NCBI RefSeq assembly: GCF_900115285.1
Contig: NZ_FOYW01000001.1
Location: forward strand, 1,399,616-1,463,615
Length of the DNA: 64,000 bases
Reading direction: 5' to 3'
DNA from: Marinobacter daqiaonensis
GTDB lineage: Bacteria; Pseudomonadota; Gammaproteobacteria; Pseudomonadales; Oleiphilaceae
Shown: positions 1-64,000 of the stretch, in pieces
How positions within the stretch are numbered: the stretch's first letter is position 1
How the letters are laid out: each line of letters opens with the position of its first letter
Made by a program: the position numbers and the translations under genes
The notes under the pieces: generated by a model
Databases searched by the model: none
What the model was told of the DNA's origin: nothing
The model's input: the letters and a program-made list of their open reading frames with translations, nothing else

Positions 1-577
1 TCCGGCAAAGACTCGCGACTCGGGGAGCGTTGTGTTCCAGGTCCGCGGCGAGTTCCGGAAAGCTGTGGACCAGTGTGCCAAACAACGCGGTAGTCGCGAT
101 ATCGGCCGCCGTAAGGCTGGAGCCCAGCAGATAGCCCGCGTCCGGTTTGAGGCGATGCGCCCGGCCGGTCTTTTCGAAAATCGCCATCCAGTCGGCCAGG
201 CGATGAGTCCGGAATTCGGTCCATGAATCCTGATCCCACATCACGGTGCCATTGTAGTTGGTGATTTCCATGAGAATATCATGGCAGTCCAGCACCACCT
301 TCAGGGCCAGAGTGTGTTGCTCGGGCTCGTCGGGAAGAAAATGGCAGGCCTTCGCCAGATGCATGAGAATCGCCGACATCTGTGCGAACCAGACCTGGGC
401 CCTGCAGTCGTAAAGATACGGCGGTGCCATGCCCGGGTACTGAATGTTCAGGTTCCTGCCAGGGTAGAGCTCGCTGGCATCCAGCTTTCGGTAATCCGCC
501 CGGACCTCCTCCAGAAAAAGCTGGATAAAATTCCCTCGAAAGGGCAGGCCCCAGTAATAGAGTTCGTAGTCCTGCAT
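1..577 (-). CDS. Glutathione S-transferase family protein (3' end outside window)
   Basis: The frame is open from an ATG at 577 to the window edge, giving 192 codons of a protein that begins MQDYELYYWGLPFRGN. The N-terminal 80 residues look like a thioredoxin-fold GST domain and the rest like the helical C-terminal domain (GYLLGSSLTAADIATTALF is the usual GST N-capping-box region). Such enzymes conjugate or reduce electrophiles with glutathione in the cytoplasm; the substrate cannot be told. A GGGGAGAACCACA Shine-Dalgarno stretch lies just before the ATG. It starts 35 bp after the stop of the upstream MscS-type channel gene on the same strand, so the two may be co-transcribed. The C-terminus is missing only because the window begins here. 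Confidence 0.85.
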   Translation of the reverse strand, partial: MQDYELYYWGLPFRGNFIQLFLEEVRADYRKLDASELYPGRNLNIQYPGMAPPYLYDCRAQVWFAQMSAILMHLAKACHFLPDEPEQHTLALKVVLDCHDILMEITNYNGTVMWDQDSWTEFRTHRLADWMAIFEKTGRAHRLKPDAGYLLGSSLTAADIATTALFGTLVHSFPELAADLEHNAPRVASLCR

Positions 578-612
578 TGTGGTTCTCCCCTACTGACGGG
601 TGAGTTTGTGGG

Positions 613-2340
613 TCACGTAGAGTCTCCTGCACCAGACTCGGCCGCTGCGGTCGCTGGACCGGTTGTTGGCCTTTCACCACCTGTGATGTCGTGCTGGCTG
701 GTGACCACCACCTCCCTCGGCCACCATTCGGGGTGGTTGTCGCGGATGAATCCCAACAGCTTTTCACGGACATTCATTTCTGCTTCCCAGCCGGCAAAGG
801 GTTCGGAGGTCATGAGGTAGAAAGACATCGTCTGGGCCGCAGCGGTCTGCGCGGTGACGTAGCAGCAGAGCTTGTGGTGCTCGATGACGTTTTCCTCTGC
901 CTCGGCGAACTCTATGAACTTCTCCCTCAGGCATTGGATATCCGCATTCAGGTGAAGCGCCAGCTCTATCATTCTGTACATCTTGGCAGTCTGGACCGAC
1001 AGATTCTCGAAGGGTTTGGAGGTGAAGTACTGGACGGGTACGACGAGACGGCGTTCATCCCAGGTTCTCAAACGAATGAACGTATAAAAGATGCCGTCCA
1101 CGTAACACCATTGATCCTCGAAGATGATCAGGTCACCGATGCGTATGGGCTTGGCGAGCGATACCTGAAATGAGGAGAAGATATTGCCCAGCACAGCCTG
1201 ACCGGCGATACCCAGCAGGACGGTGAGAACACTGGCCGACGCCAGCAGAGTCAGGCCCAGCGTCTCGAAGAGCTGGATCTGCGAGAGTATGTAAATGCCG
1301 ACCGCGACAACCGTCACCAGAATGATGCCCCGACGCAACGCCTGCAGCGTCGTCAGGAGCTGGCGTTCATCCCGGGGTTTGGTGTCATCGATTTCGCCCA
1401 CGAGACGTCGCTTCACCTTCAGCAAGATGACGTCCACAAAACGCAGCGCGATCAGTCCAACGCTCCAGGCCATGCCGGTGATCAGCAATATGCGGAAAGA
1501 CGTCGTCGCCACAGCCGAGAAGGAGACCACGTAATTGAGCAGAATCTGGGCCACAACCGTCATGAGCGCCAGGGCCAATGGCAATTTAATCTCGGAGGCG
1601 AAGATGCTGGGAGAGCCGGAAGGTAACCAGCGTGCCACCAGCCCGACCAGACCATAGACGAGCCAACCCACCAGGCCCGTCCCCAGCAGGAAAACAGGAA
1701 TGGCGATCCACTCCCAGATCTGGAGCATGCCGAAGTTTGATTTGAGACTTTGCGGTAGACGCTCTTCCAGCCAGGAGGGCCCGTATTTTTCGTAGAGCAG
1801 AGGAGCTGGAGTCAGACTGTCCGGCGTGAACAACCAGACGGGATCCTCATCGCTCACACGATAACGGGCCAGACGAATAGCATAGGCTCGACCTTCGGCC
1901 TCCAGGGATGCGATCCGGAGGTTGCGTCTTGGCCGCCCTGCCTGGGGATTCTGCCCCGACGGATCTTCAATCACGGCATCCTGTCGTGCCGGCAGGTCGG
2001 AGATATCCATCCACTCGCCACGCCTGAGCACCGCGGCCAACTGCCTGGCTAACTCAGCCCCCTTCTCACGCTGTTCTGCATCGCTCAGCTCGGAAAGATT
2101 GAGAAGATGGGCCGCTGCCGAGAACTTCCGCTGCTTGGTAAGCTCGAGAAAACTACGGACCGAATCCCGTGGCGTCTTTCGACTGACCGCCTCGGGGGGC
2201 GTACCGAGCCCGGTGTTCAGGGAATCGATGGAAAACCATCGCATCTCTTTGTCTTCCGACTCTCCCGAGGTCTGCGCCATGCACAGACTGGAAAACAGCA
2301 GGAGAATTGCCCACAACCCCCTTGTCGTGTGTTTTGTCAT
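613..2340 (-). CDS. MscS-family mechanosensitive ion channel
   Basis: This 575-residue protein has an N-terminal signal sequence (about residues 1-22), a roughly 180-residue soluble region, about five membrane helices (residues 205-395) and a C-terminal cytoplasmic domain. The last helix and the following beta domain carry the MscS core: the stretch GIAGQAVLGNIFSSFQVSLA followed by KPIRIGDLI, then a VPVQYFTSKPFENLS region. It is expected to open under membrane tension and release solutes in hypo-osmotic shock. It is longer than E. coli MscS (286 aa) and resembles the extended MscS-like channels with a periplasmic N-terminal domain. GGGAGG lies 5 bp before the ATG, and this site is also one arm of an inverted repeat in the leader. 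Confidence 0.9.
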   Translation of the reverse strand: MTKHTTRGLWAILLLFSSLCMAQTSGESEDKEMRWFSIDSLNTGLGTPPEAVSRKTPRDSVRSFLELTKQRKFSAAAHLLNLSELSDAEQREKGAELARQLAAVLRRGEWMDISDLPARQDAVIEDPSGQNPQAGRPRRNLRIASLEAEGRAYAIRLARYRVSDEDPVWLFTPDSLTPAPLLYEKYGPSWLEERLPQSLKSNFGMLQIWEWIAIPVFLLGTGLVGWLVYGLVGLVARWLPSGSPSIFASEIKLPLALALMTVVAQILLNYVVSFSAVATTSFRILLITGMAWSVGLIALRFVDVILLKVKRRLVGEIDDTKPRDERQLLTTLQALRRGIILVTVVAVGIYILSQIQLFETLGLTLLASASVLTVLLGIAGQAVLGNIFSSFQVSLAKPIRIGDLIIFEDQWCYVDGIFYTFIRLRTWDERRLVVPVQYFTSKPFENLSVQTAKMYRMIELALHLNADIQCLREKFIEFAEAEENVIEHHKLCCYVTAQTAAAQTMSFYLMTSEPFAGWEAEMNVREKLLGFIRDNHPEWWPREVVVTSQHDITGGERPTTGPATAAAESGAGDST

Positions 2341-2342
2341 TC

Positions 2343-2429
2343 GTGCCTCCCTGACATCTGCAACACCACGCTCTTCACATCGGTGAAGCCGTCGTTTTTA
2401 CAGGTAAAGCATAGGAGGCCGGGAGGCAC
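2343..2429 (-). promoter_or_regulatory. Inverted repeat in the mscS leader; possible SD-sequestering fold
   Basis: Read on the minus strand, GTGCCTCCC (2429-2421) is a perfect complement of GGGAGGCAC (2351-2343), which contains the Shine-Dalgarno site of the MscS gene. Between them is a second hairpin with arms CTTCAC and GTGAAG and a 4-nt loop (2373-2388). If the transcript starts upstream of 2429 the ribosome site would be buried in a 9-bp stem. A weak TTGGCT-N18-TATGCT promoter-like pair overlaps the distal arm, and if that is the promoter in use the arm is not transcribed and the repeat may be an operator instead. Confidence 0.4.
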
Positions 2430-2487
2430 ACAGCCAAGGGTGAGTATGTTTACTTCGCAAGGGTGCGTGGATCAGGGGCCCGCCTTT

Positions 2488-2535
2488 GCCCCCCTCCTCG
2501 CAGGCGGAAACGGCTCAAATAGTGGGGGCTTTTTT
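2488..2535 (+). terminator. Orphan rho-independent-like terminator on the plus strand
   Basis: GCCCCC (2488-2493) can pair with GGGGGC (2524-2529), which is followed by six T. The 30-nt loop has part of a competing hairpin (CCGCC ... GGCGG). No plus-strand coding gene precedes it, so it would end a short non-coding transcript starting in the MscS promoter region, or it is a chance structure. Confidence 0.3.
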
Positions 2536-2560
2536 GCCTATACCTGTCCAGAATGCCTAG

Positions 2561-2589
2561 TTGGATAGATTTTTGCTAAGTGCTACATT
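2561..2589 (+). promoter_or_regulatory. Sigma-70-like promoter
   Basis: TTGGAT and TACATT are separated by exactly 17 bp. Each hexamer matches the consensus at four of six positions. It points toward the small open frame at 2679. Support is from sequence only. Confidence 0.35.
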
Positions 2590-2678
2590 CCGAACTCTGA
2601 AAGTGAACTCCAAGGATGAAGTCACGCTCGACCCGAGAAGTGAGTCTCGCCGGTTAAGCCCACGAAAAGGAATTTATT

Positions 2679-2867
2679 ATGCCAGATATACTGCTCTCCA
2701 GTACCTCCTCTGACGCTCGTACTGCACTCAACCAATGTGACTCGACAAACGCCCTGCTCTACGACCGGAGCTGCCAGCCTGCGAGCAACGGGCCAACAAA
2801 AAAACCCGCCCCAGCCGGAGCCAGGACGGGCAAAACCGTCAAAACAGTTTTAAACGAAACAGGCTGA
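2679..2867 (+). CDS. Possible small protein of 62 residues, unrecognised
   Basis: An ATG preceded by AAAAGGAATTTATT (a fair ribosome site) opens a 62-codon frame, MPDILLSSTSSDARTALNQ and onward. It has a sigma-70-like promoter about 90 bp upstream. Against it, the 3' third overlaps the terminator of the opposite-strand urease cluster, the composition is low complexity (Ser/Thr/Ala/Lys/Pro) and I recognise no family. It is listed as a candidate only, because nothing else explains the promoter. Confidence 0.2.
   Translation: MPDILLSSTSSDARTALNQCDSTNALLYDRSCQPASNGPTKKPAPAGARTGKTVKTVLNETG
2798..2830 (-). terminator. Rho-independent terminator of the urt-ure cluster
   Basis: On the minus strand an 11-bp stem (2830-2805, loop TCCG, a few G-U pairs) is followed by seven T. 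It lies 50 bp after the stop of the last small gene of the cluster and is the only strong terminator seen between urtA and this point. Confidence 0.85.
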
Positions 2868-2880
2868 GCTGAGCCCAGCC

Positions 2881-3066
2881 TTATTCGTCCCGATTCCGCT
2901 TATAGAGAACCAAGCCGTACACGGCTGCAACAACGACAGCGCCGGCGGCAAACAGATACTCAACATGCAGCCCATCGCCAATGGCTTCGTGGCCGGGATG
3001 ACCCGGGGCAACGCCGGAGGCGGCCAGCAGGGCGGCAGTGGTAAATAACTTGGATGTCAGTGTCAT
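2881..3066 (-). CDS. Small HPGH-containing membrane protein at the end of the urease cluster
   Basis: The 61-residue product has a cleavable-looking N-terminal hydrophobic segment, then GHPGHEAIGDGLHVEYL, then one membrane helix (about residues 38-55) and a basic end (YKRNRDE). It is preceded by a good ribosome site (CCAGGAGTAACACC) and follows ureG by 36 bp, before the cluster terminator. The HPGH motif just after a signal segment is also how HupE/UreJ nickel transporters begin, and small HPGH membrane proteins recur near urease genes as I recall. A role in nickel handling is therefore inference; it is much too short to be a permease (HupE is about 200 aa). Confidence 0.7.
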   Translation of the reverse strand: MTLTSKLFTTAALLAASGVAPGHPGHEAIGDGLHVEYLFAAGAVVVAAVYGLVLYKRNRDE

Positions 3067-3102
3067 GGTGTTACTCCTGGTTATCTGAATTCGTATCCCG
3101 GC

Positions 3103-3741
3103 TTACGCGGAGGCGGTCAGCTTTTCCGGACGCCGCTCGGGCAGCATGCCCCGGTCCAGAATGAAGCTGATGATCGTCTCCAGCCCTACCCCGTCGTACA
3201 GATTGGTGAAGACGAAGGGGCGCTCACCGCGCATTTTCTTGCTGTCCCGGTCCATGACTTCCAGGGAGGCGTGCACCTGTTCGGCGATGTCGATCTTGTT
3301 GATGATGAGCATGTCGGATTTGGTGATGCCGGGGCCGCCTTTGCGGGGGATCTTGTCGCCGGCGGAGACGTCGATGACGTAGAGGGTCAGATCGCTGAGT
3401 TCAGGGCTGAAGGTGGCGCTCAGGTTGTCGCCGCCGGATTCCACCAGTACCAGTTCCAGGTCCGGGTGGCGGCTCTGGAGGTCGTCGATGGCAGCCAGGT
3501 TCATGGAGGCGTCCTCACGGATGGCGGTGTGGGGGCAGCCGCCGGTTTCTACGCCGAGGATTCGGTCTGCCGGCAGGGCCTCGTGTTTGAGGAGGAAGTC
3601 GGCGTCTTCTCTGGTGTAGATGTCGTTGGTGACTACTGCGATGTTGTAGTGGTCTCGCAGGGCCAGGCACAGTTGGCGCAGCAATGCGGTTTTGCCGGAG
3701 CCTACTGGGCCTCCTACTCCTACTCTCAAACAGTGTTTCAT
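3103..3741 (-). CDS. ureG: Urease accessory GTPase UreG
   Basis: UreG is the SIMIBI-class GTPase that powers nickel delivery to apo-urease within the UreDFG complex. The 212-residue protein shows the P-loop [13 protein letters not shown] at residues 6-18, the conserved [15 protein letters not shown] segment near 106, the Cys-Pro-His nickel site in [13 protein letters not shown] (about residues 67-79) and the guanine-specificity NKID motif (about 148). The ATG at 3741 is chosen over an upstream TTG because GGGAG sits 8 bp before it. Length matches the family. A 110-bp hairpin repeat separates it from ureF. Confidence 0.97.
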
Positions 3742-3790
3742 GGTTGTTGCTCCCAATAATTATGGTGATCGTTGTTCGAGCTTCGGGGGC

Positions 3791-3900
3791 GGAGTCGATC
3801 GGGTAGGTCCTTCCGGGACACGCCGTGAATACGTCCCTGTAGGCTCGAAAAAAACATCCCTGTTTTTTACGGTTCCGGAAAGACCTACCCGACCGCCTCC
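3791..3900. repeat. Hairpin repeat family A, copy 1 (ureF-ureG gap)
   Basis: Outer arms of about 26 bp (GGAG...TCGGGTAGGTCCTTCCGG and its near complement ending GCCTCC) enclose a core containing GACACGCCGTGAATACGTCC and a smaller AAAAACATCCCTGTTTTT hairpin. The same core occurs at 6917-7028 and, inverted, at 56269-56382. It lies between two co-directional operon genes and would be transcribed as an RNA hairpin. Confidence 0.85.
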
Positions 3901-3928
3901 TTTCATCCCCAGTGCGGCCCTCTAGGGC

Positions 3929-4618
3929 TTAACTCCTGAAAAGCCGCGAATACTGTGTTTCATGCAGGGCGCTGGCCAGGGCCAGGCCCGGTAAAATTGG
4001 TCCGAGTTCTTCGTCGGTTCGTGCCAGTGCCTCGTCTACAGCCACCACCAACTGAGGCCGTAACCGTTCTGTTAACCGTTGGGCTGCCGTGTGGCCCAGG
4101 GGTAGTGCTTTACAAGCGACCGCCAGCTGGTTTTCCAGCCAGGACCAGGCGAAGCCGAGCATTGTCTGGCGAACCGGGACCTGCCGCTTGTGGCCGGCCC
4201 AGGCGAAGAGGGTGACGTAGCCCGGGGTGGCCGGCAGTGTGTCTGGTGCCGTGGCCAGGTCCAGGCTTTTCAATAGTGTCAGGAGCGCGGCGCCCAGGCG
4301 GGTGTCTTCGTCCACCAGTTCGGCGGTTTCCCGGGTGGCGTGGAGCCACTGGTTCCAGTGGGCTACTGCGCCTGCGTCCCCTTCCGCCCAGGCGGCCTGT
4401 AGCCGGATAAGTAGCGGCAGTTCGCAGCGGCTTAGGCCGTCGTCCAGTACGCCTTCGAGCCATTCGCCCAGCTCAGCCTCGTTGTTGACCCAGCCCAGTT
4501 CGAAGGCGCTCTCCAGGCCCTGGGACCAGGCGAAGGCGCCGATGGGTAATGCCGGGCTGACCAGTTGCATCAGGCCCAGCAGTGCCAGGTCGGACTGGTG
4601 GCTGGTGTCAGTGGGCAT
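3929..4618 (-). CDS. ureF: Urease accessory protein UreF
   Basis: UreF bridges UreD and UreG in the urease maturation complex and acts as a GTPase-activating or fidelity factor. The 229-residue protein has the typical N-terminal LMQLVSPALPIGAFAWSQGLE and a C-terminal region ending in LASALHETQYSRLFRS, where the ALHETQYSRLFRS type of end is diagnostic. The ATG at 4618 is chosen because it overlaps the end of ureE by 11 bp, as expected for coupled genes; frames reading further upstream run through ureE. All-helical, no signal peptide. Repeat copy A1 follows it before ureG. Confidence 0.96.
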   Translation of the reverse strand: MPTDTSHQSDLALLGLMQLVSPALPIGAFAWSQGLESAFELGWVNNEAELGEWLEGVLDDGLSRCELPLLIRLQAAWAEGDAGAVAHWNQWLHATRETAELVDEDTRLGAALLTLLKSLDLATAPDTLPATPGYVTLFAWAGHKRQVPVRQTMLGFAWSWLENQLAVACKALPLGHTAAQRLTERLRPQLVVAVDEALARTDEELGPILPGLALASALHETQYSRLFRS

Positions 4619-5159
4619 GTTCTTCACCCGGCTCATGGCTATGGCTATGGGAGTGCCCGTGGCTGTGACTAGAGTGCCCGTGGGAATGGCCGTGGTTGTG
4701 GCCGCTCTCCCGGCCCGCCTTGTCGTAGGCGCCGGGTTCGGGGTCGAAGGGGGCTTCGTGGTGTTCCAGCGTGGCGCCCAGGCGTTCGGCCAGTTCTTCC
4801 AGCACGTGGTCCGGCGGGAAACGGACCCAGCCTTTGCTGGCGCCCTCAACGCCGATGGACAGCTGCACGTGGCGGTTGCCCAGGTGGTAGCAGAGTTTTG
4901 CCAGGGGCAATCCTGTCTCGATGTGAGCGGTTACTACCGGCTCGTCCGCTGCTTTTACGCGGATGATTTCGCCGGTGTTGGCCTGCAGGCAGTCGCCGCT
5001 GCGCAGGACCGGGCCGCGGTCGAGGAACAGGCCGACGTCGTGGCCGGTGTCGGTGGTGGCCCGCAGGCGGCCGCGGATGCGCAGTTCCAGGGGCAGGGTC
5101 AGGGTGTCGTGGATTTCTGCCTGCTCCGTGGGTTCGATGCGTTGTGTCAGTTCCAGCAT
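4608..5159 (-). CDS. ureE: Urease accessory nickel chaperone UreE
   Basis: UreE is the cytoplasmic nickel-binding donor for urease assembly. The 183-residue protein has the UreE N-terminal domain (LTLPLELRIRGRLRATTDTG, GHDVGLFLDRGPVLRSGD) and the C-terminal domain with CYHLGNRHV (about 88-96), containing the conserved interface His. The last 35 residues are a His-rich tail with 13 His in HGHSH-type repeats, which marks a nickel-storing UreE and is typical of some proteobacteria. It starts 21 bp after ureC and overlaps ureF. Confidence 0.97.
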   Translation of the reverse strand: MLELTQRIEPTEQAEIHDTLTLPLELRIRGRLRATTDTGHDVGLFLDRGPVLRSGDCLQANTGEIIRVKAADEPVVTAHIETGLPLAKLCYHLGNRHVQLSIGVEGASKGWVRFPPDHVLEELAERLGATLEHHEAPFDPEPGAYDKAGRESGHNHGHSHGHSSHSHGHSHSHSHEPGEEHAH

Positions 5160-5180
5160 GGTTCTCTCTTCCTCACTTCC

Positions 5181-6884
<1,704 letters not shown>

Positions 6885-6916
6885 GTTAATGCCTCACGTT
6901 CTGGATTCCGGGGAAA

Positions 6917-7028
6917 GGGAGCCGGCCGGGTAAGGCTTTCCGGGACACGCCGTGAATACGTCCATGTAGGCTCGGAAAAAACATCCCTGTTTTTTACGGT
7001 CCCGGAAAGCCTTACCCGACCGTCTCCC
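6917..7028. repeat. Hairpin repeat family A, copy 2 (ureB-ureC gap)
   Basis: Same core as copy 1 (GACACGCCGTGAATACGTCC, then an AAAAAACATCCCTGTTTTTT hairpin). The outer arms read GGGTAAGGCTTTCCGGGAC and its complement, where copy 1 reads GGGTAGGTCCTTCCGGGAC, so changes on one side are matched on the other. It sits inside the urease transcription unit, between co-directional genes. Confidence 0.85.
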
Positions 7029-7047
7029 CCGGTCTTAGTTGCTGGCC

Positions 7048-7353
7048 TCACAGCTTTCCCATTACTTCAGCTCTAAAGCCGTAAATTTCTCTTCCGCCGG
7101 AGTACGGGATTAGCGTGACTTCCCTCGTCTGGCCGGGTTCAAACCGGATGGCGGTGCCTGCGGCGACGTCGAGTCGATAGCCTCGCGCCTTTTTGCGGTC
7201 GAACCGGAGGGCCGGGTTGGCTTCCGCGAAGTGGTAGTGGGAGCCGATCTGGATCGGGCGGTCGCCGGTGTTGGCGACTTCTACCGTGATGCGTTCGCGG
7301 CCTTCGCAGAGTTCGATGTCGCCGTCTTTGAGCTGGTATTCGCCGGGTATCAT
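7048..7353 (-). CDS. ureB: Urease beta subunit UreB
   Basis: This 101-residue structural subunit forms the (UreA-UreB-UreC)3 urease with the other two. It starts [18 protein letters not shown], the usual UreB beginning, and has [20 protein letters not shown] and an end at [11 protein letters not shown]. The ATG at 7353 has AAGGAGG 7 bp upstream, and the frame reading further upstream has no family similarity. It is separated from ureA by 172 bp, unusually wide for this gene pair, with an AT-rich inverted repeat in the gap. Confidence 0.97.
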
Positions 7354-7424
7354 AAATAGCCTCCTTGAAAGGCCTTTGAGAAGCGTTGGCGAGGCAGCCG
7401 ATGCAAGCGGAACGCCGCCCGGGC

Positions 7425-7485
7425 AAAAGAAACCGAAAAAAGCGCAGTTTATGTATGAATAAATGAGCATTTTGAGGTTTCTTTT
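7425..7485. repeat. AT-rich inverted repeat between ureA and ureB
   Basis: AAAAGAAACC (7425-7434) and GGTTTCTTTT (7476-7485) are perfect 10-bp complements around a 41-bp AT-rich loop, in otherwise GC-rich DNA. It lies in the ureA-ureB gap, on the transcribed strand of the cluster. No function is evident. Confidence 0.5.
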
Positions 7486-7525
7486 AACGCCGCAGCGGCA
7501 ACGCAGGTAGCTTCTCATAGGTCTT

Positions 7526-7828
7526 TCACACGATTGGGTTGTGGACCGTGACTAGCTTCGTGCCGTCCGGGAATGTCGCTTCCACCTGTACTTCGTCCAC
7601 CATTTCCGCCACGCCTTCCATGACGTCATCCCGGGTGAGAATTTCTCGGCCGGCGCTCATCATGTCGGCGACGGTGCGGCCTTCCCGGGCACCTTCCATG
7701 ATTTCGGCGCTGATCAGGGCGACGGCTTCCGGATAGTTGAGTTTCAGGCCCTTGGCTTTTCGCCGTTCCGCCAGCAGGGCGGCGGTGAACAGCAGTAGCT
7801 TGTCTTTGTCTCTAGGTGTGAGTTCCAT
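7526..7828 (-). CDS. ureA: Urease gamma subunit UreA
   Basis: The 100-residue UreA has the family's start [20 protein letters not shown] and the conserved [12 protein letters not shown] and [19 protein letters not shown] regions. It is a small structural subunit packed against UreC. Length is exactly that of separate proteobacterial UreA. AAGGAAGGCCA precedes the ATG. A REP-like cluster lies between ureD and ureA, so upstream read-through must pass those hairpins. Confidence 0.97.
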
Positions 7829-7891
7829 TGGCCTTCCTTCTGTGTGTTCGTTACTGGTCGGGTCTGGTGCCCGGGCCTGTGGTTCTGGTGG

Positions 7892-8024
7892 TGCCTTCTT
7901 CGCCAGCAGGCTGGCTCCTACAGGGACTCCCCGGGCCCGCCAGGTTTCTGTAGGAGCTTGCCTGCAAGCGAGGACCTGGACTCCGGTGCCTGCCTTCTTC
8001 GCCGGCAGGCCGGCTCCTACCGGT
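7892..8024. repeat. REP-like palindrome cluster B1 (ureD-ureA gap)
   Basis: Three units are visible: two of the type TTCGCCGGCAGGCCGGCTCC (7898-7923 variant and 7998-8020) around one GTAGGAGCTTGCCTGCAAGC unit (7949-7984). Alternating inverted units form stem-loops. The same units recur at 27217-27394. They resemble Pseudomonas-type REP elements (GTAGGAGC...GCGA). Confidence 0.85.
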
Positions 8025-8029
8025 TTTGC

Positions 8030-8926
8030 TCATGTCAGCCAGATTCTTGGTACGTGGGCTGGCTGGCCGGTCAGTCCTGGTCTGAGGATTTCCCAGGCCT
8101 GCTGGCAGATGGCCCAGGCTTCGTTGCGTTCGTTGCCCAGGTAGCGCAGCAGGATAACGCCGCCCCGGCGGGTGACGGCCCAGCGGGGGTTGTCCGGGAG
8201 GTCCGCTCTCAGTTGTTCGATGGCGTCCGCTTCGTCTTCCAGGCCGACGGTCCAGAGGGTGGCCTGGACGGTGTTGCCGCCCTGCCCCCATTTGCCGCGG
8301 AAGCGGCGGTGTCCGGGATCGAGGATCTGTTTTTCCTGCCACACGGGCTGGCCGTTGCGGGTCAGGCGGAAGCCCTGTTCCAGGTGGCCGGTGGCGAACG
8401 GCAGTTCGCTGGCGGGGCGGCCAAGGGCGAGGATTTCCCAGCTGATGGTGCGGGCGTGGCTGCCCAGTTCGATGGTTGTGGTCTGCTGTCCCCGGGAGCC
8501 GTCGAAGGCGAGGGTTTCCTGGGGGAGGTATTCCAGGGTGCCACCGTCTTCCACCCTCAGCTTTGTGTGCTGGGCCCAGGCGACACCGTGGCTGTCGGCT
8601 TTGTAGAGCTTTGCCGCCGCTGGCGTGGTGAGCAGGGCGTGGGCGCCGGGACCGACCTCCGCGCTGATGGCCAGGGCGTCGCCGCTGACCAGTCCACCCG
8701 GCGGGTGCAACAGGTAGACGTGGCAGCAGCCGTGCCGGCCCTCCGGATAGAAGGGCCTTTGCACCCGCAATGGTCCACTGTGCCGTGCCCTGGTCAGACG
8801 TGTGACCGGTCGGCCATCCTGCTGGCGGCCTTCGAAGGCCAGGTCCAGGCTGGCAGCCCAGTGGCGGTTCTGGTCGAAGCGGTGGCCGGAGTCGGCCACT
8901 TGCGGTAGCGGCTGATAGATGGTCAT
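8030..8926 (-). CDS. ureD: Urease accessory protein UreD
   Basis: UreD binds apo-urease and provides the tunnel through which nickel travels from UreG/UreF to the active site. The 298-residue protein carries the family signatures RPFYPEG, YLLHPPGGLVSGD (about 79-91), LLTTPAAAKLYK (about 105-116) and LEYLPQETLAFDG (about 141-153). The ATG at 8926 overlaps the urtE stop as ATGA, which fixes the start and shows that urea transport and urease genes form one transcription unit. Length matches the family. Confidence 0.97.
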   Translation of the reverse strand: MTIYQPLPQVADSGHRFDQNRHWAASLDLAFEGRQQDGRPVTRLTRARHSGPLRVQRPFYPEGRHGCCHVYLLHPPGGLVSGDALAISAEVGPGAHALLTTPAAAKLYKADSHGVAWAQHTKLRVEDGGTLEYLPQETLAFDGSRGQQTTTIELGSHARTISWEILALGRPASELPFATGHLEQGFRLTRNGQPVWQEKQILDPGHRRFRGKWGQGGNTVQATLWTVGLEDEADAIEQLRADLPDNPRWAVTRRGGVILLRYLGNERNEAWAICQQAWEILRPGLTGQPAHVPRIWLT

Positions 8927-9621
8927 ACCGTCAGGTACTGCCGGATGAGTTGGTCGGACAGCTCGCTGATCTCGCCTTCGGCCATGCGGCGGCCCCGGTC
9001 GATGATGGCGAAGCGGTCGGCGAATTTGCGGGCGAAGGGCAGTTTCTGCTCCACCAGCAGCACCGTCAGGCCGTCTTCGGCGATCAGCCGGCGGATGACT
9101 TCGCCGATCTGGGTGACGATGTTGGGCTGGATGCCCTCCCCCGGCTCGTCCAGGATCAGCAGCCGGGGTTCCAGCACCAGCGCACGGCCAATGGCGAGCT
9201 GTTGCTGCTGGCCACCGGAGAGGTCGCCACCGCGGCGGTTCTTCATTTCCTTGAGCACCGGGAACAGTTCGTAGATGCGCTCGGGGATGGTTTTCAGGCC
9301 ATCGCCCCGGGATGCGAGACCGGTGCGCAGGTTTTCCTCCACGGTGAGCAGCGGAAAGATCTGCCGGCCCTGGGGCACGTAGCCGATGCCCAGGCGGGCA
9401 CGTTGTTCCAGGGGCTGCTTGGTGAGTTCCACGTCGCCGGCGAATCGGATGGAGCCATCGGCGACCTTTTCCTCGCCCATGATGCATTTCATGAGGGTGG
9501 TCTTGCCCACGCCGTTACGGCCCATCACGCAGGTGCACTGGCCCTGGGGTACGTCCAGGTCCAGGTCCCACAGGGTGTGGCTCTCGCCATAGTACTGGTT
9601 GAGCTTTTCGATCTGCAGCAT
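8923..9621 (-). CDS. urtE: Urea ABC transporter ATP-binding subunit UrtE
   Basis: UrtE is the second ATPase of the high-affinity urea importer. The 232-residue protein is LivF-like: Walker A GRNGVGKTTL (about 34-43), the ABC signature LSGGQQQQLAIGRAL (about 134-148), Walker B LLILDEPGEGIQP and the H-loop region LLVEQKLPFA. The TVLLVEQK form and overall size are typical of UrtE. It starts directly after the urtD stop and overlaps ureD by 4 bp. Confidence 0.96.
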   Translation of the reverse strand: MLQIEKLNQYYGESHTLWDLDLDVPQGQCTCVMGRNGVGKTTLMKCIMGEEKVADGSIRFAGDVELTKQPLEQRARLGIGYVPQGRQIFPLLTVEENLRTGLASRGDGLKTIPERIYELFPVLKEMKNRRGGDLSGGQQQQLAIGRALVLEPRLLILDEPGEGIQPNIVTQIGEVIRRLIAEDGLTVLLVEQKLPFARKFADRFAIIDRGRRMAEGEISELSDQLIRQYLTV

Positions 9622-10446
9622 TCAGGCTTCCTCCCCCAGGTAGACCTTGATGACTTCCGGGTCGTTGGAGACCTGGTCCATGGTGCCTTCCGCCAGCACG
9701 CTGCCCTGGTGCAGTACCGTCACCTTGCGGGCGATGGAACGGACGAAGCCCATGTCGTGTTCCACCACCACCACGGACTGCTTGCCCGCCAGGCTGGTGA
9801 GCAGCTCGGCGGTGCGCTCCATCTCCTGCTCGGTCATGCCGGCCACCGGCTCATCCACCAGCAGCAGACGGGGCCGCTGCATCAGCAGCATGCCGATCTC
9901 CAGCCACTGCTTCTGGCCGTGGGAAAGGATGCCGGCGGGGCGGTGCATCAGGTCCTTGAGGCCGATGGTTTCCAGTACCTCGCCGATGCGGTCCCGGTAT
10001 TCCGGCTTCATGGTGGCGGTCAGGGTGGGAAACACCCGCTTGTCGGTGGCCATGGCCAGTTCCAGGTTCTCGAAGACGGTCAGGGCCTCGAATACCGAGG
10101 GCTTCTGGAACTTGCGACCGATGCCCAGGCTGGCAATCTCCGGCTCGCTCATGGTGAGCAGGTTGTGGCGGCTGCCGAACCAGACGGAGCCGGTGTCCGG
10201 TGCGGTCTTGCCGGTGATGATGTCCATCATGGTGGTCTTGCCGGCGCCGTTGGGCCCGATGATGCAGCGCAGTTCGCCGTCGTCGATGGTCAGGTTCAGG
10301 TCGTTGATGGCCCTGAAGCCGTCGAAGCTGACGGTGACGTCCTCCAGGTACAGAATGGGCCCGTGGCGGACGTCCACCGGGGAGTCCGTCGGGGTCAGGA
10401 AGTTGAAGACCCGGTCCCGGTTGGCCAGTTCGGTCATGATGCTCAT
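9622..10446 (-). CDS. urtD: Urea ABC transporter ATP-binding subunit UrtD
   Basis: UrtD is the first ATPase of the urea importer, LivG-like, 274 residues. Walker A is GPNGAGKTTMMDIITGK (about 65-81), followed by the signature LSHGQKQWLEIGMLLMQRP and Walker B LLLVDEPVAGMTEQE; the LSHGQKQWLEIGML variant distinguishes UrtD from LivG. It overlaps the urtC stop by 4 bp (ATGA) and abuts urtE, so its expression is coupled to both. Confidence 0.96.
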   Translation of the reverse strand: MSIMTELANRDRVFNFLTPTDSPVDVRHGPILYLEDVTVSFDGFRAINDLNLTIDDGELRCIIGPNGAGKTTMMDIITGKTAPDTGSVWFGSRHNLLTMSEPEIASLGIGRKFQKPSVFEALTVFENLELAMATDKRVFPTLTATMKPEYRDRIGEVLETIGLKDLMHRPAGILSHGQKQWLEIGMLLMQRPRLLLVDEPVAGMTEQEMERTAELLTSLAGKQSVVVVEHDMGFVRSIARKVTVLHQGSVLAEGTMDQVSNDPEVIKVYLGEEA

Positions 10447-11579
10447 GCAGTGGCCTCCGCAGTGGTTGGGGCATCGGACGGCCCGGAGCCGTCATCGGTG
10501 GTCTTACGGCGCTTCCTGAGCAGGCCGGCGATGCCCTGGGGCAGGAACACGGTGACCAGCACGAACAGGGCACCGAGGGCGAACAGCCAGGCGTCCGGCA
10601 TCACGCCGGTGAAGACGGTTTTGGCGTAGTTCACCAGAATCGCGCCGATCACCGCGCCGTACAGGGTCGCCCGGCCACCCAGCGCCACCCACACCACGAT
10701 CTCGATGGAGAAGATGGGGGAGAACTCACTGGGGTTGATGATGCCCACCTGGGGCACGTAGAGCGCACCAGCCACACCCGCCAGCATGGCGGACACCACG
10801 AACACGAACAGTTGCACCCGTTCCACCCGGTAGCCCAGGAAGCGCGTACGGGCCTCGGCATCGCGGCAGGCCACGCTGACCCGCCCCAGCTTGCTGGTGA
10901 CGATGCCCCGGCAGACCACGTAGCCAATGGCCAGGGCGATGCCGGTGGCGATGAACAGACCCAGGCGGGTGGCGTCACTGCGCAGGTTGAAGCCGAGGAT
11001 CTCCCGGAAATCGGTAAGGCCGTTGTTGCCGCCAAAGCCCATCTCGTTGCGGAAGAAGGCCAGCATCAGGGCGAAGGTCAGCGCCTGGGTGATGATGGAC
11101 AGGTAGACCCCGGTCACCCGGGAGCGGAACGCCAGCCAGCCGAACACCAGTGCCAGGGCACCGGGCACCAGCAGTACCATGGCGAAGGCGAACCAGGCCA
11201 TGTCGAAGCCATACCAGTACCAGGGCAGCTCCTGCCAGTTCAGGAACACCATGAAGTCCGGCAGCACCGGGTCACCATAGGTGCCCCGGTCGCCGATCTG
11301 GCGCATCAGGTACATGCCCATGGCGTAACCGCCCAGGGCAAAGAAGGCGCCATGACCCAGGCTGAGAATGCCCAGGTAACCCGAGACCAGATCCACGGCC
11401 ACCGCCAGCAGGGCGTAGCACAGGTACTTGCCCAGCAGGGTGACGGTGTAGGCGGACACATGCAGCGGGTGCCCTTCCGGCAGCGCCAGGTGCAGCGCCG
11501 TTACCGCGATCAGTGCAAGGAACAGGATACCCAGGAACAGTTGGGTCGAGCGCTCCTGTAAGGGTCTAGCAAGCCACAT
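10443..11579 (-). CDS. urtC: Urea ABC transporter permease UrtC
   Basis: UrtC is the LivM-like inner-membrane permease of the urea importer. The 378-residue protein has about nine to ten hydrophobic helices; recognisable pieces are LGHGAFFALGGYAMGMYLM (about 80-98), SRVTGVYLSIITQALTFALM and GVAGALYVPQVGIINPSEF. I place the start at the ATG at 11579 (MWLARPLQER), which has AAGGG upstream; a GTG 33 bp earlier is possible. The gap to urtB is 66 bp. The C-terminal tail is short and Thr/Ser-rich. Confidence 0.95.
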   Translation of the reverse strand: MWLARPLQERSTQLFLGILFLALIAVTALHLALPEGHPLHVSAYTVTLLGKYLCYALLAVAVDLVSGYLGILSLGHGAFFALGGYAMGMYLMRQIGDRGTYGDPVLPDFMVFLNWQELPWYWYGFDMAWFAFAMVLLVPGALALVFGWLAFRSRVTGVYLSIITQALTFALMLAFFRNEMGFGGNNGLTDFREILGFNLRSDATRLGLFIATGIALAIGYVVCRGIVTSKLGRVSVACRDAEARTRFLGYRVERVQLFVFVVSAMLAGVAGALYVPQVGIINPSEFSPIFSIEIVVWVALGGRATLYGAVIGAILVNYAKTVFTGVMPDAWLFALGALFVLVTVFLPQGIAGLLRKRRKTTDDGSGPSDAPTTAEATA

Positions 11580-11645
11580 AACGTATCCCTTCAATCGGTT
11601 TTTCAGATCCACTGGGGGTTACGGAATCCACAAGGTGCAACACGC

Positions 11646-13250
11646 CTAACCCTCCGCAGCCCGGCCCTTCTGGGGGAACAGTCCCCGTGGGCGCTTCTGG
11701 ATGAACAGGATGATGAATACCAGAACGATGATCTTGGCCAGCACGGCGCCCGCCCAGGGCTCCAGCAGCTGGTTGATGGTGCCCAGGGTCAGGCCCGCAA
11801 CGAGGGTGCCCCAGAGATTGCCGACACCGCCGAAGACCACCACCATGAAGGAGTCGATGATGTAGTTCTGGCCCAGGTTCGGGCCCACGTTGGTGAGCTG
11901 GGACAGGGCCACGCCCGCCAGCCCGGCCACACCGGAGCCCAGGGCGAAGGTCATGATGTCGACGCGGGTGGCCTTGATACCCATGGAACGGGCCATGGCC
12001 CGGTTCTGGGTTACTGCGCGCACTTCCAGGCCCAGGCGGGTCCTGCGCATGATCAGCATCAGGCCGGCGAACACCAGCAGGGCAAAGCCCAGCACGTACA
12101 TGCGGTTCAGGGTCAGGGACAGGGCGTCGTTGATCACCAGGGAGCCGCTCATCCACTCCGGGGTCACCACGGTGCGGTTCAGGGGCGATATCACCGTGCG
12201 CACCAGCTGCTGGAGGATCAGGCTGACGCCAAAGGTGGCCAGCAGGGTTTCCAGGGGGCGGCCCTTGAGAAACTGGATGACACTGCGCTCGATGGCAATG
12301 CCCGCCAGGGCCGCCACCAGGAAGCCGGCGGGTATGGACAGGATCAGCGCCAGGCCTGGCTGGCCCGGCAGCAGTTGCTGCATGCCCCAGGTGGTGTAGG
12401 CACCCAGCATGATGAGTTCGCCATGGGCCATGTTGATCACACCCATCACGCCGAAGGTGATGGCCAGGCCGATGGCGGCCAGTACCAGCACGGAACCGAG
12501 GGAAAGGCCGAAGTAGAGGGTTTCGGCGGCCCGGTTCATTTTCAGTTTCTGCTCCACCGAGAGCAGGGCTTTCTGGGCCGCGGCCTTCAGGGCCGGGTTT
12601 TCTGAAGCCACTGCGGAGTTGAGGGCGGCTCGGGCGCGGGGGTGAAGGCTGCCGGCGAGCACGTCCACGGCCTCGATACTGCCCTCCTGCTCCACCCGAT
12701 AGATGGCGACCGCCTGCTCAAGGCGATTGCGCACGGCGGCGACAGGCTCTTCGTCCAGGCGTCCGATGAGAGGATCCAGCACCGCTTCATCCACCTTGCC
12801 CATCAGGTCGCGGGCAGCCTCTTCGCGCACCTCCGGGTCTTCCGCGTAGAGATCCAGCATGGCCAGTACACCGGCCAGTTGTCGACGAACGGCGTTGTTG
12901 ATGGCGATGCGGTCCAGGTCACGGCGGGACATCTCCCCGAGATTTTCGCCGGTGACGGCATCGGCCACGGTCCAGTCGCGGCCACGGTTGTTCAGAACGA
13001 TGACGATTTCGCCGGTGTCTTTCACCCGGCTGAGACGGTTATTGCCGTAGGCTTCCAGCCAGGCCCGGGCCCGTTCGTGGCCACTGGCGGCGATGGCCTG
13101 GAGGGCTTCTTCCGTGCTGGCGGGCGACGCATCGGCGAGCTGCTCCAGCAGTTTCTCGCCGGAGCCGTCGTCCTGCTGGGCCATGGCGGTGCCGACAGGC
13201 GCCATCAGCAGGACGAACAGAAGCATTGTGAGCAATCGCGGGATGCTCAT
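11646..13250 (-). CDS. urtB: Urea ABC transporter permease UrtB
   Basis: UrtB is the LivH-like permease. At 534 residues it is longer than LivH (about 300) because it carries a signal peptide (about residues 1-24, ending TAMAQQ) and a helical periplasmic domain of about 200 residues before the membrane part. Proteobacterial UrtB proteins commonly have this extension. The permease part begins near residue 235 (ETLYFGLSLGSVLVLAAIGL) and shows GVMGVINMAHGELIMLGAY and the GVGNLWGTLVAGLTLGTINQ region. The start at 13250 is set by the signal peptide, with AGGA 9 bp upstream. Confidence 0.95.
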   Translation of the reverse strand: MSIPRLLTMLLFVLLMAPVGTAMAQQDDGSGEKLLEQLADASPASTEEALQAIAASGHERARAWLEAYGNNRLSRVKDTGEIVIVLNNRGRDWTVADAVTGENLGEMSRRDLDRIAINNAVRRQLAGVLAMLDLYAEDPEVREEAARDLMGKVDEAVLDPLIGRLDEEPVAAVRNRLEQAVAIYRVEQEGSIEAVDVLAGSLHPRARAALNSAVASENPALKAAAQKALLSVEQKLKMNRAAETLYFGLSLGSVLVLAAIGLAITFGVMGVINMAHGELIMLGAYTTWGMQQLLPGQPGLALILSIPAGFLVAALAGIAIERSVIQFLKGRPLETLLATFGVSLILQQLVRTVISPLNRTVVTPEWMSGSLVINDALSLTLNRMYVLGFALLVFAGLMLIMRRTRLGLEVRAVTQNRAMARSMGIKATRVDIMTFALGSGVAGLAGVALSQLTNVGPNLGQNYIIDSFMVVVFGGVGNLWGTLVAGLTLGTINQLLEPWAGAVLAKIIVLVFIILFIQKRPRGLFPQKGRAAEG

Positions 13251-13336
13251 GATCGGGTCCTGTGGTATCGGAATGAATGGAAGGTCGGGGAAAGGTAACC
13301 GGGGGCCAGCTCCAGGCACCCCGGTCACCGGTCTTC

Positions 13337-14653
13337 TTACTCGGCGGCGGCCTTGGCCTGCTCGCCAGCGGAAGCACCACACTTGCCTTCCTTGACGTTG
13401 AAGTTGCCGCAGCTCATGGGCGCACGCCAGTCGGCGATCAGGTCACGGGAACCCGGCAGGAAGTCGGACCAGGCATCACCGGCCACGGTGGACGGCGTCT
13501 GCCAGACGATGGCGAACTGGCCATTGTCCTGGATTTCCCCGATCAGCACCGGCTTGGTGATGTGGTGGTTGGGCATCATGGCGGCGTAACCACCGGTCAG
13601 GTTAGGCACGGTCACGCCGATGATGGCGTCCTTGACCGCGTCCACATCGGTGGTCTCGGCCTTCCTGACCGCCTCGACCCACATGTTGAAGCCGATGTAG
13701 TGGGCTTCCATGGGGTCGTTGGTCACCGCCTCTTCGTCACCGGTGTACTCGATCCACTGGTCGATGAAGTCGTAGTTGGCGTCGGTGTCCACGCTCATGA
13801 AGTAGTTCCAGGCAGCCAGGTGGCCAACCAGGGGGCCGGTGTCGATACCGGAGAGCTCCTGCTCACCCACGGAGAAGGCCACCACCGGAATGTCCGTGGA
13901 GGAGATGCCCTGGTTACCCAGTTCACGGTAGAAGGGAACGTTGGCATCGCCGTTGATGGTGGAAACCACCGCGGTCTTCTTGCCGGCGGAACCGAAGCGC
14001 TTGATGTCGGAGACGATGTTCTGCCAGTCGGAGTGACCGAACGGGGTGTAGTTGATCATGATGTCTTCTTTCGCCACACCCTGATCCATCAGATAAGTCT
14101 CGAGGATCTTGTTGGTGGTGCGGGGATAGACGTAGTCGGTGCCCGCCAGCACCCAGCGCTCGACGCCGATGCTGTTCATCAGGTAGTCGACGGCGGGAAT
14201 CGCCTGCTGGTTGGGGGCGGCGCCGGTGTAGAAGACATTCTCGGAGGACTCCTCACCTTCGTACTGAACCGGGTAGAACAGCAGGCCGTTGAGCTCTTCC
14301 ACCACCGGCAGTACCGACTTGCGGGAGACCGAGGTCCAGTTGCCGAAGATGACATCCACTTTTTCCTGGGCCAGCAGCTCCCGGGCCTTCTCCGCGAACA
14401 GCGGCCAGTTGGAAGCCGGGTCCACCACCACCGCCTCCAGCTGGCGCCCAAGCAGGCCGCCCTCGGCGTTCTGCTTTTGAATCAGCATTTCGACGGTGTC
14501 TTTCAGGGCGGTCTCACTGATGGCCATGGTGCCGGACAGGGAGTGGAGAACGCCGACCTTGATGGGACCTTCCTGGGCAAGCGCCACGGTAGCTCCCGTA
14601 CCCATTGCAGCAGCCAATACAACACTAGCCAGACGATTCTTGAATGTTGTCAC
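13337..14653 (-). CDS. urtA: Urea ABC transporter substrate-binding protein UrtA
   Basis: UrtA is the periplasmic urea-binding protein, 438 residues. A signal peptide (MTTFKNRLASVVLAAAMGTG, cleavage after VALAQ) precedes a type I periplasmic binding fold opening with IKVGVLHSLSGTMAISE. The conserved GNWTSVSRKSVLPVVE and YPVQYEGEE segments are characteristic of UrtA. It is the first gene of the urt-ure transcription unit; its leader is about 73 nt from the sigma-54 promoter at 14737-14752. The C-terminus (CGNFNVKEGKCGASAG) has two Cys. Confidence 0.96.
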   Translation of the reverse strand: MTTFKNRLASVVLAAAMGTGATVALAQEGPIKVGVLHSLSGTMAISETALKDTVEMLIQKQNAEGGLLGRQLEAVVVDPASNWPLFAEKARELLAQEKVDVIFGNWTSVSRKSVLPVVEELNGLLFYPVQYEGEESSENVFYTGAAPNQQAIPAVDYLMNSIGVERWVLAGTDYVYPRTTNKILETYLMDQGVAKEDIMINYTPFGHSDWQNIVSDIKRFGSAGKKTAVVSTINGDANVPFYRELGNQGISSTDIPVVAFSVGEQELSGIDTGPLVGHLAAWNYFMSVDTDANYDFIDQWIEYTGDEEAVTNDPMEAHYIGFNMWVEAVRKAETTDVDAVKDAIIGVTVPNLTGGYAAMMPNHHITKPVLIGEIQDNGQFAIVWQTPSTVAGDAWSDFLPGSRDLIADWRAPMSCGNFNVKEGKCGASAGEQAKAAAE

Positions 14654-14736
14654 GTGTATTTCCTCGCTTTTCAGATGTTTGATGCGCTTCTTTGGCGCGG
14701 GGCGATTAATGTGCGTTCGCCTTGTGCACTGAGTTT

Positions 14737-14752
14737 TGCAAGGGGTGTGCCA
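14737..14752 (-). promoter_or_regulatory. Sigma-54 promoter of urtA
   Basis: On the minus strand the site reads TGGCAC-N5-TTGCA, with GG and GC at the -24/-12 spacing; it departs from the extended consensus at only one position (A for G after TGGCAC). Transcription would begin near 14726, about 73 nt upstream of urtA. The rest of the 499-bp gap up to 15152 contains an NtrC-like site and a short GC hairpin (15113-15129) just before mrpA; no other gene is seen. Confidence 0.75.
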
Positions 14753-14858
14753 GGAAGGGACACCAAATTTTCTTCATTTAAATTCAATATGTTAACGGAG
14801 TGCATAGAGCAATATGGGGGGGGCGCAGAGCTATTGTGGTGCGTCGGCAACAAGGACA

Positions 14859-14875
14859 TGCACTTATCGGGCGCA
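14859..14875. promoter_or_regulatory. NtrC-like binding site upstream of urtA
   Basis: TGCACTTATCGGGCGCA is a 17-bp imperfect palindrome matching the NtrC enhancer pattern TGCAC-N7-GTGCA except for one base (C for T in the right half). It lies about 115 bp upstream of the sigma-54 promoter, a usual enhancer distance. A nearby GCAC-N5-GTGC (14893-14905) has the wrong spacing. Confidence 0.5.
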
Positions 14876-15152
14876 CGCTTTCACGGGAACGGGCACTTTT
14901 GGTGCGCTAAACCAGCAGCGTGTATCAGAGCGGTGCTTTCCCCTAAAACCACACGTCGTAAATTGAATTTACTTTAACAACATAGAGTTAACTGCACGAC
15001 AGCAGCCTCCGCCGAAGAAGCTTGCCAAGGCACCGACGCTTGGATAGTCTTTTTTTGGCATATGTCCGTATTTCATGGATGAGGTGAGAGTACAGAATCC
15101 GTTGACTCGGTAGCCCGCACCCAGCGGGCCTTGAACGGAGTGCCAGTGCCCT

Positions 15153-17459
15153 ATGTTGCTAGCGGTGTTATCCGGATTCCTGCTTGCTGTCCTGACGCCA
15201 GCGATCCACCGCGTCGTCGGACACACTGTGGGCTGGGTCCTGGCGATTCTGCCCGCCAGCCTGGCGGTCTACTTTGCATCGCTGATTCCGCTTATCAGCG
15301 ATGGCGGGGCCGTGGTGAAGGAGTTTGCCTGGCTGCCAGGGCTCGGTGTCACCCTGGGTTTCCTGGTGGATGGCCTTTCCCTCGTCTTCGCGCTGCTGAT
15401 CAGTGTAATAGGCACCTTCATCCTGATCTTTGCCGGCGCCTATCTCAGGGGGCATCCGTATCTGGGGCGCTTCTTTGTCATCATGCTCTCGTTCATGGCC
15501 TCCATGCTGGGTCTTGTCCTGTCGGATAACCTGCTGACGCTGTTCATGTTCTGGGAACTGACCAGCATCACCTCCTATCTTCTGATCGGCTTTGACCACG
15601 AAGACTCGAATGCCCGCAAGTGCGCCCTCCAGGGCCTTTTTGTCACCACCGCCGGCAGCCTCGCGCTGATGGCGGGACTGATCCTGCTGGCGGTCATGAC
15701 TGGCACTTACTCGCTCAGTGGGATACTGGCATCCAGCGACCCTCTCCATGAGCACGCGTTCTATCTGGGCGCAGTGATCTGTGTACTTGCGGGCGCATTC
15801 ACCAAGTCCGCCCAGGTTCCGTTCCACTTCTGGCTGCCCAATGCCATGGCCGCGCCGACACCGGTTTCTGCCTATCTCCACTCGGCGACCATGGTCAAGG
15901 CCGGGATCTACCTGATGGCCAGGCTCAATCCGGCTCTGGGCGAAAGCATGCTCTGGAGCACACTGCTGGTGCTCTTCGGCAGCGTTACCATGGTGGTGGG
16001 GGCCTGGTTCGCCTTCAGCAGCTCCGGCATCAAGAAGGTGCTGGCCTACTCCACCGTCATGACGCTTGGCACGCTGACCATGCTCATTGGTGTCGGCACC
16101 GAGCTGGCGCTGACGGCGTTTGTCTGCGTTCTGGTCGCCCACTCTCTCTACAAGGGCGCTCTGTTCATGATTGCCGGTATTCTGGACCATGAGACCGGCA
16201 CCAAAGACCTCCGCCGGATGGGCGGTCTGGGAAAGACCATGCCGCTGACGGCTCTGTTCGCCTGCCTTGCCGCCCTGTCCCTGGCCGGGATGCCGCCACT
16301 GTTTGGATTCATTGCCAAGGAGTTGATGCTGGAGGCACTGCTGAAGGCTTCGTTCTGGTCGCTGGGTCTGACCGTGGCAGCGGTGGTAGCGTCCATGCTG
16401 GTGGTCGGCGTTGCCGGACTGGTGGCGGTCAGGCCCTTCTTCAGCGCGTTCTTGGAAACGCCCAAAAAGCCCCACGAAGCGCCACCGGGCATGCTCGCCG
16501 GTCCCGCCTTCCTGTCAGTGGTCGCACTGGTGTTCGGACTGGCACCATATCTTCCTGAAACCGCTGTTCTACAGGCGGCCATGACCAGCGTCGCGGGCAC
16601 GCCAGTGGACTCCTACCTCGCCCTCTGGCATGGCGTTAATGCGCCACTGGTCCTCTCGGGACTGACCCTGGTAACGGGTATTACCCTGTACCGTCTGTGG
16701 CCGACGCTTCAGCCCAACCTGTCCGCCGTCAATACCGCGGCTGCCCGGATCGGGCCTGAAGCCATCTATTTCAGATTCATGGAGGGCATCACGCACATTG
16801 CCGGATGGCAGACACGGGTTCTGCAGAATGGTGTGCTGGGACATTATCTTCTGGTTCTGGTCGCCGTTACGTTTGGCCTGGCGGGTTTCACCCTGGTGGC
16901 CCGACACGAAGTCCACCTTGCCCTGGACCTTTCAGGAAGTCGTTTTTACGAATGGGGCATCGCCGCGTTGCTGGTGGCCGCCGCCGTCTTCTCGAGCATC
17001 ACCCGCTCGCGTCTGGGGTCGGTGGCGTCCCTGGGGGTACTGGGGTTTTCGGTCGCGCTCATTTTCATTCTGTTCAGCGCCCCTGACCTGGGCATCACCC
17101 AGCTCCTGGTGGAAACCCTGACGGTTGTTCTGCTGGTGCTGGTGCTCTTCAAACTGCCGGAATTCGTCAAACTTTCTTCTCCTCTGGAGCGATTCCGCGA
17201 TCTTGCCGTTGCGATCGTGGCGGGCACTGTGATGACCCTGCTGATACTGGCGGGACTCGAGGTCCAGTACTTCGAATCCATCTCTGCCTACTACAGCGAG
17301 AACTCGGCACCCCTGGCCCAGGGCCGCAATATCGTCAATGTCATCCTGGTGGACTTCCGTGCCCTTGACACCCTGGGCGAGATCTTCGTGCTCGCCCTGG
17401 CGGCGATCGGCATTCACAGCATGCTCAAGCTCAAGGCGGAGGACCAGTACAAGCCATGA
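15153..17459 (+). CDS. mrpA: Mrp Na+/H+ antiporter subunit A (operon 1)
   Basis: This is the large NuoL-like subunit of the multi-subunit cation/proton antiporter, 768 residues with about 20 membrane helices. The N-terminal 500 residues match the proton-translocating NuoL family: the [19 protein letters not shown] stretch (about 132), the [20 protein letters not shown] region (about 216, with the key Lys) and [20 protein letters not shown]. The C-terminal part has the DUF4040 segment ([20 protein letters not shown]) and ends with [17 protein letters not shown], the MnhB-like first helix. The complete MrpB is separate here. The ribosome site is poor (GGAG 12 bp upstream), so the start is approximate. 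Confidence 0.94.
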
Positions 17460-17881
17460 AGTCCAACACCCTGATCCTCCATACCGCAGCTCTGTTCATC
17501 GTGCCGCTGCAGCTCATGTTCTCGGTTTTTCTGTTGCTGCGAGGCCATGACGAACCCGGGGGCGGCTTTATCGGTGGTCTGGTTGCGGCCAGTGCCTTCG
17601 TCATCCATGCCTTTTCGTTCGGCTCGGAGGCAACCCTGAAGGTCATGCGGATATGGCCCGGGGACTTCCTGGCCGCGGGATTACTGCTGGCGCTGGCGTC
17701 CACCCTGCCGGCGATTGTCGCCGGCCAGCCCATTCTCACGGCGCACTGGTGGCAGATTCCCCTGCCGGGGGGTGACTATTTCAAGATGTCGTCCGTCCTG
17801 ATTTTCGACGTCGGAGTCTACCTGACGGTCCTGGGCACCATATCCATTTTCGTGATCGGGTTGATGGAGGCGGAAGATTGA
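17456..17881 (+). CDS. mrpB: Mrp antiporter subunit B (operon 1)
   Basis: This 141-residue membrane protein is the MnhB-type subunit with four helices. The [21 protein letters not shown] motif (about 24-44) is the family signature. The ATG overlaps the mrpA stop by 4 bp. It is required for assembly of the antiporter in characterised systems. The region between it and mrpC is 67 bp. Confidence 0.94.
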
Positions 17882-17948
17882 ATCTCCGTGGCAGGCGACC
17901 CTCACCGGGGAAACGCCACGTCATCGACCGGTACAGCTGGAGGTATTC

Positions 17949-18296
17949 ATGGAAAGCCTGATGGCCTATGTGGTGGGCATACTTTTCGCTGCCGCCATCT
18001 ACATGATGCTACGTCGCTCCATCGTCAAGCTGGTTATCGGACTGATTCTGCTGAGCAACTCTGCCAATCTGCTCATTTTCGTGATGGCGGGCATGACCCG
18101 CGGCGCTCCGCCGCTGATTCCGGATGGAGCCCAGGCACCATTGGGAGCGGTGGCCGACCCCCTGCCCCAGGCATTGATTCTGACAGCCATCGTGATTGCC
18201 TTCGGTGTTCTGGCGTTCTCCGTGGTGCTGATTCGCCGCGCCTACGAGATCGTGAAGACGGATGACCTGGACCAGATGAAGGATACCGATACTTGA
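17949..18296 (+). CDS. mrpC: Mrp antiporter subunit C (operon 1)
   Basis: A NuoK-like subunit of 115 residues with three helices. It has the typical [20 protein letters not shown] segment and [20 protein letters not shown], where the PQALxLTAIVI motif is diagnostic for MrpC/NuoK. GGAGG lies 6 bp before the ATG. Its stop overlaps the start of mrpD. Confidence 0.94.
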
Positions 18297-19828
18297 TTCC
18301 GGAACTTGCACTCCCGATCCTGATACCCCTGGCGGCAGGCGCCCTGTCGCTTGCCCTGTGGCGGTCGGTCCGCTTTCAGCGCCTGTTGGCGGTACTGGCC
18401 ACCCTTGCCATGTTCGCCAGCGGTATCTGGCTGCTTCGCAGCACGATGGACCACGGGTTCCTGGTCATGGAGATGGGCAGCTGGCCGGCGCCTTTCAGTA
18501 TCGTGCTGGTGGCGGATGTGTTCGCAGCCATCATGGTGGTGCTCAACGGCATTATCGGGCTTGCCATTGCGATCTACTCGCTGGCCTCAACGCCCCGCGG
18601 ACATGAGAAGTTCGGTTACTATCCGCTGATGCACCTGTTACTGGCGGGCGTTGGTGGCGCCTTCCTCACCGGTGACATCTTCAACCTGTTCGTGTGGTTC
18701 GAGGTGATGCTACTGGCGTCCTTCGCCCTTCTGACCCTGGGTGGCGAAAAGGCGCAGATGGAGGGAGCGATAAAGTACGTCACCCTGAACCTGTTCTCTT
18801 CAGCCATCTTCCTGTCTGCGGTGGGTCTGCTGTATGGCACCATCGGCACACTCAACATGGCCGATATCGCCCGCAAGGTCGCGACACTCGAAGATGCCGG
18901 CATGATTACCGTCATTTCGATGATGTTCATGGTGTCGTTCGGCATCAAGGCAGCCGCGTTCCCGCTTTTCTTCTGGTTGCCGGCCTCCTATCACACGCCC
19001 CAGGTGGCGGTGTCGGCACTTTTTGCGGGACTGCTCACCAAGGTGGGGGTCTATGCTCTGTTCCGCGTATTCACCCTCATCTTCACCCAGGATACCGGCT
19101 ATACCCACACTATTCTGCTCTGGGTCGCGGCGCTGACGATGGTCACAGGTGTACTGGGGGCGGCAGCACAGTTCGAGTTTCGCCGGATCCTGTCATTCCA
19201 CATCGTCAGCCAGATTGGCTACATGATACTGGGGCTGGCGCTATACACCCATCTGGCCATAATCGGTGGCATCTTCTACATCATGCACCACATCATTGTG
19301 AAGACGAACCTGTTCCTGGTGAGCGGTATCGTCTATCGCATATTCGGCAGTTACGAGCTCAGGGACCTGGGCGGTGTCTACCGCCACAAACCACTGCTGG
19401 CGGTGCTGTTCCTGATTCCTGCCCTGTCACTGGCGGGTGTGCCGCCATTGTCGGGTTTCTTCGGCAAGCTCATTCTTATTCGCGCCAGCCTGGAAAGCGG
19501 GGAGTGGGTGGTCTCCGGCATCACGCTGCTGGTGGGGCTGCTGACCCTCTACTCCATGATCAAGATCTGGGCGGAGGTCTTCTGGAAGCCGGTACCTGAC
19601 CACATCACCGACACCGCCAGGCTCGAGGGGTCGGAGAAACTCGCCAAGCATTCCTGGGCCTACTATTTTCCCGTGATCGCCCTGGCGACCTGTACCGTGC
19701 TGATCGGCGTCTGGGGACAGCCCATTTATGAACTGGCGGAAATGGCCGCGGACCAGCTCACGAATCCCGGGGGCTATATTCAGGCGGTCATGGGCGAACA
19801 GGGGATTTCCGGAGCGATGCAACCATGA
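18293..19828 (+). CDS. mrpD: Mrp antiporter subunit D (operon 1)
   Basis: This is the second NuoL/M/N-like proton-translocating subunit, 511 residues with about 14 helices. Visible signatures are [20 protein letters not shown] (about 124-143, with the key Glu), the [20 protein letters not shown] region (about 218, key Lys) and [20 protein letters not shown]. The start codon is TTG at 18293, overlapping the mrpC stop (TTGA) with AAGGA 9 bp upstream; no ATG fits. The next gene overlaps its stop by 4 bp. Confidence 0.94.
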
Positions 19829-20298
19829 TTGGCTTTTTCTGCAATGTCATGCTGGCACTGGCCTGGGTGGCCCTGAGCGGGTCTTTGACAGCCATGAACT
19901 TCCTGGCAGGTTTCGTGTTCGGCTTCCTTGCGCTGATGGCCCTGCAGAATCAGGTGGCGGTTCTGGACGGATATGGCAGGCGCCTGCTCCGGTTCATTGC
20001 TTTCATATTCTATTTCATCATTGCCCTGTTCAAGGCCAATTTCCGTGTTGCCTATGATATCGCCACCCCGGTCTGGTATATGAAACCAGGCGTTATCGGC
20101 CTGCCCCTGGCGGCCCGCACCGACACCGAAATCATGTTCCTTTCAAGCCTGATCTCGTTGACCCCCGGGACGTTGAGTCTGGATGTATCGGATGATCGAA
20201 GAGTGCTGTTTATCCATGCCATGTTCCTGCAGGATGAGGAGGCTCTGCGGTCAGAACTGAAGGATCTCGAACACCGCCTGCTCAGGATCATGCGCTAA
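19825..20298 (+). CDS. mrpE: Mrp antiporter subunit E (operon 1)
   Basis: MnhE-type subunit of 157 residues with two to three N-terminal helices and a cytoplasmic C-terminal domain. The SLISLTPGTLSLDVSDD segment (about 110-126) is the family hallmark, followed by the usual LFIHAMFLQD strand. It overlaps mrpD by 4 bp and precedes mrpF by 11 bp. Confidence 0.93.
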   Translation: MIGFFCNVMLALAWVALSGSLTAMNFLAGFVFGFLALMALQNQVAVLDGYGRRLLRFIAFIFYFIIALFKANFRVAYDIATPVWYMKPGVIGLPLAARTDTEIMFLSSLISLTPGTLSLDVSDDRRVLFIHAMFLQDEEALRSELKDLEHRLLRIMR

Positions 20299-20309
20299 GG
20301 GGGCCGCCA

Positions 20310-20576
20310 GTGCTGACCATTACCATCAACATCGTCTACATCATGCTGTCACTGTCCTTGCTGATGGCCTTTGTCCGCCTGACCCGAGGGCCCTCGTTAC
20401 CGGACCGGGTGGTATCCCTTGAGCTGATTGCCTCCATTGTTGTGGCGTTTGTCGGTGTGCATGCCGTTGATACCGGCGTGGCCAACCTGCTCGATGTAGC
20501 CATCGTGATTGCCCTGACATCGTTCCTGGCCGCAGTGGGATTCGCCCGCTTCCTTGAAAGGGGAGGACCGAGATGA
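20310..20576 (+). CDS. mrpF: Mrp antiporter subunit F (operon 1)
   Basis: MnhF-type subunit, 88 residues, three helices. RLTRGPSLPDRVVSLELIAS (about 23-42) is the family signature. The start is GTG with AAGGGGG upstream. Its stop overlaps the ATG of mrpG (ATGA). Confidence 0.92.
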   Translation: MLTITINIVYIMLSLSLLMAFVRLTRGPSLPDRVVSLELIASIVVAFVGVHAVDTGVANLLDVAIVIALTSFLAAVGFARFLERGGPR

Positions 20577-20998
20577 CTGACGGAATCGTAGCCATCTTTT
20601 TACTGGCCGGGGCCACCTTCGTTCTGCTGGCGGCGGTTGGAATTGTCCGTCTGCCCGACCTGGCGACCCGCATGCATGCCTCCACCAAGGCGGGGGCCCT
20701 CGGTGCCATGATGATCATGGCCGGTGTTGCGACCCACTTCTTCGAGCAACCGGAGGTCATTACCCGCGCCATCGCGATCGTCGTCTTCATCCTTCTTACG
20801 GCCCCGATAGCCGCCCACGTTATTGGCCGGGCAGGCTATTTCCTGGGAATACCCCTGTGGGACGGCACCATCAAGGATGAGTTGCGGGATAGTTACGACC
20901 AGAAGACCCACGTTCTGAAAAGCGGTTTTGAAGACAACTCCCCAGGCAAACCCCCGTCAGAGCGGGGCGATACCCACAAAGACCGGACCGAAAACTGA
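20573..20998 (+). CDS. mrpG: Mrp antiporter subunit G (operon 1)
   Basis: MnhG-type subunit with three helices and the signature GIVRLPDLATRMHASTKAGA (about 22-41). At 141 residues it is longer than common MrpG (about 110-120) because of a charged C-terminal tail from about residue 105 (SYDQKTHVLKSGFEDNSPGK onward), absent from the copy in operon 2. It is the last gene of the first operon; no clear terminator follows. Confidence 0.92.
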   Translation: MTDGIVAIFLLAGATFVLLAAVGIVRLPDLATRMHASTKAGALGAMMIMAGVATHFFEQPEVITRAIAIVVFILLTAPIAAHVIGRAGYFLGIPLWDGTIKDELRDSYDQKTHVLKSGFEDNSPGKPPSERGDTHKDRTEN

Positions 20999-21050
20999 TT
21001 CAGTGGTGGCGCCCCTGAAGACCTCGATCACCCACCCTCCCGGAGAAAAC

Positions 21051-21078
21051 TTGACCTGTGCCGGTCGCCACGTATGAT
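21051..21078 (+). promoter_or_regulatory. Sigma-70 promoter ahead of Mrp operon 2
   Basis: TTGACC and TATGAT lie 16 bp apart, matching the consensus at five of six positions in each hexamer. This is the best promoter-like site in the 363-bp gap between mrpG of operon 1 and mrpA of operon 2, and predicts a leader of about 275 nt. Apart from a possible 41-codon leader frame, nothing else is recognised in this gap. Confidence 0.6.
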
Positions 21079-21107
21079 CGGTGGCTTCAGTTTTTCGTGG
21101 AGCCCTG

Positions 21108-21233
21108 ATGTTTCTCAAGCCCCGTTCTGCCATCCTCTGTTCACCAGGTAGGAACCCGGCCCTGGCATTTGTTCCCGCTGCCTGCAGAAGCGATCGCCTG
21201 CCCTATTTCCCGGACCCGCCCACCTGGCTCTGA
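21108..21233 (+). CDS. Possible 41-codon leader frame before Mrp operon 2
   Basis: An ATG at 21108 with GGAG 6 bp upstream opens MFLKPRSAILCSPGRNPALA and runs 41 codons to a TGA at 21231-21233. It lies early in the leader that the 21051 promoter would produce. It is not similar to anything I know and may be chance in this GC-rich stretch; it is recorded because the leader is long and otherwise empty. Confidence 0.2.
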   Translation: MFLKPRSAILCSPGRNPALAFVPAACRSDRLPYFPDPPTWL

Positions 21234-21361
21234 CCCGTGCAGTCGGTGGAGAAACTGCTCCCGGGCTGTAATACTGGCGTTCAAGATGCGCGCAGAGAGT
21301 ACCAGGCGGGGGAGCCTACTGCTGCCCCACCAAATCCAAAAGAACGAAAGACGAGGTTGCG

Positions 21362-24172
21362 ATGACACTGTCGCTGGTGGTGTTATTACCATTTCTGGGT
21401 GCCATAGCCGCACCGCTGTTCGCTCAGGCGGGGCGAACAGCAATCGCCATAGCCTCATCGGTGCCTGCCCTGATTGCCCTGGCCATCCTGTTTCCCAAGT
21501 GGGGCACACTGGCAGATGGTGGCGTCATCGTCCAGAGCCTGGAATGGCTGCCCCAACTGGGCATCAACCTGAGCTTCCGTCTGGACGGCCTGTCGCTGAT
21601 GTTCGCGCTGCTGATCCTGGTGATCGGCCTGCTGATCATTCTCTATGCCCGCTATTACCTGAAACCCCAGGAAAACATTGGCAAGTTCTACGCCCTGCTG
21701 CTGTGCTTCAAGGGCTCCATGCTGGGCATTGTGCTTTCCAGCAACCTGTTGGTTATGATGGTGTTCTGGGAGCTGACCAGCCTGACCTCGTTCCTGCTGA
21801 TCAGCTTCTGGGATCACAAACAGGACGCGCGCCGCGGCGCACGCATGGCCCTGGCGGTCACCGGTGGAGGTGGCCTGGCCCTGCTTGCCGGTATTCTGAT
21901 GATAGGGCAGATCGTCGGCTCCTATGAGCTGGATGATGTCCTCGCGGCCGGCGACCAGATCAAGGCCCACGCCCTTTATCCCTACGCCCTGACGCTGGTT
22001 CTGCTGGGCGCATTCACCAAATCGGCGCAGTTTCCGTTCCATTTCTGGCTACCCCATGCCATGCAGGCGCCGACCCCGGTCTCCGCCTACCTGCATTCCG
22101 CCACCATGGTGAAGGCGGGCATTTTTCTTATGGCACGGCTGTACCCGGCCCTGGCCGGCACCGAGCAATGGTTCTTCATGGTCAGCTTTACCGGCATGAT
22201 CACCTTGCTGGTGGGGGCCTATGTCGCCCTTCTCAAGCATGACCTGAAGGGGCTGCTGGCCCACTCCACCGTGAGTCACCTGGGCCTGATCACCCTTCTC
22301 CTCGGCATGGGGACCAAGCTCGCGGCGGTCGCTGCGCTGTTCCATATCATCAACCACGCCATTTTCAAGGCCTCCCTGTTCATGGCCGCCGGGATCATCG
22401 ACCATGAGACCGGCAGCCGGGACATGCGGCAACTCAACGGTCTCTGGCACTACATGCCTCACACCGCGACCCTGGCCATGGTGGCTGCTGCCTCCATGGC
22501 CGGGGTGCCGCTGCTGAACGGCTTCCTGTCCAAGGAAATGTTCTTTGCCGAGTCTCTGAGCCTGAACCTGCCGGGCATCTGGGCCTGGGTGCCGCCCATT
22601 GTGGCCACCCTCGCGGGGATCTTTGCGGTCGCCTACTCGGCGCGATTCATCCACGACGTCTTTTTCAATGGCAAGCCCCGGAACCTGCCGATCTACCCGC
22701 CCCACGAACCGCCCCGGTACATGAAGATACCGGTGGAAATCCTCGTCGTGGCCTGCATCCTGGTGGGTCTGTTCCCGGCCTTCTCCGTGGGCCCGCTTCT
22801 GCACGCAGCCGCCTCAGCGACCCTCGGGGGACAGGTGCCCGACTATGGCCTGGAGGTATTCCATGGTTTTAACCTGCCACTCATGATGAGTGTCGCGGCC
22901 TTCGTTGGTGGCCTGATCATGTACAGCCAGCGCCAGAGGTTTTTCGACTTCCATGCCAGGTTCAGGGAAATGGACGAGAAAGCCATATTCGAGCGTGCAA
23001 TCACCTGGGTGGTGGATCGGGCCAACGGCCTCACCGGACGCCTCGAGAACGGCTCCCTGCAACGGTATACCATGCTGTTGATGGTCAGTGCCCTGGTGGT
23101 TGCAGCGGCACCCATCGCCAGCCTGGGGATCTCCATTGGCAGCAATGGCCTGACCCCGGTTGACCTGCCCACCGCCATCGCGGCCGGCATCCTGATCTTC
23201 AGCGCCTTTGCCACCGTCTACGTCCACCGGGAACGGCTGACAGCGCTTATCCTGCTGAGCGTGGTCGGGCTGATGGTGGCACTGACCTTCGCCCGGCTTT
23301 CCGCACCGGACCTGGCCATGACCCAGCTTTCCGTTGAGGTGGTGACCATCGTGCTGATGATGCTGGCACTGTTTTACCTGCCGCCCTGGACTCCCAGGGA
23401 GATTCCCAGAACCCGCCTTGCCCGTGATCTGTTGATTGCGGGGGTCGCGGGCATTGGCATGACAGTGGTCACCCTTGCCATGCTCACCAGCCCGTTCAGC
23501 TCGATTTCCGACTATTTCCTGGAGAACAGCAAGCCCGGTGGCGGCGGCACCAACGTGGTCAACGTCATTCTGGTGGACTTCCGGGGCTTCGACACACTCG
23601 GTGAAATCACCGTGCTGGCCATAGCGGCCCTCGGCATCTTCGCCATGCTCCGTAACCGTAATCTGCAGGCGCCCCCCACAGACGGCCAGGGCCATCCCTG
23701 GGCGTTCGATGCCCATCCCACCATGCTCAAGCAGATGTCACGGGCACTGCTTCCGCTGGCCCTGATGGTGTCGGTGTACATCTTCCTCCGGGGCCACAAC
23801 ATGCCGGGTGGCGGCTTCATTGCCGGGCTGCTCACCGCGATTGCCCTGTTGATCCAGTACATTGCCAGCGGTGTCCACTGGGCGCAGGCGAGAACCAAAT
23901 TCCGTTACCACGGTGTGCTGGCTCTCGGTCTGCTTTTCGCCACGGTCGCCGGAACCGGCAGTCTTCTGTTTGGCTACCCGTTCCTGACCTCCACCTTCAC
24001 CTACCTGGACTGGCCCCTGGTCGGTAAATTCGAAGTGGCCTCCGCCCTGGTATTCGACCTGGGGGTCTACCTGGCCGTGGTGGGTGCCACCCTGCTGATA
24101 CTGGTGAGCCTCGGCAAACTGACCCCGGAAGGTCGGCCGCTCACCCGAACAGAAGCGCGGGAGGAGTCGTAA
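21362..24172 (+). CDS. mrpA: Mrp antiporter fused subunits A and B (operon 2)
   Basis: This 936-residue protein joins MrpA and MrpB in one chain. Residues 1-500 are NuoL-like (FWELTSLTSFLLISFWDHKQ about 136; KSAQFPFHFWLPHAMQAPTP about 220; [20 protein letters not shown]). The DUF4040 region is near 640 (SAPDLAMTQLSVEVVTIVLM) and [20 protein letters not shown] follows near 735. From about 785 it continues as MnhB, with FLRGHNMPGGGFIAGLLTAI near 810. The fused A-B form is the hallmark of the six-gene (group 2, Pha-like) Mrp type, unlike the separate genes of operon 1. GAGG lies 7 bp before the ATG. Confidence 0.94.
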   Translation: MTLSLVVLLPFLGAIAAPLFAQAGRTAIAIASSVPALIALAILFPKWGTLADGGVIVQSLEWLPQLGINLSFRLDGLSLMFALLILVIGLLIILYARYYLKPQENIGKFYALLLCFKGSMLGIVLSSNLLVMMVFWELTSLTSFLLISFWDHKQDARRGARMALAVTGGGGLALLAGILMIGQIVGSYELDDVLAAGDQIKAHALYPYALTLVLLGAFTKSAQFPFHFWLPHAMQAPTPVSAYLHSATMVKAGIFLMARLYPALAGTEQWFFMVSFTGMITLLVGAYVALLKHDLKGLLAHSTVSHLGLITLLLGMGTKLAAVAALFHIINHAIFKASLFMAAGIIDHETGSRDMRQLNGLWHYMPHTATLAMVAAASMAGVPLLNGFLSKEMFFAESLSLNLPGIWAWVPPIVATLAGIFAVAYSARFIHDVFFNGKPRNLPIYPPHEPPRYMKIPVEILVVACILVGLFPAFSVGPLLHAAASATLGGQVPDYGLEVFHGFNLPLMMSVAAFVGGLIMYSQRQRFFDFHARFREMDEKAIFERAITWVVDRANGLTGRLENGSLQRYTMLLMVSALVVAAAPIASLGISIGSNGLTPVDLPTAIAAGILIFSAFATVYVHRERLTALILLSVVGLMVALTFARLSAPDLAMTQLSVEVVTIVLMMLALFYLPPWTPREIPRTRLARDLLIAGVAGIGMTVVTLAMLTSPFSSISDYFLENSKPGGGGTNVVNVILVDFRGFDTLGEITVLAIAALGIFAMLRNRNLQAPPTDGQGHPWAFDAHPTMLKQMSRALLPLALMVSVYIFLRGHNMPGGGFIAGLLTAIALLIQYIASGVHWAQARTKFRYHGVLALGLLFATVAGTGSLLFGYPFLTSTFTYLDWPLVGKFEVASALVFDLGVYLAVVGATLLILVSLGKLTPEGRPLTRTEAREES

Positions 24173-24175
24173 ATC

Positions 24176-24553
24176 ATGGAAATCACCTTTGCACTGGTTA
24201 TCGGTTCACTGACATTCTCCGGCGTCTATCTGATGCTGCGCGCCCGAACCTTCCCGGTAGTGATGGGTCTGACGATGCTCTCCTATGGCGTCAACCTGTT
24301 CCTGTTCTCTTCCGGAAGACTGGTGAGCGGGGGCCAGCCCATTATCGGCAGTACGGACACCTATGCGGATCCCCTGCCTCAGGCATTGGTGCTGACCGCC
24401 ATTGTCATCGGTTTTGCCATGACCGCTTTCCTGGTCGTGCTTTCCCTGCGAGCCAAGGCGGACACCGATGAAGACCATGTCGACGGCAGGGACCACGGTG
24501 AGAGACCGGAAGATCCGCCCGGCGCTGAACGGCTTCGGGAGGAGTCCAACTGA
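24176..24553 (+). CDS. mrpC: Mrp antiporter subunit C (operon 2)
   Basis: NuoK-like subunit of 125 residues with three helices and the DPLPQALVLTAIVIGFAMTA signature. The last 30 residues are acidic and hydrophilic (DEDHVDGRDHGERPEDPPGA), a cytoplasmic tail not seen in the operon 1 copy. Its stop overlaps the mrpD start by one base. Confidence 0.93.
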   Translation: MEITFALVIGSLTFSGVYLMLRARTFPVVMGLTMLSYGVNLFLFSSGRLVSGGQPIIGSTDTYADPLPQALVLTAIVIGFAMTAFLVVLSLRAKADTDEDHVDGRDHGERPEDPPGAERLREESN

Positions 24554-26067
24554 TGAATCATTGGCTTATTGCCCCGATCCTTATCCCGCTGATTGGCGGA
24601 TTTCTTCAGGTGTTCATGGGCTATGCCCCGCTGAACCTGCGGAGAACCCTCGGCCTGGCCACCACCGCGATGCTCGTGGTCACCACCTTTTTCCTGCTGA
24701 TGATGGCGGATGACGGCAACTACCGGGCCTACGCGTTCGGCAACTGGGCTCCGCCCTTTGGTATCGTGATGGTGCTGGACCGGCTGGCGGCCCTGATGCT
24801 GTTCGTGACCGCCGTGCTGGCGCTGTTTGCCCACCTGTATTCCATCGGCCGCACCGACGTCAGCAGCCGTCAGTTCCATGCCCTGTTTCTGTTCCAGCTG
24901 CTGGGTCTGAACATTGCGTTCCTCACCGGCGACCTTTTCAACCTGTTCGTGGCCTTCGAGGTGCTGCTGATTGCCTCCTATGGCTTGCTGCTCCACGGTG
25001 AGGGTACGCGGCGGACCGTTCCGGGGCTCCACTACGTGGTGCTCAACCTGGTGGGGTCGGCCCTGTTTCTGATCAGTGTGGGGATGATCTACAGCGTAAC
25101 CGGCACTCTCAACATGGCCGATCTTGCAGTCACGGTTCGGCAGCTTCCCGCTGAAGACCTGCCCCTGGTGGAAGCGGGCGGAATGATTCTGCTGGTGGTG
25201 TTTGCCCTCAAGGCAGCATTGCTGCCCCTGACCTTCTGGTTGCCAGCGGCCTATGCCACGGCCACGGCTCCGGTGGCCGCCCTGTTTGCGGTAATGACCA
25301 AGGTGGGGGTCTACGCCATTATCCGGGTTTACACCCTGATCTTTGGGGAGAACGCCGGAGCCCTGTCCAATCTGGGAATGGACTGGGTGTTTCCGCTGGC
25401 CCTTCTCACCATGGTCATGGGCATGATCGGTATGATCGGGTCCGGTGGTGTGCGGACCCTGATTGCCTGGCAGGTGGTGGTGTCCGTAGGCACGATCCTG
25501 GCGGCGTTTGCCTTGATGAACGAGGCCGGACTGTCTTCCGCCCTGTTCTACCTGATCCATACAACCTGGGTGGCTGGTGGCCTGTTCCTGGTCGCCGACA
25601 TGATTGCCGGTCAGCGCGGTTCGGTCGAGGATCGCATCGTTACCGCCCCGCGCATGCGTAACCGCACCTTCATCAGTGTGATGTTCATGCTCGGCGCCGT
25701 TGCCGCGGCAGGACTCCCTCCTCTGAGCGGGTTCTTCGCCAAGGTACTGATCATGAAGTCCGCGGTACCGGGCGTGGAAATGGCCGCCCTCTGGACGGTG
25801 ATTCTCCTGTCGGGATTCATTTCATTGCTGGCGTTCAGCCGTGCCGGCAGCATCGTATTCTGGCGTAATGTGGAAGGCCATATCGAGCAACCGGAGCGAT
25901 TGATCTTCCCCCACACTGTGGGTGCCGGCGCGCTGATTGCCCTCAGCGTGGCAATCGTGGTGGCGGCCGGGCCGGTCAGCGATTACACCGACGCCACCGC
26001 CAAACAGTTGCGGGACACGTCGGCCTATACCAGCATCCTGGAAATGACAATGGTCGGGGAGGAATAA
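24553..26067 (+). CDS. mrpD: Mrp antiporter subunit D (operon 2)
   Basis: NuoL/M/N-like subunit of 504 residues. It shows DLFNLFVAFEVLLIASYGLL (about 129-148, with the conserved Glu), KAALLPLTFWLPAAYATATA (about 220) and AAAGLPPLSGFFAKVLIMKS (about 385). It is clearly paralogous to the operon 1 copy but diverged, so the pair is not a recent duplication. AGGAGTCCAACTG precedes the ATG. Confidence 0.94.
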   Translation: MNHWLIAPILIPLIGGFLQVFMGYAPLNLRRTLGLATTAMLVVTTFFLLMMADDGNYRAYAFGNWAPPFGIVMVLDRLAALMLFVTAVLALFAHLYSIGRTDVSSRQFHALFLFQLLGLNIAFLTGDLFNLFVAFEVLLIASYGLLLHGEGTRRTVPGLHYVVLNLVGSALFLISVGMIYSVTGTLNMADLAVTVRQLPAEDLPLVEAGGMILLVVFALKAALLPLTFWLPAAYATATAPVAALFAVMTKVGVYAIIRVYTLIFGENAGALSNLGMDWVFPLALLTMVMGMIGMIGSGGVRTLIAWQVVVSVGTILAAFALMNEAGLSSALFYLIHTTWVAGGLFLVADMIAGQRGSVEDRIVTAPRMRNRTFISVMFMLGAVAAAGLPPLSGFFAKVLIMKSAVPGVEMAALWTVILLSGFISLLAFSRAGSIVFWRNVEGHIEQPERLIFPHTVGAGALIALSVAIVVAAGPVSDYTDATAKQLRDTSAYTSILEMTMVGEE

Positions 26068-26069
26068 TC

Positions 26070-26561
26070 ATGACAGCTGAACGCTTTGGCTTTCCACAAC
26101 CCTGGCTGTCCCTGACCCTGTTCGTGGTGTGGCAGGCACTGTCGGATGGTGTATCGGGTGGGAGCGTGGTGCTCGGCGCCATTCTCGCCATCATCATCCC
26201 CCAGATCACTCACCGGTTCTGGCCGGACAGCCCCACCCTCCACCGGCCCTGGGTTTTTATCCGCTTCCTGGCAATTGTCTTCTACGACATCATCGTGGCC
26301 AGTTTTGCGGTGGCCGTGCTGATCATCAACACCCGTGAACCACGGCCGGCATTCGTCTCCTACCCCCTGACGCTGAAACACCCCCGCGCCATCACCATGC
26401 TGGCCAGCACGATCTCGCTGACACCGGGTACAGTGAGTGCGGATGTCAGCGACGATGGCAAGCTGTTGCTGATCCATGCCCTTGACGTTGACGACGATGC
26501 CGAACTGATCCGCAACATTCACCATCGCTACGAGAAGCCGCTGCTGGAGGTGTTCCAATGA
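26070..26561 (+). CDS. mrpE: Mrp antiporter subunit E (operon 2)
   Basis: MnhE-type subunit, 163 residues, with N-terminal helices and the STISLTPGTVSADVSDDGKL motif (about 112-131) that marks the family, followed by LLIHALDVDD. The start lies 2 bp after mrpD and its stop overlaps mrpF by 4 bp. Confidence 0.93.
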   Translation: MTAERFGFPQPWLSLTLFVVWQALSDGVSGGSVVLGAILAIIIPQITHRFWPDSPTLHRPWVFIRFLAIVFYDIIVASFAVAVLIINTREPRPAFVSYPLTLKHPRAITMLASTISLTPGTVSADVSDDGKLLLIHALDVDDDAELIRNIHHRYEKPLLEVFQ

Positions 26562-26827
26562 TGATCTTCGCCCTCTACATCTCCATTGCCATGGTCATGG
26601 CTGCGGCAGTGCTGAACATGTACCGGCTGATAATCGGGCCCGACGCGCCGGACCGGGCCCTGGCGCTGGACACGCTGTACATCAATGCCATCGCACTGAT
26701 CATTCTGCTGGACTTGATCCTGGGGACGCGCTTATACCTGGAATCCGCCCTCCTGCTGGCGATCATGGGCTTTGTGGGCACTGTGGCCCTGGCCAAATAC
26801 CTCAAGCGCGGCAGCGTGATCGAATAA
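26558..26827 (+). CDS. mrpF: Mrp antiporter subunit F (operon 2)
   Basis: MnhF-type subunit, 89 residues, three helices, with RLIIGPDAPDRALALDTLYI (about 23-42) as family signature. Coupled to mrpE through an ATGA overlap; mrpG follows after 12 bp. Confidence 0.92.
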   Translation: MMIFALYISIAMVMAAAVLNMYRLIIGPDAPDRALALDTLYINAIALIILLDLILGTRLYLESALLLAIMGFVGTVALAKYLKRGSVIE

Positions 26828-26839
26828 GGAGCTGACACC

Positions 26840-27181
26840 ATGGAATCCCTGCATCCCATAGCGGAAGTCATTATCAGCGTGTTGCTGGTCACCGGCGGTT
26901 TCTTCACCCTGGTGGGAGCCCTGGGCCTGGTCCGCCTGTCGGATTTCTATTCCCGGCTCCATGGCCCCACCAAGGCGACCACCGTGGGCGTGGGCAGTAT
27001 CGTCGGCGCCTCCATGATCTACTTTTCCATGAAAGACTGGAAACTGGCCATTGCCGAGATACTGATCATGCTTTTCCTTTTCCTGACCGCGCCCATCAGC
27101 GCCAACATCCTGGCCAAAGCGGCGATGCACCTGAGGGTTCGGCGCTCCGAAAACACCCGCGGCCAGCCCTGGGACCAGTAG
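26840..27181 (+). CDS. mrpG: Mrp antiporter subunit G (operon 2)
   Basis: MnhG-type subunit of 113 residues with three helices and GLVRLSDFYSRLHGPTKATT (about 30-49). Length is standard, without the long tail of the operon 1 copy. AAGGAGCTGACACC precedes the ATG. The operon ends in the REP-like cluster B2, which may act as its 3' structure since no other terminator is seen. Confidence 0.92.
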   Translation: MESLHPIAEVIISVLLVTGGFFTLVGALGLVRLSDFYSRLHGPTKATTVGVGSIVGASMIYFSMKDWKLAIAEILIMLFLFLTAPISANILAKAAMHLRVRRSENTRGQPWDQ

Positions 27182-27216
27182 CCATATGCCAGCAGGCCTT
27201 CGCCGGCGCCCAACAA

Positions 27217-27394
27217 CCCCTGTAGGAGCTTGCCTGCAAGCGAGGACCTGGACTCCGGGGGAGCCCTCTTCGCCGGCAGGCCGGCTCCTACAGGGACTCC
27301 CGGGGCCCGCCAGGACTCTGTAGGAGCTTGCCTGCAAGCGAGGACCTGGACTCCGTGGATGGCCTCTTCGCCGGCAGGCCGGCTCCTACAGGGT
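27217..27394. repeat. REP-like palindrome cluster B2 (mrpG-dadA gap)
   Basis: Two GTAGGAGCTTGCCTGCAAGC units (near 27221 and 27320) alternate with two inverted GCCGGCAGGCCGGCTCCTAC units (near 27271 and 27369), each pair forming stem-loops. Spacers between units are also alike (GAGGACCTGGACTCCG). The cluster fills the gap between convergent genes and is the same family as 7892-8024. Confidence 0.9.
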
Positions 27395-27403
27395 TACGAG
27401 TGG

Positions 27404-28660
27404 CTACAGGTTGGTGAACTCGAAATCCAGTTCCGGGCGCTTTCCGGTCATTATGTCCGCCAGCGCCGCTGCCGAACCACAGGAGTGGGTCCAGCCCAGG
27501 GTGCCGTGCCCGGTGTTGAGGTAAAGATTATTCAACGGGCTGCGGCCGATATAGGGCACGTTGGAGGGTGTGGCGGGACGGAGGCCGGTCCAGAATTCGG
27601 ACTGGTCCCAGTAGGCACCCTCCGGCATGATCTCCGCGGCACGGCGAACGATGGCGTTGCAGCGCACCAGGTTCAGGTCGCGCTCATAACCATTGAGTTC
27701 CGCCGTCCCCGCCACTCTCAGGCGATTGCCCAGGCGGGAATAGACCAGTTTGTACTCGTCGTCGGTCAGGCTGACCTGAAAGGCGGCTTTCTCGTCCTTT
27801 ACCGGGGCGGTGATGGAATAGCCCTTGGCCGGATAGATGTTGAGGAAGAACCCCAGCTTGCGGGCATACCAGGGAGAGTAACTCCCCATGCTGAGGACGT
27901 AGCTGTCCATCCTCAGGGTCCTGTGGCCGCCGTCCTCGCCAATAATGCCCACACCAAGCACACGGTCCCGGGTATTCTCGAAGCCCACCACTTCGGTGTT
28001 GTAGAGAAATTCCACACCGGCTTCTTCCGCCTTCCTGGCGAGGGCCTGGGTGAACTTGCGGGCATCTCCGGACTCGTCCTCGCGGGTATAGGTGGCGCCG
28101 GCGATACGGTCGCGGATGGGTTCCAGGGCCGGCTCCAGCTTCAGGGCCTCCGCCGGCTCGATGATCTGGCGGTCACAGCCCAGCTCCCGCATGATCCGGG
28201 TCGGTTCGTGGGCCGCCTCGAACTCCTTGTCGCTGGTGTAGAAGTGGAGGATACCTTTTCCCAGGTAATCGTAGTCCAGGTCGAGGTCCCTCCGCAGGGC
28301 CTGCAGCCGCTCGCGACTGTAGGTGCCCAGGTTGACCATCTGGCGGATGTTCCAGGCGGCCTTGCCGGAGGTGCACTGGGTAAGGAACTTCAGCCCCCAG
28401 AGCCACTGGGCCGGGTCCAGGCGCAGGCGGAACAGCAACGGCGCATCGGGCTGCGCGAGCCATTTGATGAGCTTGAAGGGTGCGGAGGGGTTGGCCCAGG
28501 GCTCGGCATGGGATACGGAAATCTGGCCCCCATTGGCGTAGCTGGTTTCCAGCCCTGCCCGGCTCTGGCGGTCCACCACGGTCACTTCATGGCCGGCCTG
28601 TCGCAGGAACCAGGCGGAGGTAACCCCCACCACACCGGCACCCATCACCAGTACATGCAT
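27404..28660 (-). CDS. dadA: D-amino acid dehydrogenase small subunit
   Basis: A 418-residue FAD enzyme that oxidises D-amino acids (notably D-alanine) to keto acids and ammonia, passing electrons to the respiratory chain. The N-terminal Rossmann motif VLVMGAGVVGVTSAWFLRQA, the ETSYANGGQISVSHAEPWAN region (about 42-61) and the C-terminal GLRPATPSNVPYIGRSPLNN (about 342) followed by LNTGHGTLGWTHSCGSA are DadA signatures. I use the ATG at 28660 because AGGGG lies 7 bp before it; another ATG two codons earlier is too close. No alanine racemase gene (dadX) is adjacent. Confidence 0.95.
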   Translation of the reverse strand: MHVLVMGAGVVGVTSAWFLRQAGHEVTVVDRQSRAGLETSYANGGQISVSHAEPWANPSAPFKLIKWLAQPDAPLLFRLRLDPAQWLWGLKFLTQCTSGKAAWNIRQMVNLGTYSRERLQALRRDLDLDYDYLGKGILHFYTSDKEFEAAHEPTRIMRELGCDRQIIEPAEALKLEPALEPIRDRIAGATYTREDESGDARKFTQALARKAEEAGVEFLYNTEVVGFENTRDRVLGVGIIGEDGGHRTLRMDSYVLSMGSYSPWYARKLGFFLNIYPAKGYSITAPVKDEKAAFQVSLTDDEYKLVYSRLGNRLRVAGTAELNGYERDLNLVRCNAIVRRAAEIMPEGAYWDQSEFWTGLRPATPSNVPYIGRSPLNNLYLNTGHGTLGWTHSCGSAAALADIMTGKRPELDFEFTNL

Positions 28661-28720
28661 TGCCATTCCCCTGTGTGCGTTGTCGCGCTGAAAAATCGGA
28701 GTTGTGCGGGCGTGCGGCGC

Positions 28721-29077
28721 TCAGCCGCCGGAGCGTTTCACTGTCCAGCCCTTCTCTTGCAGGATCGGGACCAGGATGTCGCGCTGGTCCCCCTGAATCT
28801 CGATGGTATTGTCCTTGACCGTGCCGCCAGTGCCGCATTTGGCCTTGAGCACCTTGGCAAGGGCCTTGAGTTCGGCCCCTGACAGCGGCACGCCGGTCAC
28901 CAGGGTGACACCCTTGCCCTTGCGCCCCTTGCTCTCCCGACTGACCCTTACAATGCCGTCCCCCGCGGGGGCGGGCTGCTCCGAACAGGTGCACTGGTCA
29001 ACCGGGTTTCTGCAATCGGGACACATTCTGCCCTGTTCGGTGGAAAACACCAGACCACCCGTTCCACGTTTCTTCAC
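28721..29077 (-). CDS. yciH: SUI1/YciH-family translation factor
   Basis: A 118-residue eIF1-like protein. The N-terminal part has a Cys cluster (CPDCRNPVDQCTC, about 17-29), and the SUI1 domain has the typical KGVTLVTGVPLSGAELKALA and GTGGTVKDNTIEIQGDQRD segments (the latter near 90). In bacteria YciH is thought to affect start-codon selection fidelity, but its role is not settled. The start is GTG at 29077, with AAAGGAG 6 bp upstream. Confidence 0.9.
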   Translation of the reverse strand: MKKRGTGGLVFSTEQGRMCPDCRNPVDQCTCSEQPAPAGDGIVRVSRESKGRKGKGVTLVTGVPLSGAELKALAKVLKAKCGTGGTVKDNTIEIQGDQRDILVPILQEKGWTVKRSGG

Positions 29078-29101
29078 TGGTTCTCCTTTGCGCAATTCAG
29101 G

Positions 29102-29641
29102 TCATTTCCCGGGAGGGTAACGGCTGAACATTTCCGTAACCACCTCGTTGATGAGTTTCTTGCGGGTCTCCGGTGACTGGTCCTGGTTCAGGTAGCGCTT
29201 GCTGGCTGCCCGCCAGACGACCCGGTCGGTTTCGCTGTCCACCAGTTCCAGGACCAGCTGGCCTTCCTGTATCTCCCGCGCCGGAGGTCTGGTGGCAAGG
29301 CCCCAGCCAAAAGCGCCGCCCCCGAAGCCAAGGCCGTAGGAAAAGCCGCTGGTATCCAGGCGCTCCACCTGCTGTATGCGGTAGCTGAGCAGCAGGTCCG
29401 CCTCGTCCTGACTTGCCTTCGTCAGCGCCTCACCGGCCAGCTCCCTCTCGACCGCCGCTTCGATACGGGTCGCATCCAGGGACTGATAGTCCTTGTCGTC
29501 CCGGGGCGCGAAGGCCCAGGTGTCGTACTGGCCAAAGGCAACACTTTCGTCGTAATCAGTGACCACATTGGCGGCACACCCACTGAGCAGCAGTGCCATT
29601 AACAGTAATGGGCCCAGTGGGCCGGTAACAGTCCGGTTCAT
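29102..29641 (-). CDS. DUF4136 domain lipoprotein
   Basis: The 179-residue protein has a lipoprotein signal (MNRTVTGPLGPLLLMALLLS followed by GC, lipobox LLSGC with Cys near 21) and a DUF4136 domain beginning VVTDYDESVAFGQYDTWAFA and ending FSRYPPGK. A Gly/Phe-rich loop (GFSYGLGFGGGAFGWGL) sits in the middle. Residue +2 is Ala, so outer-membrane sorting is expected. Function is unknown. ATG at 29641 is chosen because GGAGG lies 7 bp before it. Confidence 0.88.
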   Translation of the reverse strand: MNRTVTGPLGPLLLMALLLSGCAANVVTDYDESVAFGQYDTWAFAPRDDKDYQSLDATRIEAAVERELAGEALTKASQDEADLLLSYRIQQVERLDTSGFSYGLGFGGGAFGWGLATRPPAREIQEGQLVLELVDSETDRVVWRAASKRYLNQDQSPETRKKLINEVVTEMFSRYPPGK

Positions 29642-29713
29642 GATGCACCTCCGGGTCAACGGGAATTCAGTGGCCATCTATCCAATACGTCGTCAAAACG
29701 CTACGGTTCTGCG

Positions 29714-30328
29714 CTAACCGCCGGCCTTCCCGTAATGGTAATTCAGTTGATTGGCCTCACAAAATGCGACCAGGGGCCCGATGGCCGCCTCCGGCAGCTG
29801 AACCCTCATGGTCACACCCTCACCATAGCTGGCCTGGGCCGGGTCTGCACCGTGCTGTTCGCACCAGTGCCTCAGGGGCTGCTCCATGGCGAAGGGCAGT
29901 TCAACAATCACTTCCTCCATGGGCTGGTTCACTACACGCCCGACAGCTGACAGCACGGACTCGGCGGCGCCGGCATAGGCCCTGACCAGGCCACCCGCCC
30001 CCAGCTTGATGCCGCCGAAATAGCGGATCACGATCACCGCCACATCCCCCATGTCCTTATACTGGATGACATTGAGAATGGGCTTGCCAGCGGTACCGGA
30101 TGGTTCGCCATCATCGTTCATGGCCGCTTCGGCGGCCGAGCCGGGCGGACCGACCTGATAGGCCCAGCAGACGTGGCGGGCATCCGGATGATCCGCCCAG
30201 GCCTGGCTGACCAGGGCCCTGACGTCATCCCGGCTGTGAACCGGTGCGACCCGGGCGATAAACCGGCTCTTGCGAACCTCTGTTTCCCGTTCGAGCTGGC
30301 CGGCCGGCACCGGATAGGCCCGGCTCAC
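29714..30328 (-). CDS. yigZ: YigZ/IMPACT family protein
   Basis: The 204-residue protein has the N-terminal IMPACT (UPF0029) domain with KSRFIARVAPV, the DDGEPSGTAGKPIL motif (about 77-90) and VIVIRYFGGIKLGAGGLVRA (about 98-117), and a C-terminal DUF1949 domain. The family is linked to translation or proteostasis but has no proven reaction. It begins at a GTG that overlaps the stop of the upstream sensor kinase gene (GTGA), so it probably travels on the same transcript. Confidence 0.9.
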   Translation of the reverse strand: MSRAYPVPAGQLERETEVRKSRFIARVAPVHSRDDVRALVSQAWADHPDARHVCWAYQVGPPGSAAEAAMNDDGEPSGTAGKPILNVIQYKDMGDVAVIVIRYFGGIKLGAGGLVRAYAGAAESVLSAVGRVVNQPMEEVIVELPFAMEQPLRHWCEQHGADPAQASYGEGVTMRVQLPEAAIGPLVAFCEANQLNYHYGKAGG

Positions 30329-31692
30329 CGGCCTCTCCCCGCTTCCGCCTCACCCAGGGAGGGATCATCCGGACCCGTGAAGACCGGTAGCCAGAGGGTC
30401 ACCTGCAGGCCGCCCCCGGGAGCGTTGGCGGCGTCAATACGGCCGTCGTGGGCGAGTACGATGTCTCGGGCAATGGCCAGCCCCAGGCCCCAGCCCTTGC
30501 CGCTGCGGGCCTTGTCGGCCCGGTAGAAGGGCTCGAACAGGTGCGGGATCTCCGCTTCCGGAGCCCCGGGACCCTGATCCGTGATACGGCAGCGCAGCCA
30601 GTCCCCCTCGCGCTGCAGCCCGACGGTGACGGATTTGCCCGGCGGGGTGTAGTCCAGGGCATTCTGGAGGATATTATCGAGGCCACGGCGAAGCAGCTCT
30701 CCATTGGCCAGCACGGTGACCTGCTGGCAGTCGGGACCGGCCTCGAAATGGCAGTCCACCCGCTGGTGTTCGGCGTAGTCGGCCGCGTCCAGCAACACAT
30801 CGTGAATGGCCCGGATCACCGGAACCGGCTCCCGGGTGATGCCATCGCCGGCGGATACCCGGTACAGGGTCAGGATCTGCCCGGTCATCTCTTCCAGGCG
30901 CTCATTCTGGCGCTGGATGCTTCTGATCAGCTCGAGCTCGACGCCGTTATCGGCCGCCAGCTCGATGGCAACACGCTGGCGGGCAAGCGGCGTCCGCAGG
31001 TCGTGGGAGATGTCCCGCATGAGCTGGGTCTGGCGATCCAGCAGATTGCACAGGCGTTCCGTCATGGCGTTGAAGGAGCGCGCCATCAGCCCGATCTCGT
31101 CACGGCGGCGGGCGATCCTTTCGTTGACCCGCAGGCTCAGGTCACCGCCGGCAATGGCCTGGGCGGTGCTTTCCATGTGCCTGAGCGGGCGTGACACCAG
31201 CCGGGCTATCCACCAGCAGGCGATGGTCAGCAGGATCAGCCCCAGGGACAGCTCCAGGATCCGGGCCATGGCCGGTGATATCCTGCCATCCCGGTCGGAA
31301 CGCGGCCAGGCCACCAGGCGCTGGGTGTCGCTCACTTCAATCACTGCCGGTTTGCGGTGGTACCAGGACCGCATCCGCTCCCGGACGGAGTCCGGCAGCT
31401 GTTCCCGGGCATCGTCCACATCCACCAGCATCAGGTGCAGGTCCAGGCGCTCACCCTGGCTTCGCAGGTAGCGCCAGAATTCCCCCTGGTTATCGCCGCG
31501 ACGCAGTCGGGCTGCTTCCACCGCCACATCACGCAGTCCTTCCAGCCGCTCGATTGCCTCCCGCTCCCGGTCCATCAGTTCCCGCGTGGCCAGGTTACTG
31601 ACCACGATGGCGGTCGCCAGAGCCAGCCAGATCAGCAGGAATATCCGCCAGAACAGGGGAAAGGTGACCCTTTGTTTGTCCGATATCTTCAA
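30325..31692 (-). CDS. CpxA-like sensor histidine kinase
   Basis: A 455-residue inner-membrane kinase: helix 1 (about 14-32), a periplasmic domain of about 120 residues, helix 2 (about 147-167), HAMP (RLVSRPLRHMESTAQAIAGG), a dimerisation domain with H-box MRDISHDLRTPLAR (about 231) and an ATPase domain with N-box NILQNALDYTPP, G1 DQGPGAPE and a GWGLGLAIARDIV G2 box. Layout and H-box are like CpxA/EnvZ. It follows its response regulator gene by 15 bp. The stress it senses cannot be read from sequence. Confidence 0.92.
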   Translation of the reverse strand: MKISDKQRVTFPLFWRIFLLIWLALATAIVVSNLATRELMDREREAIERLEGLRDVAVEAARLRRGDNQGEFWRYLRSQGERLDLHLMLVDVDDAREQLPDSVRERMRSWYHRKPAVIEVSDTQRLVAWPRSDRDGRISPAMARILELSLGLILLTIACWWIARLVSRPLRHMESTAQAIAGGDLSLRVNERIARRRDEIGLMARSFNAMTERLCNLLDRQTQLMRDISHDLRTPLARQRVAIELAADNGVELELIRSIQRQNERLEEMTGQILTLYRVSAGDGITREPVPVIRAIHDVLLDAADYAEHQRVDCHFEAGPDCQQVTVLANGELLRRGLDNILQNALDYTPPGKSVTVGLQREGDWLRCRITDQGPGAPEAEIPHLFEPFYRADKARSGKGWGLGLAIARDIVLAHDGRIDAANAPGGGLQVTLWLPVFTGPDDPSLGEAEAGRGR

Positions 31693-31707
31693 GTGAACTC
31701 CTGAGGC

Positions 31708-32400
31708 TCAGCGAACGCCGGTGATGCGGTAGCTGTAGCCCAGTCCGCGAATGGTTTCGATCCGGGAGGGATCTTCCGGGCCCAGTTTTCGGCGCAGGTT
31801 GCTGATGTGCATATCGAGCGTACGGTCATGAGCGGCCAGACGGCGTCCCAAAGCCCATTGCATCAGGTCGGTCTTGCGCACCGCGCTGCCGGCGTGGGCC
31901 AGAAGCACCTGCAGCACCTCGTACTCGGTGGCGGTGAGGTCCAGTGGCTGTTCCCGCAGAAACACGCGACGCTGATCCTGCTCGACCCGCAGGTCTCCGA
32001 AGACCCCGTCGGGCGACGCCTCCGCCTGATGATCCCAGGCTACCCGCCGCAACACGGCGTGGATTCGCGCCACCAGCTCCCGGGGATTGCAGGGCTTGGG
32101 AATGTAGTCATCCGCCCCCACCTCGAAACCGACAATCCGGTCGGTCTCGTCACCTCGGGCGGTCAGCAGGATAACCGGCAGATGATTGCGACCCCGCAGC
32201 TTCCGCAGGACCTCAAGCCCGGAAACATCCGGCAGCATGATGTCCAGCACCACGATATCCGTCAGCCCCTCGGCGGCCAGGGCCAGGCCATCGCCACCGG
32301 TGGCGGCTTCCCGCACCTCGAAACCCTGTCCGCCGAGATAACGGGCCAGGAGCATACGCAACTCGTCATCGTCTTCAACCAGTAATACCCGGTTCTGCAT
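31708..32400 (-). CDS. CpxR-like OmpR-family response regulator
   Basis: A 230-residue DNA-binding regulator: receiver domain with LLVEDDDELRM (acidic pocket), phospho-acceptor Asp in DIVVLDIMLPDVSG (about 53), and conserved Thr and Lys in LLTARGDETDR and DDYIPKPCN, then an OmpR-type winged helix ending LDMHISNLRRKLG and IETIRGLGYSYRI. The LGRRLAAHDRTLDMHISNLR end is close to CpxR. The ATG at 32400 has AAGGA upstream; a TTG 18 bp earlier is less likely. First gene of the pair. Confidence 0.92.
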   Translation of the reverse strand: MQNRVLLVEDDDELRMLLARYLGGQGFEVREAATGGDGLALAAEGLTDIVVLDIMLPDVSGLEVLRKLRGRNHLPVILLTARGDETDRIVGFEVGADDYIPKPCNPRELVARIHAVLRRVAWDHQAEASPDGVFGDLRVEQDQRRVFLREQPLDLTATEYEVLQVLLAHAGSAVRKTDLMQWALGRRLAAHDRTLDMHISNLRRKLGPEDPSRIETIRGLGYSYRITGVR

Positions 32401-32517
32401 CCGGAGATCCTTAGTCAACTTTCAGCCATTGCATGCAACCATACCAGCCGGGGACGTGATCGGGCGACGCTTTCTGTCGTACAGTAGCAGCACATTCCGA
32501 ACCAACGCCGTGGCCGT

Positions 32518-33714
32518 ATGGCCGCCGCTTTCATGTTGCTGGATCCTATGGCAGAACACCCCGCGCCCATCGGGCTCGATATTACCACCGTCAACGACAT
32601 CCGCGAGATCGGCCGGGAGGACTGGCAGCGCTTCGCCGGTGAGACCAACCCGCTGGTAGGCTACGACTTCCTTGAAGCACTGGAGGCCAGCGGCTGTGTC
32701 ACCCGTGAAACCGGCTGGCAATCGAGTCACCTGAAGCTCTACCGGGACGGTCGCTGGATTGGCGTCGCCCCGGCGTATCGCAAGTACCACTCCATGGGCG
32801 AATACGTATTCGACTGGGCCTGGGCCGATGCCTGGCAGCGTCACGGCGTGCCCTATTATCCCAAGTTACTGATCGCCGTCCCTTTCACGCCCTGCCAGGG
32901 CCCCCGGCTGCTGTTATCCGACGCCGACCGTGACAGTCTGGATGGCCAGCAGCTGCACCAGGTTCTGGATACCCTGCTGGAGCGCCTGCAGGTGCATTCC
33001 TGGCACCTGCTGTTTCCGGACCAGCGGGATCAGGAAATCCTGGCAGCACCCGGAAGCCTCCGGCGCACGGGCTGCCAGTTCCATTGGTTCAACGACCACT
33101 ATCGTTCGTTCGATGACTTCCTGGCCCGCCTCACCTCCCGCAAACGCAAGTCCATCCGCAAGGAGCGTCGACTGGTGGCTGAACAGGGGATCGGTTTCCG
33201 GGAATGGCGGGGCGACGAGCTGCCGGATGACGTGCTGGATGACTTCTTCCTGTTCTACAGCGCCACTTACCTCAAACGGGGTCAGCGGCCCTACCTCAAC
33301 CTGCTTTTTTTCCGCCTGCTGGCGGAACGGCTGGGTCCGCGCCTGCGAATCCTGACGGCGACCAGGGGCGGCCAGCGGATTGCCGCCGCTCTTTTCATCA
33401 TGGGAGAGGATACGCTGTTCGGCCGTTACTGGGGCTGCCTTGAGGAATACAGCCACCTGCACTTCGAGACCTGCTATTACCAGGGCATCGACCTGGCCAT
33501 CCGGGAGGGGCTGGCGCGGTTCGATGCCGGCGCCCAGGGCGAGCACAAGCTGGTTCGCGGGTTTGAGCCGGTGATCACCCACTCCTGGCACAATGTTGCC
33601 CATCCCGGCTTCCGGGAAGCGGTCGCCCGGTTCTGCGAGGAGGAGGCATCGGAGGTCCGGGCCTACCGCGAGGCCGCCCTGGAGGCGCTGCCGTTCCGGC
33701 AGGAAGACAGCTGA
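32518..33714 (+). CDS. FemAB-like GNAT-family acyltransferase
   Basis: The 398-residue protein matches the FemAB-like family (PF04339 type, once DUF482): LTTxx-style start, SHLKLYRDGRWIGVAPAYRK (about 67-86), YVFDWAWADAWQRHGVPYYP, a basic segment LTSRKRKSIRKERRLVAEQG and GRYWGCLEEYSHLHFETCYY (about 301). The fold would move an acyl or aminoacyl group to an amine; the substrate is unknown. A start at 32548 (MAEHPAPIGLD, GGAT upstream) is equally possible. It stands alone and diverges from the two-component pair. Confidence 0.8.
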   Translation: MAAAFMLLDPMAEHPAPIGLDITTVNDIREIGREDWQRFAGETNPLVGYDFLEALEASGCVTRETGWQSSHLKLYRDGRWIGVAPAYRKYHSMGEYVFDWAWADAWQRHGVPYYPKLLIAVPFTPCQGPRLLLSDADRDSLDGQQLHQVLDTLLERLQVHSWHLLFPDQRDQEILAAPGSLRRTGCQFHWFNDHYRSFDDFLARLTSRKRKSIRKERRLVAEQGIGFREWRGDELPDDVLDDFFLFYSATYLKRGQRPYLNLLFFRLLAERLGPRLRILTATRGGQRIAAALFIMGEDTLFGRYWGCLEEYSHLHFETCYYQGIDLAIREGLARFDAGAQGEHKLVRGFEPVITHSWHNVAHPGFREAVARFCEEEASEVRAYREAALEALPFRQEDS

Positions 33715-33737
33715 GGCGGCTCCAGCGGCCTGCCCTG

Positions 33738-35156
33738 CTATTTCTTTCTGTTCTCTTCCTGTATACGCTCGATCCGGCTCAGGGTCTGCTTCTGGGCCTC
33801 GGTGAGCCGGTCGCTGAAGGAAACAGGATAGGGCTCGTCCGGCTCCTCCAGGCTCTGGATCCGGTCCGGCAGTGACCCGAAAGCCCGCCGGGCATGCTCC
33901 ACCTGGTCTTCCAGGGGAGCAATCGCCCCCTCCACCAGGGCGCCGTTCTCCATCAGGGGCTTGAGCAGTGGATCGCCTTCGGCGGTTTCCTCTTCAAGTG
34001 TGATGATGTCCCCCGCCATGCGACCGGTGTCGTCGTAACGCCGGAAAACCTGCTTCGGGCACGGCCAGGAGGTCTTGCCGGTGGACTTTTTCATCCTGGG
34101 CTCGCCGTCGTAGGCGGTGAGCTTGAAGGCCAGTTCGATGGCAGGAGAGTCCTTGGCCGCACCGATGGCGGTGCCCACACCAAAGCCATCGATGGGCGCG
34201 CCGGATGCGACCAGCTCCTGAATCTCGTACTCGTCCAGGCCACCACTGGCCATGACCTTGATATCCTTGAACCCGGCTTCATCGAGCATGGCCCGGCAAT
34301 CACGGGCTTCCTCGCCTAGGTCGCCGGAATCCAGGCGGATACCACCGATGTCCACATCGGGATTTTCCTTCATCCAGCGGATGATGTTGCCAACCGCGGT
34401 CCGGGTGTCGTAGGTATCCACCAGCAGGATGGTGCCGGGGTACAGCTCGGCGTAGAGCCGGAAGGCCTTCATTTCATCTTCACAGGCCTGGATGAAACTG
34501 TGGGCCATGGTGCCTTTTATGGGCAGTCCGAAATCGCCGCCGGCCAGGACATTGCTGGTACCGGCCAGCCCGGCGAGCCGGTAGGCGCGAACGCCACGCC
34601 AGGCGGAATCCAGGCCATGCATGCGCCGCATGCCGAAATCCACCACGGGGCGGCCGTCCGCGGCATGCACCAGGCGCACGGCCTTGGAGGCCAGGGTCGA
34701 TTCCAGATGCACATAGTTCATCACCAGACTTTCAAGGATCTGGGCCTCCGCCACCGGTGCGCAGACTTCCAGCAACGGCTCCTGGGGAAACACCGGCGTA
34801 CCCTCGGGCACGGCCCGCACGGTGCCACTGAAGCGGAAGTCGCGGAGCCAGTCCAGGAAACCGGAGCTGAACTGGTCGAGTTCCTCCAGGCGCTTTATGT
34901 GGTCGTCGCTGAAACGCAGGGACTCGATGACCCTGGCTAGATGCTGCTGGCCGCAGGCCAGTACGAAGTTACGATGATCCGGCAGTTTGCGGAAAAACAG
35001 GCTGAACACGGCATCCCGGTCCATACCCGCATGCCAGTAGGCCTGGGCCATGGCAAGCTCGTAAAGGTCGACCATTAACGAGAGATCCTGCTCCCCCGGT
35101 ATCAAAGGCTGATCTTTCATGGACATACTGCTCCCGTCAATTCCAGTGTCACTCAT
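33738..35156 (-). CDS. pncB: Nicotinate phosphoribosyltransferase
   Basis: This enzyme makes nicotinate mononucleotide from nicotinate and PRPP in NAD salvage. The 472-residue chain has LMVDLYELAMAQAYW near the N-terminus, VVDFGMRRMHGLDSAWRGVR (about 170), GTMAHSFIQACEDE (about 213-226), LLVDTYDTRTAV and IRLDSGDLGEEARDC, all family motifs around the phosphoribosyl site. A start at 35126 (MSMKDQ) is possible, since GGGAG lies just before it. The preceding gene is the nicotinamidase, which makes its substrate. Confidence 0.95.
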   Translation of the reverse strand: MSDTGIDGSSMSMKDQPLIPGEQDLSLMVDLYELAMAQAYWHAGMDRDAVFSLFFRKLPDHRNFVLACGQQHLARVIESLRFSDDHIKRLEELDQFSSGFLDWLRDFRFSGTVRAVPEGTPVFPQEPLLEVCAPVAEAQILESLVMNYVHLESTLASKAVRLVHAADGRPVVDFGMRRMHGLDSAWRGVRAYRLAGLAGTSNVLAGGDFGLPIKGTMAHSFIQACEDEMKAFRLYAELYPGTILLVDTYDTRTAVGNIIRWMKENPDVDIGGIRLDSGDLGEEARDCRAMLDEAGFKDIKVMASGGLDEYEIQELVASGAPIDGFGVGTAIGAAKDSPAIELAFKLTAYDGEPRMKKSTGKTSWPCPKQVFRRYDDTGRMAGDIITLEEETAEGDPLLKPLMENGALVEGAIAPLEDQVEHARRAFGSLPDRIQSLEEPDEPYPVSFSDRLTEAQKQTLSRIERIQEENRKK

Positions 35157-35185
35157 GCCTGCGCCGTTGCTTGAGCTGCTGTGGG

Positions 35186-35746
35186 CTACGCGGCCTCGCG
35201 GACAAGGTTAGCGCCCTTTTCCTCCAGCTCGGACAGCACTTTCGAGCCCTTGTCCCTGTCCACAGCGCGGGTGCCCTCAACGAGCAGGTCAACCTCGAAA
35301 CCGTGTTCCAGGGCATCCCTGACCGTCGCCTGGACACAGACATCAAGCGCCAGGCCGGCCACCACCACGGTGCGGATGCCATGACGCTTCAGGTACTGGT
35401 CGAGTTCGGTGCCGTCAAAGGCCGAATAGCGGTCAGTCTCAAAGGCGGTGCCCTTGCTGACCCGGACCGCCTCGGCGGGAAGCTGCATCCTGGGGTGGAA
35501 CGTTGCCCCGGGGGTATCCTGCACACAGTGCTCGGGCCAGGGGCCGCCGCGCTCCTCGAAACTGCAGTGCTCTTTCGGGTGCCAGTCGCGGCTTGCGATA
35601 ACGGGCCAGGCGTTATCCTGAGCACGTTCTATCCAGCGATTGACGGTGTCGAAAATGGCGTCGCTCTCCGGCACCTCCAGGGCGCCGCCTTCACAGAAAT
35701 CATTCTGTATGTCCACAAGCAGCAGGGCTGTGTTCTTATCCTTCAC
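35186..35746 (-). CDS. pncA: Nicotinamidase
   Basis: PncA converts nicotinamide to nicotinate. The 186-residue isochorismatase-fold protein has the catalytic Asp in LLVDIQNDFCEGGAL (about 8-22), the metal-site region SRDWHPKEHCSF (about 53-64), the catalytic Lys in VSKGTAFETDRYSAFDGT, and the nucleophile Cys in GLALDVCVQATVRDALEHGF (about 139). The start is GTG at 35746 because AGGAGG lies 5 bp upstream; a longer frame has no family similarity. It is followed 29 bp later by pncB. Confidence 0.95.
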   Translation of the reverse strand: MKDKNTALLLVDIQNDFCEGGALEVPESDAIFDTVNRWIERAQDNAWPVIASRDWHPKEHCSFEERGGPWPEHCVQDTPGATFHPRMQLPAEAVRVSKGTAFETDRYSAFDGTELDQYLKRHGIRTVVVAGLALDVCVQATVRDALEHGFEVDLLVEGTRAVDRDKGSKVLSELEEKGANLVREAA

Positions 35747-35958
35747 GGAACCTCCTATCCGGCAACAGCCGGCATCAGCGCGTTCGGGTTTTATCAACTG
35801 CTACCCTCAACTCTGGGGATGCAATCCAGTATAGACAAGGCCATTTCACCCCGAGGACAAAACATTAAGATTGCGTTATTCTTGCGTCAGTGAGACAACG
35901 AACAGCTTGCCGCTGAGGCAAAAACCAACAACCAGAATCCATAACCCGGCACGCTCCA

Positions 35959-38094
35959 ATGACGCTCCAGCCCAGCAAATGTGGCCGCTTCCTGACTGCA
36001 ATGACAGTGCTGTGCATGCCCGCTTTTGGCGCGGCGCAGACCCAGCCGGACGCAGCTTTTGATCTTGCCCTCGATTCCGAAGAAGCCATGCCCCAGGTCC
36101 TCACCACCACCAAGCTGCGCCAGCCCAAGTCGCGGGTCCCAGCCACAACAACGGTGCTGACCGGCGAGCTGATTCGCGACCTGGGCATTCGACACCTCTG
36201 GGAAGTGTTCCGACTGGTTCCGGGCATGACTGTGGGCTATGTGCAGAGCAACAAGCCCGTGGTGAGCTATCACGGCACTGTGGCGGATGAGCAGCGGCGG
36301 CTTCAGGTCCAGGTGGACGGCCGCACCGCGTACCGCCCCAACATCGCCGACATGGACTGGCACGCCATGCCGGTAGCCATTGAGGATATCGAACGGATCG
36401 AGATCACCCGGGGCCCGAACTCCGCCGCCTACGGCATCAACGCCTTCCTGGCGACCATCAACATTATTACGTTTTCCCCGGAGGACACTCACGGTTCGCG
36501 GGTGTCTCTGCGCGCCGGAGACCTCGGCTACCGTCAGGCCTATGGCTCCGTGGGCGGGGGAGCGGACCAGCACGACTGGCGACTGTCGGTTCAGCGCCGG
36601 GAGTCCGATGGCTTTGACTACAGGTTTGAGGATGAGGGCGACTCTCAGGACAAGTCAGAGGTCAGAAAGCCATTTGATGACAGCTACCGCTTCAACATCA
36701 TCAATTACAGCTCCACTTACGATCTGACCGATCAGGATGCCCTGGACCTGCGGCTGGGGTATGTCGAAGTCTACGATGAGGAGGATGCCGCCCAGTACGG
36801 CAAGGCCTTCGGTATTGTCGGCGTACCGGCGGAAACCGGAGACGACTTCTACGGCCAGCTCAAGTGGACCCACAGCTTCAGCGACTCCCACCAGGTTCAC
36901 ATCCAGGCGGGCCACCAGACCTTCAACCGGCGCCAGCGATGGCGCAGTCTTGTGGATCCCGAGGACCTGGGACAGCCAGAGGGACTTCCCGAGCTCGGCA
37001 CTGATGTAAACCAGGACATCAAGGAACAACGGCTGGAATTCGAAATCCAGGACACCCTGTCGGTGACCGAGGATCTGCGGATGGTCGCGGGGGTTGGCTA
37101 CCGCGAGGACCGTTTCGAGTCAGACACGTTCTTCAACGGTTCCGGCAGCAATTACCAGACCCTTGTTTTCGGCAACCTGGAATACACTCCCTGGCACCGC
37201 CTGACCCTCAATACCGGCGCCAGCTGGGAGAAGACCACCAGCGTCGACGACAGCTTTTTCTCTCCCCGTGTGGCGGCCAACTTCCAGCTCACTGACTACC
37301 AGACCCTTCGGCTGGTCTACTCGAGAGCGGTGAGGACACCGGACGCCTTCGAGCAGAACGCCGACTGGGGTTACCGTGGCAGCAACGTCACACCGGAAGC
37401 CCTGTACGGTGGACTGGAAGGCCAGCGACTCCTGGAGTTCGTTGCCCCCGGCAATCTCGACGAGGAGCACATCACCTCGCGGGAAATCAGCTATCTGGGG
37501 CAGTTCCGGATGGGCCAGGGAATGCTCTTTACGGAAGTGAAGCTGTTCAGCGACAAGCTTCGCGATGTCATCAGCGGCCGCATTGCGGTGGATCGGGAGA
37601 CCGTGGAGCTGCCCGACGGCAGCACCGTGACCCAGCCCCGCTGGAATCTGGACAACGTCCTGGCCATTGACCAGAAGGGCCTGGAAATCGAGGGCATGGT
37701 GCAATATCCCGACACCACTGTCCGGCTTACCTATGCCTACCTGGACCAGGACACCGAGTACCGGGGACCAGCCAACAAGCCGGCGAACGAGATCCGGCTA
37801 TACAAGCGGCTGCAGGGTCGTCTCAGCGCCGAACATTCCGGCAGCCTTGCCTGGATCCAGCGCTATCCGGGGGATATATCGTCAGCCGCGGCCTGGTACA
37901 CAGCCCATGACCTTGGGGAGTACCCCTATAATCGCGTTGACCTGCGCCTCGCCAAGGCGTTCTACCTGCCCCGCTTTAACTGGGAAGTGGCCGCCCGCCT
38001 GGAACATTACCCCAACGGTGGCCCTATCATGTTCTACGACAACAACTACAACGACGACACTCACTACTTCTTTGATATTTCGGCGAAATTCTAG
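35959..38094 (+). CDS. TonB-dependent outer-membrane receptor
   Basis: A 711-residue receptor with signal peptide (about 1-27), a plug domain (about 50-170: TVLTGELIRDLGIRHLWEVF, RLVPGMTVGY, DIERIEITRGPNSAAYGINA) and a 22-strand-type barrel ending in YFFDISAKF with terminal Phe. It would import a scarce ligand using TonB energy. The plug is of the vitamin B12/colicin-receptor type rather than the long siderophore type, but the ligand cannot be named. The 161-bp upstream gap contains no clear Fur box. Downstream it is followed by a GacA-like box and the CsrB-like RNA. Confidence 0.9.
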   Translation: MTLQPSKCGRFLTAMTVLCMPAFGAAQTQPDAAFDLALDSEEAMPQVLTTTKLRQPKSRVPATTTVLTGELIRDLGIRHLWEVFRLVPGMTVGYVQSNKPVVSYHGTVADEQRRLQVQVDGRTAYRPNIADMDWHAMPVAIEDIERIEITRGPNSAAYGINAFLATINIITFSPEDTHGSRVSLRAGDLGYRQAYGSVGGGADQHDWRLSVQRRESDGFDYRFEDEGDSQDKSEVRKPFDDSYRFNIINYSSTYDLTDQDALDLRLGYVEVYDEEDAAQYGKAFGIVGVPAETGDDFYGQLKWTHSFSDSHQVHIQAGHQTFNRRQRWRSLVDPEDLGQPEGLPELGTDVNQDIKEQRLEFEIQDTLSVTEDLRMVAGVGYREDRFESDTFFNGSGSNYQTLVFGNLEYTPWHRLTLNTGASWEKTTSVDDSFFSPRVAANFQLTDYQTLRLVYSRAVRTPDAFEQNADWGYRGSNVTPEALYGGLEGQRLLEFVAPGNLDEEHITSREISYLGQFRMGQGMLFTEVKLFSDKLRDVISGRIAVDRETVELPDGSTVTQPRWNLDNVLAIDQKGLEIEGMVQYPDTTVRLTYAYLDQDTEYRGPANKPANEIRLYKRLQGRLSAEHSGSLAWIQRYPGDISSAAAWYTAHDLGEYPYNRVDLRLAKAFYLPRFNWEVAARLEHYPNGGPIMFYDNNYNDDTHYFFDISAKF

Positions 38095-38140
38095 CATCCG
38101 GACACGATTCCGGGCCTCCTCCGGCAGAGGCTTACAGGTT

Positions 38141-38158
38141 TGTAAGCCTTATCTCACA
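38141..38158. promoter_or_regulatory. GacA/UvrY-type box upstream of the CsrB-like RNA
   Basis: TGTAAG-CCTTAT-CTCACA matches the GacA upstream activating sequence TGTAAG-N6-CTTACA with one mismatch. It is centred about 64 bp before the predicted start at 38214, with a TAGAAT -10 element at 38202-38207 and no good -35, as expected for an activator-dependent promoter. An extra CTTACA half site at 38131-38136 forms a second inverted pair with the TGTAAG. Confidence 0.75.
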
Positions 38159-38213
38159 GGCCGCAGCAACAATGTCTGATTTCCCCGCATCTCCCGATCC
38201 GTAGAATGGCTCC

Positions 38214-38567
38214 TGTACACGGAAGTCACCAAGGGAATGCAATGGACTGACCAGCGTAGGGAAAGCGTAGTCAAGGAGTGAGGGCTACTGCAGGGAGTGT
38301 GGCAGCGGATTCATCAGGGATTGTGGTAACCGGTGGCCAGGACGCCCAATGGTACAGGGATGCTTCAAGGGAATACTGGCAAGGATGTCGCCCAGGGAAT
38401 GGGCAGTGTCGAAGGAATCGGCATCGGGTCTGGTCGCGGACAAGGGGGCTACAGGGAACAGTAGCCCCAGCCCGTGCACCTGACCACTTCTTTGTTGCCC
38501 ATCGGTTTGATCTGCACGTTCTCTTCCCGTTTAGATGCACATGGTTGGCAGCCTCTTGAGGCGGTTT
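38214..38567 (+). ncRNA. CsrB/RsmZ-like CsrA-sequestering RNA
   Basis: Between a GacA-like box with a -10 element and a T5 tract at 38565-38569 lies about 354 nt with no credible coding frame. It has 16 GGA triplets between 38221 and 38460; twelve are in AAGGA or AGGGA context such as CAGGGA and CAAGGATG, the binding motif of CsrA/RsmA. Several lie in hairpin loops: GCCC-AGGGAAT-GGGC near 38391, and an 8-bp GGGGCTAC/GTAGCCCC stem with an AGGGAACA loop at 38445-38468. The tail after 38468 has no GGA. Length and density fit CsrB (about 360 nt). The function, titrating CsrA away from mRNAs, is known for the family and inferred here. The final hairpin (GCCT-CTTG-AGGC) is short, so the 3' end is approximate. 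Confidence 0.85.
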
Positions 38568-38589
38568 TTGTCGTGGTTCCGTGGTTTCT

Positions 38590-38613
38590 GGCCCAGGGTA
38601 ATCTGCCTGGGCC
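38590..38613. other. GC-rich hairpin before the ComEA-like gene
   Basis: GGCCCAGG and CCTGGGCC form a perfect 8-bp stem with an 8-nt loop. It has no T-run, so it is not a classical terminator; it may back up the weak terminator of the RNA gene or protect the 5' end of the next mRNA. Confidence 0.5.
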
Positions 38614-38662
38614 GCTGGTCAGCCCGCATTAACGTAACCAACAAACCAGCGACAGAGAAACC

Positions 38663-38959
38663 ATGAAAAAGACACGACAGTTTTTTACTTCACTTGCACT
38701 GATTCTGAGCCTGTTTCCGGTCACCGCACAGGTCTGGGCCGAGGAACCCGCGCAGCAGGAAGCCAGCGTAGTCAATATCAACACCGCCACCGCAGCTGAG
38801 CTTGCGGTACTGGACGGCATTGGCGAAAGCAAGGCCCTGGCCATCGTGGCGGACCGTAATGCCAACGGTCCGTTTGAATCCGAGGACGATCTGACTCGGG
38901 TGCGTGGAATTGGCGATGCGACCGTGGAAAGCAACCGCAATCGCATCACCACCCGCTGA
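38663..38959 (+). CDS. ComEA-like helix-hairpin-helix protein
   Basis: The 98-residue exported protein has a signal peptide (cleavage near AQVWAEE, residue 26) and one helix-hairpin-helix domain with VNINTATAAELAVLDGIGES (about 37-56) and DDLTRVRGIGDATVESNRNR. This matches the soluble ComEA-type DNA-binding proteins of the gammaproteobacterial periplasm, which retain incoming DNA during natural transformation; similar short proteins also occur in species not known to transform. A terminator follows 8 bp after the stop, so it is a single-gene unit. Confidence 0.92.
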   Translation: MKKTRQFFTSLALILSLFPVTAQVWAEEPAQQEASVVNINTATAAELAVLDGIGESKALAIVADRNANGPFESEDDLTRVRGIGDATVESNRNRITTR

Positions 38960-38966
38960 CCCTTCC

Positions 38967-38992
38967 GCCCCGCCTGCCGGTGGGGCTTTTTT
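38967..38992 (+). terminator. Rho-independent terminator of the ComEA-like gene
   Basis: GCCCCGCC and GGTGGGGC form an 8-bp stem with loop TGCC, followed by six T. Confidence 0.9.
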
Positions 38993-39100
38993 CGATTCTC
39001 CGGAGCGTGGCAGCTCCCCTCCCACCAAAGTCGTCTGGACACAGCCACCCGCTACCCCTATCGTTACCTTCAACGATTCCCTGATTCTGTACCGGATCCC

Positions 39101-39880
39101 ATGGCTGACACCATCAAGCTCTATCCGCCAAAGCCCGACAAGGTCTATTTCTACGGCACCTGCCTGATCGACCTGTTTTATCCGGATGCCGGCATGGCGG
39201 GTATCCAGCTCCTGGAACGGGAAGGTATCGAGGTCGTGTTTCCGGAGGACCAGACCTGCTGCGGACAACCGGCCTGGACCTCTGGCTACCACGACGAGGC
39301 CCGGAAGGTGGCCCGCAGCCAGCTTTCCCTCTTCCCGGAGGACTGGCCCATCGTAGTGCCATCGGGCTCCTGTGGCGGCATGATGCGCAAGCACTACCCC
39401 CAGCTGTTCCGGGATACCCCCGAGGCACCCCTGGCCGCGGAAGTGGCCGGCCGGGTCTGGGAATTGACCGACTTTCTCCTCAACGTCTGCCACATCAAGC
39501 TGAAAGACCTTGGCTCACCTGCCACCGTTGCCATGCACACGTCCTGCTCCGCGCGGCGGGAGCTGGGCCTTGCGGAAACCGGGCCCAGGCTGCTCGCCCA
39601 GCTGGAGCAGGTGACTCTGGCGGAACAGGTGCGCCCCGAAGAGTGCTGCGGCTTTGGCGGCACTTTTGCGGTTCGTCACGGCGACATATCCGGTGCCATG
39701 GTGGCGGAAAAAGTGGAAGCCCTGACGGATTCCGGCGCCAGCACCTTCGTAACCACCGATTGCGGCTGCCTGATGAACATCTCGGGCTACGCCGAAAAGA
39801 ACCGAAAGCCCCTCCAGGGCCAGCATATTCTCAGTTTCCTGTGGGAACGCACCGGCGACAAACCCGAGGGATCATCATGA
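39101..39880 (+). CDS. lutA: L-lactate oxidation Fe-S subunit LutA/YkgE
   Basis: The 259-residue protein has two CCG-type cysteine-rich domains: DQTCCGQPAWTSGYHDEARK (about 51-70) with CGG in SGSCGGMM, and PEECCGFGGTFAVRHGDISG (about 176) with DCGCLMN. These bind Fe-S or hetero-disulfide-like centres. With LutB and LutC it forms the cytoplasmic complex that oxidises L-lactate to pyruvate. First gene of the unit; its stop overlaps lutB as ATGA. The ribosome site is weak. Confidence 0.94.
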   Translation: MADTIKLYPPKPDKVYFYGTCLIDLFYPDAGMAGIQLLEREGIEVVFPEDQTCCGQPAWTSGYHDEARKVARSQLSLFPEDWPIVVPSGSCGGMMRKHYPQLFRDTPEAPLAAEVAGRVWELTDFLLNVCHIKLKDLGSPATVAMHTSCSARRELGLAETGPRLLAQLEQVTLAEQVRPEECCGFGGTFAVRHGDISGAMVAEKVEALTDSGASTFVTTDCGCLMNISGYAEKNRKPLQGQHILSFLWERTGDKPEGSS

Positions 39881-41310
39881 GCCAGCAGACCGGGGCATCC
39901 CCCTCCGACGTCCGCCAGTTCCACCCCAGGGCCAGGGCGGCGATCGAGAACCCGAAGATCCGCAGGAACTTCCGCAGTGCCATGGATGGCCTGATGAGCA
40001 AGCGCCGGAATGCCTTCTCCGGGTGGGACCTGGAAGCGCTCCGGGATCTGGGCGCCGCCATTCGCCAGAATGCCCTTGCCCAACTGCCGGACCTGCTTGA
40101 ACAGCTGGAGGCGAAGCTCACGGAAAACGGGGTCAGGGTTCATTGGGCGGAGGACGGCGAGCAGGCCTGTCGCATCGTTCTGGATATCTGCCAGGCCAGG
40201 AAGGCCAGAAGCGTGATCAAGGGAAAGTCCATGGTCTCCGAGGAAATGGACCTCAACCATTACCTGGAGGCGCGGGATATTGAAGCCCTGGAATCCGATC
40301 TCGGTGAGTACATCGTCCAGCTGGCTCACGAGACACCGTCCCACATCATCATGCCGGCCATCCACAAGAATACCGGTGAAATCTCGGAGCTGATGCACGA
40401 GAAAACCGGCACCGAGCGCTCCGATGATGTGGAGTACCTTACCGCCAGCGCCCGCCAGCAGCTGCGGGAAAAGTTCATGGCGGCGGATGTCGGCATTTCC
40501 GGAGTCAACTTTGCGGTAGCCCAGACCGGTACCCTTTGCCTGGTGGAGAACGAAGGCAACGGCCGCATGACCACCACGGTCCCGCCCTGCCACATCGCGG
40601 TCACCGGTATCGAGAAAGTGGTGCCGACCCTTGAGGATGTCACCGCCCTCTTGGCACTGCTGACCCGCTCGGCCACGGGCCAGCACATCACCACCTACGT
40701 CAACATGATTTCCGGGCCCCGCAAGACCGAGGAACTCGATGGTCCGGAAGAAGTACACCTGGTGCTGGTGGATAACGGCCGTTCCGGCATTTACCAGGAC
40801 GATCAGCTGCTGGATACCCTGCGCTGTATCCGCTGTGGCGCCTGCATGAACCACTGCCCCGTGTATACACGGATCGGCGGCCACGCCTATGGCACCACCT
40901 ATCCGGGCCCCATCGGCAAGATCCTGATGCCCCACCTGCTGGGCCTCGATGAAACCCGGCACCTCCCGTCGGCATCCAGTCTCTGCGGCGCGTGCGGGGA
41001 AGTCTGTCCGGTAAAGATCCCCATACCGGATCTGCTGGTACGCCTGCGCCAGGAGTCGGTGAACGGTGACCAGCTGCATCCGGCGCGGGTCCGGGGCCAT
41101 GGCAGCAAGCGACACGCCGGAGAGGCCCTTGCCTGGAAAACCTGGCAATGGGTTCACGCCCATCCGGCGGCTTACCGGATGGGTACCGCCCTGGCCAGTC
41201 GCTTCAATCGCCTGCAGCCCGGCAAACTGGGCGCCTGGACCCGGTTTCGCACCGCCCCCCGGCTCGCCTCCAAAACCCTTCACCAGCGGTTGAAGGAGCG
41301 CGACTCATGA
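39877..41310 (+). CDS. lutB: L-lactate oxidation Fe-S subunit LutB/YkgF
   Basis: The 477-residue protein has the LUD domain in its N-terminal two thirds (GKSMVSEEMDLNHYLEA about 113, GVNFAVAQTGTLCLVENEGN about 208) and two [4Fe-4S] motifs, CIRCGACMNHCPVY (about 314) and CGACGEVCPVK (about 369), in its C-terminal third. This is the electron-transfer core of LutABC. The ATG at 39877 is fixed by the 4-bp overlap with lutA; it also overlaps lutC by 4 bp. Confidence 0.95.
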   Translation: MSQQTGASPSDVRQFHPRARAAIENPKIRRNFRSAMDGLMSKRRNAFSGWDLEALRDLGAAIRQNALAQLPDLLEQLEAKLTENGVRVHWAEDGEQACRIVLDICQARKARSVIKGKSMVSEEMDLNHYLEARDIEALESDLGEYIVQLAHETPSHIIMPAIHKNTGEISELMHEKTGTERSDDVEYLTASARQQLREKFMAADVGISGVNFAVAQTGTLCLVENEGNGRMTTTVPPCHIAVTGIEKVVPTLEDVTALLALLTRSATGQHITTYVNMISGPRKTEELDGPEEVHLVLVDNGRSGIYQDDQLLDTLRCIRCGACMNHCPVYTRIGGHAYGTTYPGPIGKILMPHLLGLDETRHLPSASSLCGACGEVCPVKIPIPDLLVRLRQESVNGDQLHPARVRGHGSKRHAGEALAWKTWQWVHAHPAAYRMGTALASRFNRLQPGKLGAWTRFRTAPRLASKTLHQRLKERDS

Positions 41311-41960
41311 GCGCCCGGGATGCCATCCTCAACCGGCTCCGGCATCGCTCCGGAGGCGAGCTGACGGCGCCGGCAAGGGACTTCTCTGTGCTGGAACGGC
41401 CGCAATGGAGCACCGGGGAGAAGGTCCGAAGGTTCCGGGAAGCGATCGAGCCGGTTCATGGCGAGGTTCACCAGTGCCCGGCGGATAACTGGATCGATTG
41501 CCTGGCGGAGATACTTGCGCAAAAGGGGACCCGCAAGTTGCTCGTCGGCAACGCCGGCGATCCGGGCGACAGCCTGCGGCAGGCGCAGCGGGGTGACCTG
41601 CCGGAACTGATGATCTACGACGAGCCGATTTCCAGCTGGCAGGCGCACCTCTTTGAGGAAGTCGACGCCAGCCTCACCTCGACCCGGGGCGGCATTGCCG
41701 AGACCGGCTCGCTGATCCTCTGGCCAACCGTGGCGGAGCCGCGTCTGATGAGCCTGGTGCCTCCGGTTCATATCGCCTTGCTACGGGCGGACCAGCTCTA
41801 CACCACCCTGCACGAAGCGATACGGGAACAGGACTGGTCCGCCGGTATGCCCACCAATGCCCTGCTGGTCTCAGGCCCCTCCAAGACCGCCGATATTGAG
41901 CAGACGCTGGCCTACGGGGTTCACGGCCCCAAAGAGCTGATAGTGCTGATACTGGAATGA
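41307..41960 (+). CDS. lutC: L-lactate oxidation protein LutC/YkgG
   Basis: A 217-residue LUD-domain protein, third member of the LutABC system. Family signatures are ASLTSTRGGIAETGSLILWP-like DASLTSTRGGIAETGSL (about 130-146), LMSLVPPVHIALL and NALLVSGPSKTADIEQTLAY (about 185). The ATG overlaps the lutB stop, and the lutC stop overlaps the next gene, an EamA transporter, so the transporter is translationally coupled. Confidence 0.94.
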   Translation: MSARDAILNRLRHRSGGELTAPARDFSVLERPQWSTGEKVRRFREAIEPVHGEVHQCPADNWIDCLAEILAQKGTRKLLVGNAGDPGDSLRQAQRGDLPELMIYDEPISSWQAHLFEEVDASLTSTRGGIAETGSLILWPTVAEPRLMSLVPPVHIALLRADQLYTTLHEAIREQDWSAGMPTNALLVSGPSKTADIEQTLAYGVHGPKELIVLILE

Positions 41961-42904
41961 TCCGGGGCGTCCTGCTGATTGCCCTGGCCTCCATGCTCTG
42001 GGCCACCACCGGTATTGTCGCAAAATTCCTGTTCGCCACCACGGAACTGGAGGCCATTACGCTCGCCCTGCTGCGGCTGGTTGTGGCCCTGCCGTTTTTC
42101 TGGCTGTTGATGGTGCGGGAACTGAGACAGATAAGTGCCGGTGGTGCCGGCCAACCCGGACGCCACCTGCTGCCCCGGCCCGGACCCACTGCGCTGCTGG
42201 TACTGGCGGGGCTGGGGATGTTCCAGGCTTTCTATCAGGGCAGCTATCTGCTTGCCGTTGATCTGACCGGCGCCGGCATCGCCACGCTGATATCCCTGTG
42301 CCTGCCCCCGGTGTTCGTGGCCATCCTGGCGGCACCGTTACTGGGGGAGAAGCCCCGCCTGATCACGGTACTGAGTCTGGTCTCCGCCATCGCCGGTACC
42401 GCCATGCTGGTGGCCAGCGATATGGACACCACCGGTACCCTGCGGCTGACAGGCATACTGATGGCATTGCTGGCCGCATTGGTGTACACCGGCTTCACCC
42501 TCACCAGTCGTTACAATTCCGCCGGCACCCCGGTTTATACCACTGCCTTTATCTGCTTTCTGGTGGCAGCACTGCTGTTGTTGCCGGTGGCCTGGCTGTC
42601 CGGCGGTTTTGCGGGTCTTGGCACCCTCAAACTGAAACATTGGCTGATGGTGACCTATATTGGGGTAGTGCCCACCTGTGTGGGCTACCTGTGCTTTTTC
42701 ACCGCGATGAAGACCACACCGGCAACGCTGTCCAGTATCATCGTCACCCTGGAGCCTCTGTTCGTGGCCCTGCTGGCCTGGCTGATCCTCGGAGAAGTTC
42801 TGGCCAATATCGGCATTGCCGGTGCTATCATCCTGACGGTGGCGGTGATCATCGCGTCCGTCAGCAGCCAGTCCCAATCCGCAAGCAAGGAGAATCAGTC
42901 CTGA
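41957..42904 (+). CDS. EamA/DMT-family transporter
   Basis: A 315-residue membrane protein of ten helices made of two EamA repeats (LIALASMLWATTGIVAKFLF at the start; LVYTGFTLTSRYNSAGTPVY in the second half). DMT exporters move amino acids, nucleobases or other metabolites. Coupling to lutC by ATGA overlap suggests a role linked to lactate, pyruvate or a related acid, but this is only positional. A Ser-rich end (SSQSQSASKENQS) is cytoplasmic. Confidence 0.88.
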   Translation: MIRGVLLIALASMLWATTGIVAKFLFATTELEAITLALLRLVVALPFFWLLMVRELRQISAGGAGQPGRHLLPRPGPTALLVLAGLGMFQAFYQGSYLLAVDLTGAGIATLISLCLPPVFVAILAAPLLGEKPRLITVLSLVSAIAGTAMLVASDMDTTGTLRLTGILMALLAALVYTGFTLTSRYNSAGTPVYTTAFICFLVAALLLLPVAWLSGGFAGLGTLKLKHWLMVTYIGVVPTCVGYLCFFTAMKTTPATLSSIIVTLEPLFVALLAWLILGEVLANIGIAGAIILTVAVIIASVSSQSQSASKENQS

Positions 42905-42906
42905 CC

Positions 42907-44451
42907 ATGCAGGCACAACCTGAGAAGGAAAACCAGGCCCTGGGCATCGCCTTTCCCCGGAAAGCCGGCAGTGGGCGGCGCAGCACCTCGGAAGCATCAC
43001 GGGTCATTCTTACCGCCGCCGCCGGGGCCGTGTCGGAAGACGCCGCCAATGCTGTCCAGGGCACCCGCAACTGGCGCAAGGAGTACGTCACCCATTTCCA
43101 CCACCTGGTGGAGCTCGGCCTGGCAAGCCCGGAGAATGCCCTGGGCATCGCCCGGACCGGTCTGGCGGAGACCCATCGGCAGTTCGTGTTCAGCACACAG
43201 CAGGGGGATGCGTCCCTCGATGAAGCCATGGCCCAGCCGGACACCCCCTTCGGGACGCTGACCATCAACGGGCGCAGTCCCGATGGCCCCGCGCCCTGGG
43301 CGGTCCCCGTCAATGGCGAGCAACTTTCCGGAGAACGGCTGAGGGTCCAGCTGGAACGCTGGGTGGTTCGTGGCGTCATGGAGCCATCCGCGGCGGATGC
43401 ACTACACCGCTGCCTGGACAACCCACACTGGTTCGACCTGTCCGATCGCACCTTCGCCCTGCTGGGTGCGGCTTCCGAAGCGGGACCGCTGAGCTGGCTG
43501 ACCCGGTGGCGGGCCCGCATTCTTGCGGTGGACGTGCCGGCCTCGGCGCCCTGGCAGCGCATTCTGCAACTGGTCCGTGAGGGCAATGGCGTGCTCCATG
43601 CGCCGGTGGAGGCCGACAGCGAGCTGACGGAAGCCAGCATTGAGAGCGGATGGCAACCGGGACTCGGGGCCAATCTGTTGACCAGGACGCCGGATATTGC
43701 ACACTGGCTGGCCAGCTTCGGCAAACCCCTGGATGTGGGCTGCCTGGCCTACCTCCATGGTGAAAAGCATACCCGGGTTTCCGTCGCCATGGATGCCATC
43801 GCCAGCCGGCTGCAGCAAGCAGACCCGGCAACCAGCATTGCCTACATGGCCACCCCTACCGACAGCTTCGCCGTGCCTGAACAGGTGGCGGAACGGGTAA
43901 TGAGCGCCTGGCAGAACCGGTCCCTGCTGACCCGCGCCTGCCAGTGGCCGCTCGGTCCCCATGCTTTCGCCCCGGGTGTCACGCGCCTTTACGAAAGCGA
44001 CAACGGCAAACGCTACGGCATTGTCGACAGCACCATTCCGCAACAGGGGCCTAACTACGCCCTGGCCAAGCGCCTGCAGCAGTGGCGGGCCACGGTATCC
44101 CGGGCTGAGGGTCGGTACGCGGTCATGAATATCGCGCCGTCAACCACGACCCGTTCGGTTGTCAGCAACCTGTCACTGGCAGCAGGATTTGCCGGCGCCG
44201 ACCTGTTCGATGTGGAGGTGTTCGCGCCGGAAACCACCAATGCTCTGATGGCGGCTCTCTGGGTGCATGAACTGCGGTACGACAAGGCCTGTTCCCGGCC
44301 TGACACGCCACTGGATCACCCCTACGAGCTGTTCATGGACAATGCCATCCATGGCGGCCTGTGGTCGGTTCCGTACCTGCCCCGCACCGCTTTGCCCTTT
44401 GCGGCCGCGGCCGGCTTCGTCCGCCGCTTCCTGCCCGGCGGGAAACGCTGA
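42907..44451 (+). CDS. Conserved-looking protein of 514 residues, unrecognised
   Basis: The product starts MQAQPEKENQALGIAFPRKA and has no signal peptide or membrane helix. It has a helical first 120 residues, SWLTRWRARILAVDVPASAP (about 193), GWQPGLGANLLTRTPDIAHW and a C-terminal end HGGLWSVPYLPRTALPFAAA followed by a basic tail (FVRRFLPGGKR). Codon use is like the neighbours and the frame is long and intact, so it is a real gene. It starts 3 bp after the EamA transporter, so it is likely the fifth gene of the lut unit. I do not recognise a domain. Confidence 0.75.
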   Translation: MQAQPEKENQALGIAFPRKAGSGRRSTSEASRVILTAAAGAVSEDAANAVQGTRNWRKEYVTHFHHLVELGLASPENALGIARTGLAETHRQFVFSTQQGDASLDEAMAQPDTPFGTLTINGRSPDGPAPWAVPVNGEQLSGERLRVQLERWVVRGVMEPSAADALHRCLDNPHWFDLSDRTFALLGAASEAGPLSWLTRWRARILAVDVPASAPWQRILQLVREGNGVLHAPVEADSELTEASIESGWQPGLGANLLTRTPDIAHWLASFGKPLDVGCLAYLHGEKHTRVSVAMDAIASRLQQADPATSIAYMATPTDSFAVPEQVAERVMSAWQNRSLLTRACQWPLGPHAFAPGVTRLYESDNGKRYGIVDSTIPQQGPNYALAKRLQQWRATVSRAEGRYAVMNIAPSTTTRSVVSNLSLAAGFAGADLFDVEVFAPETTNALMAALWVHELRYDKACSRPDTPLDHPYELFMDNAIHGGLWSVPYLPRTALPFAAAAGFVRRFLPGGKR

Positions 44452-44478
44452 TAGCGTCCCGTCCGGGTAATTCGCGGA

Positions 44479-45024
44479 CTACTGCTTGCGCTGCTTTTCC
44501 AGCATGTCCGGCTGCAGGATCTCGATCCAGTAGCCATCCGGGTCCTTGATAAAGGCCAGCCCCTTCATCTTGCCGTCGTCCGGTTTCTTGACGAACTCCA
44601 CGTCCAGCTCCGCAAAGCGGTCGCAGGCCCCATAGACGTCCGGGACCGCCACGCCGATATGACCGAAGCCCTGAGGCTCGTCGTTGCCATTGTGGTAAGC
44701 GAAGTCCGGGTCGTTTTCGGTGCCCCAGTTATGGGTCAGTTCCAGCATGGCCTCGCGGCCGAAGGTATAGGTGGTGCGGTGAGCGTTGTCTTCCGGAACC
44801 CTCTGGGCCTCGCGATCATCCAGGTAACCCAGGAAATAGAGGGTGAACTTCATTTCCGGAAATTCCAGCTTGCGAACCAGGCGCATGCCCATCACCCGGG
44901 TGTAGAAATCCAGTGACCGCTCCGGGTCCTTGATGCGCATCATGGTCTGGTTGAAGACGTAGCCTTCGGTTTCGGGTACCGCGGCGTCATACAGACCCGG
45001 GGCCTGCTCAAAATGTCGGGGCAT
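44479..45024 (-). CDS. gloA: Glyoxalase I (lactoylglutathione lyase)
   Basis: The 181-residue enzyme converts the methylglyoxal-glutathione adduct to S-lactoylglutathione. Typical features are the start-region [20 protein letters not shown] (about 24-43), [20 protein letters not shown], the metal Glu in [16 protein letters not shown] (about 96) and [19 protein letters not shown] (about 120, metal His), with an end [15 protein letters not shown]. This is the longer Zn-type class seen in Pseudomonas and yeast/human rather than the 135-residue Ni type of E. coli. GAGGAG lies upstream of the ATG at 45024. Confidence 0.95.
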
Positions 45025-45187
45025 TGGGGGAGCTCCTCTGCGGTTGAAGAAATGCATTTGCCACAACCGGTATACCTGCGTGCCGTCCGGTCGGATTTCA
45101 AGACCGTGAATATTCGGTTTCCCGGTGGCAACTCGCCTTCACGCAAGGATAAACTGTGGCCTGTTTTCAGCGGGCAACAGGATCACG

Positions 45188-46228
45188 ATGAAATCTCAGC
45201 GATGGGCATCCACTTCAGGCAAGAGACTGGCGCTCTTTTCGCTGTTGTTTGTTGGCCTGACCGCCGCGGGCCTGTGGGTGGTCTATCGACAGTTCGCTGA
45301 CCGCAGCCTGACCTTCGACTGGCGCCTGCTCGACCCCGGAGCCATCGCCGCAATCGCCGGACTGCTGCTTGTCTACTTCTCCAGCGACGGTCTGCGCCTC
45401 TATTTCACGCTCCGCGCCCTGGGCTACCGGGTGCGGCTGAAGGCAATCGCCCGGCTGGTTTTTATCAATATTTTCTTCTCCAATATCACGCCCATGGCCA
45501 CCGGTGGGGGATTTGCCCAGATCTGGTATCTTCAGCGGGAAGGTGTGCCGGTGGGCTATGCCACGGCCGCCACCACCATCCGGACCGTACTGGCCGTGAT
45601 CTTCATATTTTCCCTGGCGCCGATTTTCCTGGTTACCCTGCCGGCTCTGCAGGAGCAACCCCTGCTCGGTGACATCAGCTGGATCCTGGCCATCCTGATT
45701 GTGCTGTACCTGGGGTTCTTCACGGTGGTTCTGTTCCGCGCCCGCTGGCTGATCCCGCCTCTCAGTGGCTCTCTGACCCTGCTGGATCGCTGGCACCTGA
45801 TCAGCCCGCAGCGCCACCGGCGCTGGCAGTTCAAGGCGCGGAGGGAGATGATGAGGTTTTCCCGGAGTTTCGGCTATTATATTCGGGGTGAACGGCGCTA
45901 TGTCGGGCTATCGGTCGTGTTCACCGCCCTTTTCCTGACCAGCCTGTTCAGCTTTCCCTGGGTGCTGATCACATCCCTCGGATACGACGTTTCCTGGCTG
46001 AACACGCTTGGGCTGCTGGTGGTCACCACCTTCATCATGTACTTCTCCCCAACGCCCGGGGCATCGGGCATCTCCGAAGGGGTCTTTGGCAGTTTTTTCC
46101 GGGGTCTGCTGGGGGGCGACCATCTGGTGCTGGTAACCGTCGCCTGGCGGGTGGTCACGATCTATCTCGGCATGCTGATCGGCCTGTTGCTGTTGCAGAG
46201 GGACCTCACCAGGAGTCACAAGCGATGA
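45188..46228 (+). CDS. LPG-synthase-TM (UPF0104) membrane protein
   Basis: A 346-residue integral membrane protein with about eight helices of the lysylphosphatidylglycerol synthetase TM region/flippase family (PF03706 type). Signatures are FINIFFSNITPMATGGGFAQ (about 94-113) and TFIMYFSPTPGASGISEGVF (about 279). Related proteins flip or handle lipid-linked substrates and are often paired with glycosyltransferases. The ATG has AGGA 6 bp upstream. It overlaps the next gene, a phosphoesterase-like/glycosyltransferase fusion, by ATGA. Confidence 0.87.
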   Translation: MKSQRWASTSGKRLALFSLLFVGLTAAGLWVVYRQFADRSLTFDWRLLDPGAIAAIAGLLLVYFSSDGLRLYFTLRALGYRVRLKAIARLVFINIFFSNITPMATGGGFAQIWYLQREGVPVGYATAATTIRTVLAVIFIFSLAPIFLVTLPALQEQPLLGDISWILAILIVLYLGFFTVVLFRARWLIPPLSGSLTLLDRWHLISPQRHRRWQFKARREMMRFSRSFGYYIRGERRYVGLSVVFTALFLTSLFSFPWVLITSLGYDVSWLNTLGLLVVTTFIMYFSPTPGASGISEGVFGSFFRGLLGGDHLVLVTVAWRVVTIYLGMLIGLLLLQRDLTRSHKR

Positions 46229-48444
46229 CCCGCAATCCACTCAAAGTCCTGTTCTACCTGAACGTCATCGTGGTTGTCCTGTTGCTGGGCTACAAGGCGT
46301 ACCTGAATTATGTCCTGCCGGAATTCGAAGGCGTTCATACAGACCAGCTCGAACGGATCCATGAGCGCCTGGAGGGCGATGAGAGTTTCCGGTTCGCTGT
46401 GGTGGGCAATATCAGTAACTCGGTGGGCATGTTCGAAAAACGCATCATTCCCCATATCAACAACAGTGATGCCCGGTTCATGGTCTCCGCGGGTAACGCC
46501 GTCAGTAATGGCGGTGAAGACAAATACCAGGCACTCTACGGCACGCTCCAGCACCTCGACATTCCCTACCTGCTCACCTTCGGCGACAACGAGCACAGCA
46601 CCTTTGGCAGTTATCGCTTTTACGAGCACTTCGGTCCCCATTTCTTCAGCTTCCGGACCGGCGATACCCGCTTCATCTTCCTGGACAGCACCGGAAAGAC
46701 GCCCTGGCAGTGGCAGGTGCGCTGGCTGAGCGACCTGCTCTCCCAGGACAGCTCCGGGCACCGCGTGGTCTTCCTGGGTCATCCACTGTTTGAGGTGGAT
46801 GACCCCCTGCTGTTCGAGGCGAGGGATGACTACGTTCAGCCGGAAGCCTTCCGCAATGCCCTGCTGGAGCTTTTCAGGCAGTATCGGGTGGATATGGTGT
46901 TCTCCGCCAACCTCGCCACCTGGGCGGAACGGGAAGTGGCCGGCACCCGTTTCATCACCACTGGCGGGGCCGGCGGCCTGGTACTCAATACCGACAGCAG
47001 TTTCTACCACTACGTCATGGTCACGGTCACGCCGGAGGAGATCCGCGCCGAACTGGTGCCACTGGAGAGCAGGCAGCATCCGGTACTGCGCCATCTCGAA
47101 AGCCTTTGGTTTGTCGTCTACTCCATCTTTTACACCGGCTTTCTGAACTTCATCCTGGTCGTCAGCGTGCTGACGATACTGGCGATCAAACTGTACACGC
47201 GGGTTTTCAAGGACCGGGATTACTATCCCAACTACGACCTGGACCCCACCCCCTGGCTGGACAGGCCGCTGCGGGTGGCGATGTTCACCAACAATTACCT
47301 GCCCTTTATCGGCGGGGTGCCCATTTCCATCGAGAGGCTGAGGCAGGGGCTGGTGAAACTGGGCAATCAGGTCCTGGTGATCGCTCCCCGCTACCAGAAC
47401 CAGCCGGAAGAAGAGTTTCACGTGGTTCGGGTGCCCTCCCTGCTGTCGGTGGGCGCGAAGCGCGAGTTCCGCATGGCCAACATATTCCTCCGGCGCATCC
47501 GTACCCAGGTACGCAAGTTCCGGCCGGACGTGATTCACCTTCATCACCCTTTCTGGCTTGGTTCCCTGGGGCTGTTCCTGGCCCGCTGGCTCAACGTGCC
47601 CGCCGTGTACACCTATCACACCCGCCTGGAGCACTATGCCCACTTCGTGCCACTGCCGGGGCTGCTGTTCCGTAACCTGATTTCCCATGCCCTCATCAAG
47701 CGCTTTGCCAACAAGTGTGACGGTGTCATCGTGCCCACCTACTCCACGGAGGAATACCTCAGGATGATCGGGGTGAAAACACCCACGTTCGTCCAGCCCA
47801 CGGGCATCGAATTCGGGAAATTCCGGGAGGTTCCCGATGCGGACATTACCGCGTTGCGGGAAAAACTCGGCATCAGGAAAGAGGAACGGGTGTTCATCAG
47901 CGTGGCCCGGCTCTCCAACGAGAAGAACATCGACTTCATGATCGAGTCCCTCAGTGAGCTTCGCTTGAAGACCGAGCGGCCCTTCCGTTTCCTGATGATT
48001 GGTGACGGGCATCAGCGTGACCGGCTGCAGGACCGCATAAACGAGCTTGAAATGGCCGACTGCATCACCCTGGTGGGGGCCGTTCAACCCGGAGACATGG
48101 CCACCTGGTATCGCCTCGGCGACGTTTTTCTGTTTGCGTCCAAGTCCGAAACCCAGGGCATGGTTATCCTGGAAGCCATGGCGGGAGGCATGCCCGTGGT
48201 GGCGGTGCGCTCAAGCGGTATCGACGATGTGGTCCAGCAGGGGCACAACGGCTACAAGACGCCGGAGCGGGAAGATCTCTGGCGACAGCGCGTCCAGATG
48301 CTTCTGGAGGACGACACCCTGCGCAAGGAACTGTCAGCCAATGCCCTGGCCTTTGCCAGGGATCATTCCGTGGAAAACTTCGCCGGCAGGGTGAAGGAAA
48401 TCTACGCCCACCTGCTCGCAAGCCGGGCCGATAACAGCTCCTGA
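46225..48444 (+). CDS. Fusion: degenerate metallophosphoesterase-like domain plus GT4 glycosyltransferase
   Basis: The 739-residue protein has helix 1 (about 9-27), a metallophosphoesterase-like outside domain (about 55-290), helix 2 (about 308-332) and a cytoplasmic GT4 glycosyltransferase (about 350-730). The GT4 part has the start motif NNYLPFIGGVPISIERLRQG, HLHHPFWLGS, and the EX7E motif in SETQGMVILEAMAGGMPVVA (about 640), so it looks active. The phosphoesterase part keeps the fold marks (GHPLF, ITTGGAGGLVLNT) but not the usual metal ligands: the first GD motif reads VVGNISN, the second AGNAVSNG, GNHE becomes GDNEH and GHxH becomes SANLA. It is therefore probably a binding domain. Coupled to the UPF0104 gene; likely makes or extends a glycolipid. 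Confidence 0.85.
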   Translation: MTRNPLKVLFYLNVIVVVLLLGYKAYLNYVLPEFEGVHTDQLERIHERLEGDESFRFAVVGNISNSVGMFEKRIIPHINNSDARFMVSAGNAVSNGGEDKYQALYGTLQHLDIPYLLTFGDNEHSTFGSYRFYEHFGPHFFSFRTGDTRFIFLDSTGKTPWQWQVRWLSDLLSQDSSGHRVVFLGHPLFEVDDPLLFEARDDYVQPEAFRNALLELFRQYRVDMVFSANLATWAEREVAGTRFITTGGAGGLVLNTDSSFYHYVMVTVTPEEIRAELVPLESRQHPVLRHLESLWFVVYSIFYTGFLNFILVVSVLTILAIKLYTRVFKDRDYYPNYDLDPTPWLDRPLRVAMFTNNYLPFIGGVPISIERLRQGLVKLGNQVLVIAPRYQNQPEEEFHVVRVPSLLSVGAKREFRMANIFLRRIRTQVRKFRPDVIHLHHPFWLGSLGLFLARWLNVPAVYTYHTRLEHYAHFVPLPGLLFRNLISHALIKRFANKCDGVIVPTYSTEEYLRMIGVKTPTFVQPTGIEFGKFREVPDADITALREKLGIRKEERVFISVARLSNEKNIDFMIESLSELRLKTERPFRFLMIGDGHQRDRLQDRINELEMADCITLVGAVQPGDMATWYRLGDVFLFASKSETQGMVILEAMAGGMPVVAVRSSGIDDVVQQGHNGYKTPEREDLWRQRVQMLLEDDTLRKELSANALAFARDHSVENFAGRVKEIYAHLLASRADNSS

Positions 48445-48534
48445 AGTTGCCTTCGGGAGTCATCGATAACCGCCGGACTGTCGTATAAGGTAGAGTATAA
48501 AGGTTCATCAGGTTATCCACGGGAGCCCGCACCC

Positions 48535-49482
48535 ATGAGTCAGATCCCTGTAGGCATCAGCACCTGTCTTCTCGGCAGGGAAGTTCGCCACGATGGTGGC
48601 CACAAGCACTCCCGCTTCTGTACCCAGGTGCTGTCCCGCTATTTCGATTTCCGCTCCATCTGTCCGGAACTGGAGGCCGGGCTGGGTGTGCCGCGACCGG
48701 CCATCCACCTGCGGGAACATACCGATGGCCTGCACCTGGTGGAAGTCAAAGGCGGCGAAGACCACACCGGCGCCATGCAATCGTTCATCGATGATATCCT
48801 GCCCTCCCTGAGAAATCTCCGGGGCTATATCCTGATGGCCAAATCGCCGTCCTGTGGCATGGAGCGGATCAAGGTGCACAATCCGGAGGGCAATGTTACC
48901 CGTCGGGATGGACGCGGCATGTTTGCGGAGGCCCTGATACGCCACTATCCGCTGATGCCAGTGGAAGAGGAAGGCCGCCTCAATGATGACCAGCTCAGAG
49001 AAAACTTCATCGAGAGGGTCTTCGCCTATGACGACTGGTTACAGAATGTGGCCGGGGAAAAACTGGCGCCCCAGGCCCTGATCGAGTTCCACACCCGCCA
49101 CAAGTTCCAGCTTCTGGCCCACTCGGAGCGGATCTACCGCCAGCTGGGGCCATTACTGGGAGACCTGAAGGCGGAGCCCCTTGAAGATATAGCGGAGCGT
49201 TACATCACCCTCTTCATGGAGGCCATGACCAGGCGCGTCACCCGGGGTTCCCACGTCAACGCCATGCAGCACCTGATGGGATACCTGCGGGATTCCATGG
49301 GCGAAGAGGACCGCAAGGTCCTCATGGAGCAGATCGAGGCCTACCACCGGGGTGAGGTGCCGTTGATCGTGCCCATGACGCTACTGAGAATGGCCCAGCG
49401 CCGCGAGCCCATCGATTACCTCGACACCCAGCATTACCTCGCACCCTATCCCGACGACCTCGGCCTGAGGAATCGGATCTAG
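48535..49482 (+). CDS. DUF523/DUF1722 (YbgA-type) protein
   Basis: The 315-residue protein joins an N-terminal DUF523 domain (GISTCLLGREVRHDGGHKHS about 7-26, AKSPSCGMERIKVH about 102, with conserved Cys) and a C-terminal DUF1722/YbgA domain (LIEFHTRHKFQLLAHSERIY about 182-201, YLDTQHYLAPYPDDLGLRN end). The Cys of CLLG, CPEL and SPSCG are suited to Fe-S binding and some homologues have been linked to thiouracil handling, as I recall. Function here is unproven. GGGAG precedes the ATG; a TATAAAGG stretch at about 48496 may be part of its promoter. Confidence 0.9.
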   Translation: MSQIPVGISTCLLGREVRHDGGHKHSRFCTQVLSRYFDFRSICPELEAGLGVPRPAIHLREHTDGLHLVEVKGGEDHTGAMQSFIDDILPSLRNLRGYILMAKSPSCGMERIKVHNPEGNVTRRDGRGMFAEALIRHYPLMPVEEEGRLNDDQLRENFIERVFAYDDWLQNVAGEKLAPQALIEFHTRHKFQLLAHSERIYRQLGPLLGDLKAEPLEDIAERYITLFMEAMTRRVTRGSHVNAMQHLMGYLRDSMGEEDRKVLMEQIEAYHRGEVPLIVPMTLLRMAQRREPIDYLDTQHYLAPYPDDLGLRNRI

Positions 49483-49500
49483 TGTCCCGTCCGGGACACT
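49481..49500. other. Perfect 20-bp palindromic hairpin at the DUF523/DUF1722 stop
   Basis: AGTGTCCCG-TC-CGGGACACT overlaps the stop codon. There is no T-run after it. A degraded relative (GCGTCCCGTCCGGGTAA) lies just after the stop of the 514-residue protein at 44455, so this may be another small dispersed element. Confidence 0.5.
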
Positions 49501-49565
49501 GGAATTCCTTAAGCGGGAGGCAGAGACTATAGTAGTGGCGTAAACGCCGCCACGAGCCCCTCCAG

Positions 49566-50324
49566 ATGCCGATAATTCGCGCTCTCGCTGCCCTGGTGCT
49601 GATGGTCGGACTCAGTCCGGCCCATGGCGAGGATGCGCCGATTCCGGAGACACTGGTTTTCAACATCAGTACCGGTGGGTACCCGCCCTTTACGATCATT
49701 CATGCCGACGGCCGGATTTCAGGGATTTTCTGGGACGTTCTGGCGGCGATCACGAACCGCCACGACATCGGACTTCAGGCCATCCAGTTACCACCCAAGC
49801 GCGTCGACAGCCTGCTCCACGAGGGCCATGCGGATGTCACCATGCGCGCCATTGAATGGACCGACGACCCGGACGCGTTTCTGTTCACGGAACCCGTCAT
49901 GATGACCCGCGACGCTCTGTTCGTTCACAAGGACAGAGCCAGAGAGATCGATTCCGTCCACGACCTTGAAGGTACGCTGCTGACACGACTGGGCTTCCAC
50001 TATCCCTGGTTGCAACAGAAACTACGGGAAGGCTCTGTGGATATTATCCCGCTGCAGGAACAGCGCGCCCTGTTCAAACGGCTTTACCAGGGCGGGGACC
50101 GGTTTACAGGAGCGGTCAGCAACCTCCACGCTGGCTACTGGGTTCTGAAGAATAACCCCCGCTGGGCCGACAGCCTGGAGGAAGCGCCCATCCGTTTTGA
50201 TGAGGTCGCCTATCGCCTGATGTTCCCGCCCCGTCACGCCCCTATGGCAGCCCTGGTCAACCAGGAGCTGGAGCGCATGCGGATCTCGGGGGAACTGGAG
50301 CGGATCATCCAGGCCTACCGGTGA
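49566..50324 (+). CDS. Periplasmic solute-binding protein (SBP_bac_3 type)
   Basis: The 252-residue protein has a signal peptide (cleavage near AHGED, residue 22) and a single type II periplasmic binding fold with STGGYPPFTIIHADGRISGI (about 34-53) and a C-terminal LVNQELERMRISGELERIIQ. Family members bind amino acids or act as sensors. There is no ABC permease or kinase gene next to it, so it works alone or with distant partners. It ends in a strong bidirectional hairpin shared with the convergent DUF481 gene. Confidence 0.85.
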   Translation: MPIIRALAALVLMVGLSPAHGEDAPIPETLVFNISTGGYPPFTIIHADGRISGIFWDVLAAITNRHDIGLQAIQLPPKRVDSLLHEGHADVTMRAIEWTDDPDAFLFTEPVMMTRDALFVHKDRAREIDSVHDLEGTLLTRLGFHYPWLQQKLREGSVDIIPLQEQRALFKRLYQGGDRFTGAVSNLHAGYWVLKNNPRWADSLEEAPIRFDEVAYRLMFPPRHAPMAALVNQELERMRISGELERIIQAYR

Positions 50325-50354
50325 CAAAGCGGCAGCAATAGCCGCTTTGTCACC
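50320..50354. terminator. Bidirectional hairpin between convergent genes
   Basis: A perfect 14-bp inverted repeat (GGTGACAAAGCGGC and its complement) with a 7-nt loop. It overlaps the stop of the plus-strand gene and lies 6 bp past the stop of the DUF481 gene. It lacks a long T-run, so termination efficiency is uncertain. Confidence 0.65.
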
Positions 50355-50360
50355 ACCGGA

Positions 50361-51089
50361 TCAGAAGCCGTAGAGCAGGGAAAGCGAGGTTTCAGTGTCG
50401 GTCTTTTCGGAAGCCGGGGGCGCGTCGGAAACGTGGTACACCCGGTAGGCCGCCTTCATGGAGAGGTTACCGGCAATGCCGGCCTGCACCGACGTCGCCG
50501 ATTCGGTGATCACGTTATTCTCTGTCAATCCGAATTCCGTGCTCAGCTCCTGGCGAAACAGTGCGTTTTCCGACAGGGCGTAGTCGAACTGGCCCGCCAG
50601 CCGGCCGATAACCGCATCTTCATCCCGGTTACCATCCTGATCGGGAACCTCCAGCTTGTTGAAGCGATAACCCACACCGGCGGACAGGTCCAGGAATGAA
50701 CGGTCGCCGGATTCCCAGACCCGGTGGCCATAACCCGTGGTGACGGATGACTGGAAGTCGTAGCCGGAGAACCGGTCATCCTCGAAGTAGCCACGGACAA
50801 ACCAGTACTGGAACTCGGAAAACTTGTAGTCGGTCTCGCCTTCAATCCGATAGCGCTCCGAAGTGGTTTCATCATCCGCTTCGGTATAGGCCGTGCGGAA
50901 TTCCCCGCTATTGCGCCACTGGCTGGTTTCCTGGAGCAGGCCAAGTCGGCTCTTGAGATTGGTTTCCTCAGAGTTGCCAGTGGTCACCAGCAGCCCCAGT
51001 TCGGCCTCGCCCGTCCAGTTACGGTCCTGTGCGGTGACGGCCACGGGCAGCAGCAGCGCCGCTGCCATCGTATATCGGGTAAGACCCAT
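50361..51089 (-). CDS. DUF481 outer-membrane protein (YdiY-like)
   Basis: A 242-residue beta-barrel protein with a signal peptide (MGLTRYTMAAALLLPVAVTA, cleavage at TAQD) and a DUF481 domain: WTGEAELGLLVTTGNSEETN (about 25-44, the salt-induced outer-membrane signature TGNSE), repeated amphipathic strands, and a terminal aromatic (LLYGF). Function unknown; E. coli YdiY is acid-inducible. It follows trhO by 12 bp on the same strand. Confidence 0.9.
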   Translation of the reverse strand: MGLTRYTMAAALLLPVAVTAQDRNWTGEAELGLLVTTGNSEETNLKSRLGLLQETSQWRNSGEFRTAYTEADDETTSERYRIEGETDYKFSEFQYWFVRGYFEDDRFSGYDFQSSVTTGYGHRVWESGDRSFLDLSAGVGYRFNKLEVPDQDGNRDEDAVIGRLAGQFDYALSENALFRQELSTEFGLTENNVITESATSVQAGIAGNLSMKAAYRVYHVSDAPPASEKTDTETSLSLLYGF

Positions 51090-51101
51090 TCTACCTCCGG
51101 G

Positions 51102-52115
51102 CTATGAGTGGTCTGATGTCGCCTCGCCTTGCCGGCTCTGAAGGGCCTGGCGGGCGCGCTCGGCTTTCTTGCGGGCCTTTCGCTGCGCAATAACCCGGGC
51201 CGCTTCACCTCCCACGTGAACCTCGCCCCGCTCCCGGGCCAGGCGAATCTGCCGCTCTCGCTCCGCAAACCGGGCCTTTTGCTCTTCGGTCATAAGGTCC
51301 GCGCAGTGGTGACAACTCACTCCCTGTTCGTATTCCGGCCTTTGCTTGTCTTCCTCGGTAATGGGGCGACGGCAGGCATGACACTGATCGTATCCGCCCC
51401 GTTCGAGGTTGTGGTTGACGGTCACGCGATCATCAAAAACGAAACACTCGCCACGCCACAGGCTTTTCTCGGGGGGCACTTCCTCCAGGTACCTGAGAAT
51501 GCCGCCCTTGAGGTGATAAACCTCCTCGAAGCCCTGTTCCCGAAGGAACGCTGTGGATTTCTCACAGCGAATGCCGCCGGTGCAGAACATCGCCACTTTC
51601 CTGTGTTTTTCCGGGTCCAGCTGCTTCGCGACATAGTCGGGAAATTCACGGAAGGTGTCGGTTGCCGGGTTCTTCGCGTTCTCGAAGGTTCCGATTTCAA
51701 CCTCGTACTGGTTCCGGGTATCAATCAGCAATACGTCGGGGTCGGAAATCAGATCGTTCCAGTCCCCGGGTTCCACATAGGTCCCTACGATGCGCTTGGG
51801 ATCGATTCCCTCCACGCCCATGGTGACGATTTCCTTCTTGAGCTTCACCTTGGTGCGTTTGAACGGCTGGATATCCACATGGGATTCCTTGTAGTCGATA
51901 CCGTCAAAGCGTTCATCCCGGCCAAGCCAGGCCCTGATCGCATCGATTCCCCCGCGGCTTCCGGCGATGGTGCCATTGATACCTTCCCGGGCCAGCAGCA
52001 AAGTGCCGTGGACGTCCCTGTCGAGCATCAGGTCCAGCAGGGGCTGGCGTAACTGCTGGTAATCATCCAGCGCTGCGAACTTGTAGAGTGCGCAGACAAC
52101 AATGTTCTGGGTCAT
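51102..52115 (-). CDS. trhO: tRNA uridine(34) hydroxylase TrhO (rhodanese family, YceA)
   Basis: The 337-residue enzyme has an N-terminal acylphosphatase-like domain ([20 protein letters not shown] about 40-59), a rhodanese domain with catalytic Cys in [16 protein letters not shown] (about 175-190) and a C-terminal zinc-like segment [13 protein letters not shown] with CHHC. TrhO makes 5-hydroxyuridine at tRNA position 34 in an oxygen-dependent reaction. AGGAG lies 5 bp before the ATG. The C-terminal tail is basic and longer than the core domain needs. Confidence 0.95.
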
Positions 52116-52238
52116 GGTGTCTCCTGCGGGCCGGAGCGTAAATCCGGAGCATGGTTCTGAAACAGGGCGGCACCAGCTTCGGAAAGCCGGTGCCGCGAAA
52201 TCGGGCGGATTTTAACCAAATGGCGGCGCGATGGCCAA

Positions 52239-52961
52239 TCAGCGACTCAGCTCACGCTCCACCACGGCCGACAGTTGCGCCCAGCCGGGGCGATTGAGGG
52301 GGATGTTGTTCACCAGCACGGTGGGTGTGCTGGCAACCTTCAGCTGCATGGCGACCTGGCGGCTGTTCTCGATATCTTCGAGGTGGAGCTCGGAGTCCAT
52401 GCAGCGATTGAACCGGCGCGTATCCAGTCCCAGGTCCTCGGCGTATTCCGAGAACATCTGCTGTGGGTTGTCACTGGTTTCCCAGGCCGACTGTTCGGCG
52501 AACAACCGGTCATGCATCGCCCAATACTGGTCCTGGTCGCCCGCACAGCGCGCCGCCATGGCGGCTGGCACCGCATTGTTGTGCTGACGAAGGGGCAGAT
52601 CAAAAAACACGAACCGCACCTTGCCGGGCTCCACGTACTCTTCCTTCAGGCGCTGAGCGGCCTCAGCGAAGCGGGCGCAGGCGGGGCACTGATAGTCGGC
52701 GAATTCACGGACCACCACCTTGGCGTCTTCCGGCCCCACTGAAACTCCGAACCGGTCCAGCTCCTGGGGGAACGATGGTGTGTCTGCAGACACCTGCGGC
52801 AGTTCTCCCGAACCCGGCGCCGGGGGCCTGGTCAGGTAATACAGGCCTGTCACAATAGCGACCAGCAGGAAGGCCAGCCCGATAAGTACCGAGACCTTGC
52901 GAGACGGCTTTTCCTTTGGCGCCGGTGCCCCCTCTTTCTTTCTTCGCTTGGCTTCGCCCAT
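52239..52961 (-). CDS. DsbA-family thioredoxin-fold protein, membrane-anchored
   Basis: The 240-residue protein has a basic N-terminus (MGEAKRRKKEG), one helix (about 25-44), then a periplasmic thioredoxin domain with CPAC active site in FADYQCPACARF (about 93), a helical insertion and the cis-Pro region VASTPTVLVNNIPLNR (about 208). This is the DsbA/BdbD/DsbG-like layout of membrane-tethered oxidoreductases. Substrates are unknown. It ends 124 bp upstream of trhO, so co-transcription is uncertain. Confidence 0.88.
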   Translation of the reverse strand: MGEAKRRKKEGAPAPKEKPSRKVSVLIGLAFLLVAIVTGLYYLTRPPAPGSGELPQVSADTPSFPQELDRFGVSVGPEDAKVVVREFADYQCPACARFAEAAQRLKEEYVEPGKVRFVFFDLPLRQHNNAVPAAMAARCAGDQDQYWAMHDRLFAEQSAWETSDNPQQMFSEYAEDLGLDTRRFNRCMDSELHLEDIENSRQVAMQLKVASTPTVLVNNIPLNRPGWAQLSAVVERELSR

Positions 52962-53146
52962 GATATCTCCCTGGTCAGTCGCAGTTGTGTGGATGGCACT
53001 TAAAGAAGGCTATTGTGAGGTGTTTTGGAGCGGCGAACAACGGTGACACCAGCAGCAACCCGGCGGGCTTGTGAACCCGACGTGAAACCCAACGTAGAAG
53101 ATAATGAACCAGAGGAATACCAAACACACAAAACCTGGAAACGATC

Positions 53147-53317
53147 ATGTTCGGATTTCTCAAGAGCGACCCGAAGAAGAAACTGCAGAAAGCCTACGAG
53201 GAAAAGCTCGCCAAGGCCCTGCACGCCCAACGCAACGGCGACCTGCGGACCCACTCGACCCTGATGGAGGAAGCGGAGGCGCTGTACCGGGAGATACAGG
53301 CCCTGGAGAAGAAATGA
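53147..53317 (+). CDS. DUF6435-like small protein
   Basis: A 56-residue, highly charged helical protein, MFGFLKSDPKKKLQKAYEEK at the start and EAEALYREIQALEKK at the end, typical of the small MFxFxKxDPxKKL family I recall as DUF6435. It is easily missed because it is short. Function unknown. It begins 185 bp from the divergent DsbA-like gene; a nested inverted repeat (C1) starts 9 bp after its stop. Confidence 0.8.
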   Translation: MFGFLKSDPKKKLQKAYEEKLAKALHAQRNGDLRTHSTLMEEAEALYREIQALEKK

Positions 53318-53326
53318 CGGGGGTTT

Positions 53327-53500
53327 GCCGCGGAATCCGCGGAAGGACGCGGAAGAAAAGATAAGAGACGGATTGGCCACGGACGACACGGAAAAGGACG
53401 GACGAAAAGACAGAGTCAATCTTTTCCAGTTGTCCGTGCAAGTCCGTGAGTGTCCGTGGCTGAAGTTCTTTCTTTCCGTGTCCTTCCGTGGATTCCGTGG
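53327..53500. repeat. Nested inverted repeat family C, copy 1
   Basis: Outer arms: GCCGCGGAATCCGCGGAAGG at left and CTTCCGTGGATTCCGTGG at right, complementary with G-U pairs where G/T differences occur. Inner arms: GGCCACGGACGACACGG and CCGTGAGTGTCCGTGGCTG. It fills the gap between the convergent small gene and cbpM and can fold into one long two-tier hairpin. Confidence 0.85.
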
Positions 53501-53509
53501 TAAAAAACG

Positions 53510-53851
53510 TCAGTCGGTAATGAACTGATCCAGCAGGCGGTTCAGCCGGTCGACTTCCCGGCGCATGTCGCGCACCTCGTCCAGCAGGTCCAGGGACATG
53601 GCCAGGCCCGGCAGGTTGATCTCCAGGTCGCGCTGGAGCCGCCGCGCCCGTTGCAAACGGGCAAGGTTTGGCAAGTCGAAGGTCCAGTCCAGGGCGTTGG
53701 GGCTGTCCTCGATAGGGGAGATGACCCCGTGACTCACCAGCTTTATCACAAACTCCGCGTGGCATTCGCCGCGCTCGCAGATTTCCCGGAGGGTGAAGGT
53801 GCCGGCCGGGTCATCCAGTTCTACCGTCACAATGGTTTCTTTTCTGCTCAT
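53510..53851 (-). CDS. cbpM: Chaperone modulatory protein CbpM
   Basis: CbpM is a MerR-like helical inhibitor that binds the J domain of CbpA. The 113-residue chain has TFTLREICERGECHAEFVIK (about 18-37), SPNALDWTFDLPNLARLQRA and LDLLDEVRDMRREVDRLNRL near the end, all typical. A GTG 15 bp upstream (overlapping the cbpA stop) is an alternative start. Its coupling to cbpA gives co-expression of the chaperone and its inhibitor. Confidence 0.93.
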   Translation of the reverse strand: MSRKETIVTVELDDPAGTFTLREICERGECHAEFVIKLVSHGVISPIEDSPNALDWTFDLPNLARLQRARRLQRDLEINLPGLAMSLDLLDEVRDMRREVDRLNRLLDQFITD

Positions 53852-53862
53852 CCTACCCTCTG

Positions 53863-54834
53863 TCACACATCAAGCTTGCTGCGTGGATCAAAATGCTCTT
53901 CGGCTTCCGCAAGCTGTTTATAAAGCTTCTCGGCCTCTTCACTGTGGCTCTCCGGCATGACTACCTGCAGGACCACGATCTGGTCCCCCGGCTCTTTGCC
54001 TGGCAGCCCCTTGCCCTTCAGGCGCAGCTTCCGGCCACTGCTGGATCCCTTGGGAACCTTGAGACTCACCTTGCCGCCCACAGTGGGAACGGTAACGCTG
54101 GCCCCCAGTGCCGCCTCCCAGGGGGCGACGGGTACGGTAATCAGGAGGTCCCGTCCATCCACACTGAACTGCGGATGGGGCGCAAGTTCCACCTCAATCA
54201 GGAGGTCGCCGTTTTCGCCGCCACCAATGCCCGGTGAACCCTGGCCCTTCAGGCGAATATGCTGGCCGTCCCGCATGCCGGCAGGAATCTTCACCTTCAG
54301 GTTTTTCGGCCGGGAGATCACACGGCCGTGATCGCCCACTTCCTGAACGGTGTATTGAACCTGCTTTTCACAACCATGATAGGCCTCCTCCAGGAACAGC
54401 GCCAGCCGGGCATGAACGTCTTCGCCGCGCCGGCGCATACTCTGACGAGAGCCGCCAAAACCGCCACCACCGAATCCGCCGGCCCTTCGGCCGCCCCCGA
54501 AGATTTCCTCGAAAAAGTCACTGAAGTTACTGGAGTCGGCGCCGGTATAACCACCTCCGCCAAAACCAGCGCCACTTTGCCAGCCGGGTGGCGGTTCAAA
54601 AGAGCCATCGCCCCGGGCCCCATACTTGCGCAGCTGATCGTATTCAGCCCGTTTTTCCGGGTCTTTCAGAACTTCGTAGGCCTCGCCCACATCCTTGAAC
54701 TTCGTGTCGGCGTCCGCCTCCTTGCTGACGTCCGGGTGATATTTACGAGCCAGCTTCCGGTAGGCTTTCTTGATTTCCTCGGGCGTGGCGGATTCGCTCA
54801 CACCGAGAACGGCATAATAGTCCTTGAAGTCCAT
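53863..54834 (-). CDS. cbpA: Curved DNA-binding protein/co-chaperone CbpA
   Basis: A 323-residue class B J-protein that stimulates DnaK and binds curved DNA. The J domain is at 1-70 with [20 protein letters not shown] and the HPD motif ([11 protein letters not shown]). A Gly/Phe-rich linker (about 85-130) contains [20 protein letters not shown], and two C-terminal substrate-binding domains follow; there is no zinc-finger domain. GAGTTCG context precedes the ATG. The gap upstream (54835-55153) is filled by repeat copy C2. Confidence 0.95.
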
Positions 54835-54957
54835 CGAACTCCTCGCATCTGGTCAAAGAGTGATCTCTGACTCTATATTTGACGCGAAAAACAAAATTAC
54901 AAGGTGGTTAGGGGGGAGAATTGACGGGGATCAGCGGTACTGAGGAAAAACGTTGTT

Positions 54958-55143
54958 GGCCACGGAATCCACGGAAGGACACGGAAAGAAAGAGCTTCAG
55001 CCACGGACACTCACGGACTTGCACGGACTTGCACGGACAACTGGAAAAGATTTTCTCTGTCTTTTCGTCCGTGCCTGTCCGTGGCTGATCTTTTTTCTCT
55101 TTTCTCTTTTCTTTTTCCGTGTCCTTCCGTGGATTCCGTGGCC
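54958..55143. repeat. Nested inverted repeat family C, copy 2 (fba-cbpA gap)
   Basis: Outer arms GGCCACGGAATCCACGGAAG and CTTCCGTGGATTCCGTGGCC are perfect over about 28 bp. Inside lie a second pair (CAGCCACGGACACTCACGG and CCGTGCCTGTCCGTGGCTG) and short direct repeats CACGGACTTG. It occupies most of the 319-bp gap; no promoter for cbpA was recognised beyond it. Confidence 0.9.
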
Positions 55144-55153
55144 AAAAAAGGCG

Positions 55154-56218
55154 TTACCGGACCTTGGGATCCAGCTCTCCCGCCTCGTAGCGCAGGTACA
55201 TGTCCTCCAGGTTGATCGGCTTGATCCGGCTGGCGTTGCCGGCGGTGCCGAAAGCTTCGTAGCGGGCCACGCAGATTTCGGTCATGGCCTTTACCGTCTC
55301 CTTGAGGAACTTACGCGGGTCGAACTCGGCCTTGTTCTCGGCCAGGAAGCGACGCACGGCACCGGTGCTGGCCAGGCGCAGGTCGGTGTCTATATTCACC
55401 TTGCGAACGCCATGCCTGATACCCTCGACGATTTCCTCGACCGGTACGCCGTAGGTTTCAGGGATTTCACCACCATATTTGTTGATGATTTCCAGCCAGT
55501 CCTGGGGCACGGAGCTGGACCCGTGCATGACCAGATGAGTATCCGGAATACGGGCGTGGATCGCCTTGATCTGGTCGATGGCCAGGATGTCACCTGTCGG
55601 GGGACGGGTAAACTTGTAGGCGCCATGGCTGGTGCCGATGGCAATGGCCAGGGCATCAACGTGGGTCCTCTTGACGAAGTCCGCCGCTTCCTCCGGATCC
55701 GTCAGCATCTGGCTGTGATCCAGGGTACCTTCCGCACCAATGCCGTCCTCTTCACCGGCCTGACCGGTTTCGAGGGACCCAAGGCAGCCGAGCTCGCCCT
55801 CTACAGACACGCCACAGGCATGGGCCATTTCAACGGTACGGCGGGTCACATCCACGTTGTACTCATAGTCCGTGGGAGTCTTGCCATCCTCGCCGAGGGA
55901 GCCGTCCATCATGACCGAGCTGAAGCCCAGCTGGATGGAGCGCTGGCACACGGAGGGGCTGGTACCGTGGTCCTGGTGCATGACCACCGGTATATGGGGC
56001 CACTCCTCCACCGCCGCCAGGATCAGGTGGCGCAGGAAGGGCGCTCCGGCGTACTTGCGGGCACCGGCGGAAGCCTGGACGATAACCGGGGAGTCGGTCT
56101 TGTCCGCCGCTTCCATGATGGCACGCATCTGTTCCAGGTTATTCACGTTAAAAGCGGGTACACCGTAACCACGCTCGGCGGCATGGTCCAGCAGCTGCCG
56201 CATCGAAATCAGAGCCAT
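55154..56218 (-). CDS. fba: Class II fructose-bisphosphate aldolase
   Basis: The 354-residue zinc enzyme cleaves fructose 1,6-bisphosphate to the two triose phosphates (or the reverse in gluconeogenesis). Zinc ligands and catalytic regions are visible: [10 protein letters not shown] (about 81-88), [20 protein letters not shown] (about 138), [20 protein letters not shown] and [19 protein letters not shown]. The ATG at 56218 follows AAGGAGAAAATCC. Type is the longer class IIB form of Gram-negative CbbA/Fba. It follows pgk with repeat A3 in between. Confidence 0.96.
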
Positions 56219-56268
56219 GGATTTTCTCCTTGATAATATGTATTCGTCGAGGCCGGTCACATTGTACC

Positions 56269-56382
56269 GGAGCCAGGGAGGGGGGAGGCTTTCCGGGACC
56301 TTCGAAAACAGGGACGTTTTCGAAGAGCCTCCATGGACGGATCCACGGCGTGTCCCGGAAAGCCTCACCGCTCCCTGGCGGC
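56269..56382. repeat. Hairpin repeat family A, copy 3, inverted (pgk-fba gap)
   Basis: Arms GGGAGGCTTTCCGGGAC and GTCCCGGAAAGCCTCACC enclose a core that, read on the minus strand, is GACACGCCGTGGATCCGTCC and a CGAAAACGTCCCTGTTTTCG hairpin. This is the same element as at 3791 and 6917 in the opposite orientation and more diverged. Again it lies between co-directional genes of an operon. Confidence 0.85.
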
Positions 56383-56392
56383 TGGCACCAAA

Positions 56393-57553
56393 TCAGGCGC
56401 CCCGTTCTTCCAATACTGCTACTGCAGGCAGAGTCTTGCCTTCCACGAACTCCAGGAAGGCACCACCGCCGGTGGAAATATAGGAAATCTTGTCAGCTAC
56501 ACCATACTTGTCAACCGCCGCCACAGTATCACCGCCACCGGCAAGGGAGAAAGCGTCGCTCTCGGCTATCGCCTCGGCCAGGGCCCGGGTGCCGTTGCCG
56601 AAGTTGTCGAACTCGAAAACACCCACCGGGCCGTTCCAGAGAATGGTCTTGGCGTTTTTAAGCAGCTGGGCAAATTCGCCTGCGGTTTCCGGGCCAACGT
56701 CAAGAATCATGTCGTCTTCCGCCACATCCGAGGTGTTCTTGACCGTCGCCGTGGCGTTCTCGTCGAATTCCGGCGCGACCACCACGTCCACAGGAAGGGG
56801 AATCTCAACCCGTGACGCGATTTCCCTGGCGGTATCCACCAGGTCATGTTCACACAGGGACTTGCCTACCGGCTTGTTCGCCGCCGCCAGAAAGGTGTTG
56901 GCGATACCCCCGCCGACAATGATCTGGTCGCACACTTTCTCAAGCGCGTTGAGCACGTCCAGCTTGGTGGACACCTTGGAGCCGCCCACGATGGCCACTA
57001 CCGGTTTGGCGGGGTTGTCCAGGGCCTTGCCCAGGGCGTCGAGCTCCGCTGCCAGCAAAGGGCCGGCACAGGCTTCGGGCGCGAATTTCGCCACACCGTG
57101 GGTGGAGGCCTGGGCACGGTGGGCAGTGCCAAAGGCGTCCATTACATAGACATCACAAAGTGCGGCGTATTTTTTCGCCAGCTCTTCATTGTCCTTCTTC
57201 TCGCCCTTATTGAAGCGGACATTCTCGAACAACACCACTTCCCCTTCGGCCACATCAACACCGTCGAGGTAATCCCTGATCAGGCGGACCTCCTGACCGA
57301 GCAGCTCCGAAAGATGCTCCGCCACCGGTTTCATTGAGGAAGCCTCGTCGTAGACGCCCTCCTCCGGCCGGCCCAGGTGGGACATCAGCATGACTTTAGC
57401 GCCGGCGTCCCGTGCTGCCTTGATGGTGGGAAGAGAGGCGCGGATACGGGCATCACTGCTTACCTTGCTGTCCTTGACGGGCACGTTCAGGTCTTCCCGG
57501 ATCAGCACCCGCTTACCGGCAAGATCCAGATCGGTCATTTTCTTGATGGCCAT
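56393..57553 (-). CDS. pgk: Phosphoglycerate kinase
   Basis: The 386-residue enzyme transfers phosphate between 1,3-bisphosphoglycerate and ADP. Family motifs: [20 protein letters not shown] (about 19-38), [20 protein letters not shown] (about 57), [40 protein letters not shown] and the nucleotide loop [20 protein letters not shown] and [13 protein letters not shown] (about 363). The ATG at 57553 is chosen because the protein start [20 protein letters not shown] matches the family; the ribosome site is weak. Repeat C3 separates it from epd. Confidence 0.97.
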
Positions 57554-57593
57554 AGTCTGTTTCCGTTGTTTCAGGTTAAAGACAGAGATTTTT

Positions 57594-57819
57594 TGCCGCG
57601 GAATCCGCGGAACGACGCGGAAAAAACAAAAGAAAAACTTGCCACGGAAGACACGGAACGCACGGAAAAAAGAAGGAAAACATTGGTTGCGGGCACCCGC
57701 CGCACCAGAGGCATTCCGCAACAAAGAGCTCTTTTCTTTTTTCCGTGTCCTTTCGTGTCTTCCGTGGCTAATCCGTCTTTTTATCCTTTCTTCCGCGTTC
57801 TTCCGCGGATTCCGCGGCC
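57594..57819. repeat. Nested inverted repeat family C, copy 3 (epd-pgk gap)
   Basis: Outer arms GCCGCGGAATCCGCGGAACG (57594-) and TTCTTCCGCGGATTCCGCGGC (to 57819) are of the CCGCGG type; inner arms GCCACGGAAGACACGGAACG and CCGTGTCCTTTCGTGTCTTC are of the CCGTGG type. A further small hairpin (GCGGGCACCCGC) lies at the centre. It fills the gap between co-directional epd and pgk. Confidence 0.9.
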
Positions 57820-57829
57820 AATAAATTCT

Positions 57830-58855
57830 TTATAAAGACAGCCATCGCCGGCTGACATCCAGCATGCGGTTGGCGAAGCCCCATTCGTTGTCGAACCAGC
57901 ACAGCACTTTTACCATGGTACCACCGGTGACGCGGGTCTGGCCGCCGTCCACGATGCCGGAGTGGGCGTCGTGGTTGAAGTCGGAGCTGGCAAGCAGTTC
58001 GTCGGTATAACCGAGGATGCCTTTCAGCGGTCCGCGGGCGGCGCGGGCCAGCAGCTCGTTGACCGCCGCCACCGTGGTCTCCTCCCGTACATTTACCACC
58101 ATATCGATGGCGGAGACGTTCAGGGTCGGCACCCGCATGGCCACGGAGCTGAAGCGCCCTTCCATATGGGGCAGCAGCCTCTCGATACCCTTTGCCAGGC
58201 CCGTATCCACCGGCACAATGTTGTGCAGGGCACTGCGGGTACGGCGAAGATCCTGGTGATGGTAGGCATCGATCACAGGCTGATCATTCATCGCCGCATG
58301 GATCGTGGTCGTGCTGCCCTGCACCACCCCGAGCGCATCATCCAGAGCCTGGATCACGGGAACGATACAGTTGGTGGTGCAGGAGGCCGCCGCGACAATA
58401 CGGTCGCCGGTTTCCAGGCTCTGATCGTTGATCCCGAAGACCACCGTGCGATCCACGTCCGCCTCCGCCGGCTGGGAGAACAGCAGCCGGCGGGCGCCGG
58501 AGGCCAGGTGCTGCTCCGCTGTCGCCCGGTCGCTGAAGGAACCGGAGCACTCCAGTACCAGATCGATGTCCAGATCGCCCCAGGGCAACTCAGCCGGGTC
58601 GGCACAGCGCAACACCTCGATCCGGTCGCCGTTCACCACCAGCGCCTCCCCATCCGCCCGGACATCGCCCCGGAACCGGCCGTGGGTGGAGTCGTAACGG
58701 GTCAGGTGGGCGATGGTGTCCAGATCCGCCAGCTCGTTAATCGCCACCACCTGCAACTGGTCGCGGTAGCCGTTTTCGTAGAGTGCGCGCAGCACACTCT
58801 GACCAATCCGGCCATAGCCATTGATCGCGACTCGCGCAGGAGCACCCGGTGCCAT
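57830..58855 (-). CDS. epd: Erythrose-4-phosphate dehydrogenase (Epd/GapB type)
   Basis: A 341-residue enzyme of the type I glyceraldehyde-3-phosphate dehydrogenase superfamily. It has the NAD motif AINGYGRIGQSVLRALYENG (about 10-29), the catalytic Cys in AASCTTNCIVPVIQALDDAL (about 152) and DNEWGFANRMLDVSRRW at the end. The sequence ELADLDTIAHLTRYDSTHGR and HHQDLRRTRSALHNIVPVDT resemble E. coli Epd more than GapA, so erythrose 4-phosphate oxidation for pyridoxal phosphate synthesis is likely, though in some proteobacteria this gene serves as the gluconeogenic GAPDH. It overlaps the tkt stop by one base. Confidence 0.88.
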   Translation of the reverse strand: MAPGAPARVAINGYGRIGQSVLRALYENGYRDQLQVVAINELADLDTIAHLTRYDSTHGRFRGDVRADGEALVVNGDRIEVLRCADPAELPWGDLDIDLVLECSGSFSDRATAEQHLASGARRLLFSQPAEADVDRTVVFGINDQSLETGDRIVAAASCTTNCIVPVIQALDDALGVVQGSTTTIHAAMNDQPVIDAYHHQDLRRTRSALHNIVPVDTGLAKGIERLLPHMEGRFSSVAMRVPTLNVSAIDMVVNVREETTVAAVNELLARAARGPLKGILGYTDELLASSDFNHDAHSGIVDGGQTRVTGGTMVKVLCWFDNEWGFANRMLDVSRRWLSL

Positions 58856-60855
58856 CAGTTATCCAGCAGGTCGAGGGCTGTTTCGACAATGTTCTCGACG
58901 GTGAAGCCGAACTCCCGGAACAGTTCGCCGGCCGGTGCGGATTCGCCAAAGCTGCTCATGCCGATCACCCGGCCGTCGAGACCCACATACTTGTACCAGT
59001 AGTCCTCGATGGCGGCCTCAATGGCAACCCGGTTGGTGACATCCAGCGGCAACACCTTCTGCTTGTACTGGGCGCTCTGGGCATCAAACACATCCGTGGA
59101 CGGCATCGACACTACGCGCACCTTGTGGCCTTTCTCCCGCAACTTTTCCGCGGCGTCCTGGGCCAGTCCAACTTCCGAACCGGTGGCGATCAGGATCAGA
59201 TCGGGTGTTCCTTTGCTGTCCGAGAGGATGTAGCCACCGCGGGCGATATTGGCCAGCTGCTTCGCGTCCCGCTCCTGATGGGGCAGGTTCTGCCGGGAGA
59301 ACACCATCGCAGTGGGGCCATCCTTACGCTCAAGGGCCGTTTTCCATGCCACCGCGGACTCCACGGTGTCCGCCGGACGCCAGGTGCTCATGTTGGGCGT
59401 GGTGCGCAGACTGGCCAGCTGCTCGATAGGCTGGTGGGTGGGGCCATCCTCGCCCAGGCCGATGGAGTCATGGGTGAAGACCATGATGGCCCGCTGCTTC
59501 ATCAGTGCAGCCATGCGCACGGCGTTGCGGCAGTACTCCATGAAGATCAGGAATGTGGCGCCGTAGGGAACGAAACCGCCATGGAGGGCGATGCCGTTCA
59601 TGATGGCCGCCATGCCGAATTCACGCACGCCATAATAGACATAGTTGCCGCTGGCGTCGTCCCGGGTCAGCCCCTTGCTGCCTTGCCAGATGGTGAGATT
59701 GGAGCCCGCCAGGTCGGCGGAGCCGCCCAGCAGTTCCGGCAGCAGCGGGCCATAGGCGTTCAGGGTGTTCTGGGACGCCTTGCGGCTGGCGATGGTCTCG
59801 CCTTTCTCCTGACACTCACGGATATAGGCATCGGCCTTATCCGCGAAGTCCGCCGGCAGGTCACCCGCCATGCGGCGTTTGAACTCAGCGGCCAGTTCCG
59901 GCTCGGCTTTCTCATACTCAGCGAAGGCATCGCTCCAGGCTTTCTGGGCGGCGGCGCCCTTCTCCCTGGCGTTCCAGGCGGCGTAGATGTCCTCCGGCAC
60001 CTCGAAGGGCCCATGATTCCAGCCCAGCTTCTCCCGGGTCAGCTGGATCTCGTCGTCCCCCAGGGGGGCGCCGTGGCAACCTTCGGTGCCCTGCTTGTTG
60101 GGGGAACCGAAGCCGATGATGGTCTTGCAACAGATGAGGGTTGGCTGCTCCGTATTGGCGCGGGCACTCTCGATGGCTGCCCGGACCGCGTCGGCGTCAT
60201 GGCCATCTACCGCTGGAATCACCTGCCAGCCGTAGGATTCAAAGCGCTTGGGCGTGTCGTCGGTAAACCAGCCCTCGACTTCACCGTCGATGGAGATGCC
60301 GTTGTCGTCGTAAAAGAAGACCAGTTTGCCCAGACCCAGGGTGCCGGCCAGGGAGGCCACTTCATGGGAGATGCCCTCCATCAGGCAGCCGTCGCCCAGG
60401 AACGCATAGGTGTAGTGATCAACAATGTTGTGACCCGGACGGTTGAACTGGGCCGCCAGCGCCTTCTCCGCCAGGGCGAAACCAACCGCGTTGGCAATGC
60501 CCTGACCCAGCGGCCCCGTGGTGGTTTCCACCCCCGGCGTGTAACCGTATTCGGGGTGCCCCGGGGTGCGGGAGTGCAACTGACGGAAGTTCTTGAGGTC
60601 GTCGATGGAAACGTCGTACCCGCTCAGGTGCAGCAGGGAATACTGCAGCATGGAGCCGTGCCCGTTGGACAGCACGAACCGGTCGCGATTGGCCCACTGG
60701 GGGTCGGCCGGGTTATGGCTGAGGTAATCGTTCCACAGCACCTCGGCGATATCCGCCATACCCATGGGCGCACCCGGGTGGCCGGACTTGGCTTTCTGAA
60801 CCGCATCCATGCTCAGCGCGCGAATGGCGTTGGCGAGATCATTACGGGACGGCAT
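58855..60855 (-). CDS. tkt: Transketolase
   Basis: The 666-residue thiamine-diphosphate enzyme moves two-carbon units in the pentose phosphate pathway. Visible: [20 protein letters not shown] (about 22-41), [20 protein letters not shown] (about 114), the GDGCLMEG cofactor motif (about 154-161), [20 protein letters not shown] (about 464) and [20 protein letters not shown]. The ATG at 60855 follows TGGAGAAACGTCA. It is the first gene of a unit tkt-epd-pgk-fba; it yields the erythrose 4-phosphate used by Epd. The unit diverges from sahR. Confidence 0.97.
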
Positions 60856-60986
60856 TGACGTTTCTCCAGTATTTGTCAGCAAACATGAGGTCAAAAGGAA
60901 AGGCGCGTATTTTCGCCGATTAGTGGCCATGGGAGCAAATCAGCTTCGGCCTTTTGCGAACGCTACAAATCGCCTCGCCCAAATCC

Positions 60987-61008
60987 TATATCAATATTTT
61001 TTGATATA
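60987..61008. promoter_or_regulatory. SahR-type palindromic operator 1 (tkt-sahR gap)
   Basis: TATATCAA-TATTTT-TTGATATA is a perfect 8-bp inverted repeat with a 6-bp spacer. It lies just upstream of the promoter of the regulator gene and within 140 bp of divergent tkt. A near copy with the same spacing stands before metK. Confidence 0.75.
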
Positions 61009-61012
61009 GATC

Positions 61013-61041
61013 TTGATCAAACCCCGGACAGCCACTAATAT
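61013..61041 (+). promoter_or_regulatory. Sigma-70 promoter of the SahR-like regulator
   Basis: TTGATC (61013-61018) and TAATAT (61036-61041) are 17 bp apart. Transcription would start at about 61048, next to the ATG at 61049, so the mRNA may be leaderless; no Shine-Dalgarno site is seen before that ATG. Confidence 0.5.
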
Positions 61042-61048
61042 CCGCTCC

Positions 61049-62089
61049 ATGACCAGCCTGACCACTACGACTCCACATCAGGGCCTCGACGCCCTCGCTC
61101 CGCTCTACAAGGCCTGCGGCGACCCGCTGCGCCTGGAGATTCTGAGGGTGCTGCGCCGTGACACCTTCGGGGTGCTGGAGCTGAGCCAGCTTTTCGACAT
61201 GCGTCAGTCAGGAATGAGTCACCATCTCAAGGTGTTGCACAAGGCCGGGTTGCTGGAGCCCCAGCGGGAGGGCAATGCGATTTTCTACCGACGGCCGCTG
61301 CACCTGGAATCGGAGGCCGCCGGGTTGCCGGACGCTGCTGTGCGACAGATCTTCCAGACCATTGACAGGGTGCCGGTCACCGGTCAGCTGCAGGAGAGGA
61401 TCGAAGCCATTCGGCAGCAGCGGGCGGATCAGTCACAGGTCTTTTTTGCCCGCCATGCCGAGCAGTTCCGGGAGCAGCAGGAGCTGATTGCGGCGTTTGA
61501 TCTCTACGCACAGCCAACCGCCGAGCTGATCCAGGCCCGGGCGGCCCGGAATCACTGGCGGACCGCCCTGGAGATTGGCCCGGGTGAAGGAGCTTTCCTG
61601 CCGGTACTCGCTGACATCTGTGAACGGGTTGTGGCAGTGGACAACTCCGCCGACATGCTGCGAAAAGCCCGCCAGACCTGTGAGGAGCTGCGACTGGACA
61701 GCGTGGAATTGATCGAGGGAACGACAGCCGCCCTGAAGGGTCGGCCCGAACGCTTCGACCTGGTGGTGGCCAACATGGTGCTGCATCACCTTCCCAGCCC
61801 GGCAGACGTCTTTCTGGAAGGCAGCGAGCTGCTCCGACCCGGGGGCTACCTGGTCATCAGCGACCTGCGCAGCCATGACCAGGACTGGGCCCGGGAGAAC
61901 TGCGGCGACCTGTGGCTGGGCTTTGAGCCTGAGGAACTGAATGCCTGGGCGGCCGACGCTGGCCTGGAGACCGGCGAATCCCTGTTCATTGGCCTGCGCA
62001 ACGGCTTCCAGGTCCAGGTACGGGAGTTCCGGAAACCTGAAAATACTGCCCGGGAAAAGAACCCGGGGAAGAATATCAAAAGTTTTTGA
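61049..62089 (+). CDS. sahR: SahR-like ArsR-family regulator with methyltransferase-like domain
   Basis: The 346-residue protein has an ArsR winged helix (LYKACGDPLRLEILRVLRRD about 20-39, MRQSGMSHHLKVLHKAGLLE about 56-75) and a C-terminal Rossmann methyltransferase-like domain (ALEIGPGEGAFLPVLADICE about 176, DLVVANMVLHHLPSPADVF about 239). SahR proteins sense S-adenosylhomocysteine and repress ahcY, metK and other methionine-cycle genes. Immediately downstream metK and ahcY, plus two matching palindromes, fit this role. The ATG at 61049 is the first in frame after the promoter; it has no ribosome site. The stop lies inside operator 2. Confidence 0.88.
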   Translation: MTSLTTTTPHQGLDALAPLYKACGDPLRLEILRVLRRDTFGVLELSQLFDMRQSGMSHHLKVLHKAGLLEPQREGNAIFYRRPLHLESEAAGLPDAAVRQIFQTIDRVPVTGQLQERIEAIRQQRADQSQVFFARHAEQFREQQELIAAFDLYAQPTAELIQARAARNHWRTALEIGPGEGAFLPVLADICERVVAVDNSADMLRKARQTCEELRLDSVELIEGTTAALKGRPERFDLVVANMVLHHLPSPADVFLEGSELLRPGGYLVISDLRSHDQDWARENCGDLWLGFEPEELNAWAADAGLETGESLFIGLRNGFQVQVREFRKPENTAREKNPGKNIKSF

Positions 62090-62093
62090 TATA
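62072..62093. promoter_or_regulatory. SahR-type palindromic operator 2 (before metK)
   Basis: ATATCAA-AAGTTT-TTGATAT has the same half sites and 6-bp spacing as operator 1. It overlaps the last codons of sahR and lies about 107 bp before metK; TTGATA within it could also serve as a -35. This placement would allow repression of metK independently of sahR. Confidence 0.75.
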
Positions 62094-62199
62094 AAATCCG
62101 ATACCATTGCAAAACGTATTGTAAGACAACGAATACCAACCAACTCTATCAATGAATACGGGCACGACTCTGCCCACCCAGCTCAAGAGGAGCCTGCGC

Positions 62200-63390
62200 A
62201 TGTCTGACTACAGCATCTTCACGTCCGAGTCGGTTTCTGAAGGCCATCCGGACAAACTGGCCGACCAGATCTCTGATGCGGTGCTGGACGCCATCCTGAC
62301 CGAGGACCCCCACGCCCGTGTGGCCTGCGAAACCCTGGTAAAAACCGGCGTCGCCATCGTCGGTGGTGAAATCACCACCAGCGCCTGGGTGGACCTGGAA
62401 GACCTGGTGCGCAACGTGATCAAGGACATCGGCTACACCTCCTCGCGGGTCGGTTTTGACGGTGATACCTGCGGCATTATCAACATCATCGGCAAACAGT
62501 CCGTGGACATTGCCCAGGGCGTCGACCGTCAGAAGCCCGAAGACCAGGGTGCCGGCGATCAGGGCCTGATGTTCGGTTATGCCAGCAACGAGACCGATGT
62601 TCTGATGCCTGCCCCGATCACCTTTGCCCATCGTCTGGTGCAGCGTCAGGCGGAAGCCCGCCGCAGCGGTCTGCTGCCATGGCTGCGCCCGGACGCGAAG
62701 AGCCAGGTCACCTGCCGCTACGAAAATGGCAAGGTCGCCGGCATCGACGCCGTGGTGCTGTCCACCCAGCACGATGAGGACGTAACTCAGGAAGACCTGA
62801 GGGAAGCGGTCATGGAGCTGATCGTCAAGAACGTGCTGCCGGCCGAACTGCTGCACAAGGACACCCAGTTCCACATCAACCCGACTGGCAAGTTCGTCAT
62901 CGGGGGCCCCGTAGGCGACTGTGGCCTGACCGGTCGCAAGATCATCGTCGATACCTACGGTGGCATGGCCCGCCACGGCGGCGGCGCCTTCTCCGGCAAG
63001 GATCCGTCCAAGGTGGACCGCTCCGCCGCCTACGCCGGTCGCTACGTGGCCAAGAACATCATTGCCGCCGGCCTGGCGGAGAAGTGTGAGATCCAGGTGT
63101 CCTACGCCATCGGCGTGGCGCAGCCCACTTCCATCTCCATCAACACCTTCGGCACCGGCAAGATCAGCGACGACAGGATCATCAAGATCGTGCGGGACCA
63201 GTTCGACCTGCGGCCCTATGCCATCACCAACATGCTCGACCTGCTGCACCCCATGTACCAGCAGACCGCCGCCTACGGCCACTTCGGCCGCGAGCCCTTC
63301 GAGATGACCTCCCGGGGTGACAGCTTTACCGCGTTCCCGTGGGAGAAGACCGACCGGGCGGCTGCACTGAAGGACGCGGCTGGGATCTGA
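62200..63390 (+). CDS. metK: S-adenosylmethionine synthase
   Basis: MetK makes S-adenosylmethionine from methionine and ATP. The 396-residue chain has [20 protein letters not shown] (about 9-28), [19 protein letters not shown] [20 protein letters not shown] (about 53), [20 protein letters not shown] (about 115; the [10 protein letters not shown] signature), [20 protein letters not shown] (about 252) and [20 protein letters not shown]. The ATG at 62200 ([12 protein letters not shown]) follows AAGAGGAGCCTGCGC; a longer frame has no similarity. It lies between sahR and ahcY. Confidence 0.97.
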
Positions 63391-63401
63391 AGACCTTTTT
63401 T

Positions 63402-63590
63402 AGCCACGGAATCCACGGAAGAACACGGAAAAAAGAGAAAGAAAGGACGAGGGACAAAGAGGCGCGAACAACACGGACGAGCACGGGCAATGATTAAAGA
63501 ACAAAGATTTTAATCTTTTCTTCCGTGTCCTTCCGTGGATTCCGTGGCTGAAACAGTCTTTCTTCCGCGTTTTCCGTGGATTCCGCGGCC
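63402..63590. repeat. Nested inverted repeat family C, copy 4 (metK-ahcY gap)
   Basis: Left arm AGCCACGGAATCCACGGAAG, right arm CTTCCGTGGATTCCGTGGCT (to 63549), plus an extra right arm TTTTCCGTGGATTCCGCGGC (to 63590). The spare arm suggests that half an element was added. It fills the gap from the metK stop to 32 bp before ahcY, where other bacteria may carry a SAH riboswitch; none was seen. Confidence 0.88.
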
Positions 63591-63622
63591 AAACCATCTT
63601 TACGAATTGACAGGAGAACACC

Positions 63623-64000
63623 ATGAGCACTCCGGCAGAGCAACTGAACAGCTTCGATGACTACAAGGTTCGCGACATGTCCCTGGCCGACTGGGGACGC
63701 AAGGAAATCAACATCGCTGAAGGCGAGATGCCCGCCCTGATGGCTCTGCGCAACAAGTACAAGGCAGAGCAGCCCCTCAAGGGAGCCAACATCATGGGCT
63801 GTATCCATATGACCATCCAGACCGCGGTTCTGATCGAGACTCTGGTGGAGCTGGGTGCCAACGTGCGCTGGTCCTCCTGCAACATCTTCTCCACCCAGGA
63901 CCAGGCAGCGGCAGCCATTGCGGCCAAGGGCATTCCGGTCTTTGCCTGGAAGGGCGAAACCGACGAAGAGTACGACTGGTGCCTGGAGCGCACCGTGGGC
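63623..64000 (+). CDS. ahcY: Adenosylhomocysteinase (3' end outside window)
   Basis: The open frame runs 126 codons to the window edge. It begins [20 protein letters not shown] and shows [20 protein letters not shown] (about 21-40), [20 protein letters not shown] (about 58-77) and [20 protein letters not shown], all typical of S-adenosyl-L-homocysteine hydrolase N-terminal regions. It recycles SAH to homocysteine and adenosine. AGGAG lies 6 bp before the ATG. Third member of the SahR-metK-ahcY set. Confidence 0.96.

Follow-up and report, generated by a model that had tools for sequence, protein, structure and literature searches.

What does the DNA between a TonB-dependent receptor gene and comEA of Marinobacter daqiaonensis encode? 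The region lies within the stretch of 64,000 nucleotides analyzed here (hereafter the window), and the original prediction described it as the gene of a small RNA that titrates the translational regulator CsrA and ends at its own terminator. Layout, conservation, and the regulatory circuit encoded in the same genome together make it very likely that the locus upstream of comEA specifies a CsrA-titrating RNA, which would be switched by GacA and be RsmY-like. A separate question is whether such an RNA stands alone or is part of the comEA transcript. The features are collected in Table 1.

Table 1. Features of the comEA locus in the window and of the second GGA-rich locus.
Feature	Position	Strand	Remarks
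TonB-dependent receptor gene	35959–38094		Upstream neighbor of the array
GacA/UvrY-type palindrome TGTAAGCCTTATCTCACA	38141–38158	+	Fits TGTAAG-N6-CTCACA; position read from the sequence
Conserved block TGTCTGAT (TGTCYGAT)	38173–38180	+	Between the GacA box and the −10 element
−10 element TAGAAT	38202–38207	+	108 of 119 loci agree at 5 or more of the 6 bases
Predicted CsrA-titrating RNA	38214–38480	+	5′ end from the −10 element; 3′ limit is the end of conserved structure
GGA-loop hairpin of the conserved 3′ module	38406–38424	+	Helix 1; 96.6% of cells paired
Terminal stem (38435–38439/38472–38476) around hairpin 38445–38468 with AGGGA in its loop	38435–38476	+	Helices 2 and 3
Spacer between array and comEA	38481–38662	+	No intrinsic-terminator-like or sigma-70-like site in scans
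comEA, 98-aa helix-hairpin-helix protein	38663–38959	+	Profile matches
Strong intrinsic terminator (GCCCCGCC hairpin and six T)	38967–38992	+	Directly 3′ of comEA
Second GGA-rich locus (L174) with GacA box TGTGAGATATTTCCTACA	G000:C6, ~133883	−	12 motifs per 240 nt and a clear intrinsic terminator

The GGA array

The forward strand carries 16 GGA triplets over 237 nt (positions 38221–38457), as dense an array as had been predicted. The dominance of the AGGGA (8 triplets) and AAGGA (3 triplets) contexts held, whereas their predicted number of 12 had to be corrected to 11; one triplet, at position 38339, is in a CAGGA context. With 12 AG?GGA motifs per 240 nt, the array is the densest run of the window on either strand (7 at the next peak), and a count of A[GC]?GGA motifs gives 13 per 240 nt versus 9 at the next peak; the window mean is 1.45 motifs per 240 nt. 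Three more spots of the window, at positions 53159 and 54784 of the forward strand and 55311 of the reverse strand, have 8 or 9 A[GC]?GGA motifs per 240 nt.

A search for the corresponding region in other Marinobacter genomes yielded 120 comEA-upstream loci; exclusion of L150, which meets a contig end, left 119 loci from 117 genomes, 2 of which gave 2 loci each (one pair, L134 and L135, is nearly identical). All 119 loci have a GGA cluster on the comEA strand, with 6 to 14 A[GC]?GGA motifs per 240 nt, compared with 0 to 6 on the opposite strand. Motifs of the (A)NGGA type are numerous both in the window and genus-wide, and the GGA array with its box is real, beyond chance.

The claim that the region holds no credible protein gene stood for the forward-strand open reading frame of 93 codons (38278–38559), within which the GGA triplets would have arisen by chance. 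The frame is present, and in the related locus L046 it runs for 87 codons without a stop, which goes against the claim; it has no NCBIfam match, is interrupted by early stops in L047 and L048, and the region has covarying RNA hairpins instead. We therefore rejected it as a gene and give a small protein gene almost no probability. The reverse strand has an open reading frame of 89 codons (38271–38540).

A putative GacA box and promoter upstream of the array

The palindrome upstream of the array agrees at 11 of the 12 fixed positions with the GacA site TGTAAG-N6-CTTACA, as published in the available text of PMC4950607, and is thus the predicted GacA box; GacA would bind at this palindrome. At least 10 of the 12 positions of the published consensus are matched in 43 of the 119 loci, versus 16 of 2380 shuffles. 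A weight matrix (consensus TGTAAGAGATATCGCACA) scores above 8 bits in 118 of 119 loci, the very loci on which it was trained. Exact box patterns were found in 19 of 21 Marinobacter genomes and in none of the 21 when the pattern was reversed as a control. The source genome contains two exact sites, that of the window and one at C6:133883. When one mismatch was allowed, the same genome gave 12 matches versus 9 for the reversed control; therefore, just exact matches carry weight.

Downstream of the box, 95 of 119 loci have a block of the form T[CG]TC[CT][CG][AG]T exactly 32 nt from the box start, compared with 0 of 119 after a single shuffle of each spacer. It may be the site of a second regulator. 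The block lies near the place expected of a −35 element. The −10 element was found where it had been predicted, and in 112 of 119 loci the best match to such an element begins 61 nt from the start of the box. Counting from the −10 element, transcription would start at approximately 38214, within a few nucleotides, which places the predicted GacA/UvrY box upstream of the promoter at approximately −73. In 103 of 119 loci the predicted RNA begins GUCA(N)GGA(Y)GA, which would form a short hairpin that presents a CsrA motif in its loop; this 5′ part differs in the group of loci to which the window belongs.

Conserved structure of the predicted array RNA

Folding of the predicted RNA placed 10 of the 16 GGA triplets of the window in hairpin loops, versus a mean of 2.6 in dinucleotide shuffles, none of which (0 of 500) was as high. 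When the GGA motifs were kept fixed, the control mean rose to 6.4 and 95 of 1000 controls were as high, which is not significant. Across the genus, with the motifs likewise kept, 7.1 triplets were observed in loops versus 4.5 expected, and 116 of 119 loci exceeded their expectation. The loop exposure proposed originally is thus a property of the genus, but the window by itself does not establish it against motif-fixed controls. The entire predicted RNA of the window is not more stable than its shuffles (z −0.81 and 0.09).

Conservation of structure is concentrated in a 3′ module (38402–38480 of the window). Its alignment comprises 101 distinct rows after identical duplicates had been removed and L063, L065, and L096 had been left out for length. 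The module consists of two GGA-loop hairpins and an enclosing stem (helices 1 to 3), in which (i) 94.0% of cells pair; (ii) pairing falls to 28–44% when the partners are slid; (iii) 11 of 18 pairs change on both sides, including 4 of the 5 pairs of helix 1; and (iv) 0 of 500 shuffles equal these values, a comparison that is inflated by kinship among the rows and that concerns a structure chosen after the sequences had been viewed. The fold proposed by RNAalifold paired GCCU with GGGU and left the GGA hairpin unclosed; the hairpin structure was counted instead.

From these 101 rows, the window sequence among them, we built a covariance model designated R2. It matches the source genome at E 1e-5, the matched sequence being one of its own rows, and finds 122 of 124 Marinobacter genomes, including all 110 of good quality; most of the genomes found had supplied model sequences. 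The match adjoins comEA in 121 genomes and lies on another contig in one (G096). All 4 genomes that were new to the model (G401–G404) contain the module with 10 to 14 GGA motifs, comEA directly 3′ of it, and a GacA-type box 194–196 nt upstream of it.

Distribution and linkage to comEA

The ComEA protein scores 74 bits against TIGR00426 (cut-off 53.1, passed), 69 bits against Pfam HHH_3, and 66 bits against the comE model TIGR01259, below the cut-off of 152; its closest named relatives are those of Marinobacter segnicrescens and M. bryozoorum. ComEA matches were found in 119 of 120 Marinobacter genomes (none in G046, and a weak match in a long frame in G090) and, across the order, in 177 of 194 genomes. 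A search of 293 genomes of the order with R2, whose filters lose weak matches, gave hits only in Marinobacter (12 genomes) and one sister genus, in which the array also lies upstream of comEA. The 43 comEA loci from outside the family (42 genomes) have at most 5 upstream motifs; one of them, L232, counts 6 in a slightly wider cut. A DNA similarity search of 38 genomes found the window itself alone; the conservation becomes visible when comEA serves as the anchor or the covariance model is used. As a matter of genome layout, the link between array and comEA is firm.

Such a link could mean that the array is a cis-acting leader alone, on which CsrA would control comEA with no titration in trans. 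The position and orientation of the array relative to comEA would suit this reading, as would, weakly, a partly conserved stem just 5′ of the comEA ribosome site (see below), and Rsm proteins of Pseudomonas putida bind a comEA-like RNA, PP_1813, according to the available parts of PMC7937890. However, 6 to 14 motifs per 240 nt together with a GacA box would exceed the needs of one gene and resemble known sponges, a second GGA-rich locus has the same type of box, and genome G096 has a full array apart from comEA; we regard control in cis alone as improbable.

In G096, the full array with its box (L280, contig C43) has no comEA in 2.4 kb, and comEA itself (L065, contig C34) is preceded by a box and an array of six motifs from which the module is absent. 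This arrangement would be explained if the array had been duplicated and one copy had then become shorter. The full array apart from comEA counts against a strict link between the two. M. oulmenensis has two comEA copies (L004 and L008), both of which are accompanied by a separate GGA array and a box-like palindrome; here, the pair of comEA and array was likely duplicated as one unit.

The spacer and the end of the predicted transcript

The predicted hairpin with a T-tract near 38565 was not recovered: no terminator-like site was found in 38080–38700, and a second scan of the locus also gave none. A separate RNA of approximately 350 nt, ended by such a terminator, accordingly found no support. 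Between module and comEA, intrinsic terminators were found in 11 of 101 loci, compared with 8% in shuffles, and none lies in this spacer of the window. Sigma-70-like promoters were found in the spacers of 2 of 101 loci, the shuffle rate, by a scan of low power, because such a scan misses the promoter of the sponge too. The first strong terminator of the locus in the window comes after comEA; it is also present in the three nearest relatives (L046–L048), but outside this group of four, only 4 of 26 loci have a T-tailed terminator after comEA, which counts against a shared transcript. The rarity of terminators and promoters in the spacer, together with the terminator after comEA, suggests one unit composed of box, sponge, comEA, and terminator. 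The transcript from 38214 may extend past 38480. That polymerase meets no stop between sponge and comEA, the sponge being the 5′ leader of, or cut from, a comEA mRNA that ends at 38992, is plausible, at a probability somewhat below even.

The main alternative to read-through is Rho-dependent ending in the spacer, which is C-rich and G-poor (35.5% C and 16.6% G in 101 loci). The array would then be a stand-alone CsrA-titrating small RNA, ended by Rho or by processing just past the terminal stem, comEA would have its own promoter, and the linkage would reflect a conserved neighborhood. The conserved structure ends at the CCGUG stem, and the following 80 nt are C-rich and G-poor, as this explanation would have it; the full array with box in G096 also speaks for it. 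RsmY, RsmZ, and CsrB are separate small RNAs, which we count toward the same side. Yet the spacer terminators and, in the low-power scan, the promoters stay at shuffle level, and the array precedes comEA in 119 of 119 loci and is absent from 43 of 43 comEA loci outside the family. We place a stand-alone RNA just short of an even chance.

A variable stem (for example, TTTACG...CGTAAA or TTTGCG...CGCAAA) was observed just 5′ of the comEA ribosome site in L056, L090, L141, and other loci. In the 44 of 101 loci that entered the test, chosen by a strict ribosome-site pattern, the stem scored a mean of 5.2 versus 4.0 in cross-paired controls, a score inflated by kinship; L081 and L161 were left out of the corresponding alignment (A2). 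A conserved stem at this place is only suggestive.

A predicted Gac/Csr circuit and the second GGA-rich locus

The source genome encodes a single CsrA of 66 aa (117 bits versus a cut-off of 73), beside an aspartate-kinase-like gene, and a GacA-family response regulator (312 bits against the equivalog model, with a curated cut-off of 280). A 988-aa frame is a candidate for the GacS-like kinase, having an sCache_4 domain, which we take to mark GacS/BarA kinases; among 14 control genomes, this domain was matched in Escherichia coli alone. The predicted layout of a CsrA-titrating RNA was thereby borne out by genus-wide conservation with covarying GGA hairpins and by the presence of CsrA, GacA, and a GacS-like kinase in the genome.

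The second exact box of the source genome leads another GGA-rich locus (Table 1), at approximately −187 from its inferred start; this locus matched nothing in Rfam at E up to 1. Fourteen box sites away from comEA were fetched from the genomes, and the 12 with 8 to 13 motifs were taken for a terminator test (the other 2, L240 and L248, have 4 motifs each). All 12 have an intrinsic terminator, versus 20% in shuffles. The second locus is likely a stand-alone sponge. With CsrA, GacA, the GacS-like kinase, and two box-led GGA loci, a complete circuit from GacS through GacA and two sponges to CsrA is predicted for this genome. Two further GGA peaks were noticed: one near gacA (L166), on the opposite strand, is probably coding, and the other (L176) is a short ACGGAAACC repeat between genes.

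Comparison with known CsrA-titrating RNAs

The proposed check against the Rfam CsrB, RsmY, and RsmZ models gave no match in the window. A search of positions 37800–38900 with E up to 5 returned only a chance match to a human lncRNA (E 0.67), and neither gathering nor permissive thresholds yielded any Csr/Rsm family, RsmV included, in the window. The likeness therefore lies in the layout and not in an Rfam family. Elsewhere in the window, Rfam 5_ureB_sRNA matched positions 6452–6738 of the forward strand at 100 bits, antisense to an open reading frame (5181–6884) that is presumably urease-alpha-like; this match may reflect just conserved coding sequence.

As with RsmY and RsmZ of Pseudomonas, a GacA palindrome, GGA triplets in hairpin loops, and two small RNA loci with GacA boxes are found here. 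The positions of the two boxes (approximately −73 and −187) resemble those of the GacA sites of P. aeruginosa at −75 (rsmY) and −196 (rsmZ), as given in the accessible text of PMC4950607. Unlike RsmY and RsmZ, the Marinobacter locus has 16 GGA triplets, is tied to comEA, lacks an array terminator in the window, and has no Rfam match. An intrinsic terminator of its own is usual in RsmY, RsmZ, and CsrB and is not a defining feature of such RNAs.

Many A(N)GGA motifs are also found in CsrB and CsrC of enterobacteria, Aln1 of Alteromonas, and Pf1 of Pseudoalteromonas, as far as described in the available parts of PMC5864184 and PMC9927453; Pf1 is reported to have a GacA-like box and 21 GGA (PMC9927453). 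The window has no Rfam match to CsrB or CsrC and is set beside Aln1 and Pf1 by their descriptions, as it is beside the Csr small RNAs reported in Alteromonas (PMC5864184), Pseudoalteromonas (PMC9927453), and Alcanivorax (PMC9788540). RsmV of P. aeruginosa (RF04320) weakly matches one of 14 loci, L162 of an outlying Marinobacter genome (27.7 bits versus a gathering threshold of 100), and has no match in the window; in 145 genomes of the order it matched nothing, the controls being silent too. RsmV is reported to be GacA-independent in the accessible portion of PMC7366521, and RsmW likewise is reported to be Gac-independent.

According to the available text of PMC7694677, RsmU of Xanthomonas is an RsmA-binding RNA cut from the 3′ UTR of comEA; it has a terminator and forms of 77 and 117 nt, and its authors saw it in no other genus. 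Compared by description, the two loci share the derivation, here putative, of an RsmA/CsrA-binding RNA from a comEA transcript; unlike RsmU, the Marinobacter array sits upstream of comEA under a GacA box. The retrieved parts of PMC7694677 and PMC7937890 describe no sponge that is led by a GacA box and located upstream of comEA. Titles and abstracts, with subscription journals mostly outside the search, gave no report of a Csr small RNA in Marinobacter, and the genus is absent from the main text of a machine-learning survey of RsmA-regulating small RNAs (PMC5568370).

Implications for Marinobacter

Phosphorylated GacA would likely switch on transcription from approximately 38214, and the resulting RNA, through its GGA array, would bind and titrate CsrA as RsmY and CsrB do, so that CsrA-repressed mRNAs would be released. 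If the sponge is part of the comEA mRNA, Gac activation would increase ComEA and the freed CsrA targets alike. Tentatively, and with more doubt than confidence, we propose that almost all Marinobacter species have, as their main Gac-activated sponge, the comEA 5′ leader, that is to say, one RNA that frees CsrA targets and encodes the DNA-uptake receptor. Competence would then be tied to the Gac switch, and comEA transcripts, with RsmU and the P. putida RNA, would have become sponge carriers repeatedly and independently.

Marinobacter gains a predicted complete Gac/Csr circuit whose two RNA loci have no Rfam Csr/Rsm match, and the comEA-side locus is found by R2 in every Marinobacter genome of good quality. 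Should the sponge form the leader of comEA, a single transcript would serve both a global switch and a competence gene. If this is true, the coupling of Csr signaling to DNA uptake is directly testable, and it would parallel the comEA-derived sponge of Xanthomonas.
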